In this document: piece after piece, positions 1 through 64,000 of the stretch
Numbering within the stretch: position 1 is the stretch's first letter
Layout of the letters: every line of letters begins with the position of its first letter
NCBI GenBank assembly: GCA_027019165.1
Contig: JALUXC010000012.1
Location: 186,001 to 250,000, forward strand
Reading direction: 5' to 3'
Length of the DNA stretch: 64,000 nt
From: Pseudophaeobacter sp.
Lineage (GTDB): Bacteria; Pseudomonadota; Alphaproteobacteria; Rhodobacterales; Rhodobacteraceae
The notes under the pieces: generated by a model
Told to the model about the DNA's origin: nothing
Database searches by the model: none
What the model saw: the letters and a program-made list of their open reading frames with translations, nothing else
Made by a program: the position numbers and the translations under genes

Positions 1-327
1 TTGGCCCTGTTGGGCGATGCGGCGCACCCGACCTTGCCTTTCATGGCGCAGGGCGCGAATCTTGCTCTTGAGGATGCCTGGACACTCTCGTCCAGCCTGG
101 CAGAGGCGCCGGACATGACGATGGGTCTGACACTATATCAAAATCGGCGACGCGAGCGGGCCCAAAAGGTGGTTGCCGCCGCGAGCAGCAATGCCTGGAA
201 GTATCATCTGCGCCCGCCCTTCAACTGGCCCGCCCATCAGATCCTGAAGCTGGCAGGCCATTTTGCGCCGGGCCGTATGGTCGGGCAGTTCGATTGGATC
301 TACCGCCACGATGTGACGGCTGGCTAG
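1..327 (+). CDS. FAD-dependent monooxygenase, C-terminal part (5' end outside window)
   Basis: This is the last 108 residues of a flavoprotein hydroxylase of the UbiH/salicylate hydroxylase family. The sequence enters the window already in frame and shows GDAAHP at visible residues 5-10, the second FAD-binding motif that contacts the ribityl chain in this family, followed by the usual QGANLALEDA helix. Such enzymes use NAD(P)H and oxygen to hydroxylate aromatic or other small substrates in the cytoplasm. The N-terminal GxGxxG motif must lie upstream of the window, so the TTG at position 1 is not a start. The substrate cannot be read from this fragment. It converges with exonuclease III seven bases downstream. 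Confidence 0.8.
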   Translation: MALLGDAAHPTLPFMAQGANLALEDAWTLSSSLAEAPDMTMGLTLYQNRRRERAQKVVAAASSNAWKYHLRPPFNWPAHQILKLAGHFAPGRMVGQFDWIYRHDVTAG

Positions 328-334
328 GCGCGGC

Positions 335-1141
335 TCACAGATCCAGTTCAACCCAGACCGGCACATGGTCCGAGGGTTTTTCCCGCCCGCGCACGTCCTT
401 GTCGATCTGACAGTCGAGCAGCAGATCGGCTGCCTGTGGTGTCAGCAGGAAATGGTCGATACGGATGCCATCGTCGCGGTTCCAGGCGCCCGCCTGATAG
501 TCCCAGAAGGAATAATGCCCCGGCCCATGGTGGCGTGCACGAAAGGCTTCGGTGAACCCGAGGTTCACGATCCGCTGAAAGGCGGCGCGGCTTTCGGGGC
601 GGTGTAGAGCGTCTTCGATCCAGGCCTCGGGGCGTTTGGCGTCTTCGGGCTGGGGGATGATGTTGTAATCGCCTGCCATCAAGGCGGGCATTTCCTCAGC
701 CAGCAGATCCTTGGCCCGGTTACGCAGCCGCTCCATCCAGGCGAGCTTGTAAGCATATTTGCCGCCAGGGATCGGTGCGCCGCTTTCATCCAACTCGACC
801 GGGTTGCCATTTGGCAGATAAAGCCCGCAGATGCGGATCGCCTGCTTACCCACCACGGTGGCCTCGATCCAGCGGGCCTGTTCATCGCTGTCATCACCGG
901 GCAGGCCGCGTGTCACGTCCTCCAGCGGTAGCTTTGACAGGATCGCCACTCCGTTGAAGCTTTTCTGTCCGTGGGTTTCCACATTGTAGCCGCGCTCTTC
1001 GAAAATCTCGCGGGGGAAAGCCTCGTCCACCGACTTGATCTCCTGCAGCACAGCCACATCCGGCTGCGCCTCGTCGAGCCAGTCGGGCAGCGCCTTGGCG
1101 CGGGCCTTGATGCCGTTGATGTTGAACGTGGCGATTTTCAT
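335..1141 (-). CDS. xth: Exodeoxyribonuclease III (AP endonuclease)
   Basis: A 268-residue member of the ExoIII/APE1 endonuclease-exonuclease-phosphatase fold. It incises DNA at abasic sites and trims 3' ends in base excision repair. Visible motifs are MKIATFNINGIKAR at the N-terminus, LQEIK with catalytic Glu34, GDYNI in the middle and SDHVPVW near the end, which carries the catalytic histidine. I chose the ATG at 1141 because family members begin MKIATFN and the 17 extra in-frame residues upstream do not resemble the family. It stands alone, convergent with the monooxygenase and divergent from the repeat-peptide cluster. Confidence 0.93.
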   Translation of the reverse strand: MKIATFNINGIKARAKALPDWLDEAQPDVAVLQEIKSVDEAFPREIFEERGYNVETHGQKSFNGVAILSKLPLEDVTRGLPGDDSDEQARWIEATVVGKQAIRICGLYLPNGNPVELDESGAPIPGGKYAYKLAWMERLRNRAKDLLAEEMPALMAGDYNIIPQPEDAKRPEAWIEDALHRPESRAAFQRIVNLGFTEAFRARHHGPGHYSFWDYQAGAWNRDDGIRIDHFLLTPQAADLLLDCQIDKDVRGREKPSDHVPVWVELDL

Positions 1142-1525
1142 GTCCGGTCTCCGGTATTGGCTGGCCTGCTGGCGTGGTGTTCTGGCGTTCATGTTCTATC
1201 TCTCAACCGAGCTCTCAGGACAAGAGCAGCTCGCCGGGATGGGAAACGATTCGGGTTCGAAATCCGGGCTTTTAGGATCGTTTTGCGTCTTTGTGGATAT
1301 CTACCTTGAGTTGAGGTGATTGCCTGTGCAATACTGCGCGTGTGGATAACCGTGCGAACAAGGTGTGTATGGGTTTAAATCACTGAAATATAACAAAATT
1401 ATGTGGAAAGAAGTTCATGTTGCGAGTGCGAAAAAAGCAACCTGAAATTGCAGTTTCTTGTTTTCGTGTCCGGTTCTGCCGTGCCAGCGTTTTGGGGCAA
1501 TCAAGCAAAAACGTTGGAGGGTTCC
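1142..1525. other. Intergenic region upstream of the repeat-peptide gene
   Basis: This 384-base gap separates xth (minus) from the repeat-peptide gene (plus). The part from about 1320 to 1500 is clearly richer in A+T than the flanks, as expected of a promoter. A weak sigma70-like pair can be drawn at 1306-1311 (TTGAGT) and 1329-1334 (CAATAC) with a 17-base spacer, but I do not trust it strongly. A GGAGG ribosome-binding site at 1516-1520 lies five bases before the ATG at 1526. No other gene is convincing here. Confidence 0.4.
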
Positions 1526-1885
1526 ATGACTGCATTGCTCAAGAAAAATTTCACGTCTTCCACTTCGGCCCATGCCGAGATCGCCGCATCTGCCGACCTG
1601 TTTGGCGGGCAGGGCGTCGAGATGTTCTCCTCTGGGTCCGCGCCGACCTGCGACCTTCTGGGCGGCGGCGGGGCCGAGATGTTCAGCTCCGGCTCTGCCC
1701 CCCGCAGCGCCGACACCGCATCAGGAGAGGCTGTTTCGCTGTTCTCTTCGGGCTCCGCGCCCGTGGCAGCTGGCTGCCAGTCGAGCGGCGTTCTGACAGA
1801 GCTGTTCTCTTCCGGCTCGGCGCCGCGTGCCGAGGCGCGCCGCGAGCAGGGCGAGGCGACCGGCCTGTTCTCCTCGGGCAGCTAA
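1526..1885 (+). CDS. Repeat peptide with five FSSGSA(P) units; candidate precursor or display peptide
   Basis: A 119-residue protein of unknown function. After a short leader-like segment (MTALLKKNF, then Ser/Thr/Ala-rich to about residue 22) come five units of 19-21 residues. Each ends in hydrophobic-Phe-Ser-Ser-Gly-Ser, and the first four continue Ala-Pro. Phe lies at residues 34, 53, 73, 94 and 114, and the last unit stops at FSSGS just before the stop codon. The spacers are Ala/Gly/acidic and poorly conserved, so selection is on the FSSGSAP core. There is no signal peptide or membrane helix. The start at 1526 has GGAGG five bases upstream. The following helical protein and EamA transporter genes lie on the same strand. 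I recall, unverified, that databases label such proteins only as a DUF (perhaps DUF6749). The design fits a multi-core peptide precursor, but that is inference. Confidence 0.8.
   Translation: MTALLKKNFTSSTSAHAEIAASADLFGGQGVEMFSSGSAPTCDLLGGGGAEMFSSGSAPRSADTASGEAVSLFSSGSAPVAAGCQSSGVLTELFSSGSAPRAEARREQGEATGLFSSGS
1625..1882 (+). repeat. Five coding repeats of the FSSGSAP motif, about 60-bp period
   Basis: The repeat cores begin at 1625, 1682, 1742, 1805 and 1865, a spacing of 57, 60, 63 and 60 bases, always a multiple of three. The nucleotide sequences of the cores differ at synonymous positions (TCC, TCT, TCG and AGC serine codons, and different glycine codons). The repeats are therefore old and kept at the protein level rather than being a recent DNA slippage product. 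Confidence 0.85.
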
Positions 1886-1892
1886 ATCGGCG

Positions 1893-1932
1893 GCACGGTG
1901 CACAGGATCACGGACAAAAGGATCACGGTGCA
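1893..1932. repeat. Short direct repeats between repeat peptide and next gene
   Basis: In the 151-base gap after the repeat peptide, CACGGTGCA occurs twice (1894-1902 and 1924-1932) and AGGATCACGG occurs twice (1904-1913 and 1919-1928, 15 bases apart). They may be protein- or RNA-binding repeats within the operon leader or chance duplications. No terminator hairpin is seen in the gap, so read-through to the next gene is likely. Confidence 0.45.
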
Positions 1933-2036
1933 TGCAAGGGGCAGTTCCGGGCTCGCCCGGTGCTGACCCCAACAGACCTCGACGCACAGAAGTCGGGGAG
2001 AGAATTGATGAATTGCAGGCCCAGGGGGATGTTTCA

Positions 2037-3146
2037 ATGACAGGCAGTACCACCGCGCAGCTTCTGGCTTTTCCCAAGAATCGCATTCGCGCCGCGGCCC
2101 TGGCGCCGTCAGAGGGACCTGCCAATCTTTGCGCAAGTTTCGCCACCGCCCGCCAGGATCCGCAAAGCGTGTTCTGGCTCAAGGAAAACGCCGAACTGTT
2201 GAACATTCTGGAATGTACCGGTACCCCTGTGCGTGGCGGCGCTTTGGCGCCTTATGCGGACTACTACGACACGGTCGAGCGGCGGATGAGTTTCTTTCGT
2301 CCCTACTATCGCTTTATCCTGTCGATCTGTCTTGACCTTGAGGATCTGGGCCATTCTACGGCAAACAAGGGGGAGGCTTTGGCACATTGGGTCAAGGCGC
2401 AGGGTTTGCCTGAGGGGGAGCTGTCTGATCTGCAACGCGCCGAGGCGCGGCGACTGCTGGCGCGCCGGGGCGTCCATATCGAACAGCCCGGGCTGGATGA
2501 CCGTTTGCGTGGTTTCACGGAGCAGTCGCATCACTTTGCGCTACCAAACAAGAAGATCGGCTATGAGCTGACACATATTGTTTTTTACCTGTCGGAATAT
2601 GGGCGCCGCGATCCGGGTTTGTCGCGCGCCGCGCTCAGGAGCCTTGAATATCTGGGGTTGGTTTCGTTCCTCGATCAGGATGCGGATCTTTTGGCGGAGG
2701 TGGCCATTGCCCTGGCCTATGCGGGCGCCGAGGTGCCGCAGGTCTGGCAGGACTGGCTTGACTGTCAACTGAACAGTTTTGAAGTGACCGAGGGCGGCTT
2801 TGCCGGGCAGCAGGACGACTATCACACCTATTTCGTCGGCAACTGGTGGCAGGGCGTCTCCCGCGGGAGTGGGTTTTCGCGCAGCCTGCCACCGGGCGCG
2901 ACGCTCTTGAGCAAGCCGCTTGGGGATGGCGTCTTGCGCAGCCTGTCGGGCGCGCTTTTTGAGGCACAGCCTCAGAGGTTTGCCGATTGGGATGTGGCAA
3001 AGCGGCGGTTGCAGGACAGGTTGCCCCCGGCACAAATGGCAGTCTTGGAACAAGCAGAGGTCAGCTCAAAGGACTTTGGCGCCTTCTACGCGCTTTTTGC
3101 GCGCAGTGACTCCTCTGGCTCTGTTCGGCAGGGAGGGTGCCCATGA
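2037..3146 (+). CDS. Helical protein of unknown function, partner of the repeat peptide
   Basis: A 369-residue cytoplasmic protein with no signal peptide or membrane segment. I recognise no catalytic motif. It looks mostly alpha-helical, with aromatic patches (RMSFFRPYYRF near residues 90-100, ELTHIVFYLSEYGRRDP near 180-200, DDYHTYFVGNWW near 260-275). Conserved-looking His, Tyr and Trp residues in these patches could line a binding or active site. The ATG at 2037 follows AGGGGG eight bases upstream; longer in-frame extensions read through the upstream gap and lack a ribosome site. Its stop overlaps the start of the transporter gene (ATGA at 3143-3146), so the two are translationally coupled. 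I recall, unverified, the label DUF6902 for such Rhodobacteraceae proteins. A role in processing or using the FSSGSAP peptide is only guilt by association. Confidence 0.75.
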   Translation: MTGSTTAQLLAFPKNRIRAAALAPSEGPANLCASFATARQDPQSVFWLKENAELLNILECTGTPVRGGALAPYADYYDTVERRMSFFRPYYRFILSICLDLEDLGHSTANKGEALAHWVKAQGLPEGELSDLQRAEARRLLARRGVHIEQPGLDDRLRGFTEQSHHFALPNKKIGYELTHIVFYLSEYGRRDPGLSRAALRSLEYLGLVSFLDQDADLLAEVAIALAYAGAEVPQVWQDWLDCQLNSFEVTEGGFAGQQDDYHTYFVGNWWQGVSRGSGFSRSLPPGATLLSKPLGDGVLRSLSGALFEAQPQRFADWDVAKRRLQDRLPPAQMAVLEQAEVSSKDFGAFYALFARSDSSGSVRQGGCP

Positions 3147-4078
3147 GGTCGTCGTCTCAGGCCCTGAGCGGCGCGCTCCTCGTGGTGATCTACACCGGTT
3201 TCATTGCCTCGGCAGATGGCATCACCAAGCTGCTGGCCGGAGGCTATGCGCCGGCGCAGCTCTATGCGCTGTCCGGCGCCCTGGTGGCTGCCCTTTGTGC
3301 CATGAGCTGCATTTTGGCTGCGCGCGGTGCATCGCCGATGGGCGCGGCGCTGGTGCAAGGGTTGCGGACGGATTGCCGCTGGGCCATGGCGCTGCGCTCT
3401 GCTGCGACGGTCCTCGCGGCGGTTTGTTTCTTCTATGCCTTCCGCCTTTTGCCCTTTGCAGAGGTGTTTGTCTTCATCGGTCTGATGCCGCTCTTGGCGG
3501 GGCTGATGTCAGGACCAATTCTGGGAGAGCGGGTGCGGGCAGTGGCCTGGGTGGCGTTGGGGGTCGGGTTCGCAGGAGTGATCTGCGTTTTTCCCGGCGG
3601 GGTTGCCGCGCTGTCCGGTGGGCATGGTGTGGCGCTGGCCGCCTCGGTTCTGGGCACCCTGTCGATCACCCTGTCGCGCTACATCGGGCGTTATGAAAGC
3701 AATGTGCTGGCGCAGGTCTTCTACCCCAACCTGGCGCTTTGTCTGACGATGCTGCCGGTGTTGCCTTTTGTCTGGCAGCCGATGCCGCTGCACGATGTGG
3801 CCTGGGCGATCACCTATGCGGCAGCCTTGTTCGGAGCGCGCTGGTTATTGGTCGCGGCGCTGCGCCTGATGCCGTCTTATGCTGTGACGCCGCTGATGAA
3901 CCTGCAGTTCGTCTGGATGGTGGCCATCGGCGCCCTGGTCTTTGGTGAAGCCGTGCGCCCCGAAGCCTGGGCCGGTGCAGCCGCGATCATGGCTTCTGGT
4001 CTCTATCTGGTCTTTGACCAGTTCGGTCTTGGCCGCACGGTGTTGGGCCGGGGGCGCTTCCCGCAGACCGACCTCTGA
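3143..4078 (+). CDS. EamA/DMT-family transporter linked to the repeat-peptide cluster
   Basis: A 311-residue inner-membrane protein with about ten hydrophobic helices in two EamA halves, the drug/metabolite transporter fold. Family members usually export small metabolites or amino acids. The ATG at 3143 is preceded by GGGAGG (3131-3136) and overlaps the upstream stop by four bases. A GTG six bases earlier is a poorer choice because it coincides with the ribosome site. Coupling to the unknown helical protein suggests a shared pathway, perhaps export of a product, but peptide export by DMT proteins would be unusual. The substrate is unknown. Confidence 0.85.
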   Translation: MRSSSQALSGALLVVIYTGFIASADGITKLLAGGYAPAQLYALSGALVAALCAMSCILAARGASPMGAALVQGLRTDCRWAMALRSAATVLAAVCFFYAFRLLPFAEVFVFIGLMPLLAGLMSGPILGERVRAVAWVALGVGFAGVICVFPGGVAALSGGHGVALAASVLGTLSITLSRYIGRYESNVLAQVFYPNLALCLTMLPVLPFVWQPMPLHDVAWAITYAAALFGARWLLVAALRLMPSYAVTPLMNLQFVWMVAIGALVFGEAVRPEAWAGAAAIMASGLYLVFDQFGLGRTVLGRGRFPQTDL

Positions 4079-4124
4079 TTTTAGGTTCAGTCTGAAACTT
4101 TGGTGGGTATTGCGCGCACTTGGC

Positions 4125-4448
4125 TTACATCGAGAAGGACGTGCCGCAGCCGCAGCTGGAGGTGGCATTCGGGTTGTCGATGGTGAACCGCGCGCCGATC
4201 AGTTCTTCGGTGAAGTCTATGACGGCATTTTCCAGGAACGGCAGCGAGACCGCATCCACCACGACCTTTTCTCCGCCACCTTCAAGCACGAGGTCGTCAT
4301 CCTTGGGGGTGTCCAGGGCGATTTCATACTGAAACCCGGAACATCCACCGCCTTCGACGGCCACGCGCAGGGCCTGGCCCTGACCGGCTGCTCCGATCTC
4401 GGCAAGGCGCGCAAAGGCACGTTCAGTCACTTTTGGGGGCAATTGCAT
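4125..4448 (-). CDS. erpA: Iron-sulfur cluster insertion protein (A-type carrier)
   Basis: A 107-residue HesB/IscA/ErpA-type protein that carries Fe-S clusters from the assembly scaffold to target enzymes. The three family cysteines are present: Cys36 in GGGCSGF and Cys99 and Cys101 in SSCGCGTSF. The whole length matches the family. It is transcribed away from dgt, with a 94-base divergent gap that contains a perfect 12-bp palindrome. The family paralogues ErpA, IscA and SufA are hard to separate by eye; the stand-alone position and the GGGCSGF context favour ErpA. Confidence 0.88.
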   Translation of the reverse strand: MQLPPKVTERAFARLAEIGAAGQGQALRVAVEGGGCSGFQYEIALDTPKDDDLVLEGGGEKVVVDAVSLPFLENAVIDFTEELIGARFTIDNPNATSSCGCGTSFSM

Positions 4449-4485
4449 TCAAAACTCTCCCAAATGCAGGTTGCAGCATGCTAGG

Positions 4486-4497
4486 TTCTATATAGAA
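4486..4497. promoter_or_regulatory. Perfect palindrome TTCTATATAGAA between erpA and dgt
   Basis: A 12-bp perfect inverted repeat sits 38 bases upstream of the erpA start and 45 bases upstream of dgt, where promoter elements are expected. Iron-responsive operators in Rhodobacterales are often AT-rich palindromes near Fe-S genes, but I cannot match this sequence securely to an IscR, Irr or Fur box. Confidence 0.4.
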
Positions 4498-4542
4498 ACG
4501 TGGGGCGCGGGCGGCAAGATTTGACAAGGATAAAGATCAGGA

Positions 4543-5697
4543 ATGAATGCACCTTTTGCCACGATGCCGGAAAAAAGCCGCGGTCGCCTCGTCGCTGAAG
4601 AAGAAAGCTACTTCCGCTCTCCTTTCCAGAGGGACCGTGATCGTATCATCCATGCCAGCGCGTTTCGCCGCCTCAAACACAAGACCCAGGTTTTTGTGGA
4701 ACATGAGGGCGACAACTATCGCACCCGCCTGACCCATTCCATCGAGGTGGCGCAGGTGGCCCGTACCATCGCAGGCGCTCTTGGCCTCAATCAGGAACTG
4801 ACCGAGGCGGTGGCGCTGGCGCATGACCTTGGGCACACACCCTTTGGCCACACGGGCGAGGACGCCCTTCATGCGCTGATGGGGCCGTATGGCGGCTTTG
4901 ACCACAACGCTCAGGCGATCCGCATCGTGACGAACCTAGAGCGCCACTATGCCAATTTTGACGGGCTGAACCTCACCTGGGAAACGCTGGAGGCGATTGC
5001 CAAGCACAACGGCCCCGTGACAGGAAAGCTGCCCTGGGCCCTGGCTGAATTCAACGGCAAGATGGATCTTGAGCTGCACACCCACGCCAGCGCCGAGGCG
5101 CAGGTGGCGGCCCTGGCCGATGATATTGCCTATAACAACCACGATCTGCACGACGGTTTGCGCGCGGGCCTTTTCACCGACGCCGAGGTGGCGCGGCTGC
5201 CCATCGTAGGTTCAGCCTATCGTGATGTGGACCTGCGCTATCCGGGCCTAGAGAAGAACCGCCGCCGTCACGAGGCTCTGCGCCGTGTCTTTGGCGTCAT
5301 GGTCGAGGATGTAATCGAAACCTCGCGTGGGCGCCTTGCCGAAAGCGGGGTTCGGTCGGTCGAGGATGTCCGCGCTTTGGATGCGCCGGTGATTGCCTTT
5401 TCTGACGGGCTATGGCTGGATCTGCAGGATATCCGGTCCTTCCTGTTCCAGCGCATGTACCGGGCGCCAAAGGTGATGGAAAAGCGTGCCGAGGTCTCCC
5501 GCGTGGTCGAAGCCCTGTTTCCGTATTTTCTGGAAAATCCAATGGAGATGCCGGAACGGTGGCACCCGGAGATCCGCATGGCCCAGGGTAAGATCGCGAT
5601 GGCACGGCTGGTGTCGGACTATATCGCCGGGATGACCGATCGCTTTGCGCTGCAATTGCACGATACGCTCATTCTCGGCCGCGCTCCGTCGTCCTGA
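4543..5697 (+). CDS. dgt: Deoxyguanosinetriphosphate triphosphohydrolase-like HD protein
   Basis: A 384-residue HD-domain dNTP triphosphohydrolase that cleaves dNTPs to deoxynucleoside and triphosphate. The metal ligands are visible: His65 in RLTHS, His94-Asp95 in AHDLGHTPFGH and the later Asp in LADDIAYNNHDL. The FRRLKHKTQVF segment near residue 41 is typical of the family. The shorter length than the E. coli enzyme fits the type-2 (dGTPase-like) group common in alphaproteobacteria. It is followed by argS after 100 bases in the same direction. Confidence 0.93.
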   Translation: MNAPFATMPEKSRGRLVAEEESYFRSPFQRDRDRIIHASAFRRLKHKTQVFVEHEGDNYRTRLTHSIEVAQVARTIAGALGLNQELTEAVALAHDLGHTPFGHTGEDALHALMGPYGGFDHNAQAIRIVTNLERHYANFDGLNLTWETLEAIAKHNGPVTGKLPWALAEFNGKMDLELHTHASAEAQVAALADDIAYNNHDLHDGLRAGLFTDAEVARLPIVGSAYRDVDLRYPGLEKNRRRHEALRRVFGVMVEDVIETSRGRLAESGVRSVEDVRALDAPVIAFSDGLWLDLQDIRSFLFQRMYRAPKVMEKRAEVSRVVEALFPYFLENPMEMPERWHPEIRMAQGKIAMARLVSDYIAGMTDRFALQLHDTLILGRAPSS

Positions 5698-5797
5698 TCC
5701 GCAGTCTGGGCGGCCTGTTGGCCGTTTGGAGGCGTGATTTGGTTGACCGTCGGCGCGGGCGTGGGTATCCGCTAGGCAAACCAATAGGACGCCCGAT

Positions 5798-7543
5798 ATG
5801 AACCTCTTCACCGATATTCGCTCGCTCGTGATCGACAGCCTTGCGGCCCTGACCGCCGAAGGCGTGCTGCCCGAGGGGCTTTCCTTTGACAATGTCGCGG
5901 TAGAGCCGCCGCGTGATCCCTTGCATGGGGATATGGCCACCAATGCGGCGATGGTTCTGGCCAAACCGGCCAAGGCAAAGCCACGCGACATCGCGGAGGC
6001 GCTGGCGGCCCATCTGGCAAAGGACGACCGAGTTACCTCGGCCGAGGTGGCTGGTCCCGGCTTTCTGAACCTTCGTCTGGCCGATGGCGTCTGGCAGGGC
6101 GTGCTGGCGTCGGTGCTGAAGGATGGTCTGGCCTATGGTCGCTCGGACATGGGCGCGGGCAAGCGGGTCAATGTGGAATATGTCTCGGCCAACCCGACCG
6201 GCCCCTTGCATGTAGGGCACACGCGCGGCGCGGTCTTTGGCGATGCCTTGGCCTCGCTGCTGGCCTATGCGGGCTATGACGTCACCCGCGAATACTACAT
6301 CAACGATGGCGGCGGGCAGGTCGATGTTCTGGCCCGCTCTGTCTACCTGCGGTATCTTGAGGCGCACGGGCAGGAGGTCGCCTTTGAGGAAGGCACATAC
6401 CCCGGCGATTACCTGATCGAAGTGGGCGAGGCGCTGAAGGCCAAGGTGGGCGATGCCTATGTCGGCAAGGGCGAAGAGCTCTGGCTGGAAGAGGTACGCA
6501 ACTTTGCCACCGATGCGATGATGGATCTGATCCGTGCGGATCTGAAACTGCTCGGCATCGAAATGGATGTCTTCTTTTCCGAGAAATCCCTCTACGGCAC
6601 AGGCCGGATCGAGGCGGCGCTGGAAAGCCTTGATGCCAAGGGGCTGATTTATCAGGGCGTGCTTGAGCCGCCAAAAGGTAAAAAACCCGATGACTGGGAG
6701 CCGCGCGAGCAGACCCTGTTCAAATCGACCGAACATGGTGATGACGTGGACCGCCCGGTCAAGAAATCGGACGGCGCCTGGACCTATTTCGCGCCGGATA
6801 TCGCTTATCACTACGACAAGGTGAGCCGCGGCTTTGACATGCTGATCGACATCTTTGGCGCCGACCACGGCGGCTATGTCAAACGGATGAAGGCGGCGGT
6901 CTCGGCCCTGTCGGACGGCAAGGTGCCGCTTGATATCAAACTCTGCCAGCTGGTGAAGCTGTTCAAGGACGGAGAGGAATTCAAGATGTCCAAACGGGCA
7001 GGGACCTTTGTGACCCTGCGCGATGTGGTCGAAGCCGTCGGCCCGGATGTCACCCGTTTCATGCTGCTGACCCGCAAGAACGATCAGGGCTTTGACTTTG
7101 ATCTCGACAAGGCGCTGGAGCAGTCCAAGGACAACCCGGTCTTTTACGTGCAATACGCCAATGCCCGGATCTGTTCGACCCTGCGCAAAGCGGCAGAGGC
7201 CGGGATCGCCTGCGATGAGGCCACACTCAAGGGCGCGGATCTTTCTTTGTTGACGGCCTCGGCGCAGCAGGCGGTTGCGCGCAAGCTGGCAGAATGGCCG
7301 CGTCTGGTGGAGATCGCCGCGCGCAGCAACGAGCCGCATCGGATCGCCTTTTACCTCTATGATCTGGCCTCGGATCTGCACGGATTGTACCACCTCGGCA
7401 AAAGTGACAAAAGTTTACGATTTGTTAATGAGAGCAGCCAATCGGCAACACATGCCAATTTGGCGCTGGCACAAGCCGTTTCCATTGTCATTTCCGCAGG
7501 TCTTGGTATTCTAGGCGTGACCCCGGCGGAAGAGATGCGATAA
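5798..7543 (+). CDS. argS: Arginyl-tRNA synthetase
   Basis: A 581-residue class I aminoacyl-tRNA synthetase charging tRNA-Arg. The N-terminal Add-1 domain is followed by the HIGH-type motif HVGH at residues 138-141 within [15 protein letters not shown], and a KMSK motif ([10 protein letters not shown]) is present in the second half. The C-terminal helical domain binds the anticodon ([11 protein letters not shown] at the end). The length is normal. The SPOR, nagZ and scp genes follow in the same direction, an order common in Rhodobacteraceae. Confidence 0.96.
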
Positions 7544-7639
7544 AAAACACGCACAGGCCGCCGGAACGAGGCAGTTCAAGAGACCCTGACACGCAGCGCG
7601 CCCCACATGCGCTGCGTCAAATGGGCAGTGAGGCGGATA

Positions 7640-8884
7640 ATGGCGTATTTTACGCAGGCTGGCGCGCGCCAGACCTATGACCAAAGCGGAGTCGCTCAAG
7701 GTGCGGCTTCGGGTGGTGTTCACTATCAGCAGCAACCCTTTCTGGCGCCCGAGCCTCCTCTCTCCGCCCGGGCACAACAGCCTTTCGTGCAGCCTCAGCA
7801 ATCCTATGCCTCGCCCGACGCGGCGCATGCTTCGCAAGGATATGGTGGTTTTGATCCGGCGCAGGCAGACCCCTACGGCGCCGATGACTATGGATATGAT
7901 GGTGTTGATGAGTTTGAAGAGGTCCGCCCGGGCAGCTTTGGCCGCGTTGCGGGCGTGCTCGGCGCCTTTGCGTCGCTGGCGCTTGTCATCGGCATTGGTG
8001 TCTGGGGCTACAAACTGGTGATGCGCGATGTGAGCGGCGTGCCTGTTGTGCGCGCCGTCGAGGGACCCATGCGCATTCAGCCCGAGAATCCCGGCGGCCG
8101 TCCTGCCGATCACCAGGGGCTGGCCGTTAATGCGGTCGCCGCCAATGGCACTGCCGAAGATCCGGCGGACCGTCTGGTGCTTGCGCCGCAGCCGATTGAA
8201 CTGACCGAGGATGACCGCCCCATGTCCGAACTGGCCCAACTGGCCGAGCAGGACCGGGCTGATCAGACCCAACCGGAAGGCGGCGCCGTTTCCGAACGCA
8301 CCATCGCGGCCTATCAAAGCGGTGACATCGACGCGCTTGTGGCTGAGCTGACCGATGGCGTTGCCCCCCTCGAAACCCTTGGGGAAAGCGGCGAGGCGGC
8401 AACTGTTGCTTCGGCGTCTGCGCCCGTGATCGTGCAGCCAGAGCCGCTCAAGCCTGTCGAACTTGCTGCTGTGGCCGCCGCGCCGCAACCCTCTGCCGCC
8501 TTGCTCAAAGCGCCGGGGGTCAAGATCTCTCTGCGTCCCAGCGTTCGCCCGGCCCGGTTCACCCCGGCCAAGGCTCCTGCCGTTGCCACATCCGGCGCCA
8601 CCGTGCTTGAAGTCTCTGCGGACAGCCTGCCCGCAGGCACGCGCCTCGCGCAGCTTGGCGCCTATGAAAGCGCCGAGGTGGCCCGCTCCGAATGGGACCG
8701 CATTTATGGCCAGTTCGAGGACTACCTTGTCGACAAGAAACGCGTGATCCAACGCGCCGAAAGCGGTGGGCGCACCTTCTACCGGTTGCGCGCCATGGGT
8801 TTTGATGGCCTCTCTGATGCGCGCCGCTTCTGCTCGGCGCTGGTCGCGGGCAATGCGGACTGTATCCCCGTCACCACCCGATGA
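7640..8884 (+). CDS. SPOR-domain inner-membrane protein
   Basis: A 414-residue bitopic protein. Residues 1-100 are a Gln/Ala/Tyr-rich, low-complexity cytoplasmic region, about residues 102-123 form one membrane helix, a long Pro/Ala/Glu-rich linker follows, and the last 80 residues form a SPOR domain (TRLAQLGAYESAEVARSEWDRI onward). SPOR domains bind denuded septal glycan, so it probably acts in cell division or septal wall remodelling. The ATG at 7640 follows GAGGCGG; an ATG 33 bases upstream adds residues that look non-coding. Its stop overlaps the nagZ start by four bases, linking it to peptidoglycan turnover. Confidence 0.88.
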   Translation: MAYFTQAGARQTYDQSGVAQGAASGGVHYQQQPFLAPEPPLSARAQQPFVQPQQSYASPDAAHASQGYGGFDPAQADPYGADDYGYDGVDEFEEVRPGSFGRVAGVLGAFASLALVIGIGVWGYKLVMRDVSGVPVVRAVEGPMRIQPENPGGRPADHQGLAVNAVAANGTAEDPADRLVLAPQPIELTEDDRPMSELAQLAEQDRADQTQPEGGAVSERTIAAYQSGDIDALVAELTDGVAPLETLGESGEAATVASASAPVIVQPEPLKPVELAAVAAAPQPSAALLKAPGVKISLRPSVRPARFTPAKAPAVATSGATVLEVSADSLPAGTRLAQLGAYESAEVARSEWDRIYGQFEDYLVDKKRVIQRAESGGRTFYRLRAMGFDGLSDARRFCSALVAGNADCIPVTTR

Positions 8885-9888
8885 GCGGTTTTGGCGCAAC
8901 CATCCTCGATGCCACGGGTCTGCGTCTGACGGCGGATGAAAAGGCCCTGTTCCGCGAGGCAGATCCTTTTGGGTTCATCCTCTTTGCGCGCAACATAGAC
9001 ACGCCCGATCAGATCCGAGCCTTGTGCGATGACATGCGTGAGGCGGTGGGCCGTGACTGTCTGATCACCATCGATCAGGAAGGCGGGCGCGTGCAGCGCC
9101 TGCGTGCCCCTTTGGCGCGCGAATGGATGGCACCGCTGGACCATGCCGAACAGGCGGGGGAAGATGCCGCGCGCGCCATGTACCTGCGCTACCGCCTGAT
9201 CGCACATGAGCTGCGCGCCCTCGGGATCGACAGCAATTGCGCGCCTCTGTCTGACATCGCCGGGGCCGACACACACCCGTTCCTGCGCAATCGATGCTAT
9301 GGCGAGACCGCTGAAGAGGTGATCTCTCTGTCCCGGGCGGTGGCCGACGCGCATCTGGATGGCGGTGTTGTTCCTGTGCTGAAACACATCCCCGGGCATG
9401 GGCGCGCGGTGGCGGACAGCCACTATGATCTGCCCCATGTCACGACACCTTTTGAAGAGCTTGAGGGCACAGACCTTGCTCCCTTCCGTGCCCTGAATGA
9501 TCTGCCCATGGCGATGACCGCGCATATTGTGTTCGAGGCGATCGATGCGCGCCCTGCGACACTTTCATCGGCTGCAATGGGGATGATCCGCCAGCAGATC
9601 GGTTTTGACGGGCTGATCATGACCGACGATATATCGATGAAGGCCCTCGCGGGCAGCCCGCAGGAGATCGCTCAGCATTCGCGGTCGGCGGGTTGCGATA
9701 TTGTGCTCCTGTGCAATGCAGATCTGCCGACGCGCGCCGCTGTCGCCGAAGCCGCAGGACCTCTGGATGAGATCGGGCAAAAGCGCGCCGAAAAGGCCAT
9801 TGCGGCCCGCAAAACGCCCGCGCCGCTTGACATAGAGGCCGCTGAGGCCGAACTTGCTGCCCTGATGGGCGGAAAGGTCTATGTCTGA
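8881..9888 (+). CDS. nagZ: Beta-N-acetylhexosaminidase, peptidoglycan recycling
   Basis: A 335-residue glycoside hydrolase family 3 enzyme that removes N-acetylglucosamine from anhydro-muropeptides in the cytoplasm. The NagZ signature KHIPGHG is at residues 168-174, the Asp-His dyad loop at DSH 179-181, and the catalytic nucleophile is probably Asp249 in MTDDISM. It starts within the stop of the SPOR gene (ATGA) and overlaps scpA by eight bases, so the four genes probably form one transcript. AnmK, which acts later in the same recycling pathway, is encoded at 25342. Confidence 0.94.
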   Translation: MSGFGATILDATGLRLTADEKALFREADPFGFILFARNIDTPDQIRALCDDMREAVGRDCLITIDQEGGRVQRLRAPLAREWMAPLDHAEQAGEDAARAMYLRYRLIAHELRALGIDSNCAPLSDIAGADTHPFLRNRCYGETAEEVISLSRAVADAHLDGGVVPVLKHIPGHGRAVADSHYDLPHVTTPFEELEGTDLAPFRALNDLPMAMTAHIVFEAIDARPATLSSAAMGMIRQQIGFDGLIMTDDISMKALAGSPQEIAQHSRSAGCDIVLLCNADLPTRAAVAEAAGPLDEIGQKRAEKAIAARKTPAPLDIEAAEAELAALMGGKVYV

Positions 9889-10678
9889 AGATACCCTGTT
9901 TCCCGAGCCGGACGAGCCGTCGGTCGAAGATCGTCTGGCGGCTGAGGCGCTGATTGTCGATGTCGACGGCTACGAGGGGCCGCTCGATCTTTTGCTGATG
10001 CTGTCGCGCACGCAAAAGGTGGACCTGCGCCGCATCTCGGTTCTGGAACTGGCGCGGCAGTACCTTGCCTTTGTGGAGCGCGCCAAGGAGCTGCGCATCG
10101 AGCTGGCGGCGGACTATCTGGTGATGGCGGCCTGGCTGGCCTTTTTGAAATCGCGCCTGCTGCTGCCGCCCGACCCCGAGGAAGAGGGGCCATCGGGCGA
10201 GGAACTCGCCGCGCATCTGGCCTTCCAGCTGGAGCGGTTGCAGGCCATGCGCGATGCGGCTGCGCGGCTGATGGGGCGTGATCAGCTGGGCCGGGATTTC
10301 TTTGCCCGCGGTCAAAGCGAGACGGTAGAGCGGATCCGCACCGTCACCTATAGCGCCAACCTTTTGGACCTGATGCAGGGCTATGCGCGCATTCGCACCC
10401 GCGACGATTTCCGCCCCTTCGTGATGGATCGCGATTCCGTCTTCACCATGGAAGAGGCGCTGGAGCGGATGCGCGGCCTCATCGGCTTTACAGGCAGCTG
10501 GACCGATATGCTGAGCTACCTGCCGGATGGCTGGCACAGCGATCCGGTCAAGCGCCGCTCAGCCACCGCGGCGACCTTTGCGGCCTCGCTGCAACTGGTC
10601 AAGGAAGGCCAGGTGGAACTGCGCCAAAGCGAGGTCTTTGCGCCGATCCAGCTGCGCCATGTGAATGGGAATACCTGA
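9881..10678 (+). CDS. scpA: Segregation and condensation protein A
   Basis: A 265-residue ScpA kleisin, which bridges the SMC ATPase heads and binds ScpB in the bacterial condensin that organises and segregates the chromosome. The N-terminal domain has the family pattern GPLDLLLMLSRTQKVDLRRISVLELARQYL, here after an acidic extension, followed by ADYLVMAAWLAFLKSRLLLP. The C-terminal winged helix ends near LVKEGQVELRQSEVFAPI. It overlaps nagZ upstream and scpB downstream (TGATG at 10676-10680), suggesting coupled translation. Confidence 0.94.
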   Translation: MSEDTLFPEPDEPSVEDRLAAEALIVDVDGYEGPLDLLLMLSRTQKVDLRRISVLELARQYLAFVERAKELRIELAADYLVMAAWLAFLKSRLLLPPDPEEEGPSGEELAAHLAFQLERLQAMRDAAARLMGRDQLGRDFFARGQSETVERIRTVTYSANLLDLMQGYARIRTRDDFRPFVMDRDSVFTMEEALERMRGLIGFTGSWTDMLSYLPDGWHSDPVKRRSATAATFAASLQLVKEGQVELRQSEVFAPIQLRHVNGNT

Positions 10679-11349
10679 TGGAAGATTTCAGCAATCCTGA
10701 CACCGAAGGCTCTGACAGCCTCTTTGAAGCTCCGCCCATGGCCGAGCAGGAGCGCATGGTCGAAGCCGTCCTGTTCGCCAGCACAGAGCCGGTGACCATC
10801 CGCGATCTGGAAGCGCGCATGCCCCATGGCTGCAATCCGGGCGAGGCGCTGGAATACCTGCGCAAGCGCTACGAGGGGCGCGGCGTGCGCGTGGTGCGCG
10901 TGGGGGAGGCCTGGGCGATCCGCACCGCGCCGGATCTTGGCTTTCTGATGCAAAAAGAGATCGTCGAGACCCGCAAGCTGAGCCGCGCCGCCATTGAAAC
11001 CCTTGCCATCATTGCCTATCACCAGCCCGTCACTCGCGCCGAGATCGAGGAGATCCGCGGCGTCTCAGTTTCGCGCGGGACCATTGATCAGTTGCTTGAA
11101 ATGGAGTGGATCCGCCTCGGCCGTCGCCGGATGACACCGGGCCGCCCGGTTACGTTCGTGGTGACACCTGTGTTCCTTGATCACTTTGGCCTTGAAAGCG
11201 CGCGGGATCTGCCGGGCCTCAAAGAGCTGCGCGCCGCAGGCCTTTTGGAAAGCCGTCCGCCGCCGGGCAGCTTCCCGCTGGGGCAGGGGAGCGAAGAGCG
11301 TGGGGACGATGACGAGGCGGGCGATCAGCCAGAGCTGTTTGAGAGCTGA
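10678..11349 (+). CDS. scpB: Segregation and condensation protein B
   Basis: A 223-residue ScpB with two winged-helix domains that dimerises and binds ScpA in the SMC-ScpAB condensin. Typical segments are VEAVLFASTEPVTI in the first domain and ALNETLAIIAYHQPV-like ETLAIIAYHQPVTRAEIEEIRG in the second, followed by LGRRRMTPGRPVTFVVT. An acidic tail (residues about 205-223) is less conserved. The start codon shares a base with the scpA stop. Confidence 0.94.
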   Translation: MEDFSNPDTEGSDSLFEAPPMAEQERMVEAVLFASTEPVTIRDLEARMPHGCNPGEALEYLRKRYEGRGVRVVRVGEAWAIRTAPDLGFLMQKEIVETRKLSRAAIETLAIIAYHQPVTRAEIEEIRGVSVSRGTIDQLLEMEWIRLGRRRMTPGRPVTFVVTPVFLDHFGLESARDLPGLKELRAAGLLESRPPPGSFPLGQGSEERGDDDEAGDQPELFES

Positions 11350-11414
11350 GGCCGCGCCCAGAAATCGTCCCATTCCTGCGTTATCCCATTGTTCGAGACA
11401 AATGGAGCCAGGCA

Positions 11415-11636
11415 ATGAACATCGAATCCATCTTCAACATGATCCTGCGCCGCCTAGTGGGGCGGGCGGTCAACAAAGGTGTCGATGCGGGGATCAATGC
11501 AGTTGCGGGCAGAGGGCGCGGACCTGGGAACAGGCCCGAGACTTCTGCTGACGCCGAAGACCGCGCCGAGCGCGAGCGCATTCGCGCCATGCGTCAGGAA
11601 CGCCGCGCCAGGCGTGCCTATCGGGACAACCGTTGA
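11415..11636 (+). CDS. Small basic hypothetical protein
   Basis: A 73-residue protein of unknown function. Residues 1-32 form an amphipathic, weakly hydrophobic stretch (MNIESIFNMILRRLVGRAVNKGVDAGI), followed by a Gly-rich link and a highly charged Arg/Glu helix rich in arginine at the end. The ATG follows GGAGCCAGGCA. Position directly after scpB is common in Rhodobacteraceae in my recollection. It could associate with membrane or nucleic acid through its basic tail, but no function is known. Confidence 0.7.
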   Translation: MNIESIFNMILRRLVGRAVNKGVDAGINAVAGRGRGPGNRPETSADAEDRAERERIRAMRQERRARRAYRDNR

Positions 11637-11649
11637 TCTGGCTTGAGAC

Positions 11650-12729
11650 CTACTGAGGCGCCTTGAAGTGTTTGGACAGTTTCAGCCCCTGACCCTGATA
11701 GTTCGAAGCGATACCGGCGCCATATAGCTGCTGCGGCACCTCTGCCATGCGCTCATAGACAAGTCGCCCGACCACCTGACCGTGCTCAAGGACGAAAGGC
11801 GCCTCGTGGCAGCGCACTTCCAATACTCCGCGAGAGCCTGCGCCGCCCGCCGAGGCGTGGCCGAAGCCGGGGTCAAAGAACCCTGCGTAGTGCACCCGGA
11901 ACTCTCCGACCATGGCCAGATAGGGCGCCATTTCTGCGGCATAGGCTGGGGGGATATGCACCGCCTCGCGGCTGACAAGGATGTAAAATGCGCCGGGGTC
12001 CAGAATGATGCGCCCGCTGGTGGTGCGCACCTCTTCCCAGTAGTCCTGAGGGTCGTATTCTCCGATCCTGTCCAGATCGATCACCCCGGTGTGGGGCTTG
12101 GCACGATAGCCCACCAGATCGCTGCCGGGAAGCCGCAGATCGACAGAAAAGCCAAGACCGTCTTCGATCACCGCTTCGCCATCCACCAGCGGGCTTTGTG
12201 CGTGGAGCGCTGTGAGTTCGCTGTCACTCAGCACGGCCTGACCGGTGCGGAACCGGATCTGGTTGAGCCGCATGCCGGGACGTACCAGAACCGAGAAGGA
12301 GCGAGGGCAGATTTCCGCATACAAAGGGCCGGTATAGCCCGGTTTGATGCGATCGAATTCCTCGCCGCCGTCGGTGATGGTGCGGGTCAAAAGGTCAAGC
12401 CGCCCGGTGGAGCTTTTGGCATTGGCCACCGCCGAGACATCTTGCGGCAGGGCCAGCCCCTCCAGGAGCGGCACCACATAGACGCAGCCTTTTTCAAGCA
12501 CCGCGCCGCCATCCAAATCAATGCGATGCATTTCGAATTCCGCGAGGCGTTCGGCCACCGTATTGCCGTTGCCCGACAGGAAAGAGGCGCGCACGCGGTA
12601 GGCCACATGGCCAAGTCGCAGATCAAGGCTGGCAGGTTGGATTTGCCCCTCGACCAGCGGCTCACTCAGGGTGATTTCCCCCCGGTTCAGCATGGTTTCC
12701 AGTCTCTGGCTGGGCAACACACCTGTCAT
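11650..12729 (-). CDS. dcd: Two-domain dCTP deaminase
   Basis: A 359-residue enzyme of the dCTP deaminase/dUTPase superfamily, predicted to convert dCTP to dUTP for thymidylate synthesis. Ordinary Dcd is about 190 residues. This one holds two related folds in tandem: IQPASLDLRLG in the first half, and GEFRVHYAGFFDPGFGH, the family core motif, in the second half. The long form is typical of alphaproteobacteria. It ends 13 bases from the small protein gene, convergent with it. Symbol dcd is used by family; which half is catalytic cannot be decided by eye. Confidence 0.88.
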   Translation of the reverse strand: MTGVLPSQRLETMLNRGEITLSEPLVEGQIQPASLDLRLGHVAYRVRASFLSGNGNTVAERLAEFEMHRIDLDGGAVLEKGCVYVVPLLEGLALPQDVSAVANAKSSTGRLDLLTRTITDGGEEFDRIKPGYTGPLYAEICPRSFSVLVRPGMRLNQIRFRTGQAVLSDSELTALHAQSPLVDGEAVIEDGLGFSVDLRLPGSDLVGYRAKPHTGVIDLDRIGEYDPQDYWEEVRTTSGRIILDPGAFYILVSREAVHIPPAYAAEMAPYLAMVGEFRVHYAGFFDPGFGHASAGGAGSRGVLEVRCHEAPFVLEHGQVVGRLVYERMAEVPQQLYGAGIASNYQGQGLKLSKHFKAPQ

Positions 12730-12805
12730 TTCTGCTCTCCCCTTTGGCCGGGTTCCGGGTCGCCCATCGAAATCGACAAAGGCCGTAACCCCCGGTTACA
12801 GATAC

Positions 12806-12843
12806 ACAAAACGCCTGGGTGCGCAAACACCCAGGCGTTTTGT
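12806..12843 (-). terminator. Strong hairpin terminator after tRNA-Pro
   Basis: A perfect 16-bp stem (12806-12821 with 12828-12843) closes a six-base loop directly downstream of the tRNA on the minus strand. The outer pairs are A-T rich, so the transcript ends in a U-containing tract. It probably terminates the tRNA transcript and may also work on the opposite strand. Confidence 0.8.
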
Positions 12844-12844
12844 A

Positions 12845-12921
12845 TGGTCGGGCTAGCAGGACTCGAACCTGCGACCTTCCGTCCCCCAGACGGACGCGCT
12901 ACCAGGCTGCGCCATAGCCCG
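12845..12921 (-). tRNA. tRNA-Pro (anticodon GGG)
   Basis: A 77-base tRNA with encoded CCA. On the minus strand the 7-bp acceptor stem (CGGGCTA with TAGCCCG), the D arm, the anticodon loop CTGGGGG with anticodon GGG, a five-base variable loop and the T arm with TTCGAAT all fold normally. It decodes CCC and CCU proline codons. It stands alone between dcd and the MerR-like gene, flanked by a promoter-like sequence and a strong terminator. Confidence 0.97.
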
Positions 12922-12930
12922 CTGAGGCGC

Positions 12931-12959
12931 TTTCTACTGGTTTTGGCGGCGGGGGCAAG
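12931..12959 (-). promoter_or_regulatory. Probable promoter of tRNA-Pro
   Basis: On the minus strand a -35-like CTTGCC (12954-12959) and a -10-like TAGAAA (12931-12936) are separated by 17 bases, and the -10 lies about ten bases before the tRNA 5' end. CTTG-type -35 elements are common at stable RNA promoters of alphaproteobacteria. Confidence 0.45.
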
Positions 12960-12993
12960 AGGCATTCCCAAGTTTTTCCCGCGCTTTGGAAAA

Positions 12994-14622
12994 TTAATTG
13001 CTCTCCAGCCAGGCGCGCAACTCGGCGGCGCAGGCCGCCACTTCGCCATGCGCATGCGGCGGAATTTCGGAGGCCTGTGCCAAAAGGGCAAGCACTCCTG
13101 AACGCAAGTTGACCTGGGCCGCGAGATCCTCATCCGCAACGGCGATGATTCGCGGCTTCGCCTCAGCCGCGCTGTCTGGGAGGGGATCCGGCGCAGCCCC
13201 AGCGGCAGGCGCTTCTGGCTCAGAGGAAAGGGGAGGGGCCTCAGAAGATGCAGCGAAGTTGTTCTCCGGCATATCGATATCGCTCACTTCGGCATCTGCC
13301 ATTGGCAGTTCCTGCGCAGTGAGTGGAGCCGTTTCCATTCCTTCGGGGGCCTCGAATGTGTCCTCCAGTGAGGCAGTCAAAGGTGGCGTTTCTGCCACGT
13401 CCTGATCGAGTGGGGCGGCGCCTGTGGCAGCGACGTCTTCTGCCCAATCATCGCTCAAAACGGGGGCAACTTCAGATGTCTCTGGCAGCGTTGAGGTGGG
13501 GGATCCTGGGCCGGTCTCCTGAGGGTCCATCGGCATGGCAGGGGAACCGCCGCCCGTGTCCTCAAAAGAGGCATCGCCCTCAGAGGGCGCCACCAACGGT
13601 TCGGCGTCCAGTTCGGTCACAACGGGCGTCGGTGCTGCCGTGATTTCGGCATCCGGTTCAAGTGGCGATGGCTCTGGGGTATCGAGGTCCGCCATTGGCT
13701 CTGGACTGCTCAGATCCATCATGAATTGTTCAGGCTCAGCAGGCTCAGCAGGCTCAGCAGGCTCAGCAGGCTCAACGCTTCCCGCACCTGGCGCAGGATC
13801 TGCGGCAGACTCCTGTGGGAGCTCCGAAACTGCGGCCATGTCTTGATCAAGGAGAGCATCCGCACCGGAAACAGGCTCCGGGGCCGCGTCCTGCGTGGTT
13901 TCGGGAATTTCAATGTCGGCCTGACCGGACATAGGCCCTTGGCTGTCTTGCGCTCCCGGAATGTCCTGTGCGCTGTCAGGTTCGCTTGGCGTGGCAAGAG
14001 TTTGCTGCGGCTCATCTTCAGGGATCGCGACATCTGCTGGAGTCGCCTCAGTGTCAAACTGATTGTCGCTGGGTCCTTCCGGTGCGTCATGGCCAGATAC
14101 AACCGGCGTCTCTTCAAAGCTGTCGTTTGCATGACTGTCGGCGAGCCCGATGTCCTCGGCCGATTGGACGCTGGTAAGCTCCGCCGGTGGAGCCGAGTCC
14201 AGCGGCGCAACAGGATCGTTTTCGATCGGTGTGGGGCCGTCTGCTGCAGGTTCTGCGTCACCCGAACCCGCCGAAGCGAGGGAGGCCGCGGATGATGCTC
14301 CGGCGCCGCCACCTGCGCCATCGGTCTGTTCGCCCGGCGTGGCCGCATCCAGGCTATGGGACATATCAGACACGTGAGAGATGCCGAGGTCGCGCAGGAT
14401 GGCCTGAACTTCCTTGATTGACATACCGTCATCATGCAGCAGTTTTCGAATACCGCCCAAGAGCAACATGTCGGCGGGGCGATAGTATCGGCGTCCGCCG
14501 GCCCGCTTGATTGGCTTCACTTGGGTGAACTTGCTTTCCCAGAAGCGCAACACATGCGCTTGCACCCCCAGCCACTCCGCAACTTCGCTGATCGTGCGGA
14601 AGGCGTCTGGTGATTTGGACAT
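12994..14622 (-). CDS. MerR-family regulator with long acidic tail
   Basis: A 542-residue protein. Residues 1-70 form a MerR winged helix ([25 protein letters not shown], then [12 protein letters not shown]), and residues to about 92 complete the DNA-binding unit ([14 protein letters not shown]). Residues about 95-500 are low-complexity, rich in Glu, Asp, Pro, Ala and Ser, and probably disordered. The last 45 residues regain helical character ([36 protein letters not shown]). It is the last gene of the plsX-fabH-ihfA block. A short MerR-like gene after ihfA is standard in alphaproteobacteria, but the tail here is long and contains an EPA tandem repeat. No metal-binding cysteines are seen, so the effector is unknown. 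Confidence 0.85.
13731..13776. repeat. Nine-base tandem repeat inside the MerR-like gene
   Basis: Five adjacent copies of AGGCTCAGC (the last ending AAC) lie in frame and encode a run of Glu-Pro-Ala on the minus strand. The near-identical copies suggest recent slippage, so the copy number may vary between strains. Confidence 0.85.
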
Positions 14623-14664
14623 GAATATTGGTTCCGTTTCTTGAGACCGGCCGCTCAGCCCGAT

Positions 14665-14967
14665 TTAGCTGCGGTTGCCGTCTGCGACGCGGTCTTTCAT
14701 CAGGTGGGAGGGCCGAAAGGTCAGCACGCGGCGCGGCTGGATCGGCACCTCTTCCCCGGTCTTGGGATTGCGGCCAACGCGCGCTGTCTTGTCCCGCACA
14801 CTGAAGGTACCGAAGGACGAGATTTTCACCTGCTCCCCTCGCACCAAAGCATCGGACATATGCTGCAGCATGCTCTCGACCAGCTGTGCGCTTTCGTTGC
14901 GTGAGAGGCCAACCTCGCGGAAAACGGCCTCACTCAGGTCCATTCGCGTCAGAGTTTTTTCACTCAT
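14665..14967 (-). CDS. ihfA: Integration host factor subunit alpha
   Basis: A 100-residue DNA-bending protein of the HU/IHF family that pairs with IHF-beta to shape promoters, recombination sites and origins. The family core [27 protein letters not shown] is present, and the intercalating beta-arm proline lies in [11 protein letters not shown]. Start at 14967 ([11 protein letters not shown]) gives the usual length; the nine extra residues of an upstream start are unlike the family. It follows fabH in the plsX-fabH-ihfA block. Confidence 0.95.
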
Positions 14968-15059
14968 ACCAATCCCCGTTGTTTGCTCAAGCATAGGGTG
15001 TGGTGAATTTCACTGTCAATATCAATGAATTGCACGGCGCCAGATTGCGCGGCTCCGTG

Positions 15060-16031
15060 CTACCAGCGCAGCACAACCGCGCCCCAGGCCAGACCGCCGC
15101 CGATCGCCTCGGTCACGATAAGGTCGCCGGGCTTGATCTGACCGCGTTCTTTGCCAACTGACAGGGCCAGCGGGATAGAGGCCGCAGAGGTGTTTCCATG
15201 GTCCTGCACAGTCACAACGACATTGTCCATGCTGAGGCCCATCTTCTTGGCTGTGCCTTGAATGATGCGGATATTGGCCTGATGGGGGACGATCCAATCC
15301 ACGTCTTTGGCGTCAAGACCGGCCCGTTCCAGCGCGGTGGTCGCGGTTTTGGCCAGCTTTTCAACGGCGTGGCGGAAGACCTGGTTGCCTTGCATGCGCA
15401 GATGGCCGGTGGATTGGGTGGAAACCCCGCCATCCACATAGAGGAGATCCTTGTAGCGACCGTCCGAATTGAGATCGGTGGAGAGGATGCCGCGGTCGTC
15501 GCTGGTGCCTGCGCCGGTCTGCGCCTCCAGGATCAAGGCGCCTGCGCCATCGCCGAATAACACGCAGGTTGAACGATCGCTCCAGTCCATGATGCGCGAG
15601 AACGTCTCGGCGCCAATGACCAGAACGCGATCCGCCTGGCCCGAGGCGATCAGAGCGCTGGCGTTGCACAAAGCGTAGACAAATCCGGCGCATACGGCCT
15701 GAACGTCAAATGCAAAGCCACGGGTCATGCCCAGTTGCGCCTGCACCATGGTGGCGGCGGACGGAAAGGTCAGGTCGGCGGTTGAGGTGGCCAGCACGAT
15801 GGCGTCGATGTCATCCGCCGTCAGGCCTGCGTCATCAAGGGCTGCTTTGGCAGCAGCGGTGGCCATGGAAGAGGTCGTCTCTCCCTCGGCTGCGAAATGA
15901 CGCCGTTCAATCCCCGAGCGCGCCCGGATCCATTCGTCTGATGTGTCCAGCGTCTTTTCGAATTCCGCGTTTTCCACCACCCGCTCTGGAAGATAGTGTC
16001 CTGTGCCAACTACTACTGCACGTCGCGTCAT
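15060..16031 (-). CDS. fabH: 3-oxoacyl-ACP synthase III
   Basis: A 323-residue ketoacyl-ACP synthase III that condenses acetyl-CoA with malonyl-ACP to start fatty acid synthesis. The active-site triad is visible: Cys114 in QAVCAGFVYAL, His in DWIVPHQANIRI and Asn in QDHGNTSAASIP. The start at 16031 (MTRRAVVVGTGHYLP) matches the family; an upstream in-frame extension of 40 residues runs into the intergenic region. It is 22 bases after plsX, so the two lie in one operon linking membrane lipid and fatty acid initiation. Confidence 0.95.
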   Translation of the reverse strand: MTRRAVVVGTGHYLPERVVENAEFEKTLDTSDEWIRARSGIERRHFAAEGETTSSMATAAAKAALDDAGLTADDIDAIVLATSTADLTFPSAATMVQAQLGMTRGFAFDVQAVCAGFVYALCNASALIASGQADRVLVIGAETFSRIMDWSDRSTCVLFGDGAGALILEAQTGAGTSDDRGILSTDLNSDGRYKDLLYVDGGVSTQSTGHLRMQGNQVFRHAVEKLAKTATTALERAGLDAKDVDWIVPHQANIRIIQGTAKKMGLSMDNVVVTVQDHGNTSAASIPLALSVGKERGQIKPGDLIVTEAIGGGLAWGAVVLRW

Positions 16032-16053
16032 TCTTTGCCTGCCTTTTTGGGTT

Positions 16054-17166
16054 TTATTCTGTGGAAGAGCGGGTATCGGTCTCGCCTGCCGTAGCGGCAT
16101 CTTGGGTAAGCTCGACTGCAGATGCAACCCGTGCGGCCAGTTTCTCGGCAAAGCCCTGCTCGGCCAGTCGGAAGGCCAGCTTTACGGCGGCAGACACACC
16201 CGTGGCATCGGCGCCACCGTGTGATTTCACAACCGTGCCGTTGAGGCCCAGGAAAACGCCACCATTGGCGCGGCGCGGATCAAGCCGCTTGGCCAGGCGC
16301 GATAGCGATGTGTAGGCCAAGACAGCTGCCAGTTTGGACAGGAAGGAATACTCGAAAGCCTCCTTCACGGCCGAACGCAACAGGCTTGCGGTGCCTTCGC
16401 CGGTCTTGATCGCAACATTTCCGGTGAACCCGTCGGTCACAATCACGTCCGCCACATTGCCGGGAATATCGCTTCCCTCGACAAAGCCGACGAAATCGTA
16501 ATCGGCGGCAGAGGCGTTCTCGGCAATCAGCGCATAGGCTTCTTTCAGCTCGGCGCGGCCTTTGTGTTCCTCGGTGCCCACGTTCAAAAGGCCGATGCGA
16601 GGGCGCAGGATATCCATCGAATTGCGGGTGTAGGAGGTGCCCATCAGCGCGTATTGCAGCAGATCCTGAGCATCGGCGCGCACATCGGCCCCGACGTCCA
16701 GCATCACGTTGAAGCCTTGCGGGTTGCGCGAGGGCCAGAGAATCGCAATGGCGGGGCGGTTCACGCCAGGGATCTTGCGCAGGCGCAGCATGCTGAGCGC
16801 CATCAGCGCCCCGGTGTTGCCGCAAGAAACGACCCCGGAGGCCTCGCCATTCTTGACCGCATCAAGGGCGGACCACATCGAGGTGCCCTTGCCGTTACGC
16901 ATCACCTGGCTTGGCTTGTCGTCCATGGTCACGACCTTGTCCGCATGACGAATAACGACGCGATCCTTCAGGATGCGCCGTTTGGCAACCAGAGGTGCCA
17001 GTTCGTCTTCGGGGCCATGCAGAAGAAAGGCAATACGCTCGTTCTTCTCGGCAGATTTCTCAATACCGGCCACCACCGCAGCGGGGCCGGCATCTCCGCC
17101 CATAGCATCGACAGAAATCACGATTCGGCCAGTTTTGACTGCAGATCGATCGGGTGTGCCCGTCAT
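16054..17166 (-). CDS. plsX: Phosphate acyltransferase PlsX
   Basis: A 370-residue peripheral membrane enzyme that makes acyl-phosphate from acyl-ACP for phosphatidic acid synthesis by PlsY. Family segments seen are VISVDAMGGDAGPAAVVAG at the N-terminus, SCGNTGALMA in the middle and GGVFLGLNGTVVKSHGGAD near the C-terminus. The last 40 residues are Ala/Glu-rich and variable. It lies between rpmF and fabH as in most alphaproteobacteria. Confidence 0.95.
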   Translation of the reverse strand: MTGTPDRSAVKTGRIVISVDAMGGDAGPAAVVAGIEKSAEKNERIAFLLHGPEDELAPLVAKRRILKDRVVIRHADKVVTMDDKPSQVMRNGKGTSMWSALDAVKNGEASGVVSCGNTGALMALSMLRLRKIPGVNRPAIAILWPSRNPQGFNVMLDVGADVRADAQDLLQYALMGTSYTRNSMDILRPRIGLLNVGTEEHKGRAELKEAYALIAENASAADYDFVGFVEGSDIPGNVADVIVTDGFTGNVAIKTGEGTASLLRSAVKEAFEYSFLSKLAAVLAYTSLSRLAKRLDPRRANGGVFLGLNGTVVKSHGGADATGVSAAVKLAFRLAEQGFAEKLAARVASAVELTQDAATAGETDTRSSTE

Positions 17167-17205
17167 GAGATTGCCTGCCTGGCGTTACGTGAAAAGAAGA
17201 GGGGC

Positions 17206-17412
17206 TTAAGCCGCGTCCTCGTCCAGGTCGATTTCGTCGTTTGCCGCGATGATTTCCTTGTCATCATAGTGGCCGCAGGAGGGGCACACGTGATGCGGGC
17301 GGCGCAGTTCGCCACAGCTGGAGCATTCATTGGGGTTTGCAGCAACCAGGGCATCGTGCGCACGACGGTTGTTGCGGCGCGATTTGGATACTTTGTTCTG
17401 TTGGACGGCCAT
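17206..17412 (-). CDS. rpmF: 50S ribosomal protein L32
   Basis: A 68-residue ribosomal protein with the conserved start [20 protein letters not shown] and a zinc knuckle with four cysteines (30, 33, 43, 46; CSSC and CPSC), so it is the zinc-binding form. The acidic tail EIDLDEDAA is normal for Rhodobacteraceae. It precedes plsX by 39 bases. Confidence 0.97.
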
Positions 17413-17649
17413 GTCTCAACCTTTGTCTGCTTGGCGCCTTGGGGCCTTCCCCGCCGCGCGATTTCATTGTCGTGTCGTGATCGGTGTGACGTGCGTTTAG
17501 GCCGCAGCCTGTCCGATGTCCAACCAAAAATTCCGATGAGCGCGCGAAAATACTGCGAATCCTTTTCGACGCAAGCTGTTTCTTAGAAGAGGCGCGCGCA
17601 CAGCGCCAGCAAGAAATGACCAGTCGCTTGTTTTGTGCGCTTTTCAGTC

Positions 17650-18186
17650 TCAGCTTTGATCCTTGAGTTGGTCCTTCAGGGCCGAAAGGGCAGCAAATGG
17701 TTTGGTGTCCTCGTCGCGCATGGGGGCGATCCCGGGTTCGGTAAAGACAGCCTCTCCCAGTTCTTGTCCCTCCTTGCGCGGGTAGGCGGGAATCGCAAGG
17801 CTCAGCGCTTCGATCATCACCTCAAACGGGTCGATATGGCTGCCCAGCGGTTCGGCGGTATCATCTTCGGGCATTTCGACCTCTTCCCCTTCAGGGGTTT
17901 CATAGGACGCAAGGAACTGGCGCTGAACCTTCTGGTCGATCCGGGTTGTCACCGGCTCAAGCGTCACAACGCAGTCCTGAACCACTGTTGCGCCCAGCAT
18001 AGCGTCCAGCACCCAGTCTCGCTTGCCGCTGGCACGGATCTCTCCGGCAAAACGCAGCTTGCGCAGGGCGGTCAGCCCAAGCTCCTCAGCCAGCGCGGTC
18101 AGCTCGGCGCTTTCGGGGCGAATCTCAAAAGGCGTCGGAGCGGTCTGAGACAGATCAGCCACGCGCAAAGCAGTGCTCTCATTCAT
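17650..18186 (-). CDS. DUF177 (YceD-like) protein
   Basis: A 178-residue protein of the YceD/DUF177 family, found next to rpmF in most bacteria and linked in plants and bacteria to 23S rRNA accumulation. The family core CVVTLEPVTTRIDQKVQRQFL is present near the middle and an acidic segment follows. I take the start at 18186 (MNESTALRVADL), since a GTG nine codons upstream lacks a ribosome site. The 237-base gap to rpmF leaves room for an rpmF promoter. Confidence 0.87.
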   Translation of the reverse strand: MNESTALRVADLSQTAPTPFEIRPESAELTALAEELGLTALRKLRFAGEIRASGKRDWVLDAMLGATVVQDCVVTLEPVTTRIDQKVQRQFLASYETPEGEEVEMPEDDTAEPLGSHIDPFEVMIEALSLAIPAYPRKEGQELGEAVFTEPGIAPMRDEDTKPFAALSALKDQLKDQS

Positions 18187-18297
18187 TTGAGGGACTTTCG
18201 TTTCTTGAACCACAAGCGTGCATTAGGTAATCGGGATGGGCGATGTAATCAAGCCGGGGCCATGAGGCCCGAAACGCGCAGACTATCGGGGGGCATC

Positions 18298-18768
18298 ATG
18301 GGTGCACGGTCAAATCAGCTGAAAACAGTGCTGCGGCATACAATCCTGCTGCTGGCGCTGGGGGCGGTTGCTGCTTGCTCGGCAACCATCCGCAAGCACG
18401 GCTATGTGCCATCGGACGAGCAACTTGCCGAAGTGGTGGTAGGTGTGGATACCCGCGACTCGGTTGCTGAAACTCTCGGCCTGCCCAGCTCCTCTGGGGT
18501 GTTGAGGGACAGCGGCTACTACTACGTTTCAACACGCATACGCCACTATGGCGCGACCGAGCCGAAACCTGTCTCACGGGATCTTGTGGCGGTGAACTTT
18601 GACAAGAACGGTGTGGTAAGCGGCGTTCAAAAGTTCGGCCTCGAAGATGGCCGGGTCATTCCTCTGCAGCGCCGTGTGACCTCCTCCAGTATCGAGGACA
18701 AGACCTTCCTGCGTCAGCTGATCGGCAACCTTGGCAACTTTGGGCCCGGTGCGCTGCTGGAAGAGTAA
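18298..18768 (+). CDS. bamE: Outer membrane assembly lipoprotein, BamE/SmpA family
   Basis: A 156-residue lipoprotein. A hydrophobic signal (TILLLALGAVAAC) ends at lipobox Cys27, the acylated residue after cleavage. The BamE core follows: GYVPSDEQLAEVVVGVDTRDSVAETLGLPS, then YYVSTRIRHYG and VSRDLVAVNFDKNGVV. BamE stabilises the BamA-BamD complex that inserts outer membrane proteins. The ATG at 18298 follows a run of G residues; an ATG 36 bases upstream is possible but would lengthen the signal region. It is divergent from DUF177. Confidence 0.88.
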   Translation: MGARSNQLKTVLRHTILLLALGAVAACSATIRKHGYVPSDEQLAEVVVGVDTRDSVAETLGLPSSSGVLRDSGYYYVSTRIRHYGATEPKPVSRDLVAVNFDKNGVVSGVQKFGLEDGRVIPLQRRVTSSSIEDKTFLRQLIGNLGNFGPGALLEE

Positions 18769-18909
18769 GCGACGGGCTGCCTGCGGCGCATTTCCTGCAA
18801 AGCTGTCGTCTGGCCGTGATTTTGATCTGTTTGGATGGGCAGGCCTGCGTGGTATGAGCGGGCTTGCGCACCGACTCGCGTGCGCTTCATCCTGTGCAGG
18901 GGGCTGGGG

Positions 18910-19659
18910 ATGACGCAATGTGAAACGCTGTTGGCCAAAGGGCGCTATGTTGCCCGCGTTGCCGCGACCTCATCAGATGTGCAGGCGGCGCAGCGCTTGC
19001 GAGAGGACTGTTTCGGCACGAGTGGTCTGGATGTGGATGCCTTTGACGACCGCTGCCGTCATGTCCTTATTGAGGAGCGGACAACAGGCTTGTTGATGTG
19101 CTGCTTTCGGGTGTTGGTGCTGCAGGGGGGCGGCCATCTGCTGCAAAGCTATTCGGCACAATACTACGACCTTGGTGGGCTTGCAGCGGTTGACGGGCCG
19201 GCCGCAGAGGTCGGACGGTTCTGTATCCGGGAAGGCGCAGCGGCAGATCCGGACATTCTGCGCATCGCCTGGGGGGCGATCACTGCCATGGTGGATGCCG
19301 AAGGCGTGGGGCTGCTCTTTGGTTGCAGTTCCTTCAAAGGCACCGATCCCGCCCCCTATTACGACAGTTTCGCCTTGCTCAAGGCCCGTCACCTGGCTCC
19401 GTCTCCTTTGCGGCCCCAGATCAAGGCGCCAAGGGTTTTCGATTTTGCGGACCTGCCGCAGCGTCCCCCTGATCTGCGCGCTGCCATGCGCACCATGCCG
19501 CCGCTCTTGCGGACCTATCTTCTGATGGGGGGCTGGGTCAGTGATCATGCGGTTGTGGATGAAGGCCTGAACACGCTGCATGTCTTTACCGGGGTCGAGG
19601 TCGGCGCGATCCCCGAGGGGCGTAAACGCTTGCTGCGCGCGGTGGCCGAGACGGCCTGA
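18910..19659 (+). CDS. OlsB-type N-acyltransferase for aminolipids (ornithine or glutamine lipid)
   Basis: A 249-residue acyltransferase of the OlsB/hemolysin-like GNAT group, which attaches a 3-hydroxy fatty acid to the amino group of an amino acid, giving a lyso-aminolipid. Typical motifs are AQRLREDCF, the long EVGRFCIREG segment and LLFGCSSFKGTDP. No OlsA O-acyltransferase gene is adjacent. In Ruegeria the glutamine-lipid enzyme GlsB is a stand-alone OlsB homologue while the ornithine-lipid olsBA genes are paired, so this lone gene could be glsB. Sequence by eye cannot decide. The ATG at 18910 follows a G-rich ribosome site. Confidence 0.8.
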   Translation: MTQCETLLAKGRYVARVAATSSDVQAAQRLREDCFGTSGLDVDAFDDRCRHVLIEERTTGLLMCCFRVLVLQGGGHLLQSYSAQYYDLGGLAAVDGPAAEVGRFCIREGAAADPDILRIAWGAITAMVDAEGVGLLFGCSSFKGTDPAPYYDSFALLKARHLAPSPLRPQIKAPRVFDFADLPQRPPDLRAAMRTMPPLLRTYLLMGGWVSDHAVVDEGLNTLHVFTGVEVGAIPEGRKRLLRAVAETA

Positions 19660-19739
19660 TGGGTCGGCTTCCCAAATGTCCGGGCAATTTCAACACACGC
19701 GCCGTTGACGGGGCGCACAGGCCGGTTTAGCTGGCCTCC

Positions 19740-21551
19740 ATGGCACGAATTCCTCTTTTGCAGATGTCCGGCATATCACTCACCTTTGGGGGTGAGCCTG
19801 TTTTTGCCGATCTCGATCTCGTGGTGCAGCCCGGTGACCGGGTGGCGCTGGTGGGCCGCAACGGCTCGGGAAAATCCACCTTGATGAAGGTGATGGCGGG
19901 GCTGGTTGAGCCCGATCAGGGCAGTATCGTCGTCCCCCCGGGCAAGACGGTCGGCTACATGGAGCAGGACCCCCAGATGACGGGGTTTGCGACCTTGGGT
20001 GACTTTGCCGCCAGCGCGCTGGACCCCGGTGAGATGTATCGGGTGGAGCGGGCAGGCGAGGGGCTGAAATTCGACCCCGCCCGCCCGGTGGAAACCGCAT
20101 CGGGCGGGGAGCGCCGCCGCGCCGCCCTGGCCAAGCTGATGGCCGAGGCGCCGGATTTGATGCTGCTGGATGAGCCGACCAACCACCTTGATATCGAGGC
20201 GATCACCTGGCTTGAGGACGAGCTGAAATCGACCCGTGCAGCCTATGTGCTGATCTCGCACGACCGCGCCTTTCTGCGCGCCCTGACCCGTGCGACCCTC
20301 TGGATCGACCGGGGGCAGGTGCGCCGTCAGGAAAAAGGCTTTGATGCCTTTGAGGCCTGGCGTGACAAGATCTGGGAGGAAGAAGACCAGCAGCGTCACA
20401 AGCTCAACCGGCTGATCAAATCCGAAAGCCGCTGGGCCGTCGAAGGGATCTCAGCCAGGCGCAAACGGAATATGGGCCGGGTGCGCGCCCTGCAGGACCT
20501 GAAGGCCGAGCGCGCCGCGCAGATCAAACGCCAGGGCGCCGCCGAACTTGCGCTGGAGGCCGGTCCCAAATCGGGCCGCAAGGTGATCGAGGCTGAAGGG
20601 CTTTCCAAGGCCTTTGACGGCAAGAGCATCGTGTCGAACTTCTCGCTCAAGGTGCAGCGCGGCGACCGCGTTGCCTTTGTTGGCCCGAATGGGGCAGGGA
20701 AGACGACGCTCCTGAAGATGCTCTTGGGGATGGAGCAGCCGGATGAAGGCAAGGTGACGCTCGGCACCAACCTGGAGATTGCGTTCTTTGACCAGACCCG
20801 CGACCAGCTTGACCCCGAGGCCTCCCTTTGGGAGAACCTGACAACCGATCCGGCGCTGGGGATATCCGGCAAGGCGGATCAGGTCATGGTGCGGGGCCAG
20901 CCAAAACATGTGGTGGGCTACCTCAAGGAATTCCTGTTCGATGAACGCCAGGCCCGCGCGCCGGTGCGCTCGCTCTCGGGCGGCGAAAAAGCGCGGCTTT
21001 TGCTGGCCCGCCTGATGGCGCGGCAAAGCAACCTTCTGGTGCTCGATGAGCCGACCAACGATCTGGATGTTGAAACTCTGGATCTGTTGCAGGAGCTGCT
21101 CGATTCCTACGACGGTACGGTTCTACTGGTCAGCCACGACCGGGACTTTCTCGACCGTGTCGCCACCACCACCATCGCCATGGAAGGGGACGGGCGCGCC
21201 ACCGCCTATGCCGGCGGATGGAGCGACTACCTGTCCCAACGTGCCCCCAAAGAGGCAGAGGAAAAGGCCGAAAAGCCGAAGGCGGCAAAGCCCAAGCCAA
21301 AGCAGGACACGCAGCCGAAAGAGGGCCTCAGCTTCAAGGAAAAGCACCGGCTTGAGGCGCTGCCAGCAGAGATGGAGCGGCTCGAGCAGGAGATCGCCAA
21401 GCTGGAGCAGTTGATGGCAGACCCGGAGCTGTTCACCCGTGAGCCGGTGAAGTTCAAGAAGGCCAGCGAAGCCCTTGTAGAAAGGCAGGAAAAACTGGCT
21501 GCCGCCGAAGAGGAGTGGCTGGAGCTCGAGGAAAAGGCAGAAGGGGCGTAA
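19740..21551 (+). CDS. ABC-F family ATPase (Uup-like)
   Basis: A 603-residue soluble protein with two ABC ATPase domains and no membrane part, so it is a ribosome-associated ABC-F factor rather than a transporter. Walker A motifs are GRNGSGKST (residues 39-47) and GPNGAGKTT, and the signatures are SGGERRR and SGGEKAR with LLDEPTNHLD and LVLDEPTNDLD Walker B boxes. The last 80 residues form a Lys/Glu-rich coiled coil after a basic linker, as in Uup. Uup-type factors resolve stalled ribosomes or act in translation of difficult sequences. Confidence 0.92.
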   Translation: MARIPLLQMSGISLTFGGEPVFADLDLVVQPGDRVALVGRNGSGKSTLMKVMAGLVEPDQGSIVVPPGKTVGYMEQDPQMTGFATLGDFAASALDPGEMYRVERAGEGLKFDPARPVETASGGERRRAALAKLMAEAPDLMLLDEPTNHLDIEAITWLEDELKSTRAAYVLISHDRAFLRALTRATLWIDRGQVRRQEKGFDAFEAWRDKIWEEEDQQRHKLNRLIKSESRWAVEGISARRKRNMGRVRALQDLKAERAAQIKRQGAAELALEAGPKSGRKVIEAEGLSKAFDGKSIVSNFSLKVQRGDRVAFVGPNGAGKTTLLKMLLGMEQPDEGKVTLGTNLEIAFFDQTRDQLDPEASLWENLTTDPALGISGKADQVMVRGQPKHVVGYLKEFLFDERQARAPVRSLSGGEKARLLLARLMARQSNLLVLDEPTNDLDVETLDLLQELLDSYDGTVLLVSHDRDFLDRVATTTIAMEGDGRATAYAGGWSDYLSQRAPKEAEEKAEKPKAAKPKPKQDTQPKEGLSFKEKHRLEALPAEMERLEQEIAKLEQLMADPELFTREPVKFKKASEALVERQEKLAAAEEEWLELEEKAEGA

Positions 21552-21570
21552 ATGCGCAGCCCTTCTTCTG

Positions 21571-21586
21571 TTTCGCATGCGAAACA
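21571..21586. promoter_or_regulatory. Perfect 16-bp palindrome, possible operator
   Basis: GTTTCGCATGCGAAAC is identical to its reverse complement. It starts 20 bases after the ABC-F stop codon, ends one base before a TTGACT -35-like hexamer, and no U-tract follows, so it is not a terminator. An operator in a region between two convergent genes is unexpected unless a small RNA starts here. Confidence 0.5.
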
Positions 21587-21587
21587 T

Positions 21588-21617
21588 TGACTAAAATCAG
21601 CTTCATTCCGTTAATAC
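21588..21617 (+). promoter_or_regulatory. Weak promoter-like sequence of a possible small RNA
   Basis: TTGACT at 21588-21593 is a good -35 match. The -10 candidates are poor (TAATAC at 21612-21617, 18-base spacer; or TTAATA at 21611-21616, 17-base spacer). A terminator follows at 21655 with no open frame between, so any transcript would be about 60 bases and non-coding. Confidence 0.3.
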
Positions 21618-21654
21618 TTAATTTACATTTTGCAATATTTGCGAGGGTTTTGCG

Positions 21655-21684
21655 ATAGGGGCGCCTATTGGACGCCCCTCTTTA
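21655..21684 (+). terminator. Hairpin terminator downstream of the ABC-F gene
   Basis: AGGGGCG (21657-21663) pairs with CGCCCCT (21673-21679) across a nine-base loop, followed by CTTTAAG on the plus strand. It can end transcripts of the ABC-F gene or of a short RNA starting near 21620. Confidence 0.65.
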
Positions 21685-21694
21685 AGTTTTCATC

Positions 21695-21709
21695 TTAAGT
21701 GTTTGTTAA
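21695..21709. promoter_or_regulatory. Perfect CtrA-type box TTAA-N7-TTAA
   Basis: TTAA at 21695-21698 and TTAA at 21706-21709 are separated by exactly seven bases (GTGTTTG), the consensus for the cell-cycle regulator CtrA of alphaproteobacteria. It lies ten bases beyond the SDR stop codon, in a convergent gap, so its target is unclear and chance in AT-rich DNA is possible. Confidence 0.35.
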
Positions 21710-21718
21710 GAAAGGAAG

Positions 21719-22474
21719 TCAGCGCATTCGCAGGGCGCCATCGATGCGGATCACCTCGCCATTGAGATATCCCATCTCAACAATGAAGCCCGCGAGGCGT
21801 CCGTACTCTGCCGGATCCCCAAGGCGCGGCGGGTTTGGCACGTCTGCGGCCAGTTGCTGCTGCACCTCTTCGGGCAACCCGGCCAGCATCGGGGTCATGA
21901 AGATGCCCGGCGCGATGGTCATGACGCGAATGCCCGTCGAGGCCAGATCGCGGGCCATGGGCAGGCACATGCCGACAACCCCGCCCTTGGAGGCGGAGTA
22001 GGCCACCTGACCCTTCTGCCCGTCAAAGGCGGCGATGGAGGCGGTGTTGATGATCACCCCGCGGGCGCCGTCGGGTTCGGGATCGTTCTTGGCTATCTCG
22101 ACAGCAGCCAAGCGCGCAACATTGAAGGTGCCAACCAGGTTGATATCGATGGTGCGTTTGTAAGCGTCCAAGGGATGCGCGCCCTCTTTGCCCACCGTCT
22201 TGATCCCATATGCGATGCCGGCGCAGTTCACGCAGGCGGAAATCCGGCCCATTTTTTCAGCCGCAAAAGAGATTGCTGCGGCGACGGAGTCTTCGTCCGT
22301 CACATCGGTCTGCACAAAGAAACCGCCGATCTCGGCGGCGACCTTTTCGCCGCGGTCTGCGTCACGGTCAAGGATCGTGACCTTGGCGCCATTTTCGGCA
22401 AAATGGCGGGCGGTTGCCTCACCCAGCCCGGATGCGCCGCCGGTGATCACCGCGCAGGTCTGATCTAGTTTCAT
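21719..22474 (-). CDS. Short-chain dehydrogenase/reductase, probable 3-hydroxyacyl-CoA type
   Basis: A 251-residue NAD(P)-dependent SDR. The cofactor motif TGGASGLG is at residues 10-17, the catalytic Ser is in INTASIAAF and the Tyr-Lys pair in YSASKGG. Overall pattern (GLGEATARHFAENGAKVTILDRD, then AYKRTIDINLVGTFNV) resembles the type II 3-hydroxyacyl-CoA dehydrogenase (HSD10-like) group, but the substrate is not settled by sequence. Start at 22474 (MKLDQTC) has GGAGG nine bases upstream; 12 extra upstream residues are unlikely. A 14-bp palindrome sits just upstream, suggesting local repressor control. Confidence 0.85.
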   Translation of the reverse strand: MKLDQTCAVITGGASGLGEATARHFAENGAKVTILDRDADRGEKVAAEIGGFFVQTDVTDEDSVAAAISFAAEKMGRISACVNCAGIAYGIKTVGKEGAHPLDAYKRTIDINLVGTFNVARLAAVEIAKNDPEPDGARGVIINTASIAAFDGQKGQVAYSASKGGVVGMCLPMARDLASTGIRVMTIAPGIFMTPMLAGLPEEVQQQLAADVPNPPRLGDPAEYGRLAGFIVEMGYLNGEVIRIDGALRMR

Positions 22475-22495
22475 GAAAGGAGTCCTCCCGGTATC

Positions 22496-22509
22496 TGAAC
22501 ATGTGTTCA
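22496..22509. promoter_or_regulatory. Operator-like palindrome TGAACATGTGTTCA before the SDR gene
   Basis: Six-base arms TGAACA and TGTTCA flank a two-base centre, 21 bases upstream of the SDR start codon. Size and symmetry fit a TetR-type operator, a family that often controls acyl-CoA metabolism genes. The regulator is not encoded nearby. Confidence 0.5.
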
Positions 22510-22543
22510 AATAAACACGGAGGGACTGTACTGTCCAGCGCTG

Positions 22544-23458
22544 CTATGCCCCCATCATGCGCCGGTCCAGCCGTGCCAGCGGCGCCAGAAGTCGCCCCAT
22601 TGGCGGCCAGAGAATCCAGGTGCCGCCAAGGCGGTGCAACTCGGCGCCTGTGCCCAGTTTGAAGCGGGCCAGGCCCGGCGCGTCATCTGTGTTGATGAGG
22701 CCCAGATCCAGGCTCTTGCAGCCTTGCGCCGAGAGCCAGCTCATCGCCTCCCACAGCAACAGGTTATGGGCCGACAGTTCTTTGCCGCGCCGGGTGGTGT
22801 GGGCGATGTGATAGCTGGCATCACGCCCATGGCGGAGCACCAGAATGGCCGCCACGGGGTCTTTGCCTTCGAAGGCCTGAAACAGCTTGGCCTTCCCCTT
22901 GTTCATTTGAGCATAGGCCAGCGTCAGCGGGAGGGGCCAGCTGCGATAACCGCGCTTTCTTTGCTGCGCATGATCGGCGGTGAGCAGCCAGTGGTTGGGA
23001 TCGACCGGCATGTTTTGGCGGGTCAAACGTAGCCCCTGGGTTTCCGCATGTTTCAGACGGTTGCGCCATTTCTGATGTAGCGCTGCACGGCGCCGTTCGG
23101 GGCTGGAGGACAGGTCAACCCGCGCCATATGGGCTGGGCTTACCAGCGGCAGGGCACCCAGATCGCCCAGCTCGGGCGTGGGCGTTTCTGGAGAGAGGAT
23201 CACCGGGGTGCGACGCAACCCTTCCTCTTGCAGGAGGTTCAGCAGCTGCGAAGGGCTGTTCAGTCGCGCGCGGTTCACCATCGCGACATCGATGCGCCCC
23301 CAAAACCGCTGCCGCAGGACCACCGTGTTCTTCAACCGATCCAGCACCAGTGGCTCCTGTCCCGTGGCTTGCAGGGCGCGCAGGAATTCATTGGATTGAG
23401 GCAGGGTGCCGTGGGTGTCGGCGTGATCCGACGCGGCAGGCGGTATGAAATCGAACAT
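22544..23458 (-). CDS. FemAB-like GNAT acyltransferase of unknown substrate
   Basis: A 304-residue soluble protein of the FemAB/BioF2-like GNAT group. The second half has the GNAT core KAKLFQAFEGKDPVAAILVLRHGRDASYHIAHT and the ending pattern KSLDLGLINTDDAPGLARFKLGTGAELHRLGGTW seen in these proteins, which transfer aminoacyl or acyl groups. The start at 23458 (MFDFIPPAASDHADTHG) is the best in-frame ATG, though its ribosome site is weak. Divergently upstream lies a 49-residue membrane peptide on the other strand, 45 bases away. Substrate unknown. Confidence 0.75.
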   Translation of the reverse strand: MFDFIPPAASDHADTHGTLPQSNEFLRALQATGQEPLVLDRLKNTVVLRQRFWGRIDVAMVNRARLNSPSQLLNLLQEEGLRRTPVILSPETPTPELGDLGALPLVSPAHMARVDLSSSPERRRAALHQKWRNRLKHAETQGLRLTRQNMPVDPNHWLLTADHAQQRKRGYRSWPLPLTLAYAQMNKGKAKLFQAFEGKDPVAAILVLRHGRDASYHIAHTTRRGKELSAHNLLLWEAMSWLSAQGCKSLDLGLINTDDAPGLARFKLGTGAELHRLGGTWILWPPMGRLLAPLARLDRRMMGA

Positions 23459-23503
23459 GAAGTTATTTACCGAACGGAAACCTAATTCAGGGTTAATGGG
23501 CCC

Positions 23504-23653
23504 ATGAAAAAGCAAAACCACGCCAAGAGCAAAGTCATGGGCCAATGCGCCCCCAGCCCGCGCATGACGAAAACCGCTGCCTTTTTGCTCGCCGTCGCCC
23601 TGTCGATTCCGGTGTTCATCCTGCTGACATTGGCGGATCTGCTGTTTTTCTGA
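23504..23653 (+). CDS. 49-residue single-helix membrane peptide
   Basis: A short open frame from ATG 23504 to TGA 23651-23653. The N-terminal 24 residues are basic and polar (MKKQNHAKSKVMGQCAPSPR), then one hydrophobic helix runs from about residue 25 to the end (TAAFLLAVALSIPVFILLTLADLLFF). This is the layout of a small inner-membrane protein with cytoplasmic N-terminus. A purine-rich GGGTTAATGGG precedes the ATG. It is divergent from the FemAB-like gene. No family recognised. Confidence 0.5.
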   Translation: MKKQNHAKSKVMGQCAPSPRMTKTAAFLLAVALSIPVFILLTLADLLFF

Positions 23654-23799
23654 TCCTCAACATGCTGCGCTGATTTTAGGGCGCACGCCCGCTGGTGATG
23701 GCGGCTGGCGTCACATCCCCTTGGTAAGGCCTTGGGCTGAGCGCACGCACCTCTCCATCCCGGGTCGATGCCTTTGGGTAGGTCGGCGGACAGGTGCAA

Positions 23800-23874
23800 C
23801 AGCGCCGCGCGTCTGCGCGGCGCCACGCCCAACGGGAGCGGCGCAGATGCCTGCGCCAGCGACGGGCGGGAGGA
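23800..23874 (+). repeat. Intergenic palindromic element, copy A
   Basis: Two hairpins bracket the core GCCCAACGGGAGCG (23827-23840). The first hairpin is 23800-23825 (GCGCCGCGCG with CGCGCGGCGC-like arms); the second is GCGCAG/CTGCGC around 23841-23856; then GCGACGGGCGGGAG (23859-23872). The same order of core, hairpin and second box recurs at 28838-28946 and, inverted, at 43156-43250. It lies in a 309-base gap that otherwise holds only the tyrS terminator. REP-like element, function unknown. Confidence 0.75.
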
Positions 23875-23906
23875 CACCGATGGCCAGGCGCAACCTGTCA
23901 CATGCA

Positions 23907-23937
23907 AAAAAAAGGGGCCGCTTGAGCCCCTTTTCAT
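23907..23937 (-). terminator. Terminator of tyrS
   Basis: On the minus strand AAAAGGGGC (from 23934) pairs with GCCCCTTTT (to 23910) with a seven-base loop and a run of T residues, 26 bases after the tyrS stop codon. A classic intrinsic terminator. Confidence 0.85.
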
Positions 23938-23962
23938 AGTCTTGTTCCGCTTGGCGGGTCTT

Positions 23963-25216
23963 TCAGTCGACCAGTTGCACCAGCGCGTGCCGCTTCTTGC
24001 CCGCGCTCAGCTTGATCGGAGAAGCGAGCGCACCTGCGTCCAGCATAAGGCCCGCATCAGTCAACGGCGCATCGTCGATCCGGGCGCCGTTCTCCGCAAT
24101 GAGACGCTTTGCTTCCTTGCCGGATTTCGCAAGCCCCGATTTCACGATCAACTGCACGATTGAGATCCCCTCTCCCAGATCAGCAGGCGTCAGGCTCAGC
24201 GTCGGCAGGTCGTCTCCGATGCCGCCCTTCTCGAACACCTCGCGTGCCGTGGCCTCGGCGGCCTTTGCGGCCTCGGCGCCGTGCAAAAGCGTCGTGACCT
24301 CATTGGCAAGGATCACCTTTGCGGCGTTGATCTCAGACCCCGCCAGTGCACCCAGGCGCTCGCATTCCTCCACCGGCATTTCAGTATAGAGCTTCAGGAA
24401 CCGGCCCACATCCGCGTCCGTCGTGTTGCGCCAGAACTGCCAGAACTCATAAGGGCTTAGCATATCCGCATTGAGCCAGACCGCCCCATTCTGCGATTTG
24501 CCCATCTTCTTGCCGTCCGATGTGGTCAGCAAGGGCGATGTAAGCCCGTAAATCTCGTGATCCAGCACACGGCGCGTCAGGTCGATCCCGTTGACGATAT
24601 TGCCCCACTGGTCAGAGCCGCCCATCTGCAGGATACAGCCATAGCGGCGGTTCAGCTCGAGAAAGTCATAGGCCTGCAGGATCATGTAGTTGAACTCAAG
24701 GAAGCTCAGCGACTGCTCGCGGTCCAAGCGCGATTTCACGCTTTCAAAGGACAGCATCCGGTTGACCGAGAAATGCCGCCCGATGTCACGCAGGAACTCA
24801 AGATAGTTCAGCCCGTCCAGCCATTCGGCGTTGTTGATCATCATGGCGCCATTGGGGGCATCGCCATAGTCCACATAGGCTGAGAACACCTTCTTGATAC
24901 CGGCGATATTGTCGTCGATCTGCGCAGGCGTCAGTAGCGGGCGCTCATCTGCGCGGAAGGAGGGATCGCCCACCTTGGTGGTGCCGCCGCCCATCAGGGT
25001 GATCGGCTTGTGCCCGGTCTTTTGCAGCCAGCGCAGCATCATGATCTGGATGAGCGAACCCACATGCAGCGATTTCGCCGTGGCGTCAAAGCCGATATAG
25101 CCAGACTGGCCCGGGGTCATCAGCGCCTCGTCCAGACCCTGATAGTCCGTACAGTCGGCGAGAAACCCGCGCTCCATCATCACGGTGATGAAATCCGATT
25201 TGGGATGATAGGTCAT
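23963..25216 (-). CDS. tyrS: Tyrosyl-tRNA synthetase
   Basis: A 417-residue class I synthetase charging tRNA-Tyr. The HIGH-type motif appears as HVGS in [15 protein letters not shown], the tyrosine pocket as [27 protein letters not shown], and the KMSKS-type loop as KKMGKSQNG. The C-terminal S4 domain ends LVQLVD. The start at 25216 ([10 protein letters not shown]) fits the family; longer in-frame reading upstream is spurious. Divergent from anmK with 125 bases between starts. Confidence 0.95.
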
Positions 25217-25341
25217 GGCATGCCTCGGCTTGTCTATTGCGATGTGCTGTATAAAACGCAAAAGGGGCACATGGAACCTGCTTTTGCACAGAAATCCCCT
25301 GTGCTTTGGGGAGCTGTGGTTGTTGGGCAAAAGGGCGGATG

Positions 25342-26460
25342 ATGACACGAGCGATTTCCAAGACTGGCCGCGTGATCGCGCTTGGCGCCATGAGCGGCAC
25401 ATCGCTGGATGGCGTTGATGCGGCGATGGTCGAGACGGACGGGGCGCAGATCTTTTCCTTTGGCGAAAGCCGCTACCGCGCCTATTCCGAGCAAGAGCGC
25501 GCGGTGCTGCGCGCGGGGCTTGGCAAATGGTCGGGGCCAGAGGTGGAGGCCGCTGCCGCCCTGACAGACCGCGTCCATGCTGAGGTTCTGAGCACATTCC
25601 CCGAGGCTGAGATCGTTGGTTTCCACGGTCAGACCCTGGCCCATGCGCCGCGTCTGCAAGGCACGCTGCAGGTGGGCGATGGGGCCGCCCTGGCCGAGGC
25701 GCTGGGAAAACCGGTGGTCTGGGATTTCCGCTCGGACGATGTGGCGCTTGGCGGAGAGGGCGCGCCGCTGGCGCCGTTTTTCCACTTTGCCTGCGCCAAA
25801 TACATCGGTGCCACGGCACCTTTGTGTTTCCTGAACCTTGGCGGTGTCGGCAACCTGACTTACGTGGATCCGCGTTTTGAGCGCCCCGAAGATCCCGGTG
25901 CGCTCTTGGCTTTTGACACCGGTCCGGCCAATGCGCCGCTCAACGATCTGTTGCAGGCGCGGCTGGGGCTGCCGTTTGACAGGGATGGGTCGATTGCCCG
26001 CAAAGGCGCGGTCGAAGAGGGCGCGTTGGAGCTGTTTCTGGCCGAGCCTTTCTTTGCAAAGATACCTCCCAAGTCACTAGATCGGAACGATTTTGCCGAA
26101 ATGGTAGGGCTCGTGGGCGAGCTGAGCGATGCCGATGCAGCCGCGACGCTGACGGCCATGTGCGCCGCTGCAGTGGCTCAAGGCATGGAGCATTGCCCCG
26201 CGCCGCCCGAAAGGGTGCTTGTGACCGGCGGCGGGCGACACAATCCGGTGCTGATGGAGATGCTGCGCGTGTCGCTCGACTGCCCTGTGAAACCGGTCGA
26301 GGACGTCGGCCTTGATGGCGACATGCTTGAGGCGCAGGCCTTTGCCCATCTCGCGGTGCGCGTCGCGCGGGGCATGCCGACCTCCTGTCCCGGCACCACG
26401 GGCGTCAGCGCCTGCGTGGGCGGAGGCGTGGTCAGCGTGCCGAGGGATGGGGAAGATTGA
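25342..26460 (+). CDS. anmK: Anhydro-N-acetylmuramic acid kinase
   Basis: A 372-residue kinase that opens and phosphorylates 1,6-anhydro-MurNAc to MurNAc-6-phosphate in peptidoglycan recycling. The family start [17 protein letters not shown] is at residues 12-28, followed by [10 protein letters not shown], the [13 protein letters not shown] segment and [14 protein letters not shown] near the end. Two adjacent ATGs (25339 and 25342) could start it; GGCGG is better spaced for the second. It complements NagZ encoded at 8881. Confidence 0.92.
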
Positions 26461-26538
26461 CCCCGCTCTCACACACCCAAATTGTTGAGTAGGCGCAAAG
26501 CGCATCGGGCCTTGAGCCTCTGCGCGGCGCCAGGTTCT

Positions 26539-26874
26539 TCATTTGCACTTGTAGGGAACCGTCTCCCAATACATGCGAGGGCGCAGAATGGGGACAGCCG
26601 AGGCGAGACAGACCTCTTCTCCCTCCTTCAAAAGGGGACGGCCACTGGAAGACTTTCTAAGGCGAGAAAGCTTGACCTTCGGCGCTATTGGATCTTCCAA
26701 CAGGCTGGCATGAACGGCCCAAACCCCACCAAGCCTTCTGCTGACATGGTACTCCACATCAACGATCCGGGCCTTGTGGAATTGCTCTGGAAAAGGTTCT
26801 TGCTCGCCCCACATGAGGACCGCCGCAAAGAAGGGAAGCAGCCAAGCGGATTTCGTGATTTTCCAAGGATTCAT
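26539..26874 (-). CDS. Hypothetical protein with N-terminal membrane or signal segment
   Basis: A 111-residue protein of unknown function. Residues about 8-24 are hydrophobic (SAWLLPFFAAVLMWG), either an uncleaved anchor or a signal sequence. The rest is a polar domain rich in Val, Arg and Glu with a single Cys near the end. Its start codon overlaps the stop of the DUF985 gene (four bases), so it is probably translated from the same message. The overlap and plausible composition support a real gene, though I recognise no family. Confidence 0.55.
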   Translation of the reverse strand: MNPWKITKSAWLLPFFAAVLMWGEQEPFPEQFHKARIVDVEYHVSRRLGGVWAVHASLLEDPIAPKVKLSRLRKSSSGRPLLKEGEEVCLASAVPILRPRMYWETVPYKCK

Positions 26875-27290
26875 TGGCGCGAAATATCAAACTCCGGCGC
26901 GGCCAGTTCAAACCCTTCAAACTGGAACCCCGGAGACACCGTGCAACTGACCAGCGTATAGTCGCCGGTCGTGCGTGCGGCCTGCCAGTGGCCCGTGGGC
27001 ACGATCAGCTGCGGCGCGCCCTTGGTCAGCTCCGGGGTCAGCAGATGATCCGTCGCAGGGCCTTCATCCGTTGCAGAGAGCGACAGAACCAGCGGCGCGC
27101 CTGCATGGTACAGCCAGATCTCGGCCGCATCGACACGGTGCCAATGACTGGCCTCTCCGGCCTTGAGCAGAAAGTAGATGCAGGTGCCGGTGGGGCGGCC
27201 TTCGTTCTCGGCCACCCAGGTCTGGCGGTACCAGCCGCCCTCGGGATGCGGTTCCAGCTTCAAATGTTCGATGATCTCATCTGCCGTCAC
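26871..27290 (-). CDS. DUF985 cupin protein
   Basis: A 139-residue single cupin domain of the DUF985 (RmlC-like) family. It begins MTADEIIEHLKLEPHPEGGWYRQTW, then shows CIYFLLKAGEASHWHRVDAAEIWLYHAGAPL, with the His-x-His and Glu ligands of a cupin metal site, and ends with the family pattern VSCTVSPGFQFEGFELA. The start codon is GTG (27288-27290). Function of the family is unknown. It is divergent from selO by 70 bases. Confidence 0.9.
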   Translation of the reverse strand: MTADEIIEHLKLEPHPEGGWYRQTWVAENEGRPTGTCIYFLLKAGEASHWHRVDAAEIWLYHAGAPLVLSLSATDEGPATDHLLTPELTKGAPQLIVPTGHWQAARTTGDYTLVSCTVSPGFQFEGFELAAPEFDISRQ

Positions 27291-27360
27291 TCTTGCGGTC
27301 TCCCTTCGTGTCTGGCGTCTTTACGCTGGCAATCCCTGTCTTGCCGCATATGTTTGAGCC

Positions 27361-28779
27361 ATGACACTGCACATCCCCTTTGACAACACCTACACAGGGC
27401 TCGGCCCGGTCTTCTATAGCAAACAGGCGCCCGAACCGGTCTCAAAGCCGCATATGCTCGCCTTCAATCGCGATCTGGCGCAGCTGTTGGGCATCACGCC
27501 GAGCGATGTGCCGGACATGGCCGAGGTCTTTGGCGGCAATCGTGTGCCCGAAGGCGCGGATCCTTTGGCGCAACTCTATGCGGGGCATCAGTTCGGCACG
27601 TTTAATCCTCAGCTGGGCGATGGGCGCGCAGTGCTTTTGGGGGAAGTCGTTGGCACCGACGGTTTGCGCCGTGATATCCAGCTCAAGGGGTCCGGGCGTA
27701 CACCCTATTCGCGCCGAGGCGATGGGCGTGCCTGGATGGGGCCGGTGTTGCGGGAATATGTGGTCTCAGAGGCGATGCATGCGCTTGGCATTCCGACAAC
27801 GCGTGCCCTGGCAGCGGTTGCAACAGGTGATCCGGTCTGGCGCGAAGGCGCCATGCCCGGCGCGGTTCTGACACGGGTTGCCGCCAGCCATCTGCGGGTC
27901 GGCACCTTCCAGATCTTTGCCGCCCGAGGAGAGACGGAGGCGTTGAGGAGGCTCACCCGATATGCCATTGAACGCCACTACCCTGAGGTGGATGGTCCCA
28001 TGGGCTTGCTCCGCGCGGTGCGCGATGCCCAGGCCCGGTTGGTCGCCCAATGGATGTCGGTGGGCTTTATCCACGGGGTGATGAATACCGACAATTGCGC
28101 CATTTCCGGGGAAACCATCGACTATGGTCCCTGCGCCTTTATGGACGTCTACAATCCGTCGCAGGTCTTCAGCTCGATCGACCGGATGGGGCGCTATGCC
28201 TATGACAATCAGCCGGGCATCATCGTGTGGAACCTGGCGCAGCTGGCCACGGCCCTGATCCAGCAGATGGACGATCCGCAAGAGGCGGTCGAGGAAGCAA
28301 CCGAGATTGTCCATGCCATGCCGGGGGTGATCGAGAAGGAATGGCTCAGTCGCTTTGCGGCCAAGATCGGTATCGCAAGCCCTCAGCCCGGCGATATGGC
28401 ATTGATCGAGGATCTGCTGGAGCGTATGGCAGCAGGGCAGGCGGATTTCACCAATACCTTCCGGGCGCTTGCGGGGGAACACGCGCGTGACCAGTTTCTT
28501 GAGCCGGCGGCATTTGACAGCTGGGAAAAGGGATGGCGGCAGCGGCTTGAGACGGAGCCGGACTCCAAAGCGCTGATGCGACAGGTCAACCCGGCCTTTA
28601 TCCCTCGCAATCACCGTATGGAAGAGATGATTGCAGCTGCGGTCAGTGGAGGTATGGCTCCGTTCGAGCGGCTCATGCAGGTGCTTGCGCGCCCCTATGA
28701 GGACCAGCCAGAACATGCCGAGCTGCAAAACCCGCCAAAGCCCGAAGAAGTGGTTCCGGCAACCTTCTGTGGCACCTGA
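27361..28779 (+). CDS. selO: SelO family protein adenylyltransferase
   Basis: A 472-residue SelO/YdiU pseudokinase. SelO proteins transfer AMP to hydroxyl side chains of target proteins and are linked to redox stress responses. The family segments YAGHQFGTFNPQLGDGRAVLLGE, LKGSGRTPYSRRGDGRAWMGPVLREY and HGVMNTDNCAISGETIDYGPCAFMD are clear. The C-terminus ends CGT, a non-selenocysteine relic of the eukaryotic redox tail, with Cys three from the end. Length is normal for bacteria. Confidence 0.94.
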   Translation: MTLHIPFDNTYTGLGPVFYSKQAPEPVSKPHMLAFNRDLAQLLGITPSDVPDMAEVFGGNRVPEGADPLAQLYAGHQFGTFNPQLGDGRAVLLGEVVGTDGLRRDIQLKGSGRTPYSRRGDGRAWMGPVLREYVVSEAMHALGIPTTRALAAVATGDPVWREGAMPGAVLTRVAASHLRVGTFQIFAARGETEALRRLTRYAIERHYPEVDGPMGLLRAVRDAQARLVAQWMSVGFIHGVMNTDNCAISGETIDYGPCAFMDVYNPSQVFSSIDRMGRYAYDNQPGIIVWNLAQLATALIQQMDDPQEAVEEATEIVHAMPGVIEKEWLSRFAAKIGIASPQPGDMALIEDLLERMAAGQADFTNTFRALAGEHARDQFLEPAAFDSWEKGWRQRLETEPDSKALMRQVNPAFIPRNHRMEEMIAAAVSGGMAPFERLMQVLARPYEDQPEHAELQNPPKPEEVVPATFCGT

Positions 28780-28837
28780 AACTCAAGGCACATGACAGGG
28801 TGAACTCCCGCGCGGGATCGGCCTCCTGATGGAGGCG

Positions 28838-28946
28838 CTCTCCCCCTTGGGCCCGGCGCCGTGCCGAGCACGGCGCGCGCCCCTCCGGGGCGCTAGGCCC
28901 AACGGGAGCGGTGGCATCTTTGATGCTGTCGCGACGGGCGGGAGGA
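28838..28946 (+). repeat. Intergenic palindromic element, copy B
   Basis: Between selO and an EamA gene. CTCCCCCTTGGGC at about 28839 mirrors the later core GCCCAACGGGAGCG (28897-28910). Between them lie two hairpins (GGCGCCGTGC... and GCGCCCCTCCGGGGCGC), and after the core a GGCATC/GATGC hairpin and GCGACGGGCGGGAGGA (28931-28946). Same architecture as the copies near 23800 and 43156, with variable hairpin sequences but conserved boxes. Confidence 0.75.
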
Positions 28947-28959
28947 TCCGCGTGCGAAT

Positions 28960-29847
28960 TCAGGCCCGGTTGATCAGGAAAACGCCGGCCGCCACGAGAG
29001 CCAAGGCGAGCCAGACCTCGTAAGTTAGAGTTTCGCCCAAGATCAGCCATCCCATCAGCACGGCCAGCACCGGCGACAGGAAGCTGAAGGATGCAACGGA
29101 TCCGGCCTTGTAGATCGTGAACAGCCAGAACCACAAAAGATATCCAAGACTGGCAATTGCAATCGCTTGGAACAACACGCCCGCGACATGGATCGCCTCG
29201 GGCGCGCGCAGCATGGGGCCAAAAAGGGGCGAGAGTGCCAGCAGCAGAACCGCCGAGACAGCGAGTTGGTACACAAGCTGCGTGACCGCAGGCACCTTTG
29301 ACAGCGGGGTTGCCCGCACGCAGAAGGCAATCCCGGCCCAACATAGGGTCGATGTCAGTGCGAGCACGTCCCCAAGAACCGAGGCGCCGCTGGCGTCCCG
29401 GTCCAGCACGGCCAGCACCACGCCGCCCATGGCCAGAACCAGCCCGGCAACGCGAAGCCCGCTTAAGCGCTCTCCCGGCAGCCAAAGATGCGCGGCCAGA
29501 GCCAGCCAGACTGGCATCGAATTGAAGATGATCGTAACCCGCGACACGGAAGAGACGTCGAGGGCCCAGAACAGGCAGATGAACTCAGCCGTGAACAAGA
29601 TGCCGACCACAAAGCCCCAGGAATGCGCACCTTTTGGCACGCCGCCCTCGGGTCGCAGCCTCGGTTTGCGCAGCCAGACCCACAAAAGGATCACCGCCAA
29701 CGCGATGAGCGAGCGCAGGCCCGCCTGAAACACCGGGCCAAAGCCGCCATTGGCGATCTTGATGACCACCTGATTGAAACCGAGAAGGGCAGCAAACCCC
29801 GTCAAGGCAAGGGCGCCCGCGGCGTCCATGGATCTTTTTTCTGTCAT
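28960..29847 (-). CDS. EamA/DMT-family transporter
   Basis: A 295-residue inner-membrane protein with about ten helices in two EamA repeats (FAALLGFNQVVIKIANGGFGPVFQAGLRS in the first; SFLSPVLAVLMGWLILGETLTYEVWLALALVAAGVFLIN at the end). Predicted small-metabolite exporter or importer of unknown substrate. The start is uncertain: 29847, 29829 and 29886 are all possible and none has a strong ribosome site; I use 29847. The stop lies only 14 bases from the palindromic element. Confidence 0.85.
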   Translation of the reverse strand: MTEKRSMDAAGALALTGFAALLGFNQVVIKIANGGFGPVFQAGLRSLIALAVILLWVWLRKPRLRPEGGVPKGAHSWGFVVGILFTAEFICLFWALDVSSVSRVTIIFNSMPVWLALAAHLWLPGERLSGLRVAGLVLAMGGVVLAVLDRDASGASVLGDVLALTSTLCWAGIAFCVRATPLSKVPAVTQLVYQLAVSAVLLLALSPLFGPMLRAPEAIHVAGVLFQAIAIASLGYLLWFWLFTIYKAGSVASFSFLSPVLAVLMGWLILGETLTYEVWLALALVAAGVFLINRA

Positions 29848-29993
29848 GGGCGCATCAGCACTGGCCGTTAAGCGACTGTCAAGCATAACGTTTCGCCGAG
29901 TTGCGCGGAATGCGTCTCTTTCGATCCGGCAAGGGAGATGATGGCTTGCACCTGGGTCGGACCCGATGAAAACTGGCTTGGAAAGGAGCCTAA

Positions 29994-30692
29994 ATGCCAG
30001 AGACCACCCTACGCCTTGCCAGCTACAATATCCAGAAATGCGTCGGCCTCGACCTGCGCCGCCAGCCGCGCCGGATCCTCAATGTGCTGGAGGACATCGG
30101 CGCGCGGATCGTCCTGTTGCAGGAGGCCGACAAGCGCCTGCCGCCTCGGCCTGCCGCCTTGCCGCATTTTGTGCTGAACGAGGCCGGCTGGCAGGATGTG
30201 GATCTGGGCGGCGCAGGATCGCTTGGCTGGCATGGCAATGCTGTGATCTGGAAAGGCGACGGAATCGCCCTGCGCGACAAGGGCCATATCGATCTTCCGG
30301 GGTTAGAGCCGCGCGGTGCAGTCTGGGCGGCTTTTGACACCCCAATTGGCCCCTTGCGCGTGGTGGGCGCCCATCTTGGGCTGACGGGCCGTGCGCGGCG
30401 TGCGCAGGTGCAGCATCTGGCGCAGTATAGCCAGGAATGGAGCGATATGCCGCTGGTCTGGGGAGGGGATTTCAACGAATGGTCGCGCAGTGCGGTGCTG
30501 GACCGTCTGGCACCGATGATGCGGTTCCTGCCACCCGCGCCCAGTTTTCCGGCGCTGCGGCCGCTCGGCGCCCTCGACCGGATCGCCTATAGCGAAGGTC
30601 TTGAGGCCGTGCGCACTGGCGTGCACAAGGCGCAGCCGGCCCATATTGCATCGGATCACCTGCCGGTCTGGGCGGATTTGCGGCGTGCGTGA
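29994..30692 (+). CDS. Endonuclease/exonuclease/phosphatase family protein
   Basis: A 232-residue soluble protein of the EEP (DNase I/ExoIII-like) fold. LRLASYNIQKCVGLD, then IVLLQEAD with the metal-binding Glu, WGGDFNEWSRSAVLDRL in the middle and ASDHLPVWADL near the end match the active-site pattern. Small EEP proteins include nucleases and lipid phosphodiesterases; the substrate is not clear. The ATG follows AAAGGAGCC. It is followed by a bidirectional-looking terminator. Confidence 0.85.
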   Translation: MPETTLRLASYNIQKCVGLDLRRQPRRILNVLEDIGARIVLLQEADKRLPPRPAALPHFVLNEAGWQDVDLGGAGSLGWHGNAVIWKGDGIALRDKGHIDLPGLEPRGAVWAAFDTPIGPLRVVGAHLGLTGRARRAQVQHLAQYSQEWSDMPLVWGGDFNEWSRSAVLDRLAPMMRFLPPAPSFPALRPLGALDRIAYSEGLEAVRTGVHKAQPAHIASDHLPVWADLRRA

Positions 30693-30713
30693 CCATGTCC
30701 AGTCATAGATAAC

Positions 30714-30748
30714 GAAAAGGCCGCCATGCAGCAGCAGGCGGCCTTTCG
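30714..30748. terminator. Hairpin terminator between convergent genes
   Basis: AAAGGCCGCC (30716-30725) pairs perfectly with GGCGGCCTTT (30737-30746) across an 11-base loop. A and T runs flank it on both strands, so it can end the EEP gene (plus) and the helicase gene (minus). Confidence 0.8.
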
Positions 30749-30768
30749 ATGTTCAGTTTGAACCTAGC

Positions 30769-32088
30769 TCAGCTTGAGCGGCGGCGCTGCCCGCCACCTT
30801 GGTTGCCACCCTGAGCACTGCCCTGAGCGCCACCCTGGCCACTGCGCCCGCCGCCACCGCCACGACGACGGCGATTGCCGCCGGGGCGTCCGCCGGGTTT
30901 GCCGCCGCCACCGGGTCCGCCGCGACGGCCCTTGGGCGCGGCTGGATCAGGGAGCACCTCCCACGGACGACCCGAGGCCACGGGGATGGTGATCTTCATG
31001 GTCTTCTGGATCGCTTTCAGCTCTTCCATCTCGTCCGGTGCGCAGAAGGCCACGGCCTGACCATCCTTGCCCGCCCGCGCGGTGCGGCCAATGCGGTGCA
31101 CATAGGCGTCGGGCACATTGGGCAGCTCGTAGTTGTAGACGTATTTCACATCCGGGATATCCAGACCGCGCGCCGCCACATCTGTGGCGACCAGAACCTT
31201 GATCTCTCCGGATTTGAAGGCCGCAAGCGCACGTTCGCGCTGGCCCTGGCTTTTGTTGCCATGGATCGCTGCGGCGGCGAACCCGGCCTTGTCGAGCACC
31301 CGCATCAGCTTTTCCATACCGTGTTTGGTGCGGCCAAAGACCAGCGTGCGCTCGTCCTTATGCGCGGCAAGCAGTTCTTTCAGAAGGCTCAGCTTTTCCG
31401 CCTTGGCGATGAAATGTACAGATTGGGTGACCTTTGCGGCGGGCTTGCCCGGAGGGGTCACTTCGATGCGCACAGGCCGCTTCAGGTAGGAGTTGGCGAT
31501 CTCGTTCATCTGTTTCGGCATGGTGGCCGAGAACAGCATGGTCTGGCGTTCTTCGGGCAGCAGGGCCGAGATCTTGCGCAGGGCATGGATAAAGCCGAGG
31601 TCCAGCATCTGGTCGGCTTCATCCAGAACCAGAAAATCGCAGGAGGCAAGGTCCAGAGCATCGCGATCCAGAATATCCAGCAGCCGCCCTGGCGTGGCCA
31701 CCAGAATGTCGGTGCCGCGCGCGATGCGCTGGATCTGCGGGTTGATCGACACGCCCCCGACCACAAGGCCCACTTTCATCGGGGTGCCCTCGGTCAGGTC
31801 TTTGAGCGTTGCGGCGATCTGGTTGGCCAGCTCACGTGTCGGCGCCAGAATAAGGCCGCGCACGGTCTTGGCGGCCGGTTTGCGGCCGTACTCCTGCATG
31901 CGGGTGACCAGCGGAATGCCGAAAGCGGCAGTCTTGCCGGTGCCGGTCTGGGCCAGGCCCAGCACGTCTTCGCCATTGAGGGCATGGGGAATGGCGCGTG
32001 CCTGGATCGGGGTCGGATCCTTCAGACCCATTGCATCAAGGCGGGTGAGAAGCTGCTCGGGCAGCCCCATGGTGGAAAATTCAGTCAA
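30769..32088 (-). CDS. DEAD-box RNA helicase (RhlE-like) with Gly-rich tail
   Basis: A 439-residue ATP-dependent RNA helicase. The motifs are in order: Q motif near PTPIQARAIP, Walker A AQTGTGKTA, PTRELA, DEAD as LDEADQMLDLG, SAT as FSATMP, then FGRTKHGMEKL, ATDVAARGLDIPDV and HRIGRTARAG. The last 60 residues are Gly, Arg and Gln-rich, probably RNA-binding. I place the start at a TTG (32088) with AAGGA six bases upstream, giving MTEFSTMGLPEQ; an ATG six codons later at 32070 is the alternative. Cold or stress regulated relatives are common. Confidence 0.88.
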   Translation of the reverse strand: MTEFSTMGLPEQLLTRLDAMGLKDPTPIQARAIPHALNGEDVLGLAQTGTGKTAAFGIPLVTRMQEYGRKPAAKTVRGLILAPTRELANQIAATLKDLTEGTPMKVGLVVGGVSINPQIQRIARGTDILVATPGRLLDILDRDALDLASCDFLVLDEADQMLDLGFIHALRKISALLPEERQTMLFSATMPKQMNEIANSYLKRPVRIEVTPPGKPAAKVTQSVHFIAKAEKLSLLKELLAAHKDERTLVFGRTKHGMEKLMRVLDKAGFAAAAIHGNKSQGQRERALAAFKSGEIKVLVATDVAARGLDIPDVKYVYNYELPNVPDAYVHRIGRTARAGKDGQAVAFCAPDEMEELKAIQKTMKITIPVASGRPWEVLPDPAAPKGRRGGPGGGGKPGGRPGGNRRRRGGGGGRSGQGGAQGSAQGGNQGGGQRRRSS

Positions 32089-32461
32089 CTGTCGTCCTTT
32101 CGCGGCCCCTGCGACATGCAAAAGGCCGGTGCCGCGACCACACGGACCGATGTCCGGCGCGCGGTAGTGGTGGGGCAGGGACCTCGGGCAAGCTCTGGCC
32201 GAATGCCAGGCCGCTGGCCTCTGCAAACGCCCCACGCGTGATTTTGGGAACAAGGGCATATCACTAGACGCCGGGATCAATCGCACCTCAGGTGCACCGG
32301 GCTGTCTCTGCTCACGCGGCAGGGAGGGATGCCTTGACGGTGACATGGAGGGCTTTGCGGTGGATGTCAATGGCTGGCACGGCCAAAGATGGGTGAATTG
32401 CCGGTTTGCGCGCGGGGCGTCCTTCGTTAAACAGGGGACCCAGTGAGTGAAGAGGACCGCG
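32089..32461. other. Divergent intergenic region between helicase and fur
   Basis: 373 bases with no convincing gene. It must hold the promoters of both flanking genes. The helicase side is G+C-rich with several short inverted repeats and could be a structured 5' leader, which would suit a cold-regulated helicase, but I cannot fold it reliably by eye. No Fur-type AT-rich box is obvious. Confidence 0.4.
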
Positions 32462-32878
32462 ATGCCAGAATCGATTGTCGCCCGTTGCGAGGCCAAGGGC
32501 CTGCGCATGACCGGCCAGCGCCGCGTTATTGCGCGCGCCTTGCAGGACAGCGATGATCACCCCGATGTGGAGGAGCTTTATGCCCGCGCCAGCGCGTTGG
32601 ATGCGGCGATCTCTTTGGCGACGGTCTATCGCACGGTGAAGCTGTTCGAAGAGGCTGGCATCCTGGAGCGGCTGGAATTTGGCGATGGTCGGGCGCGCTA
32701 TGAGGATGCTGATCGCGACCACCATGACCACCTCATCGACATCAATTCGGGCGAAGTCATAGAATTCTGCGACCCCGAGATCGAAGCGCTGCAGGAAAAG
32801 ATCGCCGCCAAGCTGGGCTATCGCCTGAAAGGGCACAAGCTTGAGCTTTACGGGGTTCCGATCAAGAAAGACAGCTGA
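32462..32878 (+). CDS. fur: Fur-family regulator (Fur/Mur)
   Basis: A 138-residue metalloregulator. The N-terminal winged helix (MTGQRRVIARALQDSDDHPDVEELYARA, then SLATVYRTVKLFEEAGIL) precedes the dimer and metal domain with DHHDHLIDINSGEVIEF, the His-rich site of this family. Thiolate CxxC sites of the E. coli type are absent, as usual in alphaproteobacteria, where many such proteins respond to manganese (Mur) rather than iron. The ATG at 32462 has AGAGGA five bases upstream; a GTG at 32447 is possible. Confidence 0.88.
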   Translation: MPESIVARCEAKGLRMTGQRRVIARALQDSDDHPDVEELYARASALDAAISLATVYRTVKLFEEAGILERLEFGDGRARYEDADRDHHDHLIDINSGEVIEFCDPEIEALQEKIAAKLGYRLKGHKLELYGVPIKKDS

Positions 32879-32987
32879 GCAGGCGGCGGGGGTTTGCCAA
32901 ATGAGCGGGTCGGCTACCAGCAGGCTGGTGCGGGAAGCCAGGGATGGCTAGGACTGGGGCGTTTATTTCAATTGCCCGGATTTCGAT

Positions 32988-33500
32988 ATGGAAAGCTGCC
33001 TTGGGTGCGGTGCCTTATTTCCCCCGCAGGACGGTGTGACACATGCCTATATGGCTTCGTCACCCGCCTGCTTTGCCGCCTTTAACCAGATCCTGGCCGC
33101 CGAATACAGCTCGGCTCTTCTGATGGGCGTGCATCGTTTCACGGTCGACACCTGGGCGGTTCAGCATCCCGGCGATCCGAGCGACCGGCGGGCGGTGCAA
33201 TCGGTCGGGCTGCATCTTGCGCGCCTGTGCCTGCAACTGGCCTGTCCCATTTCTCCGGCCGAGACCAATGCGGCGATGCTGGATTTCGCGCGCCACAAGA
33301 AGACCCTTGAGCCGCTCGCACCACCGCGGGCATTTCGCATGACCGCTGCTGACGTGGCGCCCTTTGCGGGCACTCAGCAGCACGCTCAAAAGGTTCGCAC
33401 CTGGGCGCAGCTCACCTGGGAGGATTGGGCAGAGCATCACGGTTACATCCGGGCTTGGCTCTCCCGCCATTGTGCGCATTGGGCTGACCTGCAGCAATAA
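32988..33500 (+). CDS. DUF5946 protein
   Basis: A 170-residue soluble protein. It starts with a CLGCGALFPPQDG segment whose two cysteines could bind metal, and continues with HAYMASSPACFAAFNQILAAEYS, HRFTVDTWAVQHPGDPSDRRAVQSVGLHLARLCL and a Trp/His-rich end (TWEDWAEHHGYIRAWLSRHC). These match my recollection of the DUF5946 family. Function unknown. It lies between fur and an EamA transporter in the same direction. Confidence 0.8.
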   Translation: MESCLGCGALFPPQDGVTHAYMASSPACFAAFNQILAAEYSSALLMGVHRFTVDTWAVQHPGDPSDRRAVQSVGLHLARLCLQLACPISPAETNAAMLDFARHKKTLEPLAPPRAFRMTAADVAPFAGTQQHAQKVRTWAQLTWEDWAEHHGYIRAWLSRHCAHWADLQQ

Positions 33501-33588
33501 CATTGTACCAAGCGACGGTGCAGGTCTTGCGCCGGTCTTCTCAGAAGCGCATGGGCTGTGTGGAACGGCTGTCGCGAAGGAGAGGCGC

Positions 33589-34470
33589 ATGAACAACGTC
33601 AACGGTATTCTTCTGGTAATCGGCGCGATGGCGGCCTTTACCCTTGAAGACATGTTCATCAAGACGCTCTCTGCGCAGCTTCCCGTCGGACAGATCCTGA
33701 TTTTCCTCGGCATCGGGAGCGGAAGTGTCTTTGCAGCCTTGGCGAGATGGCAGGGGCATCGCATTCTGGCACCACGCGCCTGGAGGCGGCTGCCCGTTCT
33801 GCGCGCGCTGTGCGAAGCGGTGGCAGCGGTGAGTTTTGCCAGCTCCCTGGCTTTGGTCGATATCTCGGTGGTGGCGGCAGTGTTTCAGGCCACGCCTCTG
33901 GTGATCACCATGGGGGCGGCGCTGTTTCTCGGCGAACAGGTCGGCTGGCGTCGCTGGAGTGCGATTCTGGTCGGTTTTGCCGGGGTGCTGATGATCATCC
34001 GTCCTGGCCTTGCGGGGTTTGAGCCGGCGGCCCTGTTGGTGCTGGTGTCCGTCATTGCAGTGGCCGGGCGGGACTTGATGACGCGGATCATGGACAGTGC
34101 GGTGCCGTCGACGGTGGTCAGCTTTCAGGCCTTTGCCGTCGTGATCCCTGCCGGGGCGCTGCTGCTCCTGTTGACGCCCGGGGATCCACGGCTGCTGGTG
34201 GGCAATGAGTGGCTGATGATGCTGGGCGGTGTGATTTTTGGGGTGCTTGGATACTACGGGATTGTTCAGGCCATGCGGGTCGGGGATGCCTCTGCGGTGA
34301 CCCCGTTTAGGTATTCACGTCTGGTCTTTTCGATCCTTGTTGGTGTGATCATGTTCAACGAGCGCCCGGATGCCATGACTCTGGCCGGTGCGGCGCTGAT
34401 TATCGGCTCTGGTCTATATACGTTCATGCGCGAACGCAGGCTGGCGCAAGAGGCGGTGCCTGCCAGTTGA
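33589..34470 (+). CDS. EamA/DMT-family transporter
   Basis: A 293-residue membrane protein with ten helices, EamA fold (TLEDMFIKTLSAQLPVGQILIFLGIGSG early; GRDLMTRIMDSAVPSTVVSFQAF at the second repeat). Substrate unknown. The ATG at 33589 follows AAGGAGAG (33577-33584). The third EamA gene of the window; it is not adjacent to the repeat-peptide cluster. The stop is 159 bases upstream of eno. Confidence 0.87.
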   Translation: MNNVNGILLVIGAMAAFTLEDMFIKTLSAQLPVGQILIFLGIGSGSVFAALARWQGHRILAPRAWRRLPVLRALCEAVAAVSFASSLALVDISVVAAVFQATPLVITMGAALFLGEQVGWRRWSAILVGFAGVLMIIRPGLAGFEPAALLVLVSVIAVAGRDLMTRIMDSAVPSTVVSFQAFAVVIPAGALLLLLTPGDPRLLVGNEWLMMLGGVIFGVLGYYGIVQAMRVGDASAVTPFRYSRLVFSILVGVIMFNERPDAMTLAGAALIIGSGLYTFMRERRLAQEAVPAS

Positions 34471-34517
34471 GCAGGCCTGTTCCCAGCGCTTCAAACTGTT
34501 GGCGCAAACAGTGAATT

Positions 34518-34558
34518 GTTAGCCCTAAAGGGGCGATTTTACGCACGTTAGCGATAAC
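34518..34558 (+). promoter_or_regulatory. Two GTTAGC-type operator half-matches before eno
   Basis: GTTAGCCCTAAA (34518-34529) and GTTAGCGATAAC (34547-34558) each match a GTTAGCGCTAAC palindrome at 10-11 of 12 positions and are 29 bases apart. A palindrome of this type is predicted for the LacI-family central-carbon regulator CceR/PckR in alphaproteobacteria, whose targets include glycolytic genes. Position upstream of enolase supports the match, but the consensus is from memory. Confidence 0.5.
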
Positions 34559-34593
34559 GAACCCAGTTTACTTTCTCCTTTTGGCTGCTATGA

Positions 34594-35904
<1,311 letters not shown>

Positions 35905-35924
35905 TTCCGGTCCCCAGACCAAGG

Positions 35925-35956
35925 AAAAGCCCCGTCAGATCTGGCGGGGCTTTTTT
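35925..35956 (+). terminator. Terminator of eno
   Basis: AAAAGCCCCG pairs with CGGGGCTTTT and a run of six T residues follows, 20 bases after the enolase stop. It also serves the small DUF2798 gene on the opposite strand poorly, since the A-tract is on the other side. Confidence 0.85.
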
Positions 35957-35981
35957 GCTGCGCGTCGTTGATCTTGGCGCA

Positions 35982-36230
35982 TCATTGCACCGTTTGCGAG
36001 GCAGGCCAGGCGCGCACAATGCGGCTGGCCAGGAAAAATGCCAGCGGGCCAACGCCCAAGGACAGGACAAAGGCGATGGGCATGGCGACGATGAATCTCT
36101 GCAGCCAGATGACGACCCATCCGGGCGCAAATCCCGTGGGGATCGCGGTAAAGATGCCAGTCATGAGGAAGGCCATGAACAGGGCGATGAAGAACTGGGC
36201 CAGAAGGACCGTTGCTTTGGTATGAGGCAT
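35982..36230 (-). CDS. DUF2798 small membrane protein
   Basis: An 82-residue protein with two hydrophobic helices (VLLAQFFIALFMAFLMTGIFTAI near residues 8-30 and WLQRFIVAMPIAFVLSLGVGPLAFFLASRIV near 42-72), matching the DUF2798 family of two-helix membrane proteins of unknown function. I choose the ATG at 36230 because GGAG lies eight bases upstream; a GTG at 36239 is too close to the same site. Confidence 0.78.
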   Translation of the reverse strand: MPHTKATVLLAQFFIALFMAFLMTGIFTAIPTGFAPGWVVIWLQRFIVAMPIAFVLSLGVGPLAFFLASRIVRAWPASQTVQ

Positions 36231-36298
36231 GAAACGCACTCCGTTTGAGACACAAATGACAAGGGGTGCGCGCGCGGAAGATATTTACGATCACAGCA

Positions 36299-36417
36299 CC
36301 CCAAAAGGGGTTGCTGCGGGTTCGGGTGACAGGGGCCGTTCCGACTAACTCCTGCAGGGGTATCTAAGAAGAGTTTCCCTGCAAGGGCCGGGATAACCGT
36401 ACCGGCCTTGCGTTTTT
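36299..36417 (+). ncRNA. Candidate small RNA with two hairpins
   Basis: A plus-strand intergenic stretch with no open frame. Hairpin 1 pairs TGCAGGG (about 36354-36360) with CCCTGCA (36378-36384) across a loop. Hairpin 2 pairs GCAAGGGCCGG (36381-36391) with CCGGCCTTGC (about 36402-36411) and is followed by GTTTTT. The hairpins share a few bases, so they could be alternative folds. No plus-strand gene lies between the eno terminator and this terminator, so an independent transcript is likely. The 5' end is only guessed from a CCCCAAAAGGGG palindrome at 36299-36310. Confidence 0.35.
36380..36417 (+). terminator. Orphan intrinsic terminator
   Basis: GCAAGGGCCGG with CCGGCCTTGC, one-base bulge, ten-base loop and a five-T tract. 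It is on the plus strand, while the flanking upstream gene (DUF2798) is on the minus strand and eno already has its own terminator 430 bases upstream. It therefore ends an unannotated transcript. Confidence 0.6.
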
Positions 36418-36610
36418 CAGCTGTCGCTTGGCTAGCATCTTGATGCGCGTGCGGTCAAGGCTGCAGGGGCATAAGCGAGCCAAAGGGCAGAGGAGGTGCA
36501 CAAGTTTCGCTCTGGCCCTGTGGTTCAAATCTGTCCTGGATCGGGGTGATGGGCAAAATATGCGCGGGGGGCTTGCCCTTGCGGCGCAAACGCCCGTACA
36601 GTCTCCGATA

Positions 36611-36624
36611 AATTTGATCAAATT
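36611..36624. promoter_or_regulatory. Perfect 14-bp palindrome AATTTGATCAAATT
   Basis: Centred 19 bases before the GNAT start. It is not an FNR box, which needs four bases between TTGAT and ATCAA. It may be an operator or just AT-rich promoter sequence. Confidence 0.4.
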
Positions 36625-36636
36625 ATGTGGGGGCCT

Positions 36637-37098
36637 ATGCAAATTCGTGACGTGACAGATCGGGACGCCCTGATTGTGGCCGATTTGGTGGCAGAATTGT
36701 TGACGGAACTCAGCGGCGGTTCAGAGGTTGAACCGGGGTCTCTGGAGGAGGTCGCACGGACCCTTCTTAAGAGAGATGACGTGACAGGAAGTCTGGCCAT
36801 TGATCCAGATGGCCCTGATCCGGACATGCCTGTGGGGATCATTCTGCTGAACCAATGCGCCGCGATCTATGCCGGTGGGATCTTTGGAGAAATCACCGAG
36901 TTGTATATCCGGCCCGATTACCGCTCGCGGGGTGTGGCCGCGCGTCTGCTGTCAGCGGCCGAGGCCACGGGGCGCGCGCGCGGCTGGGCACGGCTGGAGG
37001 TTGGCGCGCCGTCGCAGCCTGCCTGGCACCGGACACTGGCCTTTTATCAGCGACAGGGTTTTCTTGAGACAGGGCCACGGTTGCGCAGGCTGCTGTAG
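36637..37098 (+). CDS. GNAT-family N-acetyltransferase
   Basis: A 153-residue acetyl-CoA-dependent acetyltransferase. MQIRDVTDRDALIVADLVAELL starts the fold and the acetyl-CoA loop appears as YIRPDYRSRGVAARLLSAAEATGRARGW, ending with FYQRQGFLETGPRLR. Substrate unknown. The ATG at 36637 follows a G-rich ribosome site; an ATG four codons upstream overlaps it. A perfect AT-rich palindrome precedes it. Another GNAT gene lies convergent at 37117. Confidence 0.82.
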   Translation: MQIRDVTDRDALIVADLVAELLTELSGGSEVEPGSLEEVARTLLKRDDVTGSLAIDPDGPDPDMPVGIILLNQCAAIYAGGIFGEITELYIRPDYRSRGVAARLLSAAEATGRARGWARLEVGAPSQPAWHRTLAFYQRQGFLETGPRLRRLL

Positions 37099-37116
37099 GC
37101 AAGAGGGATCACGCGA

Positions 37117-37566
37117 CTACAGCTCTTTGCTCATCAGCACGTATTTCAGGCGCGGCTTGAAACGGGCGCGGGCATACAGCCGCTGCGCCTGCTCGTTCTC
37201 GCGGTCGACCTCCAGATGTATGGCCTTGATCCCGGCCTCGGCCAGGGTTTTTGGCAGTTCGGTCAGCACCTCGGTGGCAATGCCGCGCCCGCGCACGGCG
37301 GGGCGGATGTAGATCTCGTCCACAAAACTGTCCATACCGCCGAACTCCACCGACCAGGAAAAGGTCACCACGATATAGCCGATGGGCGCGCGGGTGGGGC
37401 CGATGATATAGACCGCGCCATAGGGGATCCCCTCCAGGAGCGGTGCGATGGCGGCCTCGCGTTCGGAATCCGTGCGCTCGATCCCTTCCTCTGCGTGAAA
37501 GGCCGCCACCAGCGGCAGCAGCGTGCCCAGGTGCTCGGGCTTGGCGAGATGCAGGGCAGCGCTCAT
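37117..37566 (-). CDS. GNAT-family N-acetyltransferase
   Basis: A 149-residue acetyltransferase with the acetyl-CoA loop IYIRPAVRGRGIATEVLTELPKTLAEAG and the end pattern ENEQAQRLYARARFKPRLKYVLMSKEL. Its start overlaps the stop of the nucleoside hydrolase gene by four bases (ATGA), so the two are co-translated. That link might point to a nucleoside-derived or polyamine-like substrate, but this is weak. Confidence 0.85.
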   Translation of the reverse strand: MSAALHLAKPEHLGTLLPLVAAFHAEEGIERTDSEREAAIAPLLEGIPYGAVYIIGPTRAPIGYIVVTFSWSVEFGGMDSFVDEIYIRPAVRGRGIATEVLTELPKTLAEAGIKAIHLEVDRENEQAQRLYARARFKPRLKYVLMSKEL

Positions 37567-38504
37567 AGCCGGGAGAGGCGCTCGGTGATGAGCGCAAAAA
37601 AGCCGTCCGCGTCCACCTCGCCCATGAACATGGCGTTCGGCTCACGGTCGGTGACGCCCCACCAGTCGGCCACGGTCATGCCAAGGGTCAGCTCGGACCC
37701 GGTTTCGATCTCGACATTGACATGGCGGCCCGAGAACAGCTCGGGGTTCAGCAGATAGGCGATCACGCAGGGGTCATGCAGCGGGCCGCCTTCAGAGCCA
37801 TATTTGGCCACATCAAAGCGTTCAAAGAAGTCGAGCATATCGGCGGTGAAATGACCTGCGCGGGTATCCAGCGCGCGGATCGCCTCGACACGGGGACGGG
37901 TGGCCAGCGCCTTGTGGGTGACATCAAGGGGCATCACCACCAGCGGCACACCCGACGTGAAGACGACCTTGGCGGCCTCGGGATCGACGTAGATGTTGAA
38001 CTCGGCCGCAGGCGTCACATTGCCAACCTCGAAATAGGCGCCGCCCATCAGGACGATCTCCTGCACGCGGTCGATGATATCGGGGGCCTTTTGAAAAGCA
38101 CTTGCGATATTGGTCAGCGGGCCCAGCGGGCAGAGCGTCACCGTGCCCGGGGCATGGCGGCGCAGGCTGTGGATAATGAAATCCACCGCATGGCCTTCGG
38201 TGAGTTGCAGCTCAGGCTCCCACAGCTCTGGCCCATCAAGACCGGTCTTGCCGTGGACATGCTCGGCCGTCACCAGGGGGCGCGACAGCGGCGCATCGCA
38301 TCCGGCATGGACAGGCACGTCCGAACGGCCCGCAACCTCGCAGATCATACGGGCATTCTTCTGCGTCAGCGAAAGCGGGACGTTGCCGGCGACGCAGGTG
38401 ATGCCCAGAACCTCCAGATCGTCCGGGCTGGCCAGCGCCAGCAACAGGGCAACGGCATCATCCTGGCCTGGGTCGGTATCGATAATGATCTTACGTGCGG
38501 TCAT
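37563..38504 (-). CDS. Nucleoside hydrolase
   Basis: A 313-residue ribonucleoside hydrolase (IunH family) releasing base and ribose. The N-terminal DTDPGQDD at residues 9-16 binds calcium and ribose; PLGPLTNIASAFQ and LMGGAYFEVGNVTPAAEFNIYVDPEAA and the later HDPCVIAYLL match the family. Substrate class (purine or pyrimidine) cannot be read. It precedes a GNAT gene in an overlapping pair and fits nucleoside salvage together with cdd and deoA at the window end. Confidence 0.92.
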   Translation of the reverse strand: MTARKIIIDTDPGQDDAVALLLALASPDDLEVLGITCVAGNVPLSLTQKNARMICEVAGRSDVPVHAGCDAPLSRPLVTAEHVHGKTGLDGPELWEPELQLTEGHAVDFIIHSLRRHAPGTVTLCPLGPLTNIASAFQKAPDIIDRVQEIVLMGGAYFEVGNVTPAAEFNIYVDPEAAKVVFTSGVPLVVMPLDVTHKALATRPRVEAIRALDTRAGHFTADMLDFFERFDVAKYGSEGGPLHDPCVIAYLLNPELFSGRHVNVEIETGSELTLGMTVADWWGVTDREPNAMFMGEVDADGFFALITERLSRL

Positions 38505-38537
38505 GAAAAGAGCTTTCCATATCTATGTCTGCTGTGC

Positions 38538-39362
38538 TCAGGCGGGTTTGGCGCGCTGGGCTTCCTTTTCGGCATCCCACAGCGCGTCCATTTCTTCAAG
38601 GGTGCTGTCCTCAGGCCGTTTGCCCATTGCGGCCAGACGAGCCTCTACGCCTTCGAAGCGACGGATGAACTTGGCATTGGCGCGGCGCAGGGCGGCTTCG
38701 GGCTCAACCCCCAGATGGCGGCCCAGGTTGGCCATCACAAACATCAGATCGCCAAATTCCTCTTCGACGGCGTCCTGTGTCAGGGTCTCGCGGGCCTCGA
38801 CCAGTTCGGCGGCCTCCTCCTGAATCTTGTCGATCACATGGGAGGCATCGGGCCAGTCGAACCCCACCCGCGCTGCGCGCTTCTGCAGCTTGTAGGCGCG
38901 CAACAATGCGGGAAGGCCAACGGCAACCCCATCGAGCGTGCCTTGCTGAGCCTTCTCTGCGCGTTCAGCCGCCTTGATCGCCTCCCAGTCGCGGGTCTGC
39001 TGTTCCGCTGATTTGTCGCGCGATTCGTCCCCAAAGACATGCGGGTGGCGGCTGACCATCTTGTTCGACATGGTTGTGACCACGTCCTGAAAGGTGAAAT
39101 GCCCGGCTTCTGCGGCCATCTGGGCGTGAAAGACCGATTGGAACAGAAGATCGCCCAGCTCGCCTTTCAACTCATCCCAGGCTTCGCGCTCGATCGCGTC
39201 GGCGACCTCATAGGCTTCTTCGATGGTATAGGGGGCAATGGTGCTGAAATCCTGTGCAACATCCCAGGGGCAGCCGGTTTCGGGATCGCGCAGCGCGCGC
39301 ATGATCTGCAAAAGCCGTTCGATTCCGGCGGTTTCGTCGTGGATGAGGTCTGTTTCGGCCAT
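38538..39362 (-). CDS. mazG: Nucleoside triphosphate pyrophosphohydrolase MazG
   Basis: A 274-residue enzyme with two MazG domains that hydrolyse non-canonical or excess NTPs to NMP and pyrophosphate. LLQIMRALRDPETGCPWDVAQDFSTIAPYTIEEAYEVADAIE is the hallmark first domain; the second contains EEAAELVEARETLTQDAVEEEFGDLMFVMANLGRHLG. The end is Lys/Ala-rich. It is divergent from the amidohydrolase at 39425 with a 62-base gap. Confidence 0.94.
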   Translation of the reverse strand: MAETDLIHDETAGIERLLQIMRALRDPETGCPWDVAQDFSTIAPYTIEEAYEVADAIEREAWDELKGELGDLLFQSVFHAQMAAEAGHFTFQDVVTTMSNKMVSRHPHVFGDESRDKSAEQQTRDWEAIKAAERAEKAQQGTLDGVAVGLPALLRAYKLQKRAARVGFDWPDASHVIDKIQEEAAELVEARETLTQDAVEEEFGDLMFVMANLGRHLGVEPEAALRRANAKFIRRFEGVEARLAAMGKRPEDSTLEEMDALWDAEKEAQRAKPA

Positions 39363-39424
39363 TGCAGCTGCCCATTGATCAGTGTCAGATGCATCATCCC
39401 GAGTCTGACCAAGGAGTCCACCCC

Positions 39425-40600
39425 ATGCCGGTCGTCAACCGCATCGCCGATTTCGCCACCGAGATGACCGCGTGGCGCCGCCATCTGCACCAGATCCCCG
39501 AACTGGCGCTGGATCTGCCAAAGACCGCCGCATTCGTGGCCGAGCGGTTGCGCGAGTTTGGCGTGGATGAGCTGCACGAGGGCATCGCACAGACCGGAAT
39601 GGTGGCGATCATCAACGGGCAGGGGCATGACGCGCCGGGTGCAAAGACCATCGGCCTGCGCGCGGACATGGACGCCTTGCCGATCCCCGAAGAAACCGGG
39701 GTGGACTATGTTTCTGGTCACGAAGGCAATATGCATGCCTGTGGTCATGACGGGCACACCACCATGCTCCTCGGTGCGGCCAAATACCTGGCGGAGACGC
39801 GCAAATTCTCGGGCCGTGTCGCGCTGATTTTCCAGCCCGCAGAAGAGGCCATTGGCGGCGCTCGCATCATGGTCGAAGAAGGCATCATGGAGCGGTTCGA
39901 CATCAGCGAGGTCTACGCGCTGCACAATGCGCCCGGCCTGCCGGTGGGGGCCTTTCTGACCACGCCGGGGCCGATCATGGCGGCGGTTGATACGTTTCAC
40001 GTCTATATTCAGGGGCAGGGCGGTCACGGCGCCATGCCGCATGAGACCCGTGATCCGGTGATGGCGGCCTGCGGCATTGCTCAGGCGATCCAGACCATCG
40101 TCAGCCGCAACCATTATGCGCTGCAGGATCTGGTGGTCTCGGTCACCCAGATCCACACCGGCACCGTGGACAACGTGATCCCCGATACCGCCTATATCAA
40201 CGGCACGGTTCGCACATTCGATCCGGAGGTGCAAAAGATGGTGATGCGCCGCATGGAGGAAATCGTCGCCGGGCAGGCGGCCAGCTATGGCGTTGAGGCG
40301 CGGCTTGATTACGAGGTGGGCTACCCGGCCACCATCAACGAGCCAGCCAAGACCGGTTTCGCCGCCGAGGTCGCGCGGGAGATCTCCGGCGAGAGCGCGG
40401 TCGAGGCCGAAGGCGGGCGTGAAATGGGCGCAGAGGACTTCTCCTATATGCTGGAGGCACGCCCCGGCGCTTATCTCTTCCTCGGGCAGGGCGATACTGC
40501 CGGGCTGCACCATCCCAAGTATGATTTCAACGATGAGATCGCGCCCATCGGTGCCTCTTTCTTTGCCCGTCTGGTGGAACGGGCGCAGCCGGTGGGCTGA
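39425..40600 (+). CDS. M20-family amidohydrolase (hippurate or N-acyl-amino acid hydrolase type)
   Basis: A 391-residue metallopeptidase-like hydrolase of family M20D. LRADMDALPIPEETG and MHACGHDGHTTMLLGAAKYL carry the metal ligands, with QPAEEAIGGARIMVEEG and GAEDFSYML further along. Such enzymes cleave N-acyl amino acids. The ATG at 39425 follows AAGGAG eight bases upstream. Same direction as the agmatinase pair, 81 bases ahead of them, so a shared role in nitrogen compound breakdown is possible. Confidence 0.9.
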   Translation: MPVVNRIADFATEMTAWRRHLHQIPELALDLPKTAAFVAERLREFGVDELHEGIAQTGMVAIINGQGHDAPGAKTIGLRADMDALPIPEETGVDYVSGHEGNMHACGHDGHTTMLLGAAKYLAETRKFSGRVALIFQPAEEAIGGARIMVEEGIMERFDISEVYALHNAPGLPVGAFLTTPGPIMAAVDTFHVYIQGQGGHGAMPHETRDPVMAACGIAQAIQTIVSRNHYALQDLVVSVTQIHTGTVDNVIPDTAYINGTVRTFDPEVQKMVMRRMEEIVAGQAASYGVEARLDYEVGYPATINEPAKTGFAAEVAREISGESAVEAEGGREMGAEDFSYMLEARPGAYLFLGQGDTAGLHHPKYDFNDEIAPIGASFFARLVERAQPVG

Positions 40601-40681
40601 TACCTGCGGGAAGAGGTGACAAGCCCGCGCCAGTGGGCTATTCCCGGCTGAAACAAGGTTAACAACAGCAGGGCAGGCCCG

Positions 40682-41653
40682 ATGGCACTCGAAGACGCAA
40701 AGACCCAGGTGGATCAGGCTTTCACCCGAGAAGACCTGAAGGGCCTCAGTTTTGAGAACACCTTTGGCGGTGCGCCCTCCTTTGCGCGTCGTCGCTACAC
40801 CAAGGATCTGAGCGGCGCCGATATTGCCGTCACCGGCGTACCCTTTGATCAGGCGGTGACCAACCGCCCCGGCACTCGCCTTGGCCCGCGCGCGATCCGC
40901 GAGGCGAGCCTCTTGCAAAGCCCCGATGCGCCCTACGGTTGGGGCTTTGACCCCCTCAGCGAGTTGGCCATTGCGGACTATGGCGATCTGGCCTTTGACT
41001 ATGCCAATGTGCCCGCTTTCCCGGAGACGCTGACCGCCCATATCAAGGGCATTCTGGACAGCGACACCGCCTCGGTCGCGCTTGGCGGCGATCACTACAT
41101 CAGCTTTCCGATCCTGCGCGCCTACGCCGAGAAATACGGGCCAATCTCGCTCCTCCATTTCGATGCCCATACCGACACCTGGGCGGACGATGATTTCACC
41201 CGCGTGGATCATGGCACCATGTTCTACAAGGCGGTGAAATCGGGGATCGTGGATCCTGCGACTTCGGTGCAGGTGGGCATCCGCACCACCAACGAGGATA
41301 CGCTGGGCGTCAATATCATCGATGCTCCCACCGTGCATGAGATCGGCCCGGTGGAAACCGCGCGCCGTATCAAAGAGATCCTGGGTGATCGCCCCACCTA
41401 CCTGACCTTTGACATCGACTGCCTTGATCCCGCCTATGCGCCGGGCACGGGCACGCCGGTCTGGGGCGGGCTGACCTCGGCGCAGGCGGCGCGGATCCTG
41501 CGCGACATAGCCGGGATCAACATCAAGGGCGGCGATGTGGTGGAGGTCTCTCCTCCGTTTGACACCACCGGCGCCACGGCGATTGCGGGCGCCCATGTTG
41601 CGATGGAAATCATCTGCCTTCTGGGCTGGAACATGACAAAAAGAAGTGGCTGA
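40682..41653 (+). CDS. speB: Agmatinase-like ureohydrolase, first copy
   Basis: A 323-residue manganese ureohydrolase. The metal ligands are in GGDHYISFPI, HFDAHTDTW and FDIDCLDPAYAPGTGTPVWGG. Agmatinase splits agmatine to putrescine and urea, but guanidinobutyrate or guanidine hydrolases share these motifs. It is followed after seven bases by a second, distinct ureohydrolase gene. No ureE/urea genes or arginine decarboxylase are visible in the window. Symbol by family only. Confidence 0.85.
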   Translation: MALEDAKTQVDQAFTREDLKGLSFENTFGGAPSFARRRYTKDLSGADIAVTGVPFDQAVTNRPGTRLGPRAIREASLLQSPDAPYGWGFDPLSELAIADYGDLAFDYANVPAFPETLTAHIKGILDSDTASVALGGDHYISFPILRAYAEKYGPISLLHFDAHTDTWADDDFTRVDHGTMFYKAVKSGIVDPATSVQVGIRTTNEDTLGVNIIDAPTVHEIGPVETARRIKEILGDRPTYLTFDIDCLDPAYAPGTGTPVWGGLTSAQAARILRDIAGINIKGGDVVEVSPPFDTTGATAIAGAHVAMEIICLLGWNMTKRSG

Positions 41654-41660
41654 GCAGAGA

Positions 41661-42608
41661 ATGGCTGAATTCAATCAACCGATCAGTGGCAACGATCTGG
41701 CGCGGTTTTCCGGGCCCAACACCTATATGCGTCTGCCGCAGGCGACCTCGCTGGCGGGCCTCGATGTGGCGGTTCTGGGTATTCCGATGGATATCGGCAC
41801 CTCCTGGCGGTCTGGCACCCGGTTTGGCCCCAAGCAGATCCGCGCCGAAAGCGCCATGCTGCGTCCATACAATATGGCCACAGGCGCGGCGCCCTTTGAC
41901 AGTTTGAACATTGCCGATATCGGCGATCTGGCGATCAATACCTTTTCGCTGAAGGATTCGCTGCGCATCATCCAGGACAGCTATGCGGCGATCCTGGGCG
42001 GCTCGGCCATTCCGGTGGCCATGGGCGGCGATCATTCCATCACCCTGCCGATCCTGCGGGCGATTGCCGCGAAATATGGCCCCGTGGCGCTGGTCCATGT
42101 GGATGCCCATGCGGATGTGAATGACGAGATGTTTGGGGAGAAGGAAACCCATGGCACTGTCTTCCGCCGTGCCTATGAAGAAGGGTTGATCGTTGCCGAC
42201 AAGACCTATCAGATCGGCATTCGCGGCACCGGATATTCGGCGCAGGACTTTGCCGAGGCGCAGTCCTGGGGGTTTCAGCATTTCCCGGCGCAGGAGCTTT
42301 GGGGACGGCAGCTCCATAACATGGGTGCGGAAATTCGTCGCGATATCGGCAATAGGCCGGTCTATGTGACCTATGATATCGATAGTCTTGACCCGGCCTA
42401 TGCGCCGGGCACCGGCACGCCCGAGATCGGCGGGCTGACGACACCGCAGGCGCTGGAGCTGATCCGCGCTCTCAAAGGGCTCAATATCGTGGGCTGCGAT
42501 CTGGTCGAGGTGTCACCGCCCTATGATCCTTCGGGAAATACTGCGCTTACGGCAGCGAACCTGCTTTATGAGTTGATCTGTGTGCTGCCGGGTGTGGCAA
42601 CGAAATAG
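41661..42608 (+). CDS. speB: Agmatinase-like ureohydrolase, second copy
   Basis: A 315-residue paralogue of its neighbour, with GGDHSITLPILR, HVDAHADVND and YDIDSLDPAYAPGTGTPEIGG. The start at 41661 (MAEFNQPISGNDLARF) is preferred over an earlier ATG five codons upstream that lacks a separate ribosome site. The two proteins differ enough for different substrates or for a hetero-oligomer. Tandem agmatinase-like genes are known in Roseobacter genomes in my recollection, but the reason is not established. Confidence 0.85.
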   Translation: MAEFNQPISGNDLARFSGPNTYMRLPQATSLAGLDVAVLGIPMDIGTSWRSGTRFGPKQIRAESAMLRPYNMATGAAPFDSLNIADIGDLAINTFSLKDSLRIIQDSYAAILGGSAIPVAMGGDHSITLPILRAIAAKYGPVALVHVDAHADVNDEMFGEKETHGTVFRRAYEEGLIVADKTYQIGIRGTGYSAQDFAEAQSWGFQHFPAQELWGRQLHNMGAEIRRDIGNRPVYVTYDIDSLDPAYAPGTGTPEIGGLTTPQALELIRALKGLNIVGCDLVEVSPPYDPSGNTALTAANLLYELICVLPGVATK

Positions 42609-42677
42609 GCAGGCGATGCGGGGCGCAGGGCGCCGCGGATGGCGCTCGCTGCAGGGACGGGCGGAGCAAAAGGCGGA

Positions 42678-43115
42678 ATGGGACGGGTGATGATGCTGGG
42701 ATGGGTAATACTGGCCGCGGTGGTTGTTGTACTGGGCTTTATCCGGCTTGCCCCGTCTGACCCGCTGGATTGGAACACTCAGCCAGAGCTGTCGGAGGAC
42801 AAGGAGTTTCGCGGCGGTGTGTTTCGCGTTGTGCGAACAGGGCCGGGGGGGCTTGAGGCCTTTGACCGGATTGCGAGCCATGCGCCGCGCACCAAGCTGC
42901 TGGCCGGCTCTGTTGAGGACCAGATGACCACCTATGTGACCCGCACCAAGCTGTTTGGGTTTCCCGATTACACCACCGCACGGCAGGATGGGGATTTCCT
43001 GAAGGTCTATGCCCGTCTGCGGTTCGGACGATCGGATCTGGGGGTCAACAAGGCCCGCATTGATGCCTGGCTTGCGCAGATGGACGTCACCTCTGAGAGG
43101 GTGTCCACGAACTGA
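42678..43115 (+). CDS. DUF1499 membrane-anchored protein
   Basis: A 145-residue protein of the DUF1499 family. An N-terminal helix (MLGWVILAAVVVVLGFIRL, residues 5-23) anchors it in the membrane; the remainder contains the family pattern GVFRVVRTGPGGLEAFDRIASHAPRTKLLAGSVEDQMTTYVTRTKLFGFPDY. Function unknown. The ATG at 42678 has AAGGCGG upstream; an in-frame ATG at 42639 lies in a G-rich stretch that resembles the degenerate end of the palindromic element. Confidence 0.85.
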   Translation: MGRVMMLGWVILAAVVVVLGFIRLAPSDPLDWNTQPELSEDKEFRGGVFRVVRTGPGGLEAFDRIASHAPRTKLLAGSVEDQMTTYVTRTKLFGFPDYTTARQDGDFLKVYARLRFGRSDLGVNKARIDAWLAQMDVTSERVSTN

Positions 43116-43155
43116 TCCGCGGCCACCTTTCGAGACGCGCAGGGGAAGGGATGTG

Positions 43156-43250
43156 CTCCCGCCCGTCGCCAGCGCATCACGGATGCGCCGCTCCCGTTGG
43201 GCCGCGCGCCGCGCTTGCGCGCGGCGCAAGCCGCCTTGGGAGCAAGGGGT
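43156..43250 (-). repeat. Intergenic palindromic element, copy C (inverted)
   Basis: Between DUF1499 and the exported protein gene. Read on the minus strand it has a GCGCCGCGCGC/GCGCGGCGC hairpin, the core GCCCAACGGGAGCG (43189-43202), a GCGCATC/GATGCGC hairpin and GCGACGGGCGGGAG (43156-43169), in the same order as copies A and B. The hairpins have different sequences but keep pairing, which points to selection for structure. Confidence 0.78.
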
Positions 43251-43256
43251 CGCGCC

Positions 43257-43568
43257 CTAAAGCCTTGGCAGGGCTTTGGTCTGATTGAAACCTGGCTCAT
43301 CTGGCACAAGGCCTTGGTTCAGACGCGCCGACGGGCAGGATGATTGCACCTCGCGCCACATGGGCACGTTCAGCGACATCTGGCATTGAGCCATGAAACT
43401 GCGTCCATCCACGAAGAGGCAGCGGAACTCTCCCAGTTCGACCCGGCCGCCGGCCTTGTCGGTGCAATAGCAGTCAATGGTTTTTCCACCCGGCCCGACA
43501 ACATCTGCCGTTGCAGGCAGGCCCAAGCAGATAAACGTGCAAAAAAGAACAGCTCTGGCATATTGCAT
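43257..43568 (-). CDS. Exported Cys-rich hypothetical protein
   Basis: A 103-residue protein with a signal peptide (MQYARAVLFCTFICLGLPATADV, cleavage after about residue 22) and then five cysteines (CYCTDKAGGRVELGEFRC, MAQCQMSLN, and one in SSCPSARL), probably disulfide-bonded in the periplasm. No family recognised. Upstream of prfA but divergent. Confidence 0.62.
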   Translation of the reverse strand: MQYARAVLFCTFICLGLPATADVVGPGGKTIDCYCTDKAGGRVELGEFRCLFVDGRSFMAQCQMSLNVPMWREVQSSCPSARLNQGLVPDEPGFNQTKALPRL

Positions 43569-43653
43569 GACCCTAGAATATCACAAGGGACGGGCCATAC
43601 CAAAGCGTTCATGGCCGACCCACAAGACCAATGAAGCAAAATAGGCCTTCCCC

Positions 43654-44709
43654 ATGGTACCCGAAGATCGGCTGGAGCAGATCCTGCAACGGTTTCAATA
43701 TCTTGAAGCAGCGATGGCGGACGGGGCCAGCGGTGGAGACATTGCGGCCCTTGCCAAGGAATATTCGGAACTGAAACCGGTGGCCGAGCAGGTTGTCGCC
43801 TATCGCAAACTGTTGTCGGACATGGCCGAGGCAGAAGCCATGCTGTCGGACCCGGACATGAAGGAGCTGGCCGAGGAGGAATTGCCGACCCTGAAAGCGG
43901 CACTGCCCGAAGCCGAGCATGCACTGCAGCTTTCACTGCTGCCAAAAGACAAGGCCGACGCCCGCCCCGCGATCCTGGAAATCCGTCCCGGCACCGGAGG
44001 GGATGAGGCGGCCCTGTTCGCGGGTGATCTCTTGCGCATGTATCAACGCTATGCCGAGGCACGCGGCTGGAAGTTTGAGATCCTTGAACAGCAAGAGAGC
44101 GAACTTGGCGGCATCAAGGAGGTCACTGTCCACATCAAGGGCGAGAACGTCTTTGCCCGGCTCAAGTACGAATCCGGCGTCCACCGCGTGCAGCGTGTGC
44201 CGGTAACCGAATCGGGCGGGCGGATTCATACTTCGGCGGCCACCGTAGCCGTGCTGCCAGAGGCCGAAGACGTGGACATCACCATAGACCCCAACGATCT
44301 GCGGATCGACACCATGCGCTCCTCCGGGGCCGGAGGGCAGCACGTGAACACCACCGATTCGGCTGTGCGGATCACACACCTGCCCACGGGCACGGTTGTG
44401 ACCAGTTCCGAGAAATCCCAGCACCGCAACCGCGAGATTGCCATGCAGGTGTTGCGCACGCGCCTTTATGATCTGGAGCGCCAGCGGATCGACAGCGAGC
44501 GATCTGCCAGCCGCGCCAGCCAGGTTGGCTCGGGCGACCGGTCCGAGCGGATCCGCACTTACAACTTTCCGCAAGGGCGCATGTCGGATCATCGGATTAA
44601 CCTGACACTCTACAAGCTGGATCAGATCATGCAGGGCGACCTGGATGAGATCATTGACGCGCTGACCGCAGACGATCAGGCCCGCATGCTGGCCGAGATG
44701 GGGCAGTAA
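43654..44709 (+). CDS. prfA: Peptide chain release factor 1
   Basis: A 351-residue class I release factor recognising UAA and UAG. The stop-codon recognition tripeptide PVT is at residues 183-185, and the catalytic GGQ is at 227-229 in [16 protein letters not shown]; Gln229 is the PrmC methylation target. C-terminus reads [27 protein letters not shown]. Full length. Its methylase gene follows one base after the stop. Confidence 0.97.
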
Positions 44710-44710
44710 G

Positions 44711-45559
44711 GTGGAGCAGACAGGGGTCACGGCGGCACAGGCCATGGCGGCAGCGGCGGCGCGTCTGCGGGCGGCGGGCGTGCCTGACCCGGCGCGGGAT
44801 GCGCGCGTGCTCTTGGCCCATGCGGCCAAGATTGAAGCCAGCCGGGTGACGCTGATTGCCCCGGAAGAGCTGTCTTCCGAGGTCGCAGACCGCTATGAGC
44901 AGCTGATTTCCCTGCGCTCCATCCGCGTGCCGGTCTCCCATCTGATTGGTGAGCGCGAATTCTACGGACGGCGATTCAAGGTGTCGGGCGAGGTGCTTGA
45001 TCCGCGGCCCGAAACCGAGACCCTGATCGAAGCTGCGCTGTCCCGCCCCTATCGGCGGGTGCTTGACCTTGGCACCGGGTCGGGATGCATTCTGGTGACC
45101 CTGCTTGCCGAACGCCCTGAGGCGACCGGCCTCGGGGTGGACTTGAGCGAAGCGGCCTGTCTGCAGGCCAGCGCCAATGCGGTCTTGCACGGCGTGGCCG
45201 AACGCGCCGATATCTGCCAGTCGGATTGGCTCTCTCATGTTACGGAACGCTTTGATCTGATCGTTTCCAACCCCCCCTATATTGCAAAATCTGAAATGGA
45301 GGGCCTGTCGCCTGAGGTCCGTGACCATGAACCGCAGATGGCCTTGACCGATGGTGCTGACGGGCTTGAGGCTTATCGCGCCATTCTTGGCTCGGTCATG
45401 CTTCATCTTGTGGCAGGGGGGCGTTTGTTGGTCGAGATAGGGCATGCTCAGGGGGGGGAGGTCGCAGATCTGTTCCGTGCCGCAGGGCTGGATCAGGTGC
45501 AGATTCTGCAAGATCTTGATGAAAGAGACAGGGTTGTCAGCGGCTTTCGGCCTGTTTGA
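44711..45559 (+). CDS. prmC: Release factor glutamine methyltransferase
   Basis: A 282-residue SAM-dependent methylase that modifies the GGQ glutamine of release factors. An N-terminal helical domain precedes the SAM motif VLDLGTGSGCILVTLLAERP and the substrate motif IVSNPPYIAKSEM. The start codon is GTG (44711), one base after the prfA stop. Length normal. Confidence 0.95.
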   Translation: MEQTGVTAAQAMAAAAARLRAAGVPDPARDARVLLAHAAKIEASRVTLIAPEELSSEVADRYEQLISLRSIRVPVSHLIGEREFYGRRFKVSGEVLDPRPETETLIEAALSRPYRRVLDLGTGSGCILVTLLAERPEATGLGVDLSEAACLQASANAVLHGVAERADICQSDWLSHVTERFDLIVSNPPYIAKSEMEGLSPEVRDHEPQMALTDGADGLEAYRAILGSVMLHLVAGGRLLVEIGHAQGGEVADLFRAAGLDQVQILQDLDERDRVVSGFRPV

Positions 45560-45779
45560 TCCGGCTTGCTTCAAAAAAATTCGTACTTTAGAAAGAAAAA
45601 CAACCGAAAATCGCCATACCCTCTTGTACGGGGGCGCCGAAAATGGTTACTCAAACTGTCGCTTAAAGAGCGAGGCCGACGCCTCCCGGCGACATCAAGC
45701 CCAAAAAAGTCGATGATCCGGCGCCATGGCGCAAAGAACTGGGTCCACGACACATTAAATCAAGGCTGACGTTAGACAT

Positions 45780-46469
45780 ATGAGATCGTCAAAATCACGT
45801 TCGCGTTCCAAGTCGAACCGGAACCGCCCCGCCAATGGTGCCAATGTCGTCAACCGTGTGTTTGACAGCTCTGGTCCCGAGGGCAAGGTGCGCGGCACGC
45901 CGCAGCAGATCATCGACAAATACAATCAGCTGGCGCGCGATGCCCAGTTGAGCAATGACCGTGTCGCTGCCGAAAACTTCCAGCAGCACGCCGAGCATTA
46001 CCTGCGTCTGCTCAATGAGGCGCAGCGCGAGATCGAAGCGCGCCGCGAAGAGCAGGAACGTCAGAATCGCGAACGCCAGGCGGAGCGGGATCGTGAGCGC
46101 GCCGAGCGTCTGGAACGGCAGGAGCGTGAAGCGACCGCCAAGGCCCAGGATCCAGCGGAGGCTCCGCAACCTGACGTGATCGATCCGCGTGAAACTGTTG
46201 CGCCGGATGCCAGCCAAGAGCAGGACAGCGGCCTTGTGGAAACCCCTGAAAGCAAGGGCGAAACCAGCGAGGCTGCACCAAAGAAACCGGCACGCAAACC
46301 CCGTGCTCCGCGCAAGACAGCGCCGAAAAAGGCGGCTGATGGAGCCGGGGACGAAGCAGCCTCTGCCGATGAGACCCAAGAGGGCGGCGAGAAAAAGCCT
46401 GCGGCCAAGAAGACCACGCGTAGCCGCGCCAAGCCCAAGCCGGAGGACACCGCGGAGGCGGCCGAGTAA
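45780..46469 (+). CDS. DUF4167 protein, basic and coiled-coil
   Basis: A 229-residue protein with the DUF4167 core at the start (MRSSKSRSRSKSNRNRP, then NVVNRVFDSSGPEGKVRGTPQQIIDKYNQLARDAQ) and a long Glu/Arg helix (residues about 55-115), followed by an Ala/Lys/Pro-rich disordered tail of about 100 residues. The basic start and SRSRS-like pattern suggest RNA or ribosome interaction, but function is unknown. This gene usually follows prmC in Rhodobacteraceae. A 220-base gap of A+T-rich DNA lies upstream. Confidence 0.85.
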   Translation: MRSSKSRSRSKSNRNRPANGANVVNRVFDSSGPEGKVRGTPQQIIDKYNQLARDAQLSNDRVAAENFQQHAEHYLRLLNEAQREIEARREEQERQNRERQAERDRERAERLERQEREATAKAQDPAEAPQPDVIDPRETVAPDASQEQDSGLVETPESKGETSEAAPKKPARKPRAPRKTAPKKAADGAGDEAASADETQEGGEKKPAAKKTTRSRAKPKPEDTAEAAE

Positions 46470-46516
46470 GGTGCTTGCGAACCGGCGGATAGCCTGCCAG
46501 TTCATCCTGAAAACTG

Positions 46517-46547
46517 AAGCCTCGGTGCATCTGCGCCGAGGCTTTTT
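46517..46547 (+). terminator. Terminator of the DUF4167 gene
   Basis: AAGCCTCGG pairs with CCGAGGCTT with a small internal loop, followed by five T residues. Confidence 0.82.
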
Positions 46548-46603
46548 GGTTCAGGTGACCAGATTTCGCTGATCTTCATGCTGTGGTGTGGTAGCGCTTT
46601 GGC

Positions 46604-47494
46604 ATGTCAGATACCTCAGAGGACATGTCCAGCACCCCAGCGCAGGTTGCCCGCCTGCTGCAGCACCAGGTGCCGCAATGGGCGCATCTCTCCTTGCGTC
46701 CTGTGCAGACAACCGGCACGGACAACGCCTTGTTCCGGCTGGGGGAGGGCCTTGTGGTGCGCATGCCCCGGCGCGAGTCTGCCGTGGCCTTGCTCCACAA
46801 GGAATTGGACTGGCTCCCGCATCTGCAGGGACTGCCGCTGGCTGTGCCAAATCTGCGATACAGGGGCCGGGCAGAGGCTCTGCCTCGGTTGGATTTTGGC
46901 ATCTTCGACTGGATGGAGGGAAAGACTGCGACGGCAGAGAATCTCGCCGACTGGCAAGAGGCTGCGGTGCGGCTTGCTGAGTTCCTCAGGGCATTGCACA
47001 AAAAAGACACCAAAAACGCGCCACTGGCTGGAGTTTGCAACAGCCGCCGCGGCGTCACCTTGCGCAGGCGCGATGGACGTACCCGGCCTGCTATCGATGT
47101 GTTGAGCGATGAAATTGATGCAGCGGGTGCCCATGCGCTTTGGCAGGCAGCCTGCGCTGAAGTCTTTGATGGATCACCCGTCTGGCTGCACGGGGACTTG
47201 AAGGCGGACAATATGATCGCAAGGGATGGAGCCCTGCACGGTATCATCGATTGGGGATTGTCGGCTGTGGGCGATCCCGCAGCGGACTATGCCGCCGCAT
47301 GGTCCTGGATCAACCCGTCAGCCCGCCAGGATTTCCGGGAGTGTCTGTCTGTTTCGGAACACGACTGGCTGCGCGCCAAGGGCTGGGCGCTTTATGGCGC
47401 GGTGATCGCCCTCAGTTACTATCGTGACGGCAAGAACGAAGCCCTGTGCAGGCAGTCGCGGCAGACCCTCTTTCGGCTGGGTCTCTTGCTCTGA
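46604..47494 (+). CDS. Aminoglycoside phosphotransferase-fold kinase (APH family)
   Basis: A 296-residue kinase-fold protein. It has HGDLKADNMIARDG, the catalytic loop of this superfamily, and IDWGLSAVGDPAADYA, the DFG-like metal site. The N-terminal ATP lobe contains TTGTDNALFRLGEGLVVRMP. The superfamily includes choline, fructosamine and macrolide kinases; nothing here indicates antibiotic resistance. Substrate unknown. Converges with rsmA. Confidence 0.82.
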   Translation: MSDTSEDMSSTPAQVARLLQHQVPQWAHLSLRPVQTTGTDNALFRLGEGLVVRMPRRESAVALLHKELDWLPHLQGLPLAVPNLRYRGRAEALPRLDFGIFDWMEGKTATAENLADWQEAAVRLAEFLRALHKKDTKNAPLAGVCNSRRGVTLRRRDGRTRPAIDVLSDEIDAAGAHALWQAACAEVFDGSPVWLHGDLKADNMIARDGALHGIIDWGLSAVGDPAADYAAAWSWINPSARQDFRECLSVSEHDWLRAKGWALYGAVIALSYYRDGKNEALCRQSRQTLFRLGLLL

Positions 47495-47506
47495 CGCGGC
47501 CCTCTT

Positions 47507-48352
47507 TCAATCCAGAGGTTTGAGGCTGCGGGCCAGGGCGCAGAAGGCTTCTAGGCTTACCTGCTCGGCGCGCTCGGTTGGCTGAATTCCTGCGGCAACC
47601 AGATGGTCCTCGATGTCAGGGGACAGGCCTTTGAGACTGGCGCGCAGCATCTTGCGGCGCTGGTTGAAGGCGGCGGCGACAACGCGTGACAGGGTGGCTG
47701 CATCGGCGGGATAGCGCGGCTCGGGCAGGGCATCGAGATGCACAACGGCACTGCTCACCTTGGGGGGCGGGGTAAAGGCGCCCGGCGGCAACGACAGGAC
47801 AATACGCGCTTCGGCCCGCCATTGGGCTAGGATCGCAAGGCGCCCATAGGCCTTGGAGCCGGGCTGGGCCACGATACGTTCGGCCACCTCGCGCTGAAAC
47901 ATCAGCGTCAGGCTTTGCCAGAAGGGCGGCCAGTCTTTCGGGGTCAGCCAGCGCACCAAAAGCTCGGTGCCCACATTGTAAGGCAGGTTCGCCACCACGC
48001 GCACGGGCGGCGTCAGGTATTCCAGCGGATCAATCTCAAGCGCGTCGCCGTTGATGACCTGCAACCGGCCAGGATAGGCCTCGGCGATCTCATTCAGCGC
48101 GGGCAGGCAGCGGCTGTCCTTTTCCAGCGCCAGAACCCGGCGCGCGCCTTCTGCCAAAAGGCCACGGGTCAGGCCTCCAGGGCCGGGGCCGATCTCAAGC
48201 ACGTCGCAGCCGGTCAGATCCCCGGCCTGCCGCGCGATCTTGGCGGTGAGGTTCAAATCCAGCAGGAAGTTCTGCCCCAGCGATTTGCGGGCAGACAGCT
48301 GATGCGTCGCGATCACGTCGCGCAGGGGGGGCAGGGTATCGATCTGGCTCAT
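47507..48352 (-). CDS. rsmA: 16S rRNA dimethyladenosine transferase
   Basis: A 281-residue SAM-dependent enzyme that dimethylates A1518 and A1519 of 16S rRNA late in 30S assembly. Family motifs are [44 protein letters not shown] and the helical C-terminal domain [18 protein letters not shown]. Last gene of the surA-pdxA-rsmA run; 47 bases after pdxA. Confidence 0.94.
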
Positions 48353-48399
48353 GCCCCTCCTATGCGGCGAAAGGCGGGCCTATGGCAAGGGGGCGGGCA

Positions 48400-49377
48400 C
48401 TAAGCGGTGCGGGAAGTGGCCATGCGATGGGCCATCTTCACCGCCTCGATCATGCTGGAGGGGTTCGCCTGACCGGTTCCGGCGATATCAAAGGCGGTGC
48501 CGTGATCGGGGGAGGTTCGGATAAACGGAAGGCCAAGGGTCACATTGACGCCCCGGTCGAAATCCAGCGTCTTGATCGGGATCAGCGCCTGATCGTGGTA
48601 CATGCAGATCGCCGCATCATAGCGCGTGCGGGCTGCGGCGTGAAACAGGGTGTCGGCAGGATGTGGACCGGTCAGTGTCATCTCGGGCGATTGCAATTGC
48701 TCGATTAGCGGCGCGATCCATTCCAGCTCTTCTTGCCCCATGGCGCCGCCTTCGCCGGCATGGGGGTTGAGGCCCGCGATGGCGATACGCGGATGCGCAA
48801 TGCCGAACTGGCGGCGCAGCCCGTCGGCTGTGATTTGGATTGTCTCGCGCAACAGGGACGGGGTGAGGGCCCCTGGCACATCCTTGAGGGCAATGTGAAT
48901 CGTGGCAGGCACCACCCGCAGCTGTTCGCTTGCCAACATCATCACCACCCGCGCGCGCCCGGCGAGATGGGCCAGAAACTCGGTATGGCCGGGATAGGCA
49001 AAGCCCGCACCCTCAATCAGCGCTTTCTTGTGAATGGGCGCGGTGCACAGCGCTGAAGCGGCACCAGAGCTGACCAATTTCACCCCGGTTTCGATCGCAT
49101 CAATCACGCCTTGCGCGTTCTTTGGATCAGGGATCCCGCAGCGGGTATCCCCGCGAAAATCAAGCCTCAGAACCGGCAGTGCATGCGGGCAGATCTGGCT
49201 GGCCTCGGACGGGTCTGCGACCTCTTGCCAGGGAACAGTGGCAGGCAGGTGGCGCGGATCGCCGATCCACAGCATCGGGATGCTGTCTTTCAGCGCTTCC
49301 CAGGCCTTTGCGGCAATCTCGGGACCAATCCCTGCGGGTTCACCACAGCTGATGGCAACCGGGCGATCAGAGGTCAT
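48400..49377 (-). CDS. pdxA: 4-hydroxythreonine-4-phosphate dehydrogenase
   Basis: A 325-residue NAD-dependent enzyme of pyridoxal phosphate synthesis. It begins PVAISCGEPAGIGPEIAAKAW, contains PIHKKALIEGAGFAYPGHTEFLAHL and AGLNPHAGEGGAMGQEE, and ends near MYHDQALIPIKTLDFDRGVNVTLGLPFIRTSPDHGTAFDIAG. Its start overlaps the surA stop by four bases (49374-49377), so it is co-translated with it. Confidence 0.94.
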   Translation of the reverse strand: MTSDRPVAISCGEPAGIGPEIAAKAWEALKDSIPMLWIGDPRHLPATVPWQEVADPSEASQICPHALPVLRLDFRGDTRCGIPDPKNAQGVIDAIETGVKLVSSGAASALCTAPIHKKALIEGAGFAYPGHTEFLAHLAGRARVVMMLASEQLRVVPATIHIALKDVPGALTPSLLRETIQITADGLRRQFGIAHPRIAIAGLNPHAGEGGAMGQEELEWIAPLIEQLQSPEMTLTGPHPADTLFHAAARTRYDAAICMYHDQALIPIKTLDFDRGVNVTLGLPFIRTSPDHGTAFDIAGTGQANPSSMIEAVKMAHRMATSRTA

Positions 49378-50648
49378 TTTTCTTCAATGCGGGCGTCGGC
49401 GCGCAGCTGCTCAAGATAGCTGGCCGAAAGCGATTCAACCCGCTGCGCCGTCAAGGCATTGGCAACGGTCTCGCGGCTCTCGCCTTCGCCCAGCTCGGCG
49501 GTGCGACCACACAGGCGCAAGAGAACCAGCGTCTGGCCATTGTTGCGCGTGACGGCTGTTGAGGTTTCGCCGGGATCAAGTTTGGCAAGCTCAATGGCAA
49601 TGTCACGGTCAATTTCGCCGGGGGCGAGGCTGACACGATCCAGAACCGACGGGTCTTGTCCCTTTGCCACTCCGTAAAGGTCGTCGCAGGTGTCGGTGTC
49701 TTCGATGATCTCTTGCGCCTTTGCCAGGGTTTCGGGGCTACGCCCGCCTGGCAGGTAATAGGCGGCATATTCGATGGCATCATAACGTTGCGCCCGCCCC
49801 GAGACCTCGCGCAGACCGCGCATCTGGAAAAGGGCAATGGCACCCTGCAGCGGCAGAGGCTCGGTTACATCGCCGTTGTCCAGAGCCAGAACCACCTCCT
49901 GCAACTGGGGCGGTAGTTTGGTGATGGGCATCCAGTTCAGTTCTCCGCCGCGCTCACGGCTTTGGGCGGCCGAGTACTGGGTCGCGGCGGCAGAAAAGGC
50001 AGCCCGGGTGTTCAAGGCGGCAATCTGCTGCGCCAGATCTTCGACCTGCGCGGCATTCTGTTCGTTGATCGGCAAGATCACCTCAGACAGAAGCACCTGG
50101 ACGCTGCCAGAGCCGGCCTGACCCATGGCTCGGTCGATTTCCGCTTCGGTGGGGCGGGCGCGGGCGAGGAACCGCGCACTGATCAGATCACGCCAGCCGA
50201 TGCCGACGCGGGAAAAATCGCGCACTGTTTCTGGATCGACGCCGCTTTGCTGCAAGGCGGACAGGAATTCGTTGAGAGACAGATTCGCGCGCCCCGCCAG
50301 TTCTGTCATCCCGGCGGTAACTTCATCTTCGCTGGGCTCAACACCGGCTTCGGCCATGGCGGAGAGTTTCAGGCGGTCGTTGATCAGCTCTTTGCGGGCT
50401 TCTTTCATCAGGTCGCCCGGTACACGCATCACACCCATGAAACGGGCACGCTGTTCAAGTTCGTAATAGGTAATGACCGTATCATCGACCGTGATTGCCG
50501 GCGAAAACAGCCCCTGTGCGGTCGCAGGGGAAGGAGATGACACCAAAAGGGCTCCACAGAATGCAATCGCCGCACAGGAGCGGGTGGCAAGCTGCAGGGT
50601 GCGCCACATCAGAGGGGCAGGTGTCCGGATGGTCAGGTATTGCTGCAT
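49374..50648 (-). CDS. surA: SurA-like periplasmic chaperone and peptidyl-prolyl isomerase
   Basis: A 424-residue exported chaperone for outer membrane proteins such as LptD. Residues 1-45 hold a signal peptide with cleavage near SPATAQG; residues about 50-200 are the SurA N-terminal chaperone domain, and 205-300 resemble a parvulin domain (VQVLLSEVILPINEQNAAQVEDLAQQIAAL). The second parvulin domain of E. coli SurA is weak or absent. The start overlaps the lptD 3' end, as expected in this operon; a later ATG at 50609 could also be used. Confidence 0.87.
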   Translation of the reverse strand: MQQYLTIRTPAPLMWRTLQLATRSCAAIAFCGALLVSSPSPATAQGLFSPAITVDDTVITYYELEQRARFMGVMRVPGDLMKEARKELINDRLKLSAMAEAGVEPSEDEVTAGMTELAGRANLSLNEFLSALQQSGVDPETVRDFSRVGIGWRDLISARFLARARPTEAEIDRAMGQAGSGSVQVLLSEVILPINEQNAAQVEDLAQQIAALNTRAAFSAAATQYSAAQSRERGGELNWMPITKLPPQLQEVVLALDNGDVTEPLPLQGAIALFQMRGLREVSGRAQRYDAIEYAAYYLPGGRSPETLAKAQEIIEDTDTCDDLYGVAKGQDPSVLDRVSLAPGEIDRDIAIELAKLDPGETSTAVTRNNGQTLVLLRLCGRTAELGEGESRETVANALTAQRVESLSASYLEQLRADARIEEK

Positions 50649-52795
50649 GATCGCCTGTACTTCTTGTTGCCGCTGTTCACGGAGAACCCGTTCAACGCGA
50701 TGGTAAACCCAAAATCGGTCGAAGGCTCAACACTTGTTGTCGATGTATAGCGTCGGTTGAGCGATACGTCGACGGTGATACACTCATTGCTGTAGGCTAG
50801 GCCAAGTCCTGCCCGTGTGGCGCGGGCGTCCGAGATATCGTAGCGCAGGCTTGCGCTGGCCCGCCATGACGCCGAGATCTGGTAGCTGCCGTCGAACCAC
50901 ATTTCCGATGTCTCTTCGCTGCGCCCTTCGGTCGGATCCGTCCCAAGCCACAGATAGGTGCCTGACACGGACGCCTTGTGATGTGTCCAATCTCCGCGGA
51001 ATTCAGCCTTTGAGAAGTTCAGGGAACCATTCAGCAGCCCGCGGGCGGTCAATGACAGGTTCTGGCTCAGCTTCAACTGGCCAGCCATCAGAATGTCGGA
51101 GCTTGTCCCACCAAGACCAGAGCTTTTGGTGAAACGTGTGTCTGCGTCCTGCCGAAAAACCTGACCAATGGTGGCAAAAGCCTGCCAACCTTGGGTGGAA
51201 TAACGGGCCCAGTTCAACCCGTAGACCAGAGTAAGCCCTTCCTCGCGCGCGTCGATGGTCGGAAAACGAGACAGAGCCAACAGGTTCCCCTGGTCGAATT
51301 CTACAAACCCGCTTTCATCGATAGGCACTGCGTCTCCGGATACATCGCTCCAGCCTAGCTGTACGATGGGTTCCAGGTAGTATTGATGTCCTTTTGCGCT
51401 TCGTTTGCTCATCGGCAGGCGCAGCGTGAGCGCGCTGCGCGGAGCCAGGCGGGTTTCGGAGTTTGCGAAATTCGCGTCATTGAAAACCGAAAAAGCATCC
51501 GCCGCCGCACCCACCTGCCATTCGGCCAAAAGGCCGCCGCCAAAGCGCCAGCTCTGGCGCCAGTCGATATCTGCGGTCAGTCGCGCCACATCGCGGCCTT
51601 GTGGCAGAGTGCCTGTGCTGGTCAGGTTGGATTTGCGCCGATGACCATGGCCCTTTAGGCTCAGACGCACTTCCCCACCCAAAGCCTGGGGGAAATAGCG
51701 ACGCTGATAGGTGACATCTGCGATTGCAGAGGGGATGAGGTCCTGATCCTCGCTGTCGCGCAGCGTCTTGTAGTGGTAGACACCGCCGGTAAACATCGCA
51801 TCACGCCGCACCTTGGTCAGCGTCACTTCCGAGCGCAGCCGGTCCAGATCGGGCAAACCGTAGTCCGCCAGATATGCATCGTCAGAAACGGTTTTCAGAT
51901 CGAAGCCCAGCTTGACCCCGCGCGGAAGGTCGAATTGACCCTCGGCAAAGAGGTAGCCCCGGCTTTCCCCCGGTTTCAGATCATCGCGGGTGTAGGCGCC
52001 TTCGATTGTGATGTTTCCAGTGCGGAACGCCTGCCGATACCGCGCATCCAGCGTCCGCGTCTTTCCAGAAAGGTAAGGGGACAGCGTAAGATCCCGATGG
52101 TCGCCGATGCGGAAGAAATAGGGCACCTTGATACCGGTGCCGAGGTTGGAGGTGGTACGGACCGAGGGGATCAGAAACCCGGTCGCCCGATCAAGGGTTG
52201 GATCTGGCAAGCGAATACCGGGGAAATAGAACACCGGCACGTCCAGGATCCTGAGCTGGGCGTTTTCAAAGTAGAGCTGCCTTGCAAGTTGATCATGGGT
52301 GACGCGCTCGGCGCGGATCTGCCAGAGCGGAGGGCGCCCGTCTTCGCAAACGTGGCAGGATGTAACGGCTGTCTTGTAGAGCTGCGTGTAGCGGCCGTTA
52401 ACCCGCGTCATCTGCAGTGAGGCCAACTGCAGCTGCTGCTTGAATACCATGCGTGCACTGCTGAGGAGACCGTTCTGAAGATCCCGGTCCAGTTCTGCAG
52501 CACTGGCCAGAATTGTGACATCGCCGCCTTGGTCGATGCGGATCGGGCCTTCGATTTCCAGCGTCCCACTGGCCTGATCAAAGGTGATTTTCTGCGCGCG
52601 CAGGCGCATTTCTCCCTGAAAGGCCTCAACATTGCCGGTCGCGATCAAGGTCCGCTGGGACGTGACATAGACGCGGTCGGCGACCAGCATCGCCGGGGAG
52701 GCCGCCGCAGGTGGTGCGGCGGATGTCTCGGCCGCGACCGGAGCGTTCAACCCCAGCCAAGGCAGCAGCACAGAGAGCAAAAGAGCGCGGCGCAT
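50633..52795 (-). CDS. lptD: LPS-assembly protein LptD
   Basis: A 720-residue outer membrane protein that inserts lipopolysaccharide into the outer leaflet. It has a signal peptide (RRALLLSVLLPWLGLNAPVAAET), an OstA-like N-terminal domain (VAETSAAP..., DQASGTLEIEGPIRIDQGGDVTILAS) and a C-terminal beta-barrel with alternating aromatic strands ending in SNT. The start at 52795 (MRRALL) has GAGGACGG five bases upstream and lies just past the lptG stop; a start six codons further up is less likely. The final residues overlap the surA start. Confidence 0.9.
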   Translation of the reverse strand: MRRALLLSVLLPWLGLNAPVAAETSAAPPAAASPAMLVADRVYVTSQRTLIATGNVEAFQGEMRLRAQKITFDQASGTLEIEGPIRIDQGGDVTILASAAELDRDLQNGLLSSARMVFKQQLQLASLQMTRVNGRYTQLYKTAVTSCHVCEDGRPPLWQIRAERVTHDQLARQLYFENAQLRILDVPVFYFPGIRLPDPTLDRATGFLIPSVRTTSNLGTGIKVPYFFRIGDHRDLTLSPYLSGKTRTLDARYRQAFRTGNITIEGAYTRDDLKPGESRGYLFAEGQFDLPRGVKLGFDLKTVSDDAYLADYGLPDLDRLRSEVTLTKVRRDAMFTGGVYHYKTLRDSEDQDLIPSAIADVTYQRRYFPQALGGEVRLSLKGHGHRRKSNLTSTGTLPQGRDVARLTADIDWRQSWRFGGGLLAEWQVGAAADAFSVFNDANFANSETRLAPRSALTLRLPMSKRSAKGHQYYLEPIVQLGWSDVSGDAVPIDESGFVEFDQGNLLALSRFPTIDAREEGLTLVYGLNWARYSTQGWQAFATIGQVFRQDADTRFTKSSGLGGTSSDILMAGQLKLSQNLSLTARGLLNGSLNFSKAEFRGDWTHHKASVSGTYLWLGTDPTEGRSEETSEMWFDGSYQISASWRASASLRYDISDARATRAGLGLAYSNECITVDVSLNRRYTSTTSVEPSTDFGFTIALNGFSVNSGNKKYRRSCSNT

Positions 52796-52796
52796 C

Positions 52797-53918
52797 TTAT
52801 CCGTCCTCGGCATGAAGCAACAAACCCAGCGTCAACATGATTGAAGCCACCGGAGGCGCCCAGGCCGCCAGGGCCACTGGGATCTGGCCATTCTCGCCAA
52901 GAACCTGCGCAAAGTTGCGAATGAAATAGAGCCCAAATCCCAGCAGAACCGCAGTCAGAACCGCCAGCCCCGTACCGCCAAACCGAGTATGACGCATCGT
53001 AAATGCAGCCCCCACCAAAACCATGGCCACCAGAAAAAACGGCCGGGCCAACTCTTTCTGCAGCCAGACTTCATAGCGTTTTGTGGAAAAGCCAGCCGTG
53101 GCCAAATCCTGGATCGTCGAGGGCAGGTCATAGACCGAGATACCGTCCGAAGTGCCAAGGCTGTCGCGAATGCGTTCGCTTGTGAGGGTTGTGGGAAGGA
53201 TCAGCACATCATGTTCTGCCGCGTTCGTTTCAGGATTGAGACCTGCAGCAAGCGGCCAGACTTTTGCGCGCCGCAGCAGCCAATCGCTGCCTTGCAGTTT
53301 GGCGCTTTCGGCGATGATCTGGCGAACAGGACCCCCATCTGGGGCGTAGTCGTGGATGGTGACACCCAGCAACGTGATATTCGCGGTATCACCGATATCA
53401 TTTCCGTCTGCGGAATATCCCGTTGCATGTATCACCGACTGCCCGCGCGGGCTGCCCTGGCGCAGCCAAAGCCCTTCGCCAGAGAGGGACAAGGCAGAGG
53501 GGCCACCGTTTCTGTAGCTGTCGGACAGGCTTCTGAATTGGTTGGATGTCGCGGCGACGATTGGATTGAGGGTGCTCACGGCCAGCAATCCGATCAGGGC
53601 TGCGACCAGCACCGGAGCAGCCAACGCGCGGATACCTGAGCGGCCAATGGCCCGGGTCACCACCAACTCGCTGCTGCGGGCCAACCCAACAAACAGCACA
53701 ATCGTCGACAGGATCATGATCAGAGGCAGGAACTCGCTGAAGGCTGCCGGAGCATTCAGCAACGTCAGGCCGATCAATTTGCCGATCCCCAGATCCAGAC
53801 TGTCGAAACGCCGTATTTGCTCGTTGAGATCAATCAGGATCACCAGCGTCATCAGCACTCCTGAGATGATCAGGAACCACTGAGCAAACCGTTTGGCGTA
53901 GTAAAGGTCCAGCTTCAT
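52797..53918 (-). CDS. lptG: LPS export permease LptG
   Basis: A 373-residue inner-membrane permease of the LptBFG LPS transporter (YjgP/YjgQ family). MKLDLYYAKRFAQWFLIISGVLMTLVILIDLNEQIRRF opens with the first helix; further helices near residues 60-110 and 310-365 bracket the periplasmic beta-jellyroll domain. Start at 53918, whose ATGA overlaps the lptF stop. Upstream in-frame residues are from lptF in another frame. Confidence 0.91.
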   Translation of the reverse strand: MKLDLYYAKRFAQWFLIISGVLMTLVILIDLNEQIRRFDSLDLGIGKLIGLTLLNAPAAFSEFLPLIMILSTIVLFVGLARSSELVVTRAIGRSGIRALAAPVLVAALIGLLAVSTLNPIVAATSNQFRSLSDSYRNGGPSALSLSGEGLWLRQGSPRGQSVIHATGYSADGNDIGDTANITLLGVTIHDYAPDGGPVRQIIAESAKLQGSDWLLRRAKVWPLAAGLNPETNAAEHDVLILPTTLTSERIRDSLGTSDGISVYDLPSTIQDLATAGFSTKRYEVWLQKELARPFFLVAMVLVGAAFTMRHTRFGGTGLAVLTAVLLGFGLYFIRNFAQVLGENGQIPVALAAWAPPVASIMLTLGLLLHAEDG

Positions 53919-55054
53919 GCCGCATGCCCTTTCCGACCGATCCGCAAAAGGCGCTGACCCAGCCGGGGATGGCTTGCCAGGTGCAAAAAGACAAAACCGA
54001 TGGCAAGACCTGCCAGGGCAGGCAGATATGTCAGCGGCCATAGGGATGGGGTCTTCAGAACGGGGTCGGAAACAACGCCGCGCATCCCTTCGATCAGGAT
54101 CAGCAAAAAGAAGGCCAAAAGCGCCTGCCTCCAGACTCCGAACCTAGAAAATGTCCCCAGCATGAGCGTGGCATATCCGATGAGCGAGACCGCCACGCAG
54201 ATAATGGCACGGGCAAACCTGAGGTGAAGCTCTTCATTCTGAGCACCTGCGTTGTACCCGTCACGCCGTGTGACCTCGGCCTGTGCAAACATCAACTCGC
54301 GGGTTGGAATGGCTCGGATGTTTCGGGTCGGGTTCTCGGCCTTTTGGGACAGGGCGCTGATGTCGTAGGAAAAATCGGAAAAAACCGTCGTCGATAGGGT
54401 GCGGTCATGCACATTCAGCCTTTGCGCCATGCCGTCGACCATGATCAGATGCGCCTTTTCCCCATCTCGCAGCAGGAAGGCCCGCGCGCCGGTGTATGTA
54501 ACCGTTTGGGCAGGATCCCTGCGATCAGACAGGAACACATCATGCAGGGTTCCATCCGGGTCGATTTGGCGAATGTAAAATGTGACGCCATCTGCCGGGT
54601 GCAGAAAGTTACCTTCTGTCAGAAGCTTGGCTGTTACATTTCGAGCAACTTCCCGCTCGCGGGCCTGGAGTTGCCCGATAGAAGCCGGCAATAGAAAATG
54701 CGTCAAAGTCGACATCATCAGTGCGGTGAGAATCCCAAAGACCAAAGCGGGGCGTGCCATTTGCCAAGGGCTGGTGCCGGTCGCGCGCAGGACCGTCAGC
54801 TCACTTTCGCTATTCAGGCGGTTGGTCACCCAGAGCGTCGCCGCAAATGCTGCAACAGGCAGGACCATGCGGATCAGATTCGGCAAGCCCAGAGCCGTGA
54901 ACTCCAGAAACACGAGCGCCGATTGCCCGTCGCCAATCAGACGGTCAAATAGCACCACAGCCCGGTTCAGCCAGAAAACAGCCACCAAAATAAGCGCAAA
55001 GAAGCCGAAGAACAGCAGGTATTGCGACAGTACGTATCTGTCGTAGCGTGACAC
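53915..55054 (-). CDS. lptF: LPS export permease LptF
   Basis: A 379-residue paralogue of LptG, also YjgP/YjgQ family. Two helices at the start (RYVLSQYLLFFGFFALILVAVFWLNRAVVLFDRLIGDGQ...), the periplasmic domain in the middle and four helices at the end (FARAIICVAVSLIGYATLMLGTFSRFG). I place the start at a GTG (55054) with GGGGGA just upstream, since reading further upstream leaves the family. It heads the lptF-lptG-lptD-surA-pdxA-rsmA operon, divergent from pepA with 198 bases between starts. Confidence 0.9.
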   Translation of the reverse strand: MSRYDRYVLSQYLLFFGFFALILVAVFWLNRAVVLFDRLIGDGQSALVFLEFTALGLPNLIRMVLPVAAFAATLWVTNRLNSESELTVLRATGTSPWQMARPALVFGILTALMMSTLTHFLLPASIGQLQAREREVARNVTAKLLTEGNFLHPADGVTFYIRQIDPDGTLHDVFLSDRRDPAQTVTYTGARAFLLRDGEKAHLIMVDGMAQRLNVHDRTLSTTVFSDFSYDISALSQKAENPTRNIRAIPTRELMFAQAEVTRRDGYNAGAQNEELHLRFARAIICVAVSLIGYATLMLGTFSRFGVWRQALLAFFLLILIEGMRGVVSDPVLKTPSLWPLTYLPALAGLAIGFVFLHLASHPRLGQRLLRIGRKGHAA

Positions 55055-55252
55055 CCGATCCCCCCAGATCTTGCCATTGTTGTTTTGCCGCAGCTTAGAG
55101 GAAATGTCTGGCGGGGAAAACTGCAATCTGCGCCTCGGGCTGGCAAAGCCCTGCCTTCCGATGCGCCGCAACTTCTGTGGGCTGGTCAAGCCGCAAAGCA
55201 CGGGGTAGCTGTTGCACAAACACGAACAAACAGATCGACAGGAGCCAATGCG

Positions 55253-56728
55253 ATGAGCCGTCTGACCCCAATCCGTTTTGATGCCTATGAGCCCAAAGAT
55301 CTGGCCGAGATGAGCGGCCACGTTGTGGTTCTGGTGACACCTGACGGAGGGATGGATCAGGCCACGCGCAGCGCGAACCGATTGACCAAGGGGGCTATCG
55401 CCCGCCTGCTGGACTCGGAAGCCTTCAAGACTGCAAAGCCCGGTCAGGTCTTCACTCTGGCGTGGCCTGCAGGCCTTATTGCCGAAGCGCTGCACGTGAT
55501 GGTTCTGCCCAAACGTGTGGATCAGACCGAAGCGCGCAAGGCAGGCGCCGAACTGGCCAAGAAGGCTGCGGGCAAGGCCATGACCGTTATGGCGGGCAAT
55601 CTGAACCGGGCGGCCGATCTGGCTATGGGAATTGCGCTTCGGGCCTATGGTTTCGACGCCCACAAGACGGCGGCAGAGGACAGCGGCATGGGCGAGGTGG
55701 TGATTGCTCACAAGAAAGCGGAGGAGGCTACCGCCGAATTCGCGCCGCTTCTGGCCGTGGCCGAGGGCGTACACATGACCCGTGATCTTATCAACGAGCC
55801 GGCCAATGTGTTGACCACCAGCGAATTCGCAGCGCGCATCGAGGGGATGCGCGACATCGGTCTCGAGGTCGAGATCCTCGACGAAGCGGAGCTGGAAAAA
55901 CTGGGGATGCATTGCCTTTTGTCCGTGGGGCAGGGCTCGGACAGCCCGTCCAAGGTCGCCGTGATGCAGTGGAAGGGCGGCCCCAAGGATGCGGCGCCGC
56001 TGGCGCTGGTGGGCAAGGGCGTGGTCTTTGACACCGGAGGCATCTCGCTCAAACCGGCAGCGGGCATGGAAGACATGACCATGGATATGGGCGGCGCGGG
56101 CGTTGTTACCGGCACCATGAAAGCCCTTGCCCTGCGCAAGGCAAAGGCCAATGTGGTGGGGCTGGTCGGCCTCGTTGAAAACATGCCGTCTGGCAATGCC
56201 ACCCGCCCGGGGGATGTGGTCAAGACGATGAAGGGTGACACGGTCGAGGTGATCAATACCGATGCCGAAGGGCGTCTGGTGCTCTGTGATGTGCTTTGGT
56301 ACGCGCAGGAGCGGTTCAAACCCGCCGGGATCATCGATCTGGCCACGCTCACCGGCGCGATCATCATTGGCCTTGGTCACGAGAATGCCGGCGTTTTCTC
56401 GAACGATGACAAGCTTTGTGATGGCTTTCTCAAAGCCGCCAGTGCAGAGGACGAGGGCGCCTGGCGCATGCCGCTCGGTAAAGCCTACGACGATATGCTG
56501 AAATCCCGCATTGCCGATATGAAAAACGTGGGCGGGCGCCCGGCCGGCTCCATCACTGCAGCGCAGTTCCTGCAACGGTTCATAAAGGACGGCATGCCGT
56601 GGATCCACTTGGACATCGCCGGTGTGGCTTCCGTCAAAAGCGACACGTCCTATGCCCCCAAAGGTGCGACCGGCTGGGGGGTAATGGCCCTGAACCGACT
56701 GGTGCAGGACCGGTTCGAGGCGGAATGA
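55253..56728 (+). CDS. pepA: Leucyl aminopeptidase
   Basis: A 491-residue cytoplasmic metallo-aminopeptidase (M17). The signature NTDAEGRLVLCDVLWYA is present with GKGVVFDTGGISLKPAAGMEDMTMDMGGAG upstream of it. The N-terminal domain (residues 1-170) is variable. The ATG at 55253 has AGGAG upstream; the ORF before it is not coding. holC follows after seven bases, an order common in alphaproteobacteria. Confidence 0.94.
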   Translation: MSRLTPIRFDAYEPKDLAEMSGHVVVLVTPDGGMDQATRSANRLTKGAIARLLDSEAFKTAKPGQVFTLAWPAGLIAEALHVMVLPKRVDQTEARKAGAELAKKAAGKAMTVMAGNLNRAADLAMGIALRAYGFDAHKTAAEDSGMGEVVIAHKKAEEATAEFAPLLAVAEGVHMTRDLINEPANVLTTSEFAARIEGMRDIGLEVEILDEAELEKLGMHCLLSVGQGSDSPSKVAVMQWKGGPKDAAPLALVGKGVVFDTGGISLKPAAGMEDMTMDMGGAGVVTGTMKALALRKAKANVVGLVGLVENMPSGNATRPGDVVKTMKGDTVEVINTDAEGRLVLCDVLWYAQERFKPAGIIDLATLTGAIIIGLGHENAGVFSNDDKLCDGFLKAASAEDEGAWRMPLGKAYDDMLKSRIADMKNVGGRPAGSITAAQFLQRFIKDGMPWIHLDIAGVASVKSDTSYAPKGATGWGVMALNRLVQDRFEAE

Positions 56729-56735
56729 CCCTGCC

Positions 56736-57194
56736 ATGGGGGCGGCCTTTTTCTACCATCTGACACGTCGGCCATTGCAAGAGACCCTGCCGGTTCTTCT
56801 TGAAAAGGCGCGCGGCGCCGGCTGGCGTATCGCCGTACGCGGGCGCGAACCTGATCGTATGGCTTGGCTGGATGAGCGGCTTTGGCTGGGCGGTGAGGAA
56901 AGCTTCCTGCCGCATGGGCTTGCAGGCGGCCCCCATGATGCGCTGCAACCGATCCTGCTGACCACGGGGGCAGAGGCGGCAAACAATCCGGCCTGCGTCA
57001 TGGCCGTGGATGGGGCTGAGGTCTCACCGGATGAGGTGCAGGCACTGGAGCGTGTCTGCATCCTCTTTGACGGGACGGACCCCGATGCAGTGCAGCATGC
57101 GCGTATTCAGTGGAAAGCCCTGACCGACGCGGGCTGTTCGGCGCAATACTGGTCAGAGGAAAGCGGGCGCTGGGAAAAGAAGGCAGAGAAATAG
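56736..57194 (+). CDS. holC: DNA polymerase III chi subunit
   Basis: A 152-residue chi subunit that links the clamp loader to single-stranded DNA-binding protein. Its Rossmann-like core shows FYHLTRRPLQETLPVLLEKARGAGWRIAVRGREPDRMAWLDERLWLGGEESFLPHG, the standard pattern, ending RWEKKAEK. Seven bases after pepA, convergent with the GGDEF-EAL gene. Confidence 0.93.
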   Translation: MGAAFFYHLTRRPLQETLPVLLEKARGAGWRIAVRGREPDRMAWLDERLWLGGEESFLPHGLAGGPHDALQPILLTTGAEAANNPACVMAVDGAEVSPDEVQALERVCILFDGTDPDAVQHARIQWKALTDAGCSAQYWSEESGRWEKKAEK

Positions 57195-57213
57195 CCCTTG
57201 CCCCTTCGCGCAT

Positions 57214-59331
57214 TCAGGAGGCTTTGTATCTGGCGGTCTCTGGCCAGATCAGAAAGTCCGAGTTTACTGACACCTCGGCAAAATGTTCCACCGGTTTTCC
57301 AAACAGATAGCCCTGCAGGTAGGTGACACCGATGGCGTGCAGCAAACGGGCTTGCTCGATGGTTTCAACGCCTTCTGCAACGGTGTGTACGCCGAACCGT
57401 TCTGCAATCATCACGCTGCCTTCAATAATGGCGCTGCGCTGATCGTCTATCTGCTGGACAAAGGACTTATCGATCTTGAGCGCCGAAATCGGCATTTCAT
57501 GCAGGCGCGACAGGGAGGAGTAACCCGTGCCAAAATCGTCGATATGGATCTCGATCCCAAGGGAATGAAGGTCGTTTAGTACACCGATAATCGTATCCTG
57601 GTTGCGGGCATCAAAGATGGTTTCGGTGACCTCAAGGATGAGCATACGAGTGGGCAGGCGGTACTTCTCCAGGTAGCCAAGTATGAATTGGGCAAACCCG
57701 GGCACCACCAGCTGTCTGAGGGATATGTTGAGGGCGAGCCTGATGTGGCTGGCGCGCCCCAGTTCTTCGACATAGGTCGCAAGCGCGGTATCAACGACGA
57801 ATTCGCCAATATGGACGATCTCGCCGATGTCCTCTGCGATCGGAATGAACTCTTCCGGGCTGACGCGTCCCAAGATCGGGTTGTCCCAACGCAACAGCAC
57901 CTCATAGGAGTGAACCGAGAAGTCGTGCGAATGAACCAGCGGCTGGAACGCCAGATGCATTTCCTTTGCAGGCAGGGCATGTTTCAGGCGCTGGGCGATG
58001 ATGAGGTTGCGCTCTTGTTCTGCCACCAGATCGGGCGTGTACAGGAGCGTGCCACCGCGCCCTGTGCGTTTGATCTCTCCAGCAGCGAGATCAGCAGAAC
58101 GGATCGCCTCACTTACGGCAACCGGATGCGGTTTTGAGACCGCCAGGCCCGCGCTGAATCCGACAGAAACCGACCGGTTGGAGAAGCTGATCGGCTTTTC
58201 GACAATGGCGCGCAGTTGCGCCGTAAATTCGAGGCCAATATCGACGCAGCGGTCCTCAGGTACGGCCAGCAGGCCAACGAATTCGTCCCCGCCCCAGCGG
58301 CAAAAGGCAGCAAACTCCGGCGCAGATGATGCCAGGCGTTCCCCGATTTCGGCCAGTGCACAGTCGCCGGTTGCGTGTCCCATCCCATCGTTGATCTGTT
58401 TGAACCGGTCCAGATCGATAAAGATTACAGCAAGGGCGTATCCATCGGGGATCTTCCGTTGCTGTTCTTCAACCCAGTGAATGATCCCGCGACGATTGAA
58501 CAGTTGCGTGAGGCTGTCGTGCTCGGCCAGTCGTTTGAGCTCGCTCGTGCGCCGTTTGACCCGGTCTTCAAGGGTCAGATTGAACTCGGTCAAAGCGTCT
58601 TGCTGCACACGCAGATCGTCCACCAGGGCACTGTTTTTCAATTCAAGCTCGATAGAGTTTCGCAGCATGTGATGGTTGCGCGCATGGGCCCCCAACATGA
58701 TCCCCCAAAAGACTGCAACCAGAATGGCCAAAACGGTTTCGGGCTGGGGCATCAAAAGCAGTTCGGCGATTGTGATCATCAGGAGGCTGCTGATGTAGAA
58801 CCGCCCGCATTTCAGCATTGGCGCAATCACCCCGGTCGCGCCCGAGGCCATGGCCGAGACAACAATGATTGTGAAATACATCAATTCGCTGTTGCCGCTG
58901 TGCAGCGCCATATGCAGCAGCCCGCCCCAGGTCATACAGGCCACGGCAACGCCATAGAGATAGCGCCGGGTGGCGCCAATGGCGATCTGGGAACCGGGAT
59001 CGGATTCCGTGGATAGGCGGTGTGCATCGCGTCGCCCAAGAAACGCGCGGATCGTCGATTGCACGAGCAAGAAGAAGATCAGCGCATTGACAGCGCTGTT
59101 CACCTCTCCGGTCAGATAGAACTGCACGTAAAGGCCCAGACCACAGGCCACGTTTACGATGATATTCGAGGTATGTCCCTGATAGGCATGGGTCAGCAGT
59201 CGAATTTCCACGGCGCGGTTCAGCCCATCGCCATAGGGCTTGGACCGGGGCTGTTGGCTGGCCCTGCTGGCGTCCTGGCTCGGAATGCTCACCGACAAAT
59301 CAATCAACCCTTGCACCAACCCGGACGCCAA
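57214..59331 (-). CDS. Membrane GGDEF-EAL cyclic-di-GMP signalling protein
   Basis: A 705-residue protein. Residues about 60-200 form several membrane helices of a sensor region (NIIVNVACGLGLYVQFYL, then ITIAELLLMPQPETVLAILVAVFWGIM). A coiled linker leads to the GGDEF domain with the intact RWGGDEFVGLL motif. The EAL domain follows with SYEVLLRW (Val in place of Ala, catalytic Glu kept), the NISLRQL, TETIFD and DDFGTGYSSL patterns and KIDKSFV, so it is probably an active phosphodiesterase; both domains look functional. The start is a TTG at 59331, the only in-frame candidate upstream of the first helix; uncertain. Confidence 0.87.
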   Translation of the reverse strand: MASGLVQGLIDLSVSIPSQDASRASQQPRSKPYGDGLNRAVEIRLLTHAYQGHTSNIIVNVACGLGLYVQFYLTGEVNSAVNALIFFLLVQSTIRAFLGRRDAHRLSTESDPGSQIAIGATRRYLYGVAVACMTWGGLLHMALHSGNSELMYFTIIVVSAMASGATGVIAPMLKCGRFYISSLLMITIAELLLMPQPETVLAILVAVFWGIMLGAHARNHHMLRNSIELELKNSALVDDLRVQQDALTEFNLTLEDRVKRRTSELKRLAEHDSLTQLFNRRGIIHWVEEQQRKIPDGYALAVIFIDLDRFKQINDGMGHATGDCALAEIGERLASSAPEFAAFCRWGGDEFVGLLAVPEDRCVDIGLEFTAQLRAIVEKPISFSNRSVSVGFSAGLAVSKPHPVAVSEAIRSADLAAGEIKRTGRGGTLLYTPDLVAEQERNLIIAQRLKHALPAKEMHLAFQPLVHSHDFSVHSYEVLLRWDNPILGRVSPEEFIPIAEDIGEIVHIGEFVVDTALATYVEELGRASHIRLALNISLRQLVVPGFAQFILGYLEKYRLPTRMLILEVTETIFDARNQDTIIGVLNDLHSLGIEIHIDDFGTGYSSLSRLHEMPISALKIDKSFVQQIDDQRSAIIEGSVMIAERFGVHTVAEGVETIEQARLLHAIGVTYLQGYLFGKPVEHFAEVSVNSDFLIWPETARYKAS

Positions 59332-59500
59332 ACCAGTATGTCCGGGTAACCCAATATTCCTCCAGGTCTGCTCGGCAGACCGAAGCGCAAGACCATCTTG
59401 CGCTAGATATTCATTTCTGTGTTAACGGCTGCGGGTTATTTTTGTGTTGATTTTCAGAGCGCGCGAAGCCCACCTCCCCAAAAGGCGGATTCGCGGTGCC

Positions 59501-61774
59501 TTATCCGTAATGTGCAACAGGTGTGCCGGCTATAGCCGCCATGTTCAACAAACCTCGCGCAGTGATAGAGGGGCTGACGATATGGGCGCGGTTGCCCATA
59601 CCCATCAGGATGGGACCAACTTCCAGCCCGCCGGACCGCATCTTGAGGATGTTGCGCACGCCGCTGGCTGCATCGGCATGGGCGAAAACCAGCACGTTTG
59701 CCGCGCCCTCAAGCCGGGAATTCGGGAAGATGCGGGCCCGCAGATCCGCGTCAAGGGCGGTATCGATATTCATCTCGCCCTCGTAGACAAAGTCCCGCCG
59801 TTTGCCGTCCAGAATGTCGATGGCTGCGCGGAGCCGGGTGCCGGTGTCGCAATCTATGTTGCCGAACTGGGATTGCGAACACAGGGCTACCTTTGGCTCC
59901 AGGCCAAAGCGCCGCACATGACGGGCAGCGCCGAGGACCGTCTGGGCGATCTGCTCGGGCGTAGGCTCGATCCGCACCTGCGTGTCAGCGATGAACAGGG
60001 GGCCGTCTTCGAGGATCATCATCGAAAGTGCGCCATGTGGTGCATATGTGCCGCCGCCCAAAACCTGCGTCACATAGTTCAGATGCCAACGGTACTCGCC
60101 AAAGGTGCCGCAGATCAGGCTGTCGGCCTCGCCGCGCTGCACCATGATGGCGCCGATGGCGGTGGTATTGGTTCGCATGATCGCCTTGGCCAGATCCGGG
60201 GTCACCCCCTTGCGCTGCATGATCCGGTGGTAGCTGTTCCAGTAGTCGTAATAGCGCGGATCGTTCTCGGGGTTGACGATCTGCAGGTCGGCGCCGGGGC
60301 GGATGCGCAGGCCCAGCTTTTCGCAGCGCGCCGCGATCACATCGGGGCGGCCAATCAGGATCGGCGTTTCGGTTGTCTCTTCCAGCACCTCTTGGGCGGC
60401 GCGCAGAACCCGCTCGTCCTCGCCTTCGGAAAAAACGATGCGGCGGGCGGCGGCGCGGGCGGCTTCAAAAACCGGCTTCATCAACAATGCGGATTTGAAG
60501 ACGGTCTGGTTCAGCCTGGCGCGATACGCCTTGAGATCCTCGATCGGACGCGTTGCGACCCCGCTGTCCATTGCGGCCCGCGCCACGGCCGAAGAGACAA
60601 CGCCCACAAGCCGCGGATCAAAAGGTTTTGGGATCAGGTAGTCGGCGCCAAAGGTCAGCTGCTCCCCCTGGTAGGCGGCGGCGGCTTCGGCCGAGGTGGT
60701 CATGCGGGCAAGTTCTGCAATACCTTCGACGCAGGCAATCTGCATTTCATCGTTGATCTCGGTCGCGCCCACATCCAGCGCCCCGCGAAAGATGAAGGGG
60801 AAGCACAGGACGTTGTTCACCTGATTGGGAAAATCGCTGCGGCCCGTGGCAATGATCGCATCGGGCGCCACCTTGCGCGCCTCATCTGGCATGATTTCCG
60901 GGGTCGGGTTCGCAAGAGCAAAGATGATCGGCCGCTTGGCCATCTTGGCCACATGTTCCGGTTTCAGAACGTTCGGACCAGAAAGGCCCAGGAACAGATC
61001 CGCGCCCTCGATGACATCATCCAGGGTGCGCAACGCGCTGTCTTGCGCAAAGGCGGATTTCACCGGGTTCATATCCTCGCTCCGCCCCTCAAAAACCAGC
61101 CCATGCAAGTCACACAGCCAGATATTCTCGCGCTTGACGCCCAGCTTCACCAGCATGTTGAGGCAGGCAATACCCGCCGCGCCGCCGCCGGTCGAAACCA
61201 CCTTGATGTCCTCAAAACGCTTGCCCGCAACATGCAGCGCATTGCGCGCGGCGGCGCCGACGACGATGGCGGTGCCATGCTGGTCGTCATGGAAGACCGG
61301 GATGCCCATGCGCTCGCGGCAGAGTTTTTCTACGATGAAACAGTCGGGCGCCTTGATGTCTTCAAGGTTGATCGCACCAAAGGTCGGCTCCAGCGCGCAG
61401 ACAAGGTCGGCCAGCCGCTCGGGGTCGCTCTCCTTCAGTTCCAGATCGAAACAGTCGATGCCTGCGAATTTTTTGAACAGGACCGCCTTGCCCTCCATCA
61501 CCGGTTTGGAGGCCAGAGGACCGATATTGCCAAGCCCCAGAACCGCCGAGCCATTGCTGACCACCGCCACCAGATTTCCCCGCGCGGTATAGCGCGCGGC
61601 ATTTGCCGGATCTTCCTTGATCTCAAGGCAGGCCTCCGCCACGCCCGGAGAATAGGCCCGCGCCAGATCGCGTCCGTTTGCCATCGGCTTGGTCGCGCGG
61701 ATCTCAAGCTTACCGGGGCGGGGGAGTTCGTGGTATCGCAGCGCGGCGTCGCGCAGGTTGGGGGTGTCGGACAT
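59501..61774 (-). CDS. maeB: NADP-dependent malic enzyme with phosphotransacetylase-like domain
   Basis: A 757-residue fusion. Residues 1-about 425 form the malic enzyme ([43 protein letters not shown], with [11 protein letters not shown]), decarboxylating malate to pyruvate with NADP. Residues about 430-757 form a phosphotransacetylase-like domain ([27 protein letters not shown]..., [37 protein letters not shown]) that binds acetyl-CoA and regulates the enzyme; it lacks clear catalysis in this family. The start at 61774 ([15 protein letters not shown]) matches relatives. A palindrome 19 bases upstream may be an operator. Confidence 0.94.
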
Positions 61775-61792
61775 GGGGCGCTCCAAAACTGA

Positions 61793-61810
61793 TAGTTTAG
61801 CATTAAACTA
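61793..61810. promoter_or_regulatory. Palindrome TAGTTTA-N4-TAAACTA upstream of maeB
   Basis: Seven-base arms TAGTTTA (61793-61799) and TAAACTA (61804-61810) flank a GCAT centre, 19 bases before the maeB start. Such AT-rich inverted repeats fit a MarR- or LacI-type operator. The regulator is not in the window. Confidence 0.5.
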
Positions 61811-61936
61811 CATCTGACGTGAGGGAAACAGGCATTTCATTCACCTGCGCGGGACGGGCAGATCCTTGCACATCTCTGGCAATCGGATCACTGTGCGGGC
61901 CAAAAGACGACGAAAATGTCCGTGAGGGAGAAAAGA

Positions 61937-63040
61937 ATGGCCGAGACCACTGCCGAGATGCGCCTGCCAACCGCAGAACTGCGGGACGATATTCCGTTCT
62001 ACACCAAGGTTCTGGGCATGAAGCTGGACATGATTTACCCGGCTGATGATCCGCGTATCGGGGTGTTTTCGGGCCATGGGCTGCGCCTCAGGATCGAACG
62101 CGGAGCCACCGAAGCCCCCGGTACCCTGCGGATCCTGACCGACGACCCCGACGGGTTTGCAGACGGCAAACGCAGTCTGACTGCGCCTAATGGCACCAGG
62201 ATCGAGATCGAAGACCGCAATCCGCCCATGGTGATGCCCGAAACGGTGCATTCCTTCGTGGTGCGCAGGCTGAAAGATCAGGCACCCTGGATCATTGGCC
62301 GCGCAGGCATGCACTACCGCGATCTGGTGCCGGACCGCTTGGGCGGGTCGATCATTGCGAGCCACATCCGCATTCCCGATGGTGGGCCTGTGCCGGATAT
62401 GGTGCATTTCCACCGGGTCGGCTTTCAGCTGATCTTTTGCATTCATGGCTGGGTCGACGTGGTCTACGAGGATCAGGGCGAGAAGATGCGCCTTACGGCG
62501 GGCGATTGCTTCATCCAGCCGCCCGAGATCCGCCACCGGGTGCTTGAGGCCAGCGATAACGTGCAGGTGATCGAGATCGGCGTTCCGGCAGAGCATGTGA
62601 CCGAGATCGACCATGAGATGACCCTGCCGACCCCCCACTATCGCCCGGACCGCGAATGGCAGGGGCAGCGTTTCGTCTACAATCAGGCCGCAGGCGCAGA
62701 TTGGGTGCCGTTCCGCCTGCCGGGCTTCATCTGCCGCGACACCACCATCAACGCAAACACCAAGGGTGTCGCTTCGGTTCAGGTGGTGCGCCCTGCAGAA
62801 GGAGGGGGCGCCGGAAACAGCACCTGGGCCAGCCATGACACGGATATCCTGTTCACCTTTGTCATGGCGGGCAGCGTCACCCTTCACGGCGAGGGGCGGG
62901 AGCCCTATGCGCTGGAAAGTGGCGATGCCTTTGTGATACCGCCCGCCATGAAAACCCGTCTGAGTGACGCTTCGGAAGATCTGGAACTTCTGGAGGTCAG
63001 CCTGCCGGGACGATTCACCACAAGCCTGGAGACATCATGA
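61937..63040 (+). CDS. Fusion of glyoxalase-like and double cupin domains, unknown role
   Basis: A 367-residue protein. Residues 1-70 resemble one module of the vicinal oxygen chelate fold (LRDDIPFYTKVLGMKLDMIYPADDPRIGVFSGHG). Residues about 130-230 are one cupin (DMVHFHRVGFQLIFCIHGWVDVVYEDQGEKMRLTAGDCFIQPPEIRHRVLE) and about 280-355 a second, degenerate one (TDILFTFVMAGSVTLHGEGREPYALESGDAFVIPPAMKTRL). The first cupin keeps probable metal ligands (His in HFHR, Glu in PPEIRHR). The start is ATG 61937 with GGGAG upstream. Its stop overlaps cdd (ATGA), so it is co-translated with a nucleoside deaminase; function unknown. Confidence 0.8.
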   Translation: MAETTAEMRLPTAELRDDIPFYTKVLGMKLDMIYPADDPRIGVFSGHGLRLRIERGATEAPGTLRILTDDPDGFADGKRSLTAPNGTRIEIEDRNPPMVMPETVHSFVVRRLKDQAPWIIGRAGMHYRDLVPDRLGGSIIASHIRIPDGGPVPDMVHFHRVGFQLIFCIHGWVDVVYEDQGEKMRLTAGDCFIQPPEIRHRVLEASDNVQVIEIGVPAEHVTEIDHEMTLPTPHYRPDREWQGQRFVYNQAAGADWVPFRLPGFICRDTTINANTKGVASVQVVRPAEGGGAGNSTWASHDTDILFTFVMAGSVTLHGEGREPYALESGDAFVIPPAMKTRLSDASEDLELLEVSLPGRFTTSLETS

Positions 63041-63429
63041 GCCTGAAAGACGCCGCAACCGCCGTTCGTGAAAATGCCCATGCGCCTTATTCCAATTTCA
63101 AGGTCGGGGCCGCCATCCGCGCCGCCTCGGGCACGGTCTATGTGGGCTGCAACGTGGAAAACGCGGCCTACCCGGAAGGCACCTGCGCCGAGGCGGGTGC
63201 CATTGCTGCCATGGTCGCCGCTGGCGAGAAAGAACTGACCGAGGTCTATGTGATCGCGGATTGCCCTCAGCCGGTGCCGCCTTGCGGAGGCTGCCGCCAG
63301 AAACTGGCGGAATTCGGCGCGGGCGATGTGCCGGTGACCATGGGCACCACCCGCGGCGCCGAGCGTGCCAGTACCATTGCCGACCTCTTGCCGGGTGCGT
63401 TTGAAACCAGCTTCATGGAGGGCAAGTAA
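63037..63429 (+). CDS. cdd: Cytidine deaminase
   Basis: A 130-residue zinc enzyme deaminating cytidine and deoxycytidine to uridine derivatives. The motifs GCNVENAAYPEGTCAEAGAI (with catalytic Glu in CAE) and PCGGCRQ hold the zinc ligands Cys and Cys-Cys. Overlaps the cupin gene start-stop and is seven bases ahead of deoA, so the three form a pyrimidine salvage operon. Confidence 0.95.
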   Translation: MSLKDAATAVRENAHAPYSNFKVGAAIRAASGTVYVGCNVENAAYPEGTCAEAGAIAAMVAAGEKELTEVYVIADCPQPVPPCGGCRQKLAEFGAGDVPVTMGTTRGAERASTIADLLPGAFETSFMEGK

Positions 63430-63435
63430 CCCGCA

Positions 63436-64000
63436 ATGGATGCGCGCGCGATCAATGCCGCCCTGCGCCGGGGCGAAACGCCAAAGGATGCCGATCTCAG
63501 CTGGTTTGCCAAAGGTCTGGCCAATGGCGATGTCAGTGATGCTCAGGCCGGGGCCTTTGCCATGGCGGTCTGCCTACAAGGGCTCAGTCCCGAAGGGCGC
63601 CGGGCCCTGACGCTTGCCATGCGCGACAGCGGCGATGTGTTGACATGGGATCTGGACGGGCCGGTGCTCGACAAGCACTCCACTGGCGGGGTGGGGGATT
63701 GCGTATCGCTTCTGTTGGCGCCTGCGCTGGCGGAATGTGGGTCTTATGTGCCGATGATTTCGGGGCGCGGCCTCGGGCATACGGGCGGCACGCTTGACAA
63801 GATGGAAGCGATCCCCGGCGTCTCAACCAACGTCAGCGAAGAGCGCCTGCACGAGATGATGCGCGATGTGGGCTGCGCCATCGTTGGGGCAACCTCGCAG
63901 ATCGCCCCGGCCGACAAGCGCCTATATGCGATCCGCGATGTGACAGCCACGGTCGAGAGCCTTGATCTGATCACCGCCTCGATCCTCTCCAAGAAACTCG
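63436..64000 (+). CDS. deoA: Thymidine phosphorylase, N-terminal part (3' end outside window)
   Basis: The first 188 residues of a pyrimidine-nucleoside phosphorylase that converts thymidine or uridine to base and (deoxy)ribose-1-phosphate. [24 protein letters not shown] is the phosphate-binding signature, followed by [22 protein letters not shown]. It starts six bases after cdd. The coding sequence continues beyond the window, so only the N-terminus is described; the product could be DeoA or the related Pdp. Confidence 0.93.

Follow-up and report, generated by a model that had tools for sequence, protein, structure and literature searches.

What is the repeat protein with five FSSGS motifs made for, and does a neighboring gene act on it? 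The window, that is, the whole stretch of 64,000 nucleotides analyzed here, encodes such a protein directly upstream of a gene for a DUF6902 protein. We consider it likely that the repeat protein is a multi-core RiPP precursor whose cores are changed by the DUF6902 protein; epimerization is the reaction that we favor, at about even odds, and it may be followed by cleavage and possibly by export through an EamA-family permease. The proposal that DUF6902 acts on a multi-core precursor draws on the linkage of the two genes, their co-occurrence, the variation of the cores next to a retained lead-in, and their joint loss. Three features expected of a multi-core precursor were found: repeated cores that are mostly uniform, an adjoining putative enzyme gene, and a conserved putative recognition stretch beside a variable core.

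The repeat gene and its surroundings

The window precursor reads MTALLKKN...LFSSGS, and a single unit of it is GQGVEMFSSGSAP. The earlier note had placed five cores at Phe residues 34, 53, 73, 94, and 114; the first four positions held, and the fifth Phe is residue 115. Its description of the repeat was otherwise accurate: the cores are spaced by 19, 20, 21, and 21 residues (19-21 had been stated), each Phe follows a hydrophobic residue (M, M, L, L, L), the serine codons differ between the five cores, and the polypeptide ends at the fifth core, where FSSGS meets the stop codon. The spacer, which had been called acidic, is mildly so in the window (net charge of the whole protein, -5) and more clearly so in relatives (GDAVEM, GEGTQM). 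A start of the type M-x-A-x-x-K is frequent among relatives (59 precursors, with starts chosen partly by that pattern).

Table 1. Coordinates of the features of the window and of the DUF6895 loci used for comparison
Feature	Position	Strand	Remarks
Ribosome-binding-like site GGAGGG	1516-1521	+	4 nt 5' of ATG; sequence
Multi-core precursor (putative)	1526-1885	+	119 aa + stop; sequence and relatives
N-terminal leader, about 27 aa, starts MTALLK	1526-1606	+	Putative leader end
Core 1, FSSGS-AP	1625-1645	+	Residues 34-40
Core 2, FSSGS-AP	1682-1702	+	Phe 53
Core 3, FSSGS-AP	1742-1762	+	Phe 73
Core 4, FSSGS-AP	1805-1825	+	Phe 94
Core 5, FSSGS	1868-1885	+	Phe 115; stop codon directly after
DUF6902 protein, putative core-modifying enzyme	2037-3146	+	369 aa; Pfam PF21843, E 1.2e-132
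Signature Y176-x-L-T-H180-x-x-F-Y184	2562-2588	+	Kept in 137 to 143 of 143 enzymes
D217-L-L-A-E221	2685-2699	+	D217 in 141/143, E221 in 142/143
Y262-H263	2820-2825	+	H263 in 141 of 142 enzymes holding that part
EamA-family permease, putative exporter	3143-4078	+	PF00892, E 5.7e-14
Short peptide gene/DUF6895 gene, L216	7593-7850/7881-8885		
Short peptide gene/DUF6895 gene, L217	7907-8338/6422-7855		
Short peptide gene/DUF6895 gene, L218	7425-7910/7983-9188		
Short peptide gene/DUF6895 gene, L219	6852-7088/5611-6738		

Among 200,000 residue shuffles of the window precursor, the maximum was two FSSGS copies, reached in three shuffles. Selection on the core at the protein level, as proposed earlier, was supported by four same-genus precursors, in which pN/pS was 0.045 in the cores versus 0.465 elsewhere. 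The cores of these precursors showed zero amino acid replacements and many synonymous differences, and the non-zero core value arises from TCN/AGY serine paths. The predicted structure of the window precursor is disordered (AF2 mean pLDDT of 46.8), and inspection by eye revealed no signal peptide or membrane segment. Nothing scored above the Pfam cut-off for the window precursor, and seven relative precursors likewise had no match above it, apart from CRAM_rpt just above the cut-off on the repeat of L117, which was taken as a repeat artefact. NCBIfam had no match for the window precursor or the DUF6902 protein, and Rfam returned nothing between positions 1100 and 4500 of the window.

The EamA gene starts in overlap with the DUF6902 stop codon (ATGA); the earlier note had overlooked both this gene and the DUF6902 partner. 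The four neighbors scanned at the window encode an exonuclease-type protein, DUF6902, EamA, and an Fe-S protein, with no lasso peptidase or macrocyclase among them. In many relatives, the precursor/DUF6902 pair lies between an exonuclease III-type gene and an Fe-S assembly/dGTPase/ArgRS block (names assigned partly by eye), and no lasso cluster was recognized by eye among the relatives' neighbors. Within the conserved neighbor clusters, named by eye, neither a peptidase beside the pair nor a further maturation gene was recognized. The nearest named genome to the window locus is Phaeobacter sp. QD34_24.

Linkage with DUF6902 and concerted change of the cores

Searching PF21843 within this alphaproteobacterial family located DUF6902 in 82 of 295 genomes; as each genus is represented once, this corresponds to about 28% of the genera sampled. 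None of 14 control genomes had it. Loci were collected from 80 of the other 81 DUF6902-positive genomes (the contig fragment G158 was omitted) and supplemented with 80 named loci, the best 80 of 384 relatives found with the enzyme as query; with the window, these 161 loci yielded 143 with distinct enzymes. A repeat ORF was present 5' of DUF6902 in 140 of the 143, detected by script in 134 and by eye in six (L049, L063, L080, L113, L119, and L197). The distance between the two genes ranged from 13 to 491 nt with a median of 64 in the 134 loci, and in 129 of these it fell within 30-170 nt. At L069 the sequence is masked by Ns, and the genome has a precursor profile match just upstream of the enzyme; at L103 and L120, no repeat was recognizable beside DUF6902.

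A profile built from 25 precursors (E <= 1e-6) matched 74 of the 82 DUF6902-positive and 0 of the 213 negative genomes (lists compared by eye), counts that come from related genomes and are thus not independent. The eight positives lacking a profile match comprise five with divergent repeats (L104 MMCCS, L106 MMSCS, L113 TTSC, L117 SPSC, and L119 YIAGL), the two without a repeat, and G158, whose locus was left out. A precursor-only search for related loci confirmed 0 relatives among 489 pattern matches. Plasmids yielded no DUF6902 or DUF6895 relative. When 289 genomes of the class and 398 of the phylum were searched for DUF6895, no DUF6902-type protein was recognized outside the family. By six-frame HMM scan, EamA lies directly 3' of DUF6902 in 103 of 141 distinct loci and is missing in 38; it is therefore a frequent and not an obligatory companion.

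Two variations in this arrangement were seen. Upstream of position 5001 in L116 (G217), two candidate precursor ORFs precede one DUF6902 gene, one with FTSGS-type cores and the other with FGSSC cores. Precursors with STSSF cores, a composition shifted from the F-x-S type, stand beside DUF6902-type genes in L222 (4726-5202 and 3611-4720; also with an EamA gene) and in L221 (from 3233).

As the earlier note had suggested checking, repeat number varies among homologs, from 2 to 20 copies per precursor in 134 loci. The minimum of two copies occurs in at least five precursors (L097, L104, L106, L113, and L119); the script's frame for the window counts six, including a chance FVSGS upstream of the start. 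Unit spacing was 20 or 21 residues in 724 of 793 cases and exactly 8 in 34 of 793, the latter from nine loci; the count excludes the window, L185, and L196, where frames or core calls were out of register. The exact tandem units of eight residues (TALFTSGS, VQMFTSGL, and VELFSSCS) represent the shortest spacing seen. L184 contains seven exact eight-residue steps of TALFTSGS at 2579-2968, the shortest repeat unit observed, and this unit therefore sets an upper limit on recognition stretch plus core.

When units were aligned on Phe, Gly at -6 was the majority residue in 108 of 109 loci, Asp or Glu at -5 in 102, Met, Leu, or Ala at -1 in 105, Ser at +2 in 104, and Pro at +6 in 99. Within a locus, positions +1, +3, and +4 hardly vary, and they have the same majority residue in only 42-57% of locus pairs. 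The lead-in G[DE]xx[EQ][MLA], with [VT] at -3, thus persists across species while the core varies: 43 distinct dominant core pentapeptides occur in 140 loci (22 of the 143 labels were set by hand; two labeled 'none' and L069, which was guessed, fall outside the 43). Some of the core uniformity within a locus follows from the selection of copies, which required four or more of five matches, and the uniformity is not absolute, since L136 and L157 mix two core types within one precursor. L136 has FTSGS with FTTSA (5156-5866), and L157 has FSTSC flanked by FSSGS (5470-5880). This mixture suggests more than one product per precursor. The stop codon directly follows core position +4 in 100 of 134 loci; Trp-type cores (FTSWSGP and similar) have a short tail after the core in 14 of 15.

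The earlier note had named homologs that keep the spacers and lose FSSGSAP as evidence against its reading. Such homologs do exist in the literal sense, but their cores are replaced uniformly, which favors a product-coding core. FSSGSAP as the conserved element could not be upheld: the core changes in concert across genera, and it is the lead-in that persists instead. For the eight cores with at least four loci, 23 changes were counted on the enzyme tree (built by a quick method, with 54 of 139 inner branches open) versus a mean of 45.6 for shuffled labels; the cores are thus only loosely tied to descent and change frequently. L046 and L128 illustrate such a switch: their enzymes are near-identical and their spacers alignable, with FTSGS in 7/7 units of the former versus FSSGS in 6/6 units of the latter. 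In the last unit of each (GERTEM), a single base separates the two cores (ACT/TCT); L046 uses ACG for Thr in 6/7 units, and third bases vary in L128. From these codon patterns in the sequences, both short-range homogenization and point change may keep the copies alike.

The DUF6902 protein and its DUF6895 kin

The window DUF6902 protein matched PF21843 with 442.6 bits (cut-off 27) over profile positions 16-351 of 351. Its residues 36-233 also matched DUF6895 (PF21836; E 1.5e-22, 80.8 bits versus a cut-off of 23.8), and the DUF6895 profile matched 60 of 61 DUF6902 proteins. One DUF6895 member has been reported, according to the title of the article, as a lasso-peptide epimerase (Shi et al., ACS Catal 2026, via PMC13352647).

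His180, Tyr184, and Asp217 are each present in 141 of 143 DUF6902 enzymes and Tyr176 in 140. Only L103 and L120 lost the first three residues, and these are the two loci without a recognizable repeat; the chance of a coincidence between His180 loss and absence of the repeat is about 1 in 10,000, uncorrected for relatedness and choice of position. The L103 enzyme (G307) also lost Y176, but it is not generally decayed (450.8 bits) and keeps G189, E221, Y262, and H263; a precursor at this locus might have diverged beyond recognition. The L120 enzyme (G058), at 129 bits, diverges strongly and lacks His263 as well. Both are natural altered copies of DUF6902, useful as negative controls.

The AF2 model of DUF6902 is almost wholly helical, with a mean pLDDT of 91.2. 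Using VIA, residues 23-281 or thereabouts were found to align with alpha/alpha toroids at Z 9.4-12.5 among the 50 matches listed, the best value, 12.5, being in the range that the tool calls common for helical folds. The resemblance of the predicted model to alpha/alpha toroids is suggestive and not proof. Foldseek gave no match at E <= 0.001, and its top rows (complement C4dg, GH154) had low TM-scores; a search of solved structures by sequence gave no match up to E 5. No LanC entry was among the 50 VIA matches listed, which excludes nothing; LanC-like closure was set aside, as most cores lack Cys.

DUF6895 matches (E <= 1e-5) were found in 11 of 398 phylum genomes, with G674, G745, and G897 outside the family, and in 7 of 289 class genomes, four of them above the cut-off; G027 comes from the class search, and G331, G350, and G455 had matches below the curated cut-off. 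Y176, H180, D217, E221, Y262, and H263 are present in 4/4 DUF6895 proteins compared, and Y184 in 3/4. At each of the four loci examined, which come from other proteobacterial families (L216, L217, L218, and L219), a short same-strand ORF lies 5' of the DUF6895 enzyme. These ORFs have a leader-like helix LxxxxI[IV][ND], with GI in three, and a Trp-containing core (GPWFVL, GPWYIY, DWTFVS, or NAWAFIV), in two units in L217 and L218. No lasso genes were recognized by eye at the four loci, and NCBIfam had nothing for three of the DUF6895 enzymes and their peptides. Both enzyme families therefore travel with peptide genes, of different kinds, and judging from sequence, the DUF6895-linked peptides look like a second, different precursor family for the enzyme superfamily. 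A truncated DUF6895-like frame in L220 (about 4900-5600; G261, 38.9 bits) keeps the Thr-His and ends before the Tyr-His; the DUF6895 motif scan reported nothing for G261, and the frame is perhaps a remnant.

Proposed pathway, alternatives, and known systems

In the pathway that we propose, a short leader would be followed by tandem units, each with the recognition stretch G-[DE]-x-x-[EQ]-[MLA] and a five-residue core F-x-S-x-x, often with A/G-P after it. The DUF6902 protein would bind the units and change each core; precursor and DUF6902 very probably form an enzyme/substrate pair. One core residue may be inverted to the D-form by an acid/base pair including the candidates His180 and His263, with Tyr176, Tyr184, and Asp217 as further candidate catalytic residues. 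Epimerization is the reaction that we favor, by analogy, because DUF6902 is kin to DUF6895, and we give it about an even chance. Cleavage would fall to a peptidase not recognized beside the pair and would take place behind core position +4, the point at which the last core meets the stop; we give cleavage at this site about an even chance. The short peptides might leave through the EamA permease, a step for which we would give slightly less than an even chance.

That DUF6902 performs other chemistry on the cores, such as cyclization, dehydration, or formation of a bond from Ser, Thr, or Cys to a neighbor, is rather unlikely, although these three residues are abundant at core positions +1, +2, and +4 and alpha/alpha toroids include proteins of quite different functions. 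The core lacks Cys in 120 of 140 labeled loci, FSSGS included, so that lanthionine-type closure is impossible at those loci, and the conserved neighbor clusters contain no further maturation gene recognizable by eye. We also judge it unlikely that the repeat protein is modified and never cut, remaining an intact polymer, e.g., a multivalent binder or scaffold. The lack of a recognizable peptidase gene among the conserved neighbor clusters would fit such a polymer, and the spacers of 8 to 21 residues could serve as linkers; however, the concerted core switching between sister species and the stop directly after core +4 in 100/134 loci are the traces expected of a cut product, and uniform cores would matter less to an intact polymer.

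Pearlin-type pathways build a small molecule on the C-terminus of a scaffold peptide and then release it, and EamA permeases usually move small metabolites. A scaffold of this kind would account for a C-terminus placed exactly at a core and for the downstream permease, but internal core copies would be pointless, no pearlin-type peptide ligase was recognized by eye among the conserved neighbors, and the nearby arginyl-tRNA synthetase looks like housekeeping; we consider this explanation very unlikely. A surface, adhesion, or display repeat protein, with DUF6902 as a chaperone or an unrelated neighbor, is hardly credible. Tandem repeats of variable copy number are compatible with it, and the earlier note had offered it beside the precursor reading; it loses ground through the missing signal peptide and membrane segment, the predicted disorder, the enzyme-like neighbor, the absence of the precursor from all 213 DUF6902-negative genomes, and its loss jointly with the DUF6902 signature residues. 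The multi-core layout proposed in the same note gains from the closely linked DUF6902 gene, the variable repeat number, and the disordered prediction.

Taken further, the multi-core precursor pathway might constitute a new RiPP class in roseobacters and their relatives, an extension that we put forward tentatively and with more doubt than confidence. A toroid DUF6902 epimerase would, without a partner protein, act on the 2 to 20 near-identical pentapeptide cores of a disordered precursor and invert a single residue per core. Many copies of a short, species-specific D-peptide would result, EamA-exported in most species, with the system passed on largely by descent. Between sister species, the core can change in all units at once; a signal or weapon peculiar to each species would be expected to behave in this way, and the concerted switching makes the question of who reads the peptide directly testable. 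If the proposal is true, about 28% of the sampled family genera have in common a peptide pathway that has not been studied; with only two or three genes, it could be rebuilt in E. coli in one experiment. DUF6902 would then have a first function, the DUF6895 epimerases would reach beyond lasso peptides to multi-core precursors, and the 43 core sequences would offer a natural series for testing enzyme tolerance.

Both multi-core RiPP precursors and peptide epimerases have precedents. A literature term search, whose coverage excludes most subscription journals, returned no mention of DUF6902 or these core motifs. MslH has a metallophosphoesterase fold. It is a lasso-peptide epimerase that acts on a residue of a ribosomal precursor and is reported as metal-dependent (PMC10406935); by analogy, it offers a model for what DUF6902 may do. 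The DUF6902 model has an alpha/alpha toroid arrangement similar to that of class II terpene cyclases, prenyltransferase beta subunits, and complement C3d, with 7-14% identity, and the fold shows no function. Microviridins are closed by ATP-grasp ligases, whereas DUF6902 resembles an alpha/alpha toroid and the core here has about five residues. As in the multi-core microviridin precursors (PMC5934393), several cores per precursor would be served by one enzyme. There is also a likeness to the DUF6895 lasso epimerase: four DUF6895 proteins and DUF6902 have in common Y-x-[LI]-[TS]-H-x-x-F-[YF]-x-x-[DE]-[YF]-G and Y-H, but DUF6902 forms a separate Pfam family, its putative precursor is multi-core, and the window neighbors scanned include no lasso peptidase or cyclase.
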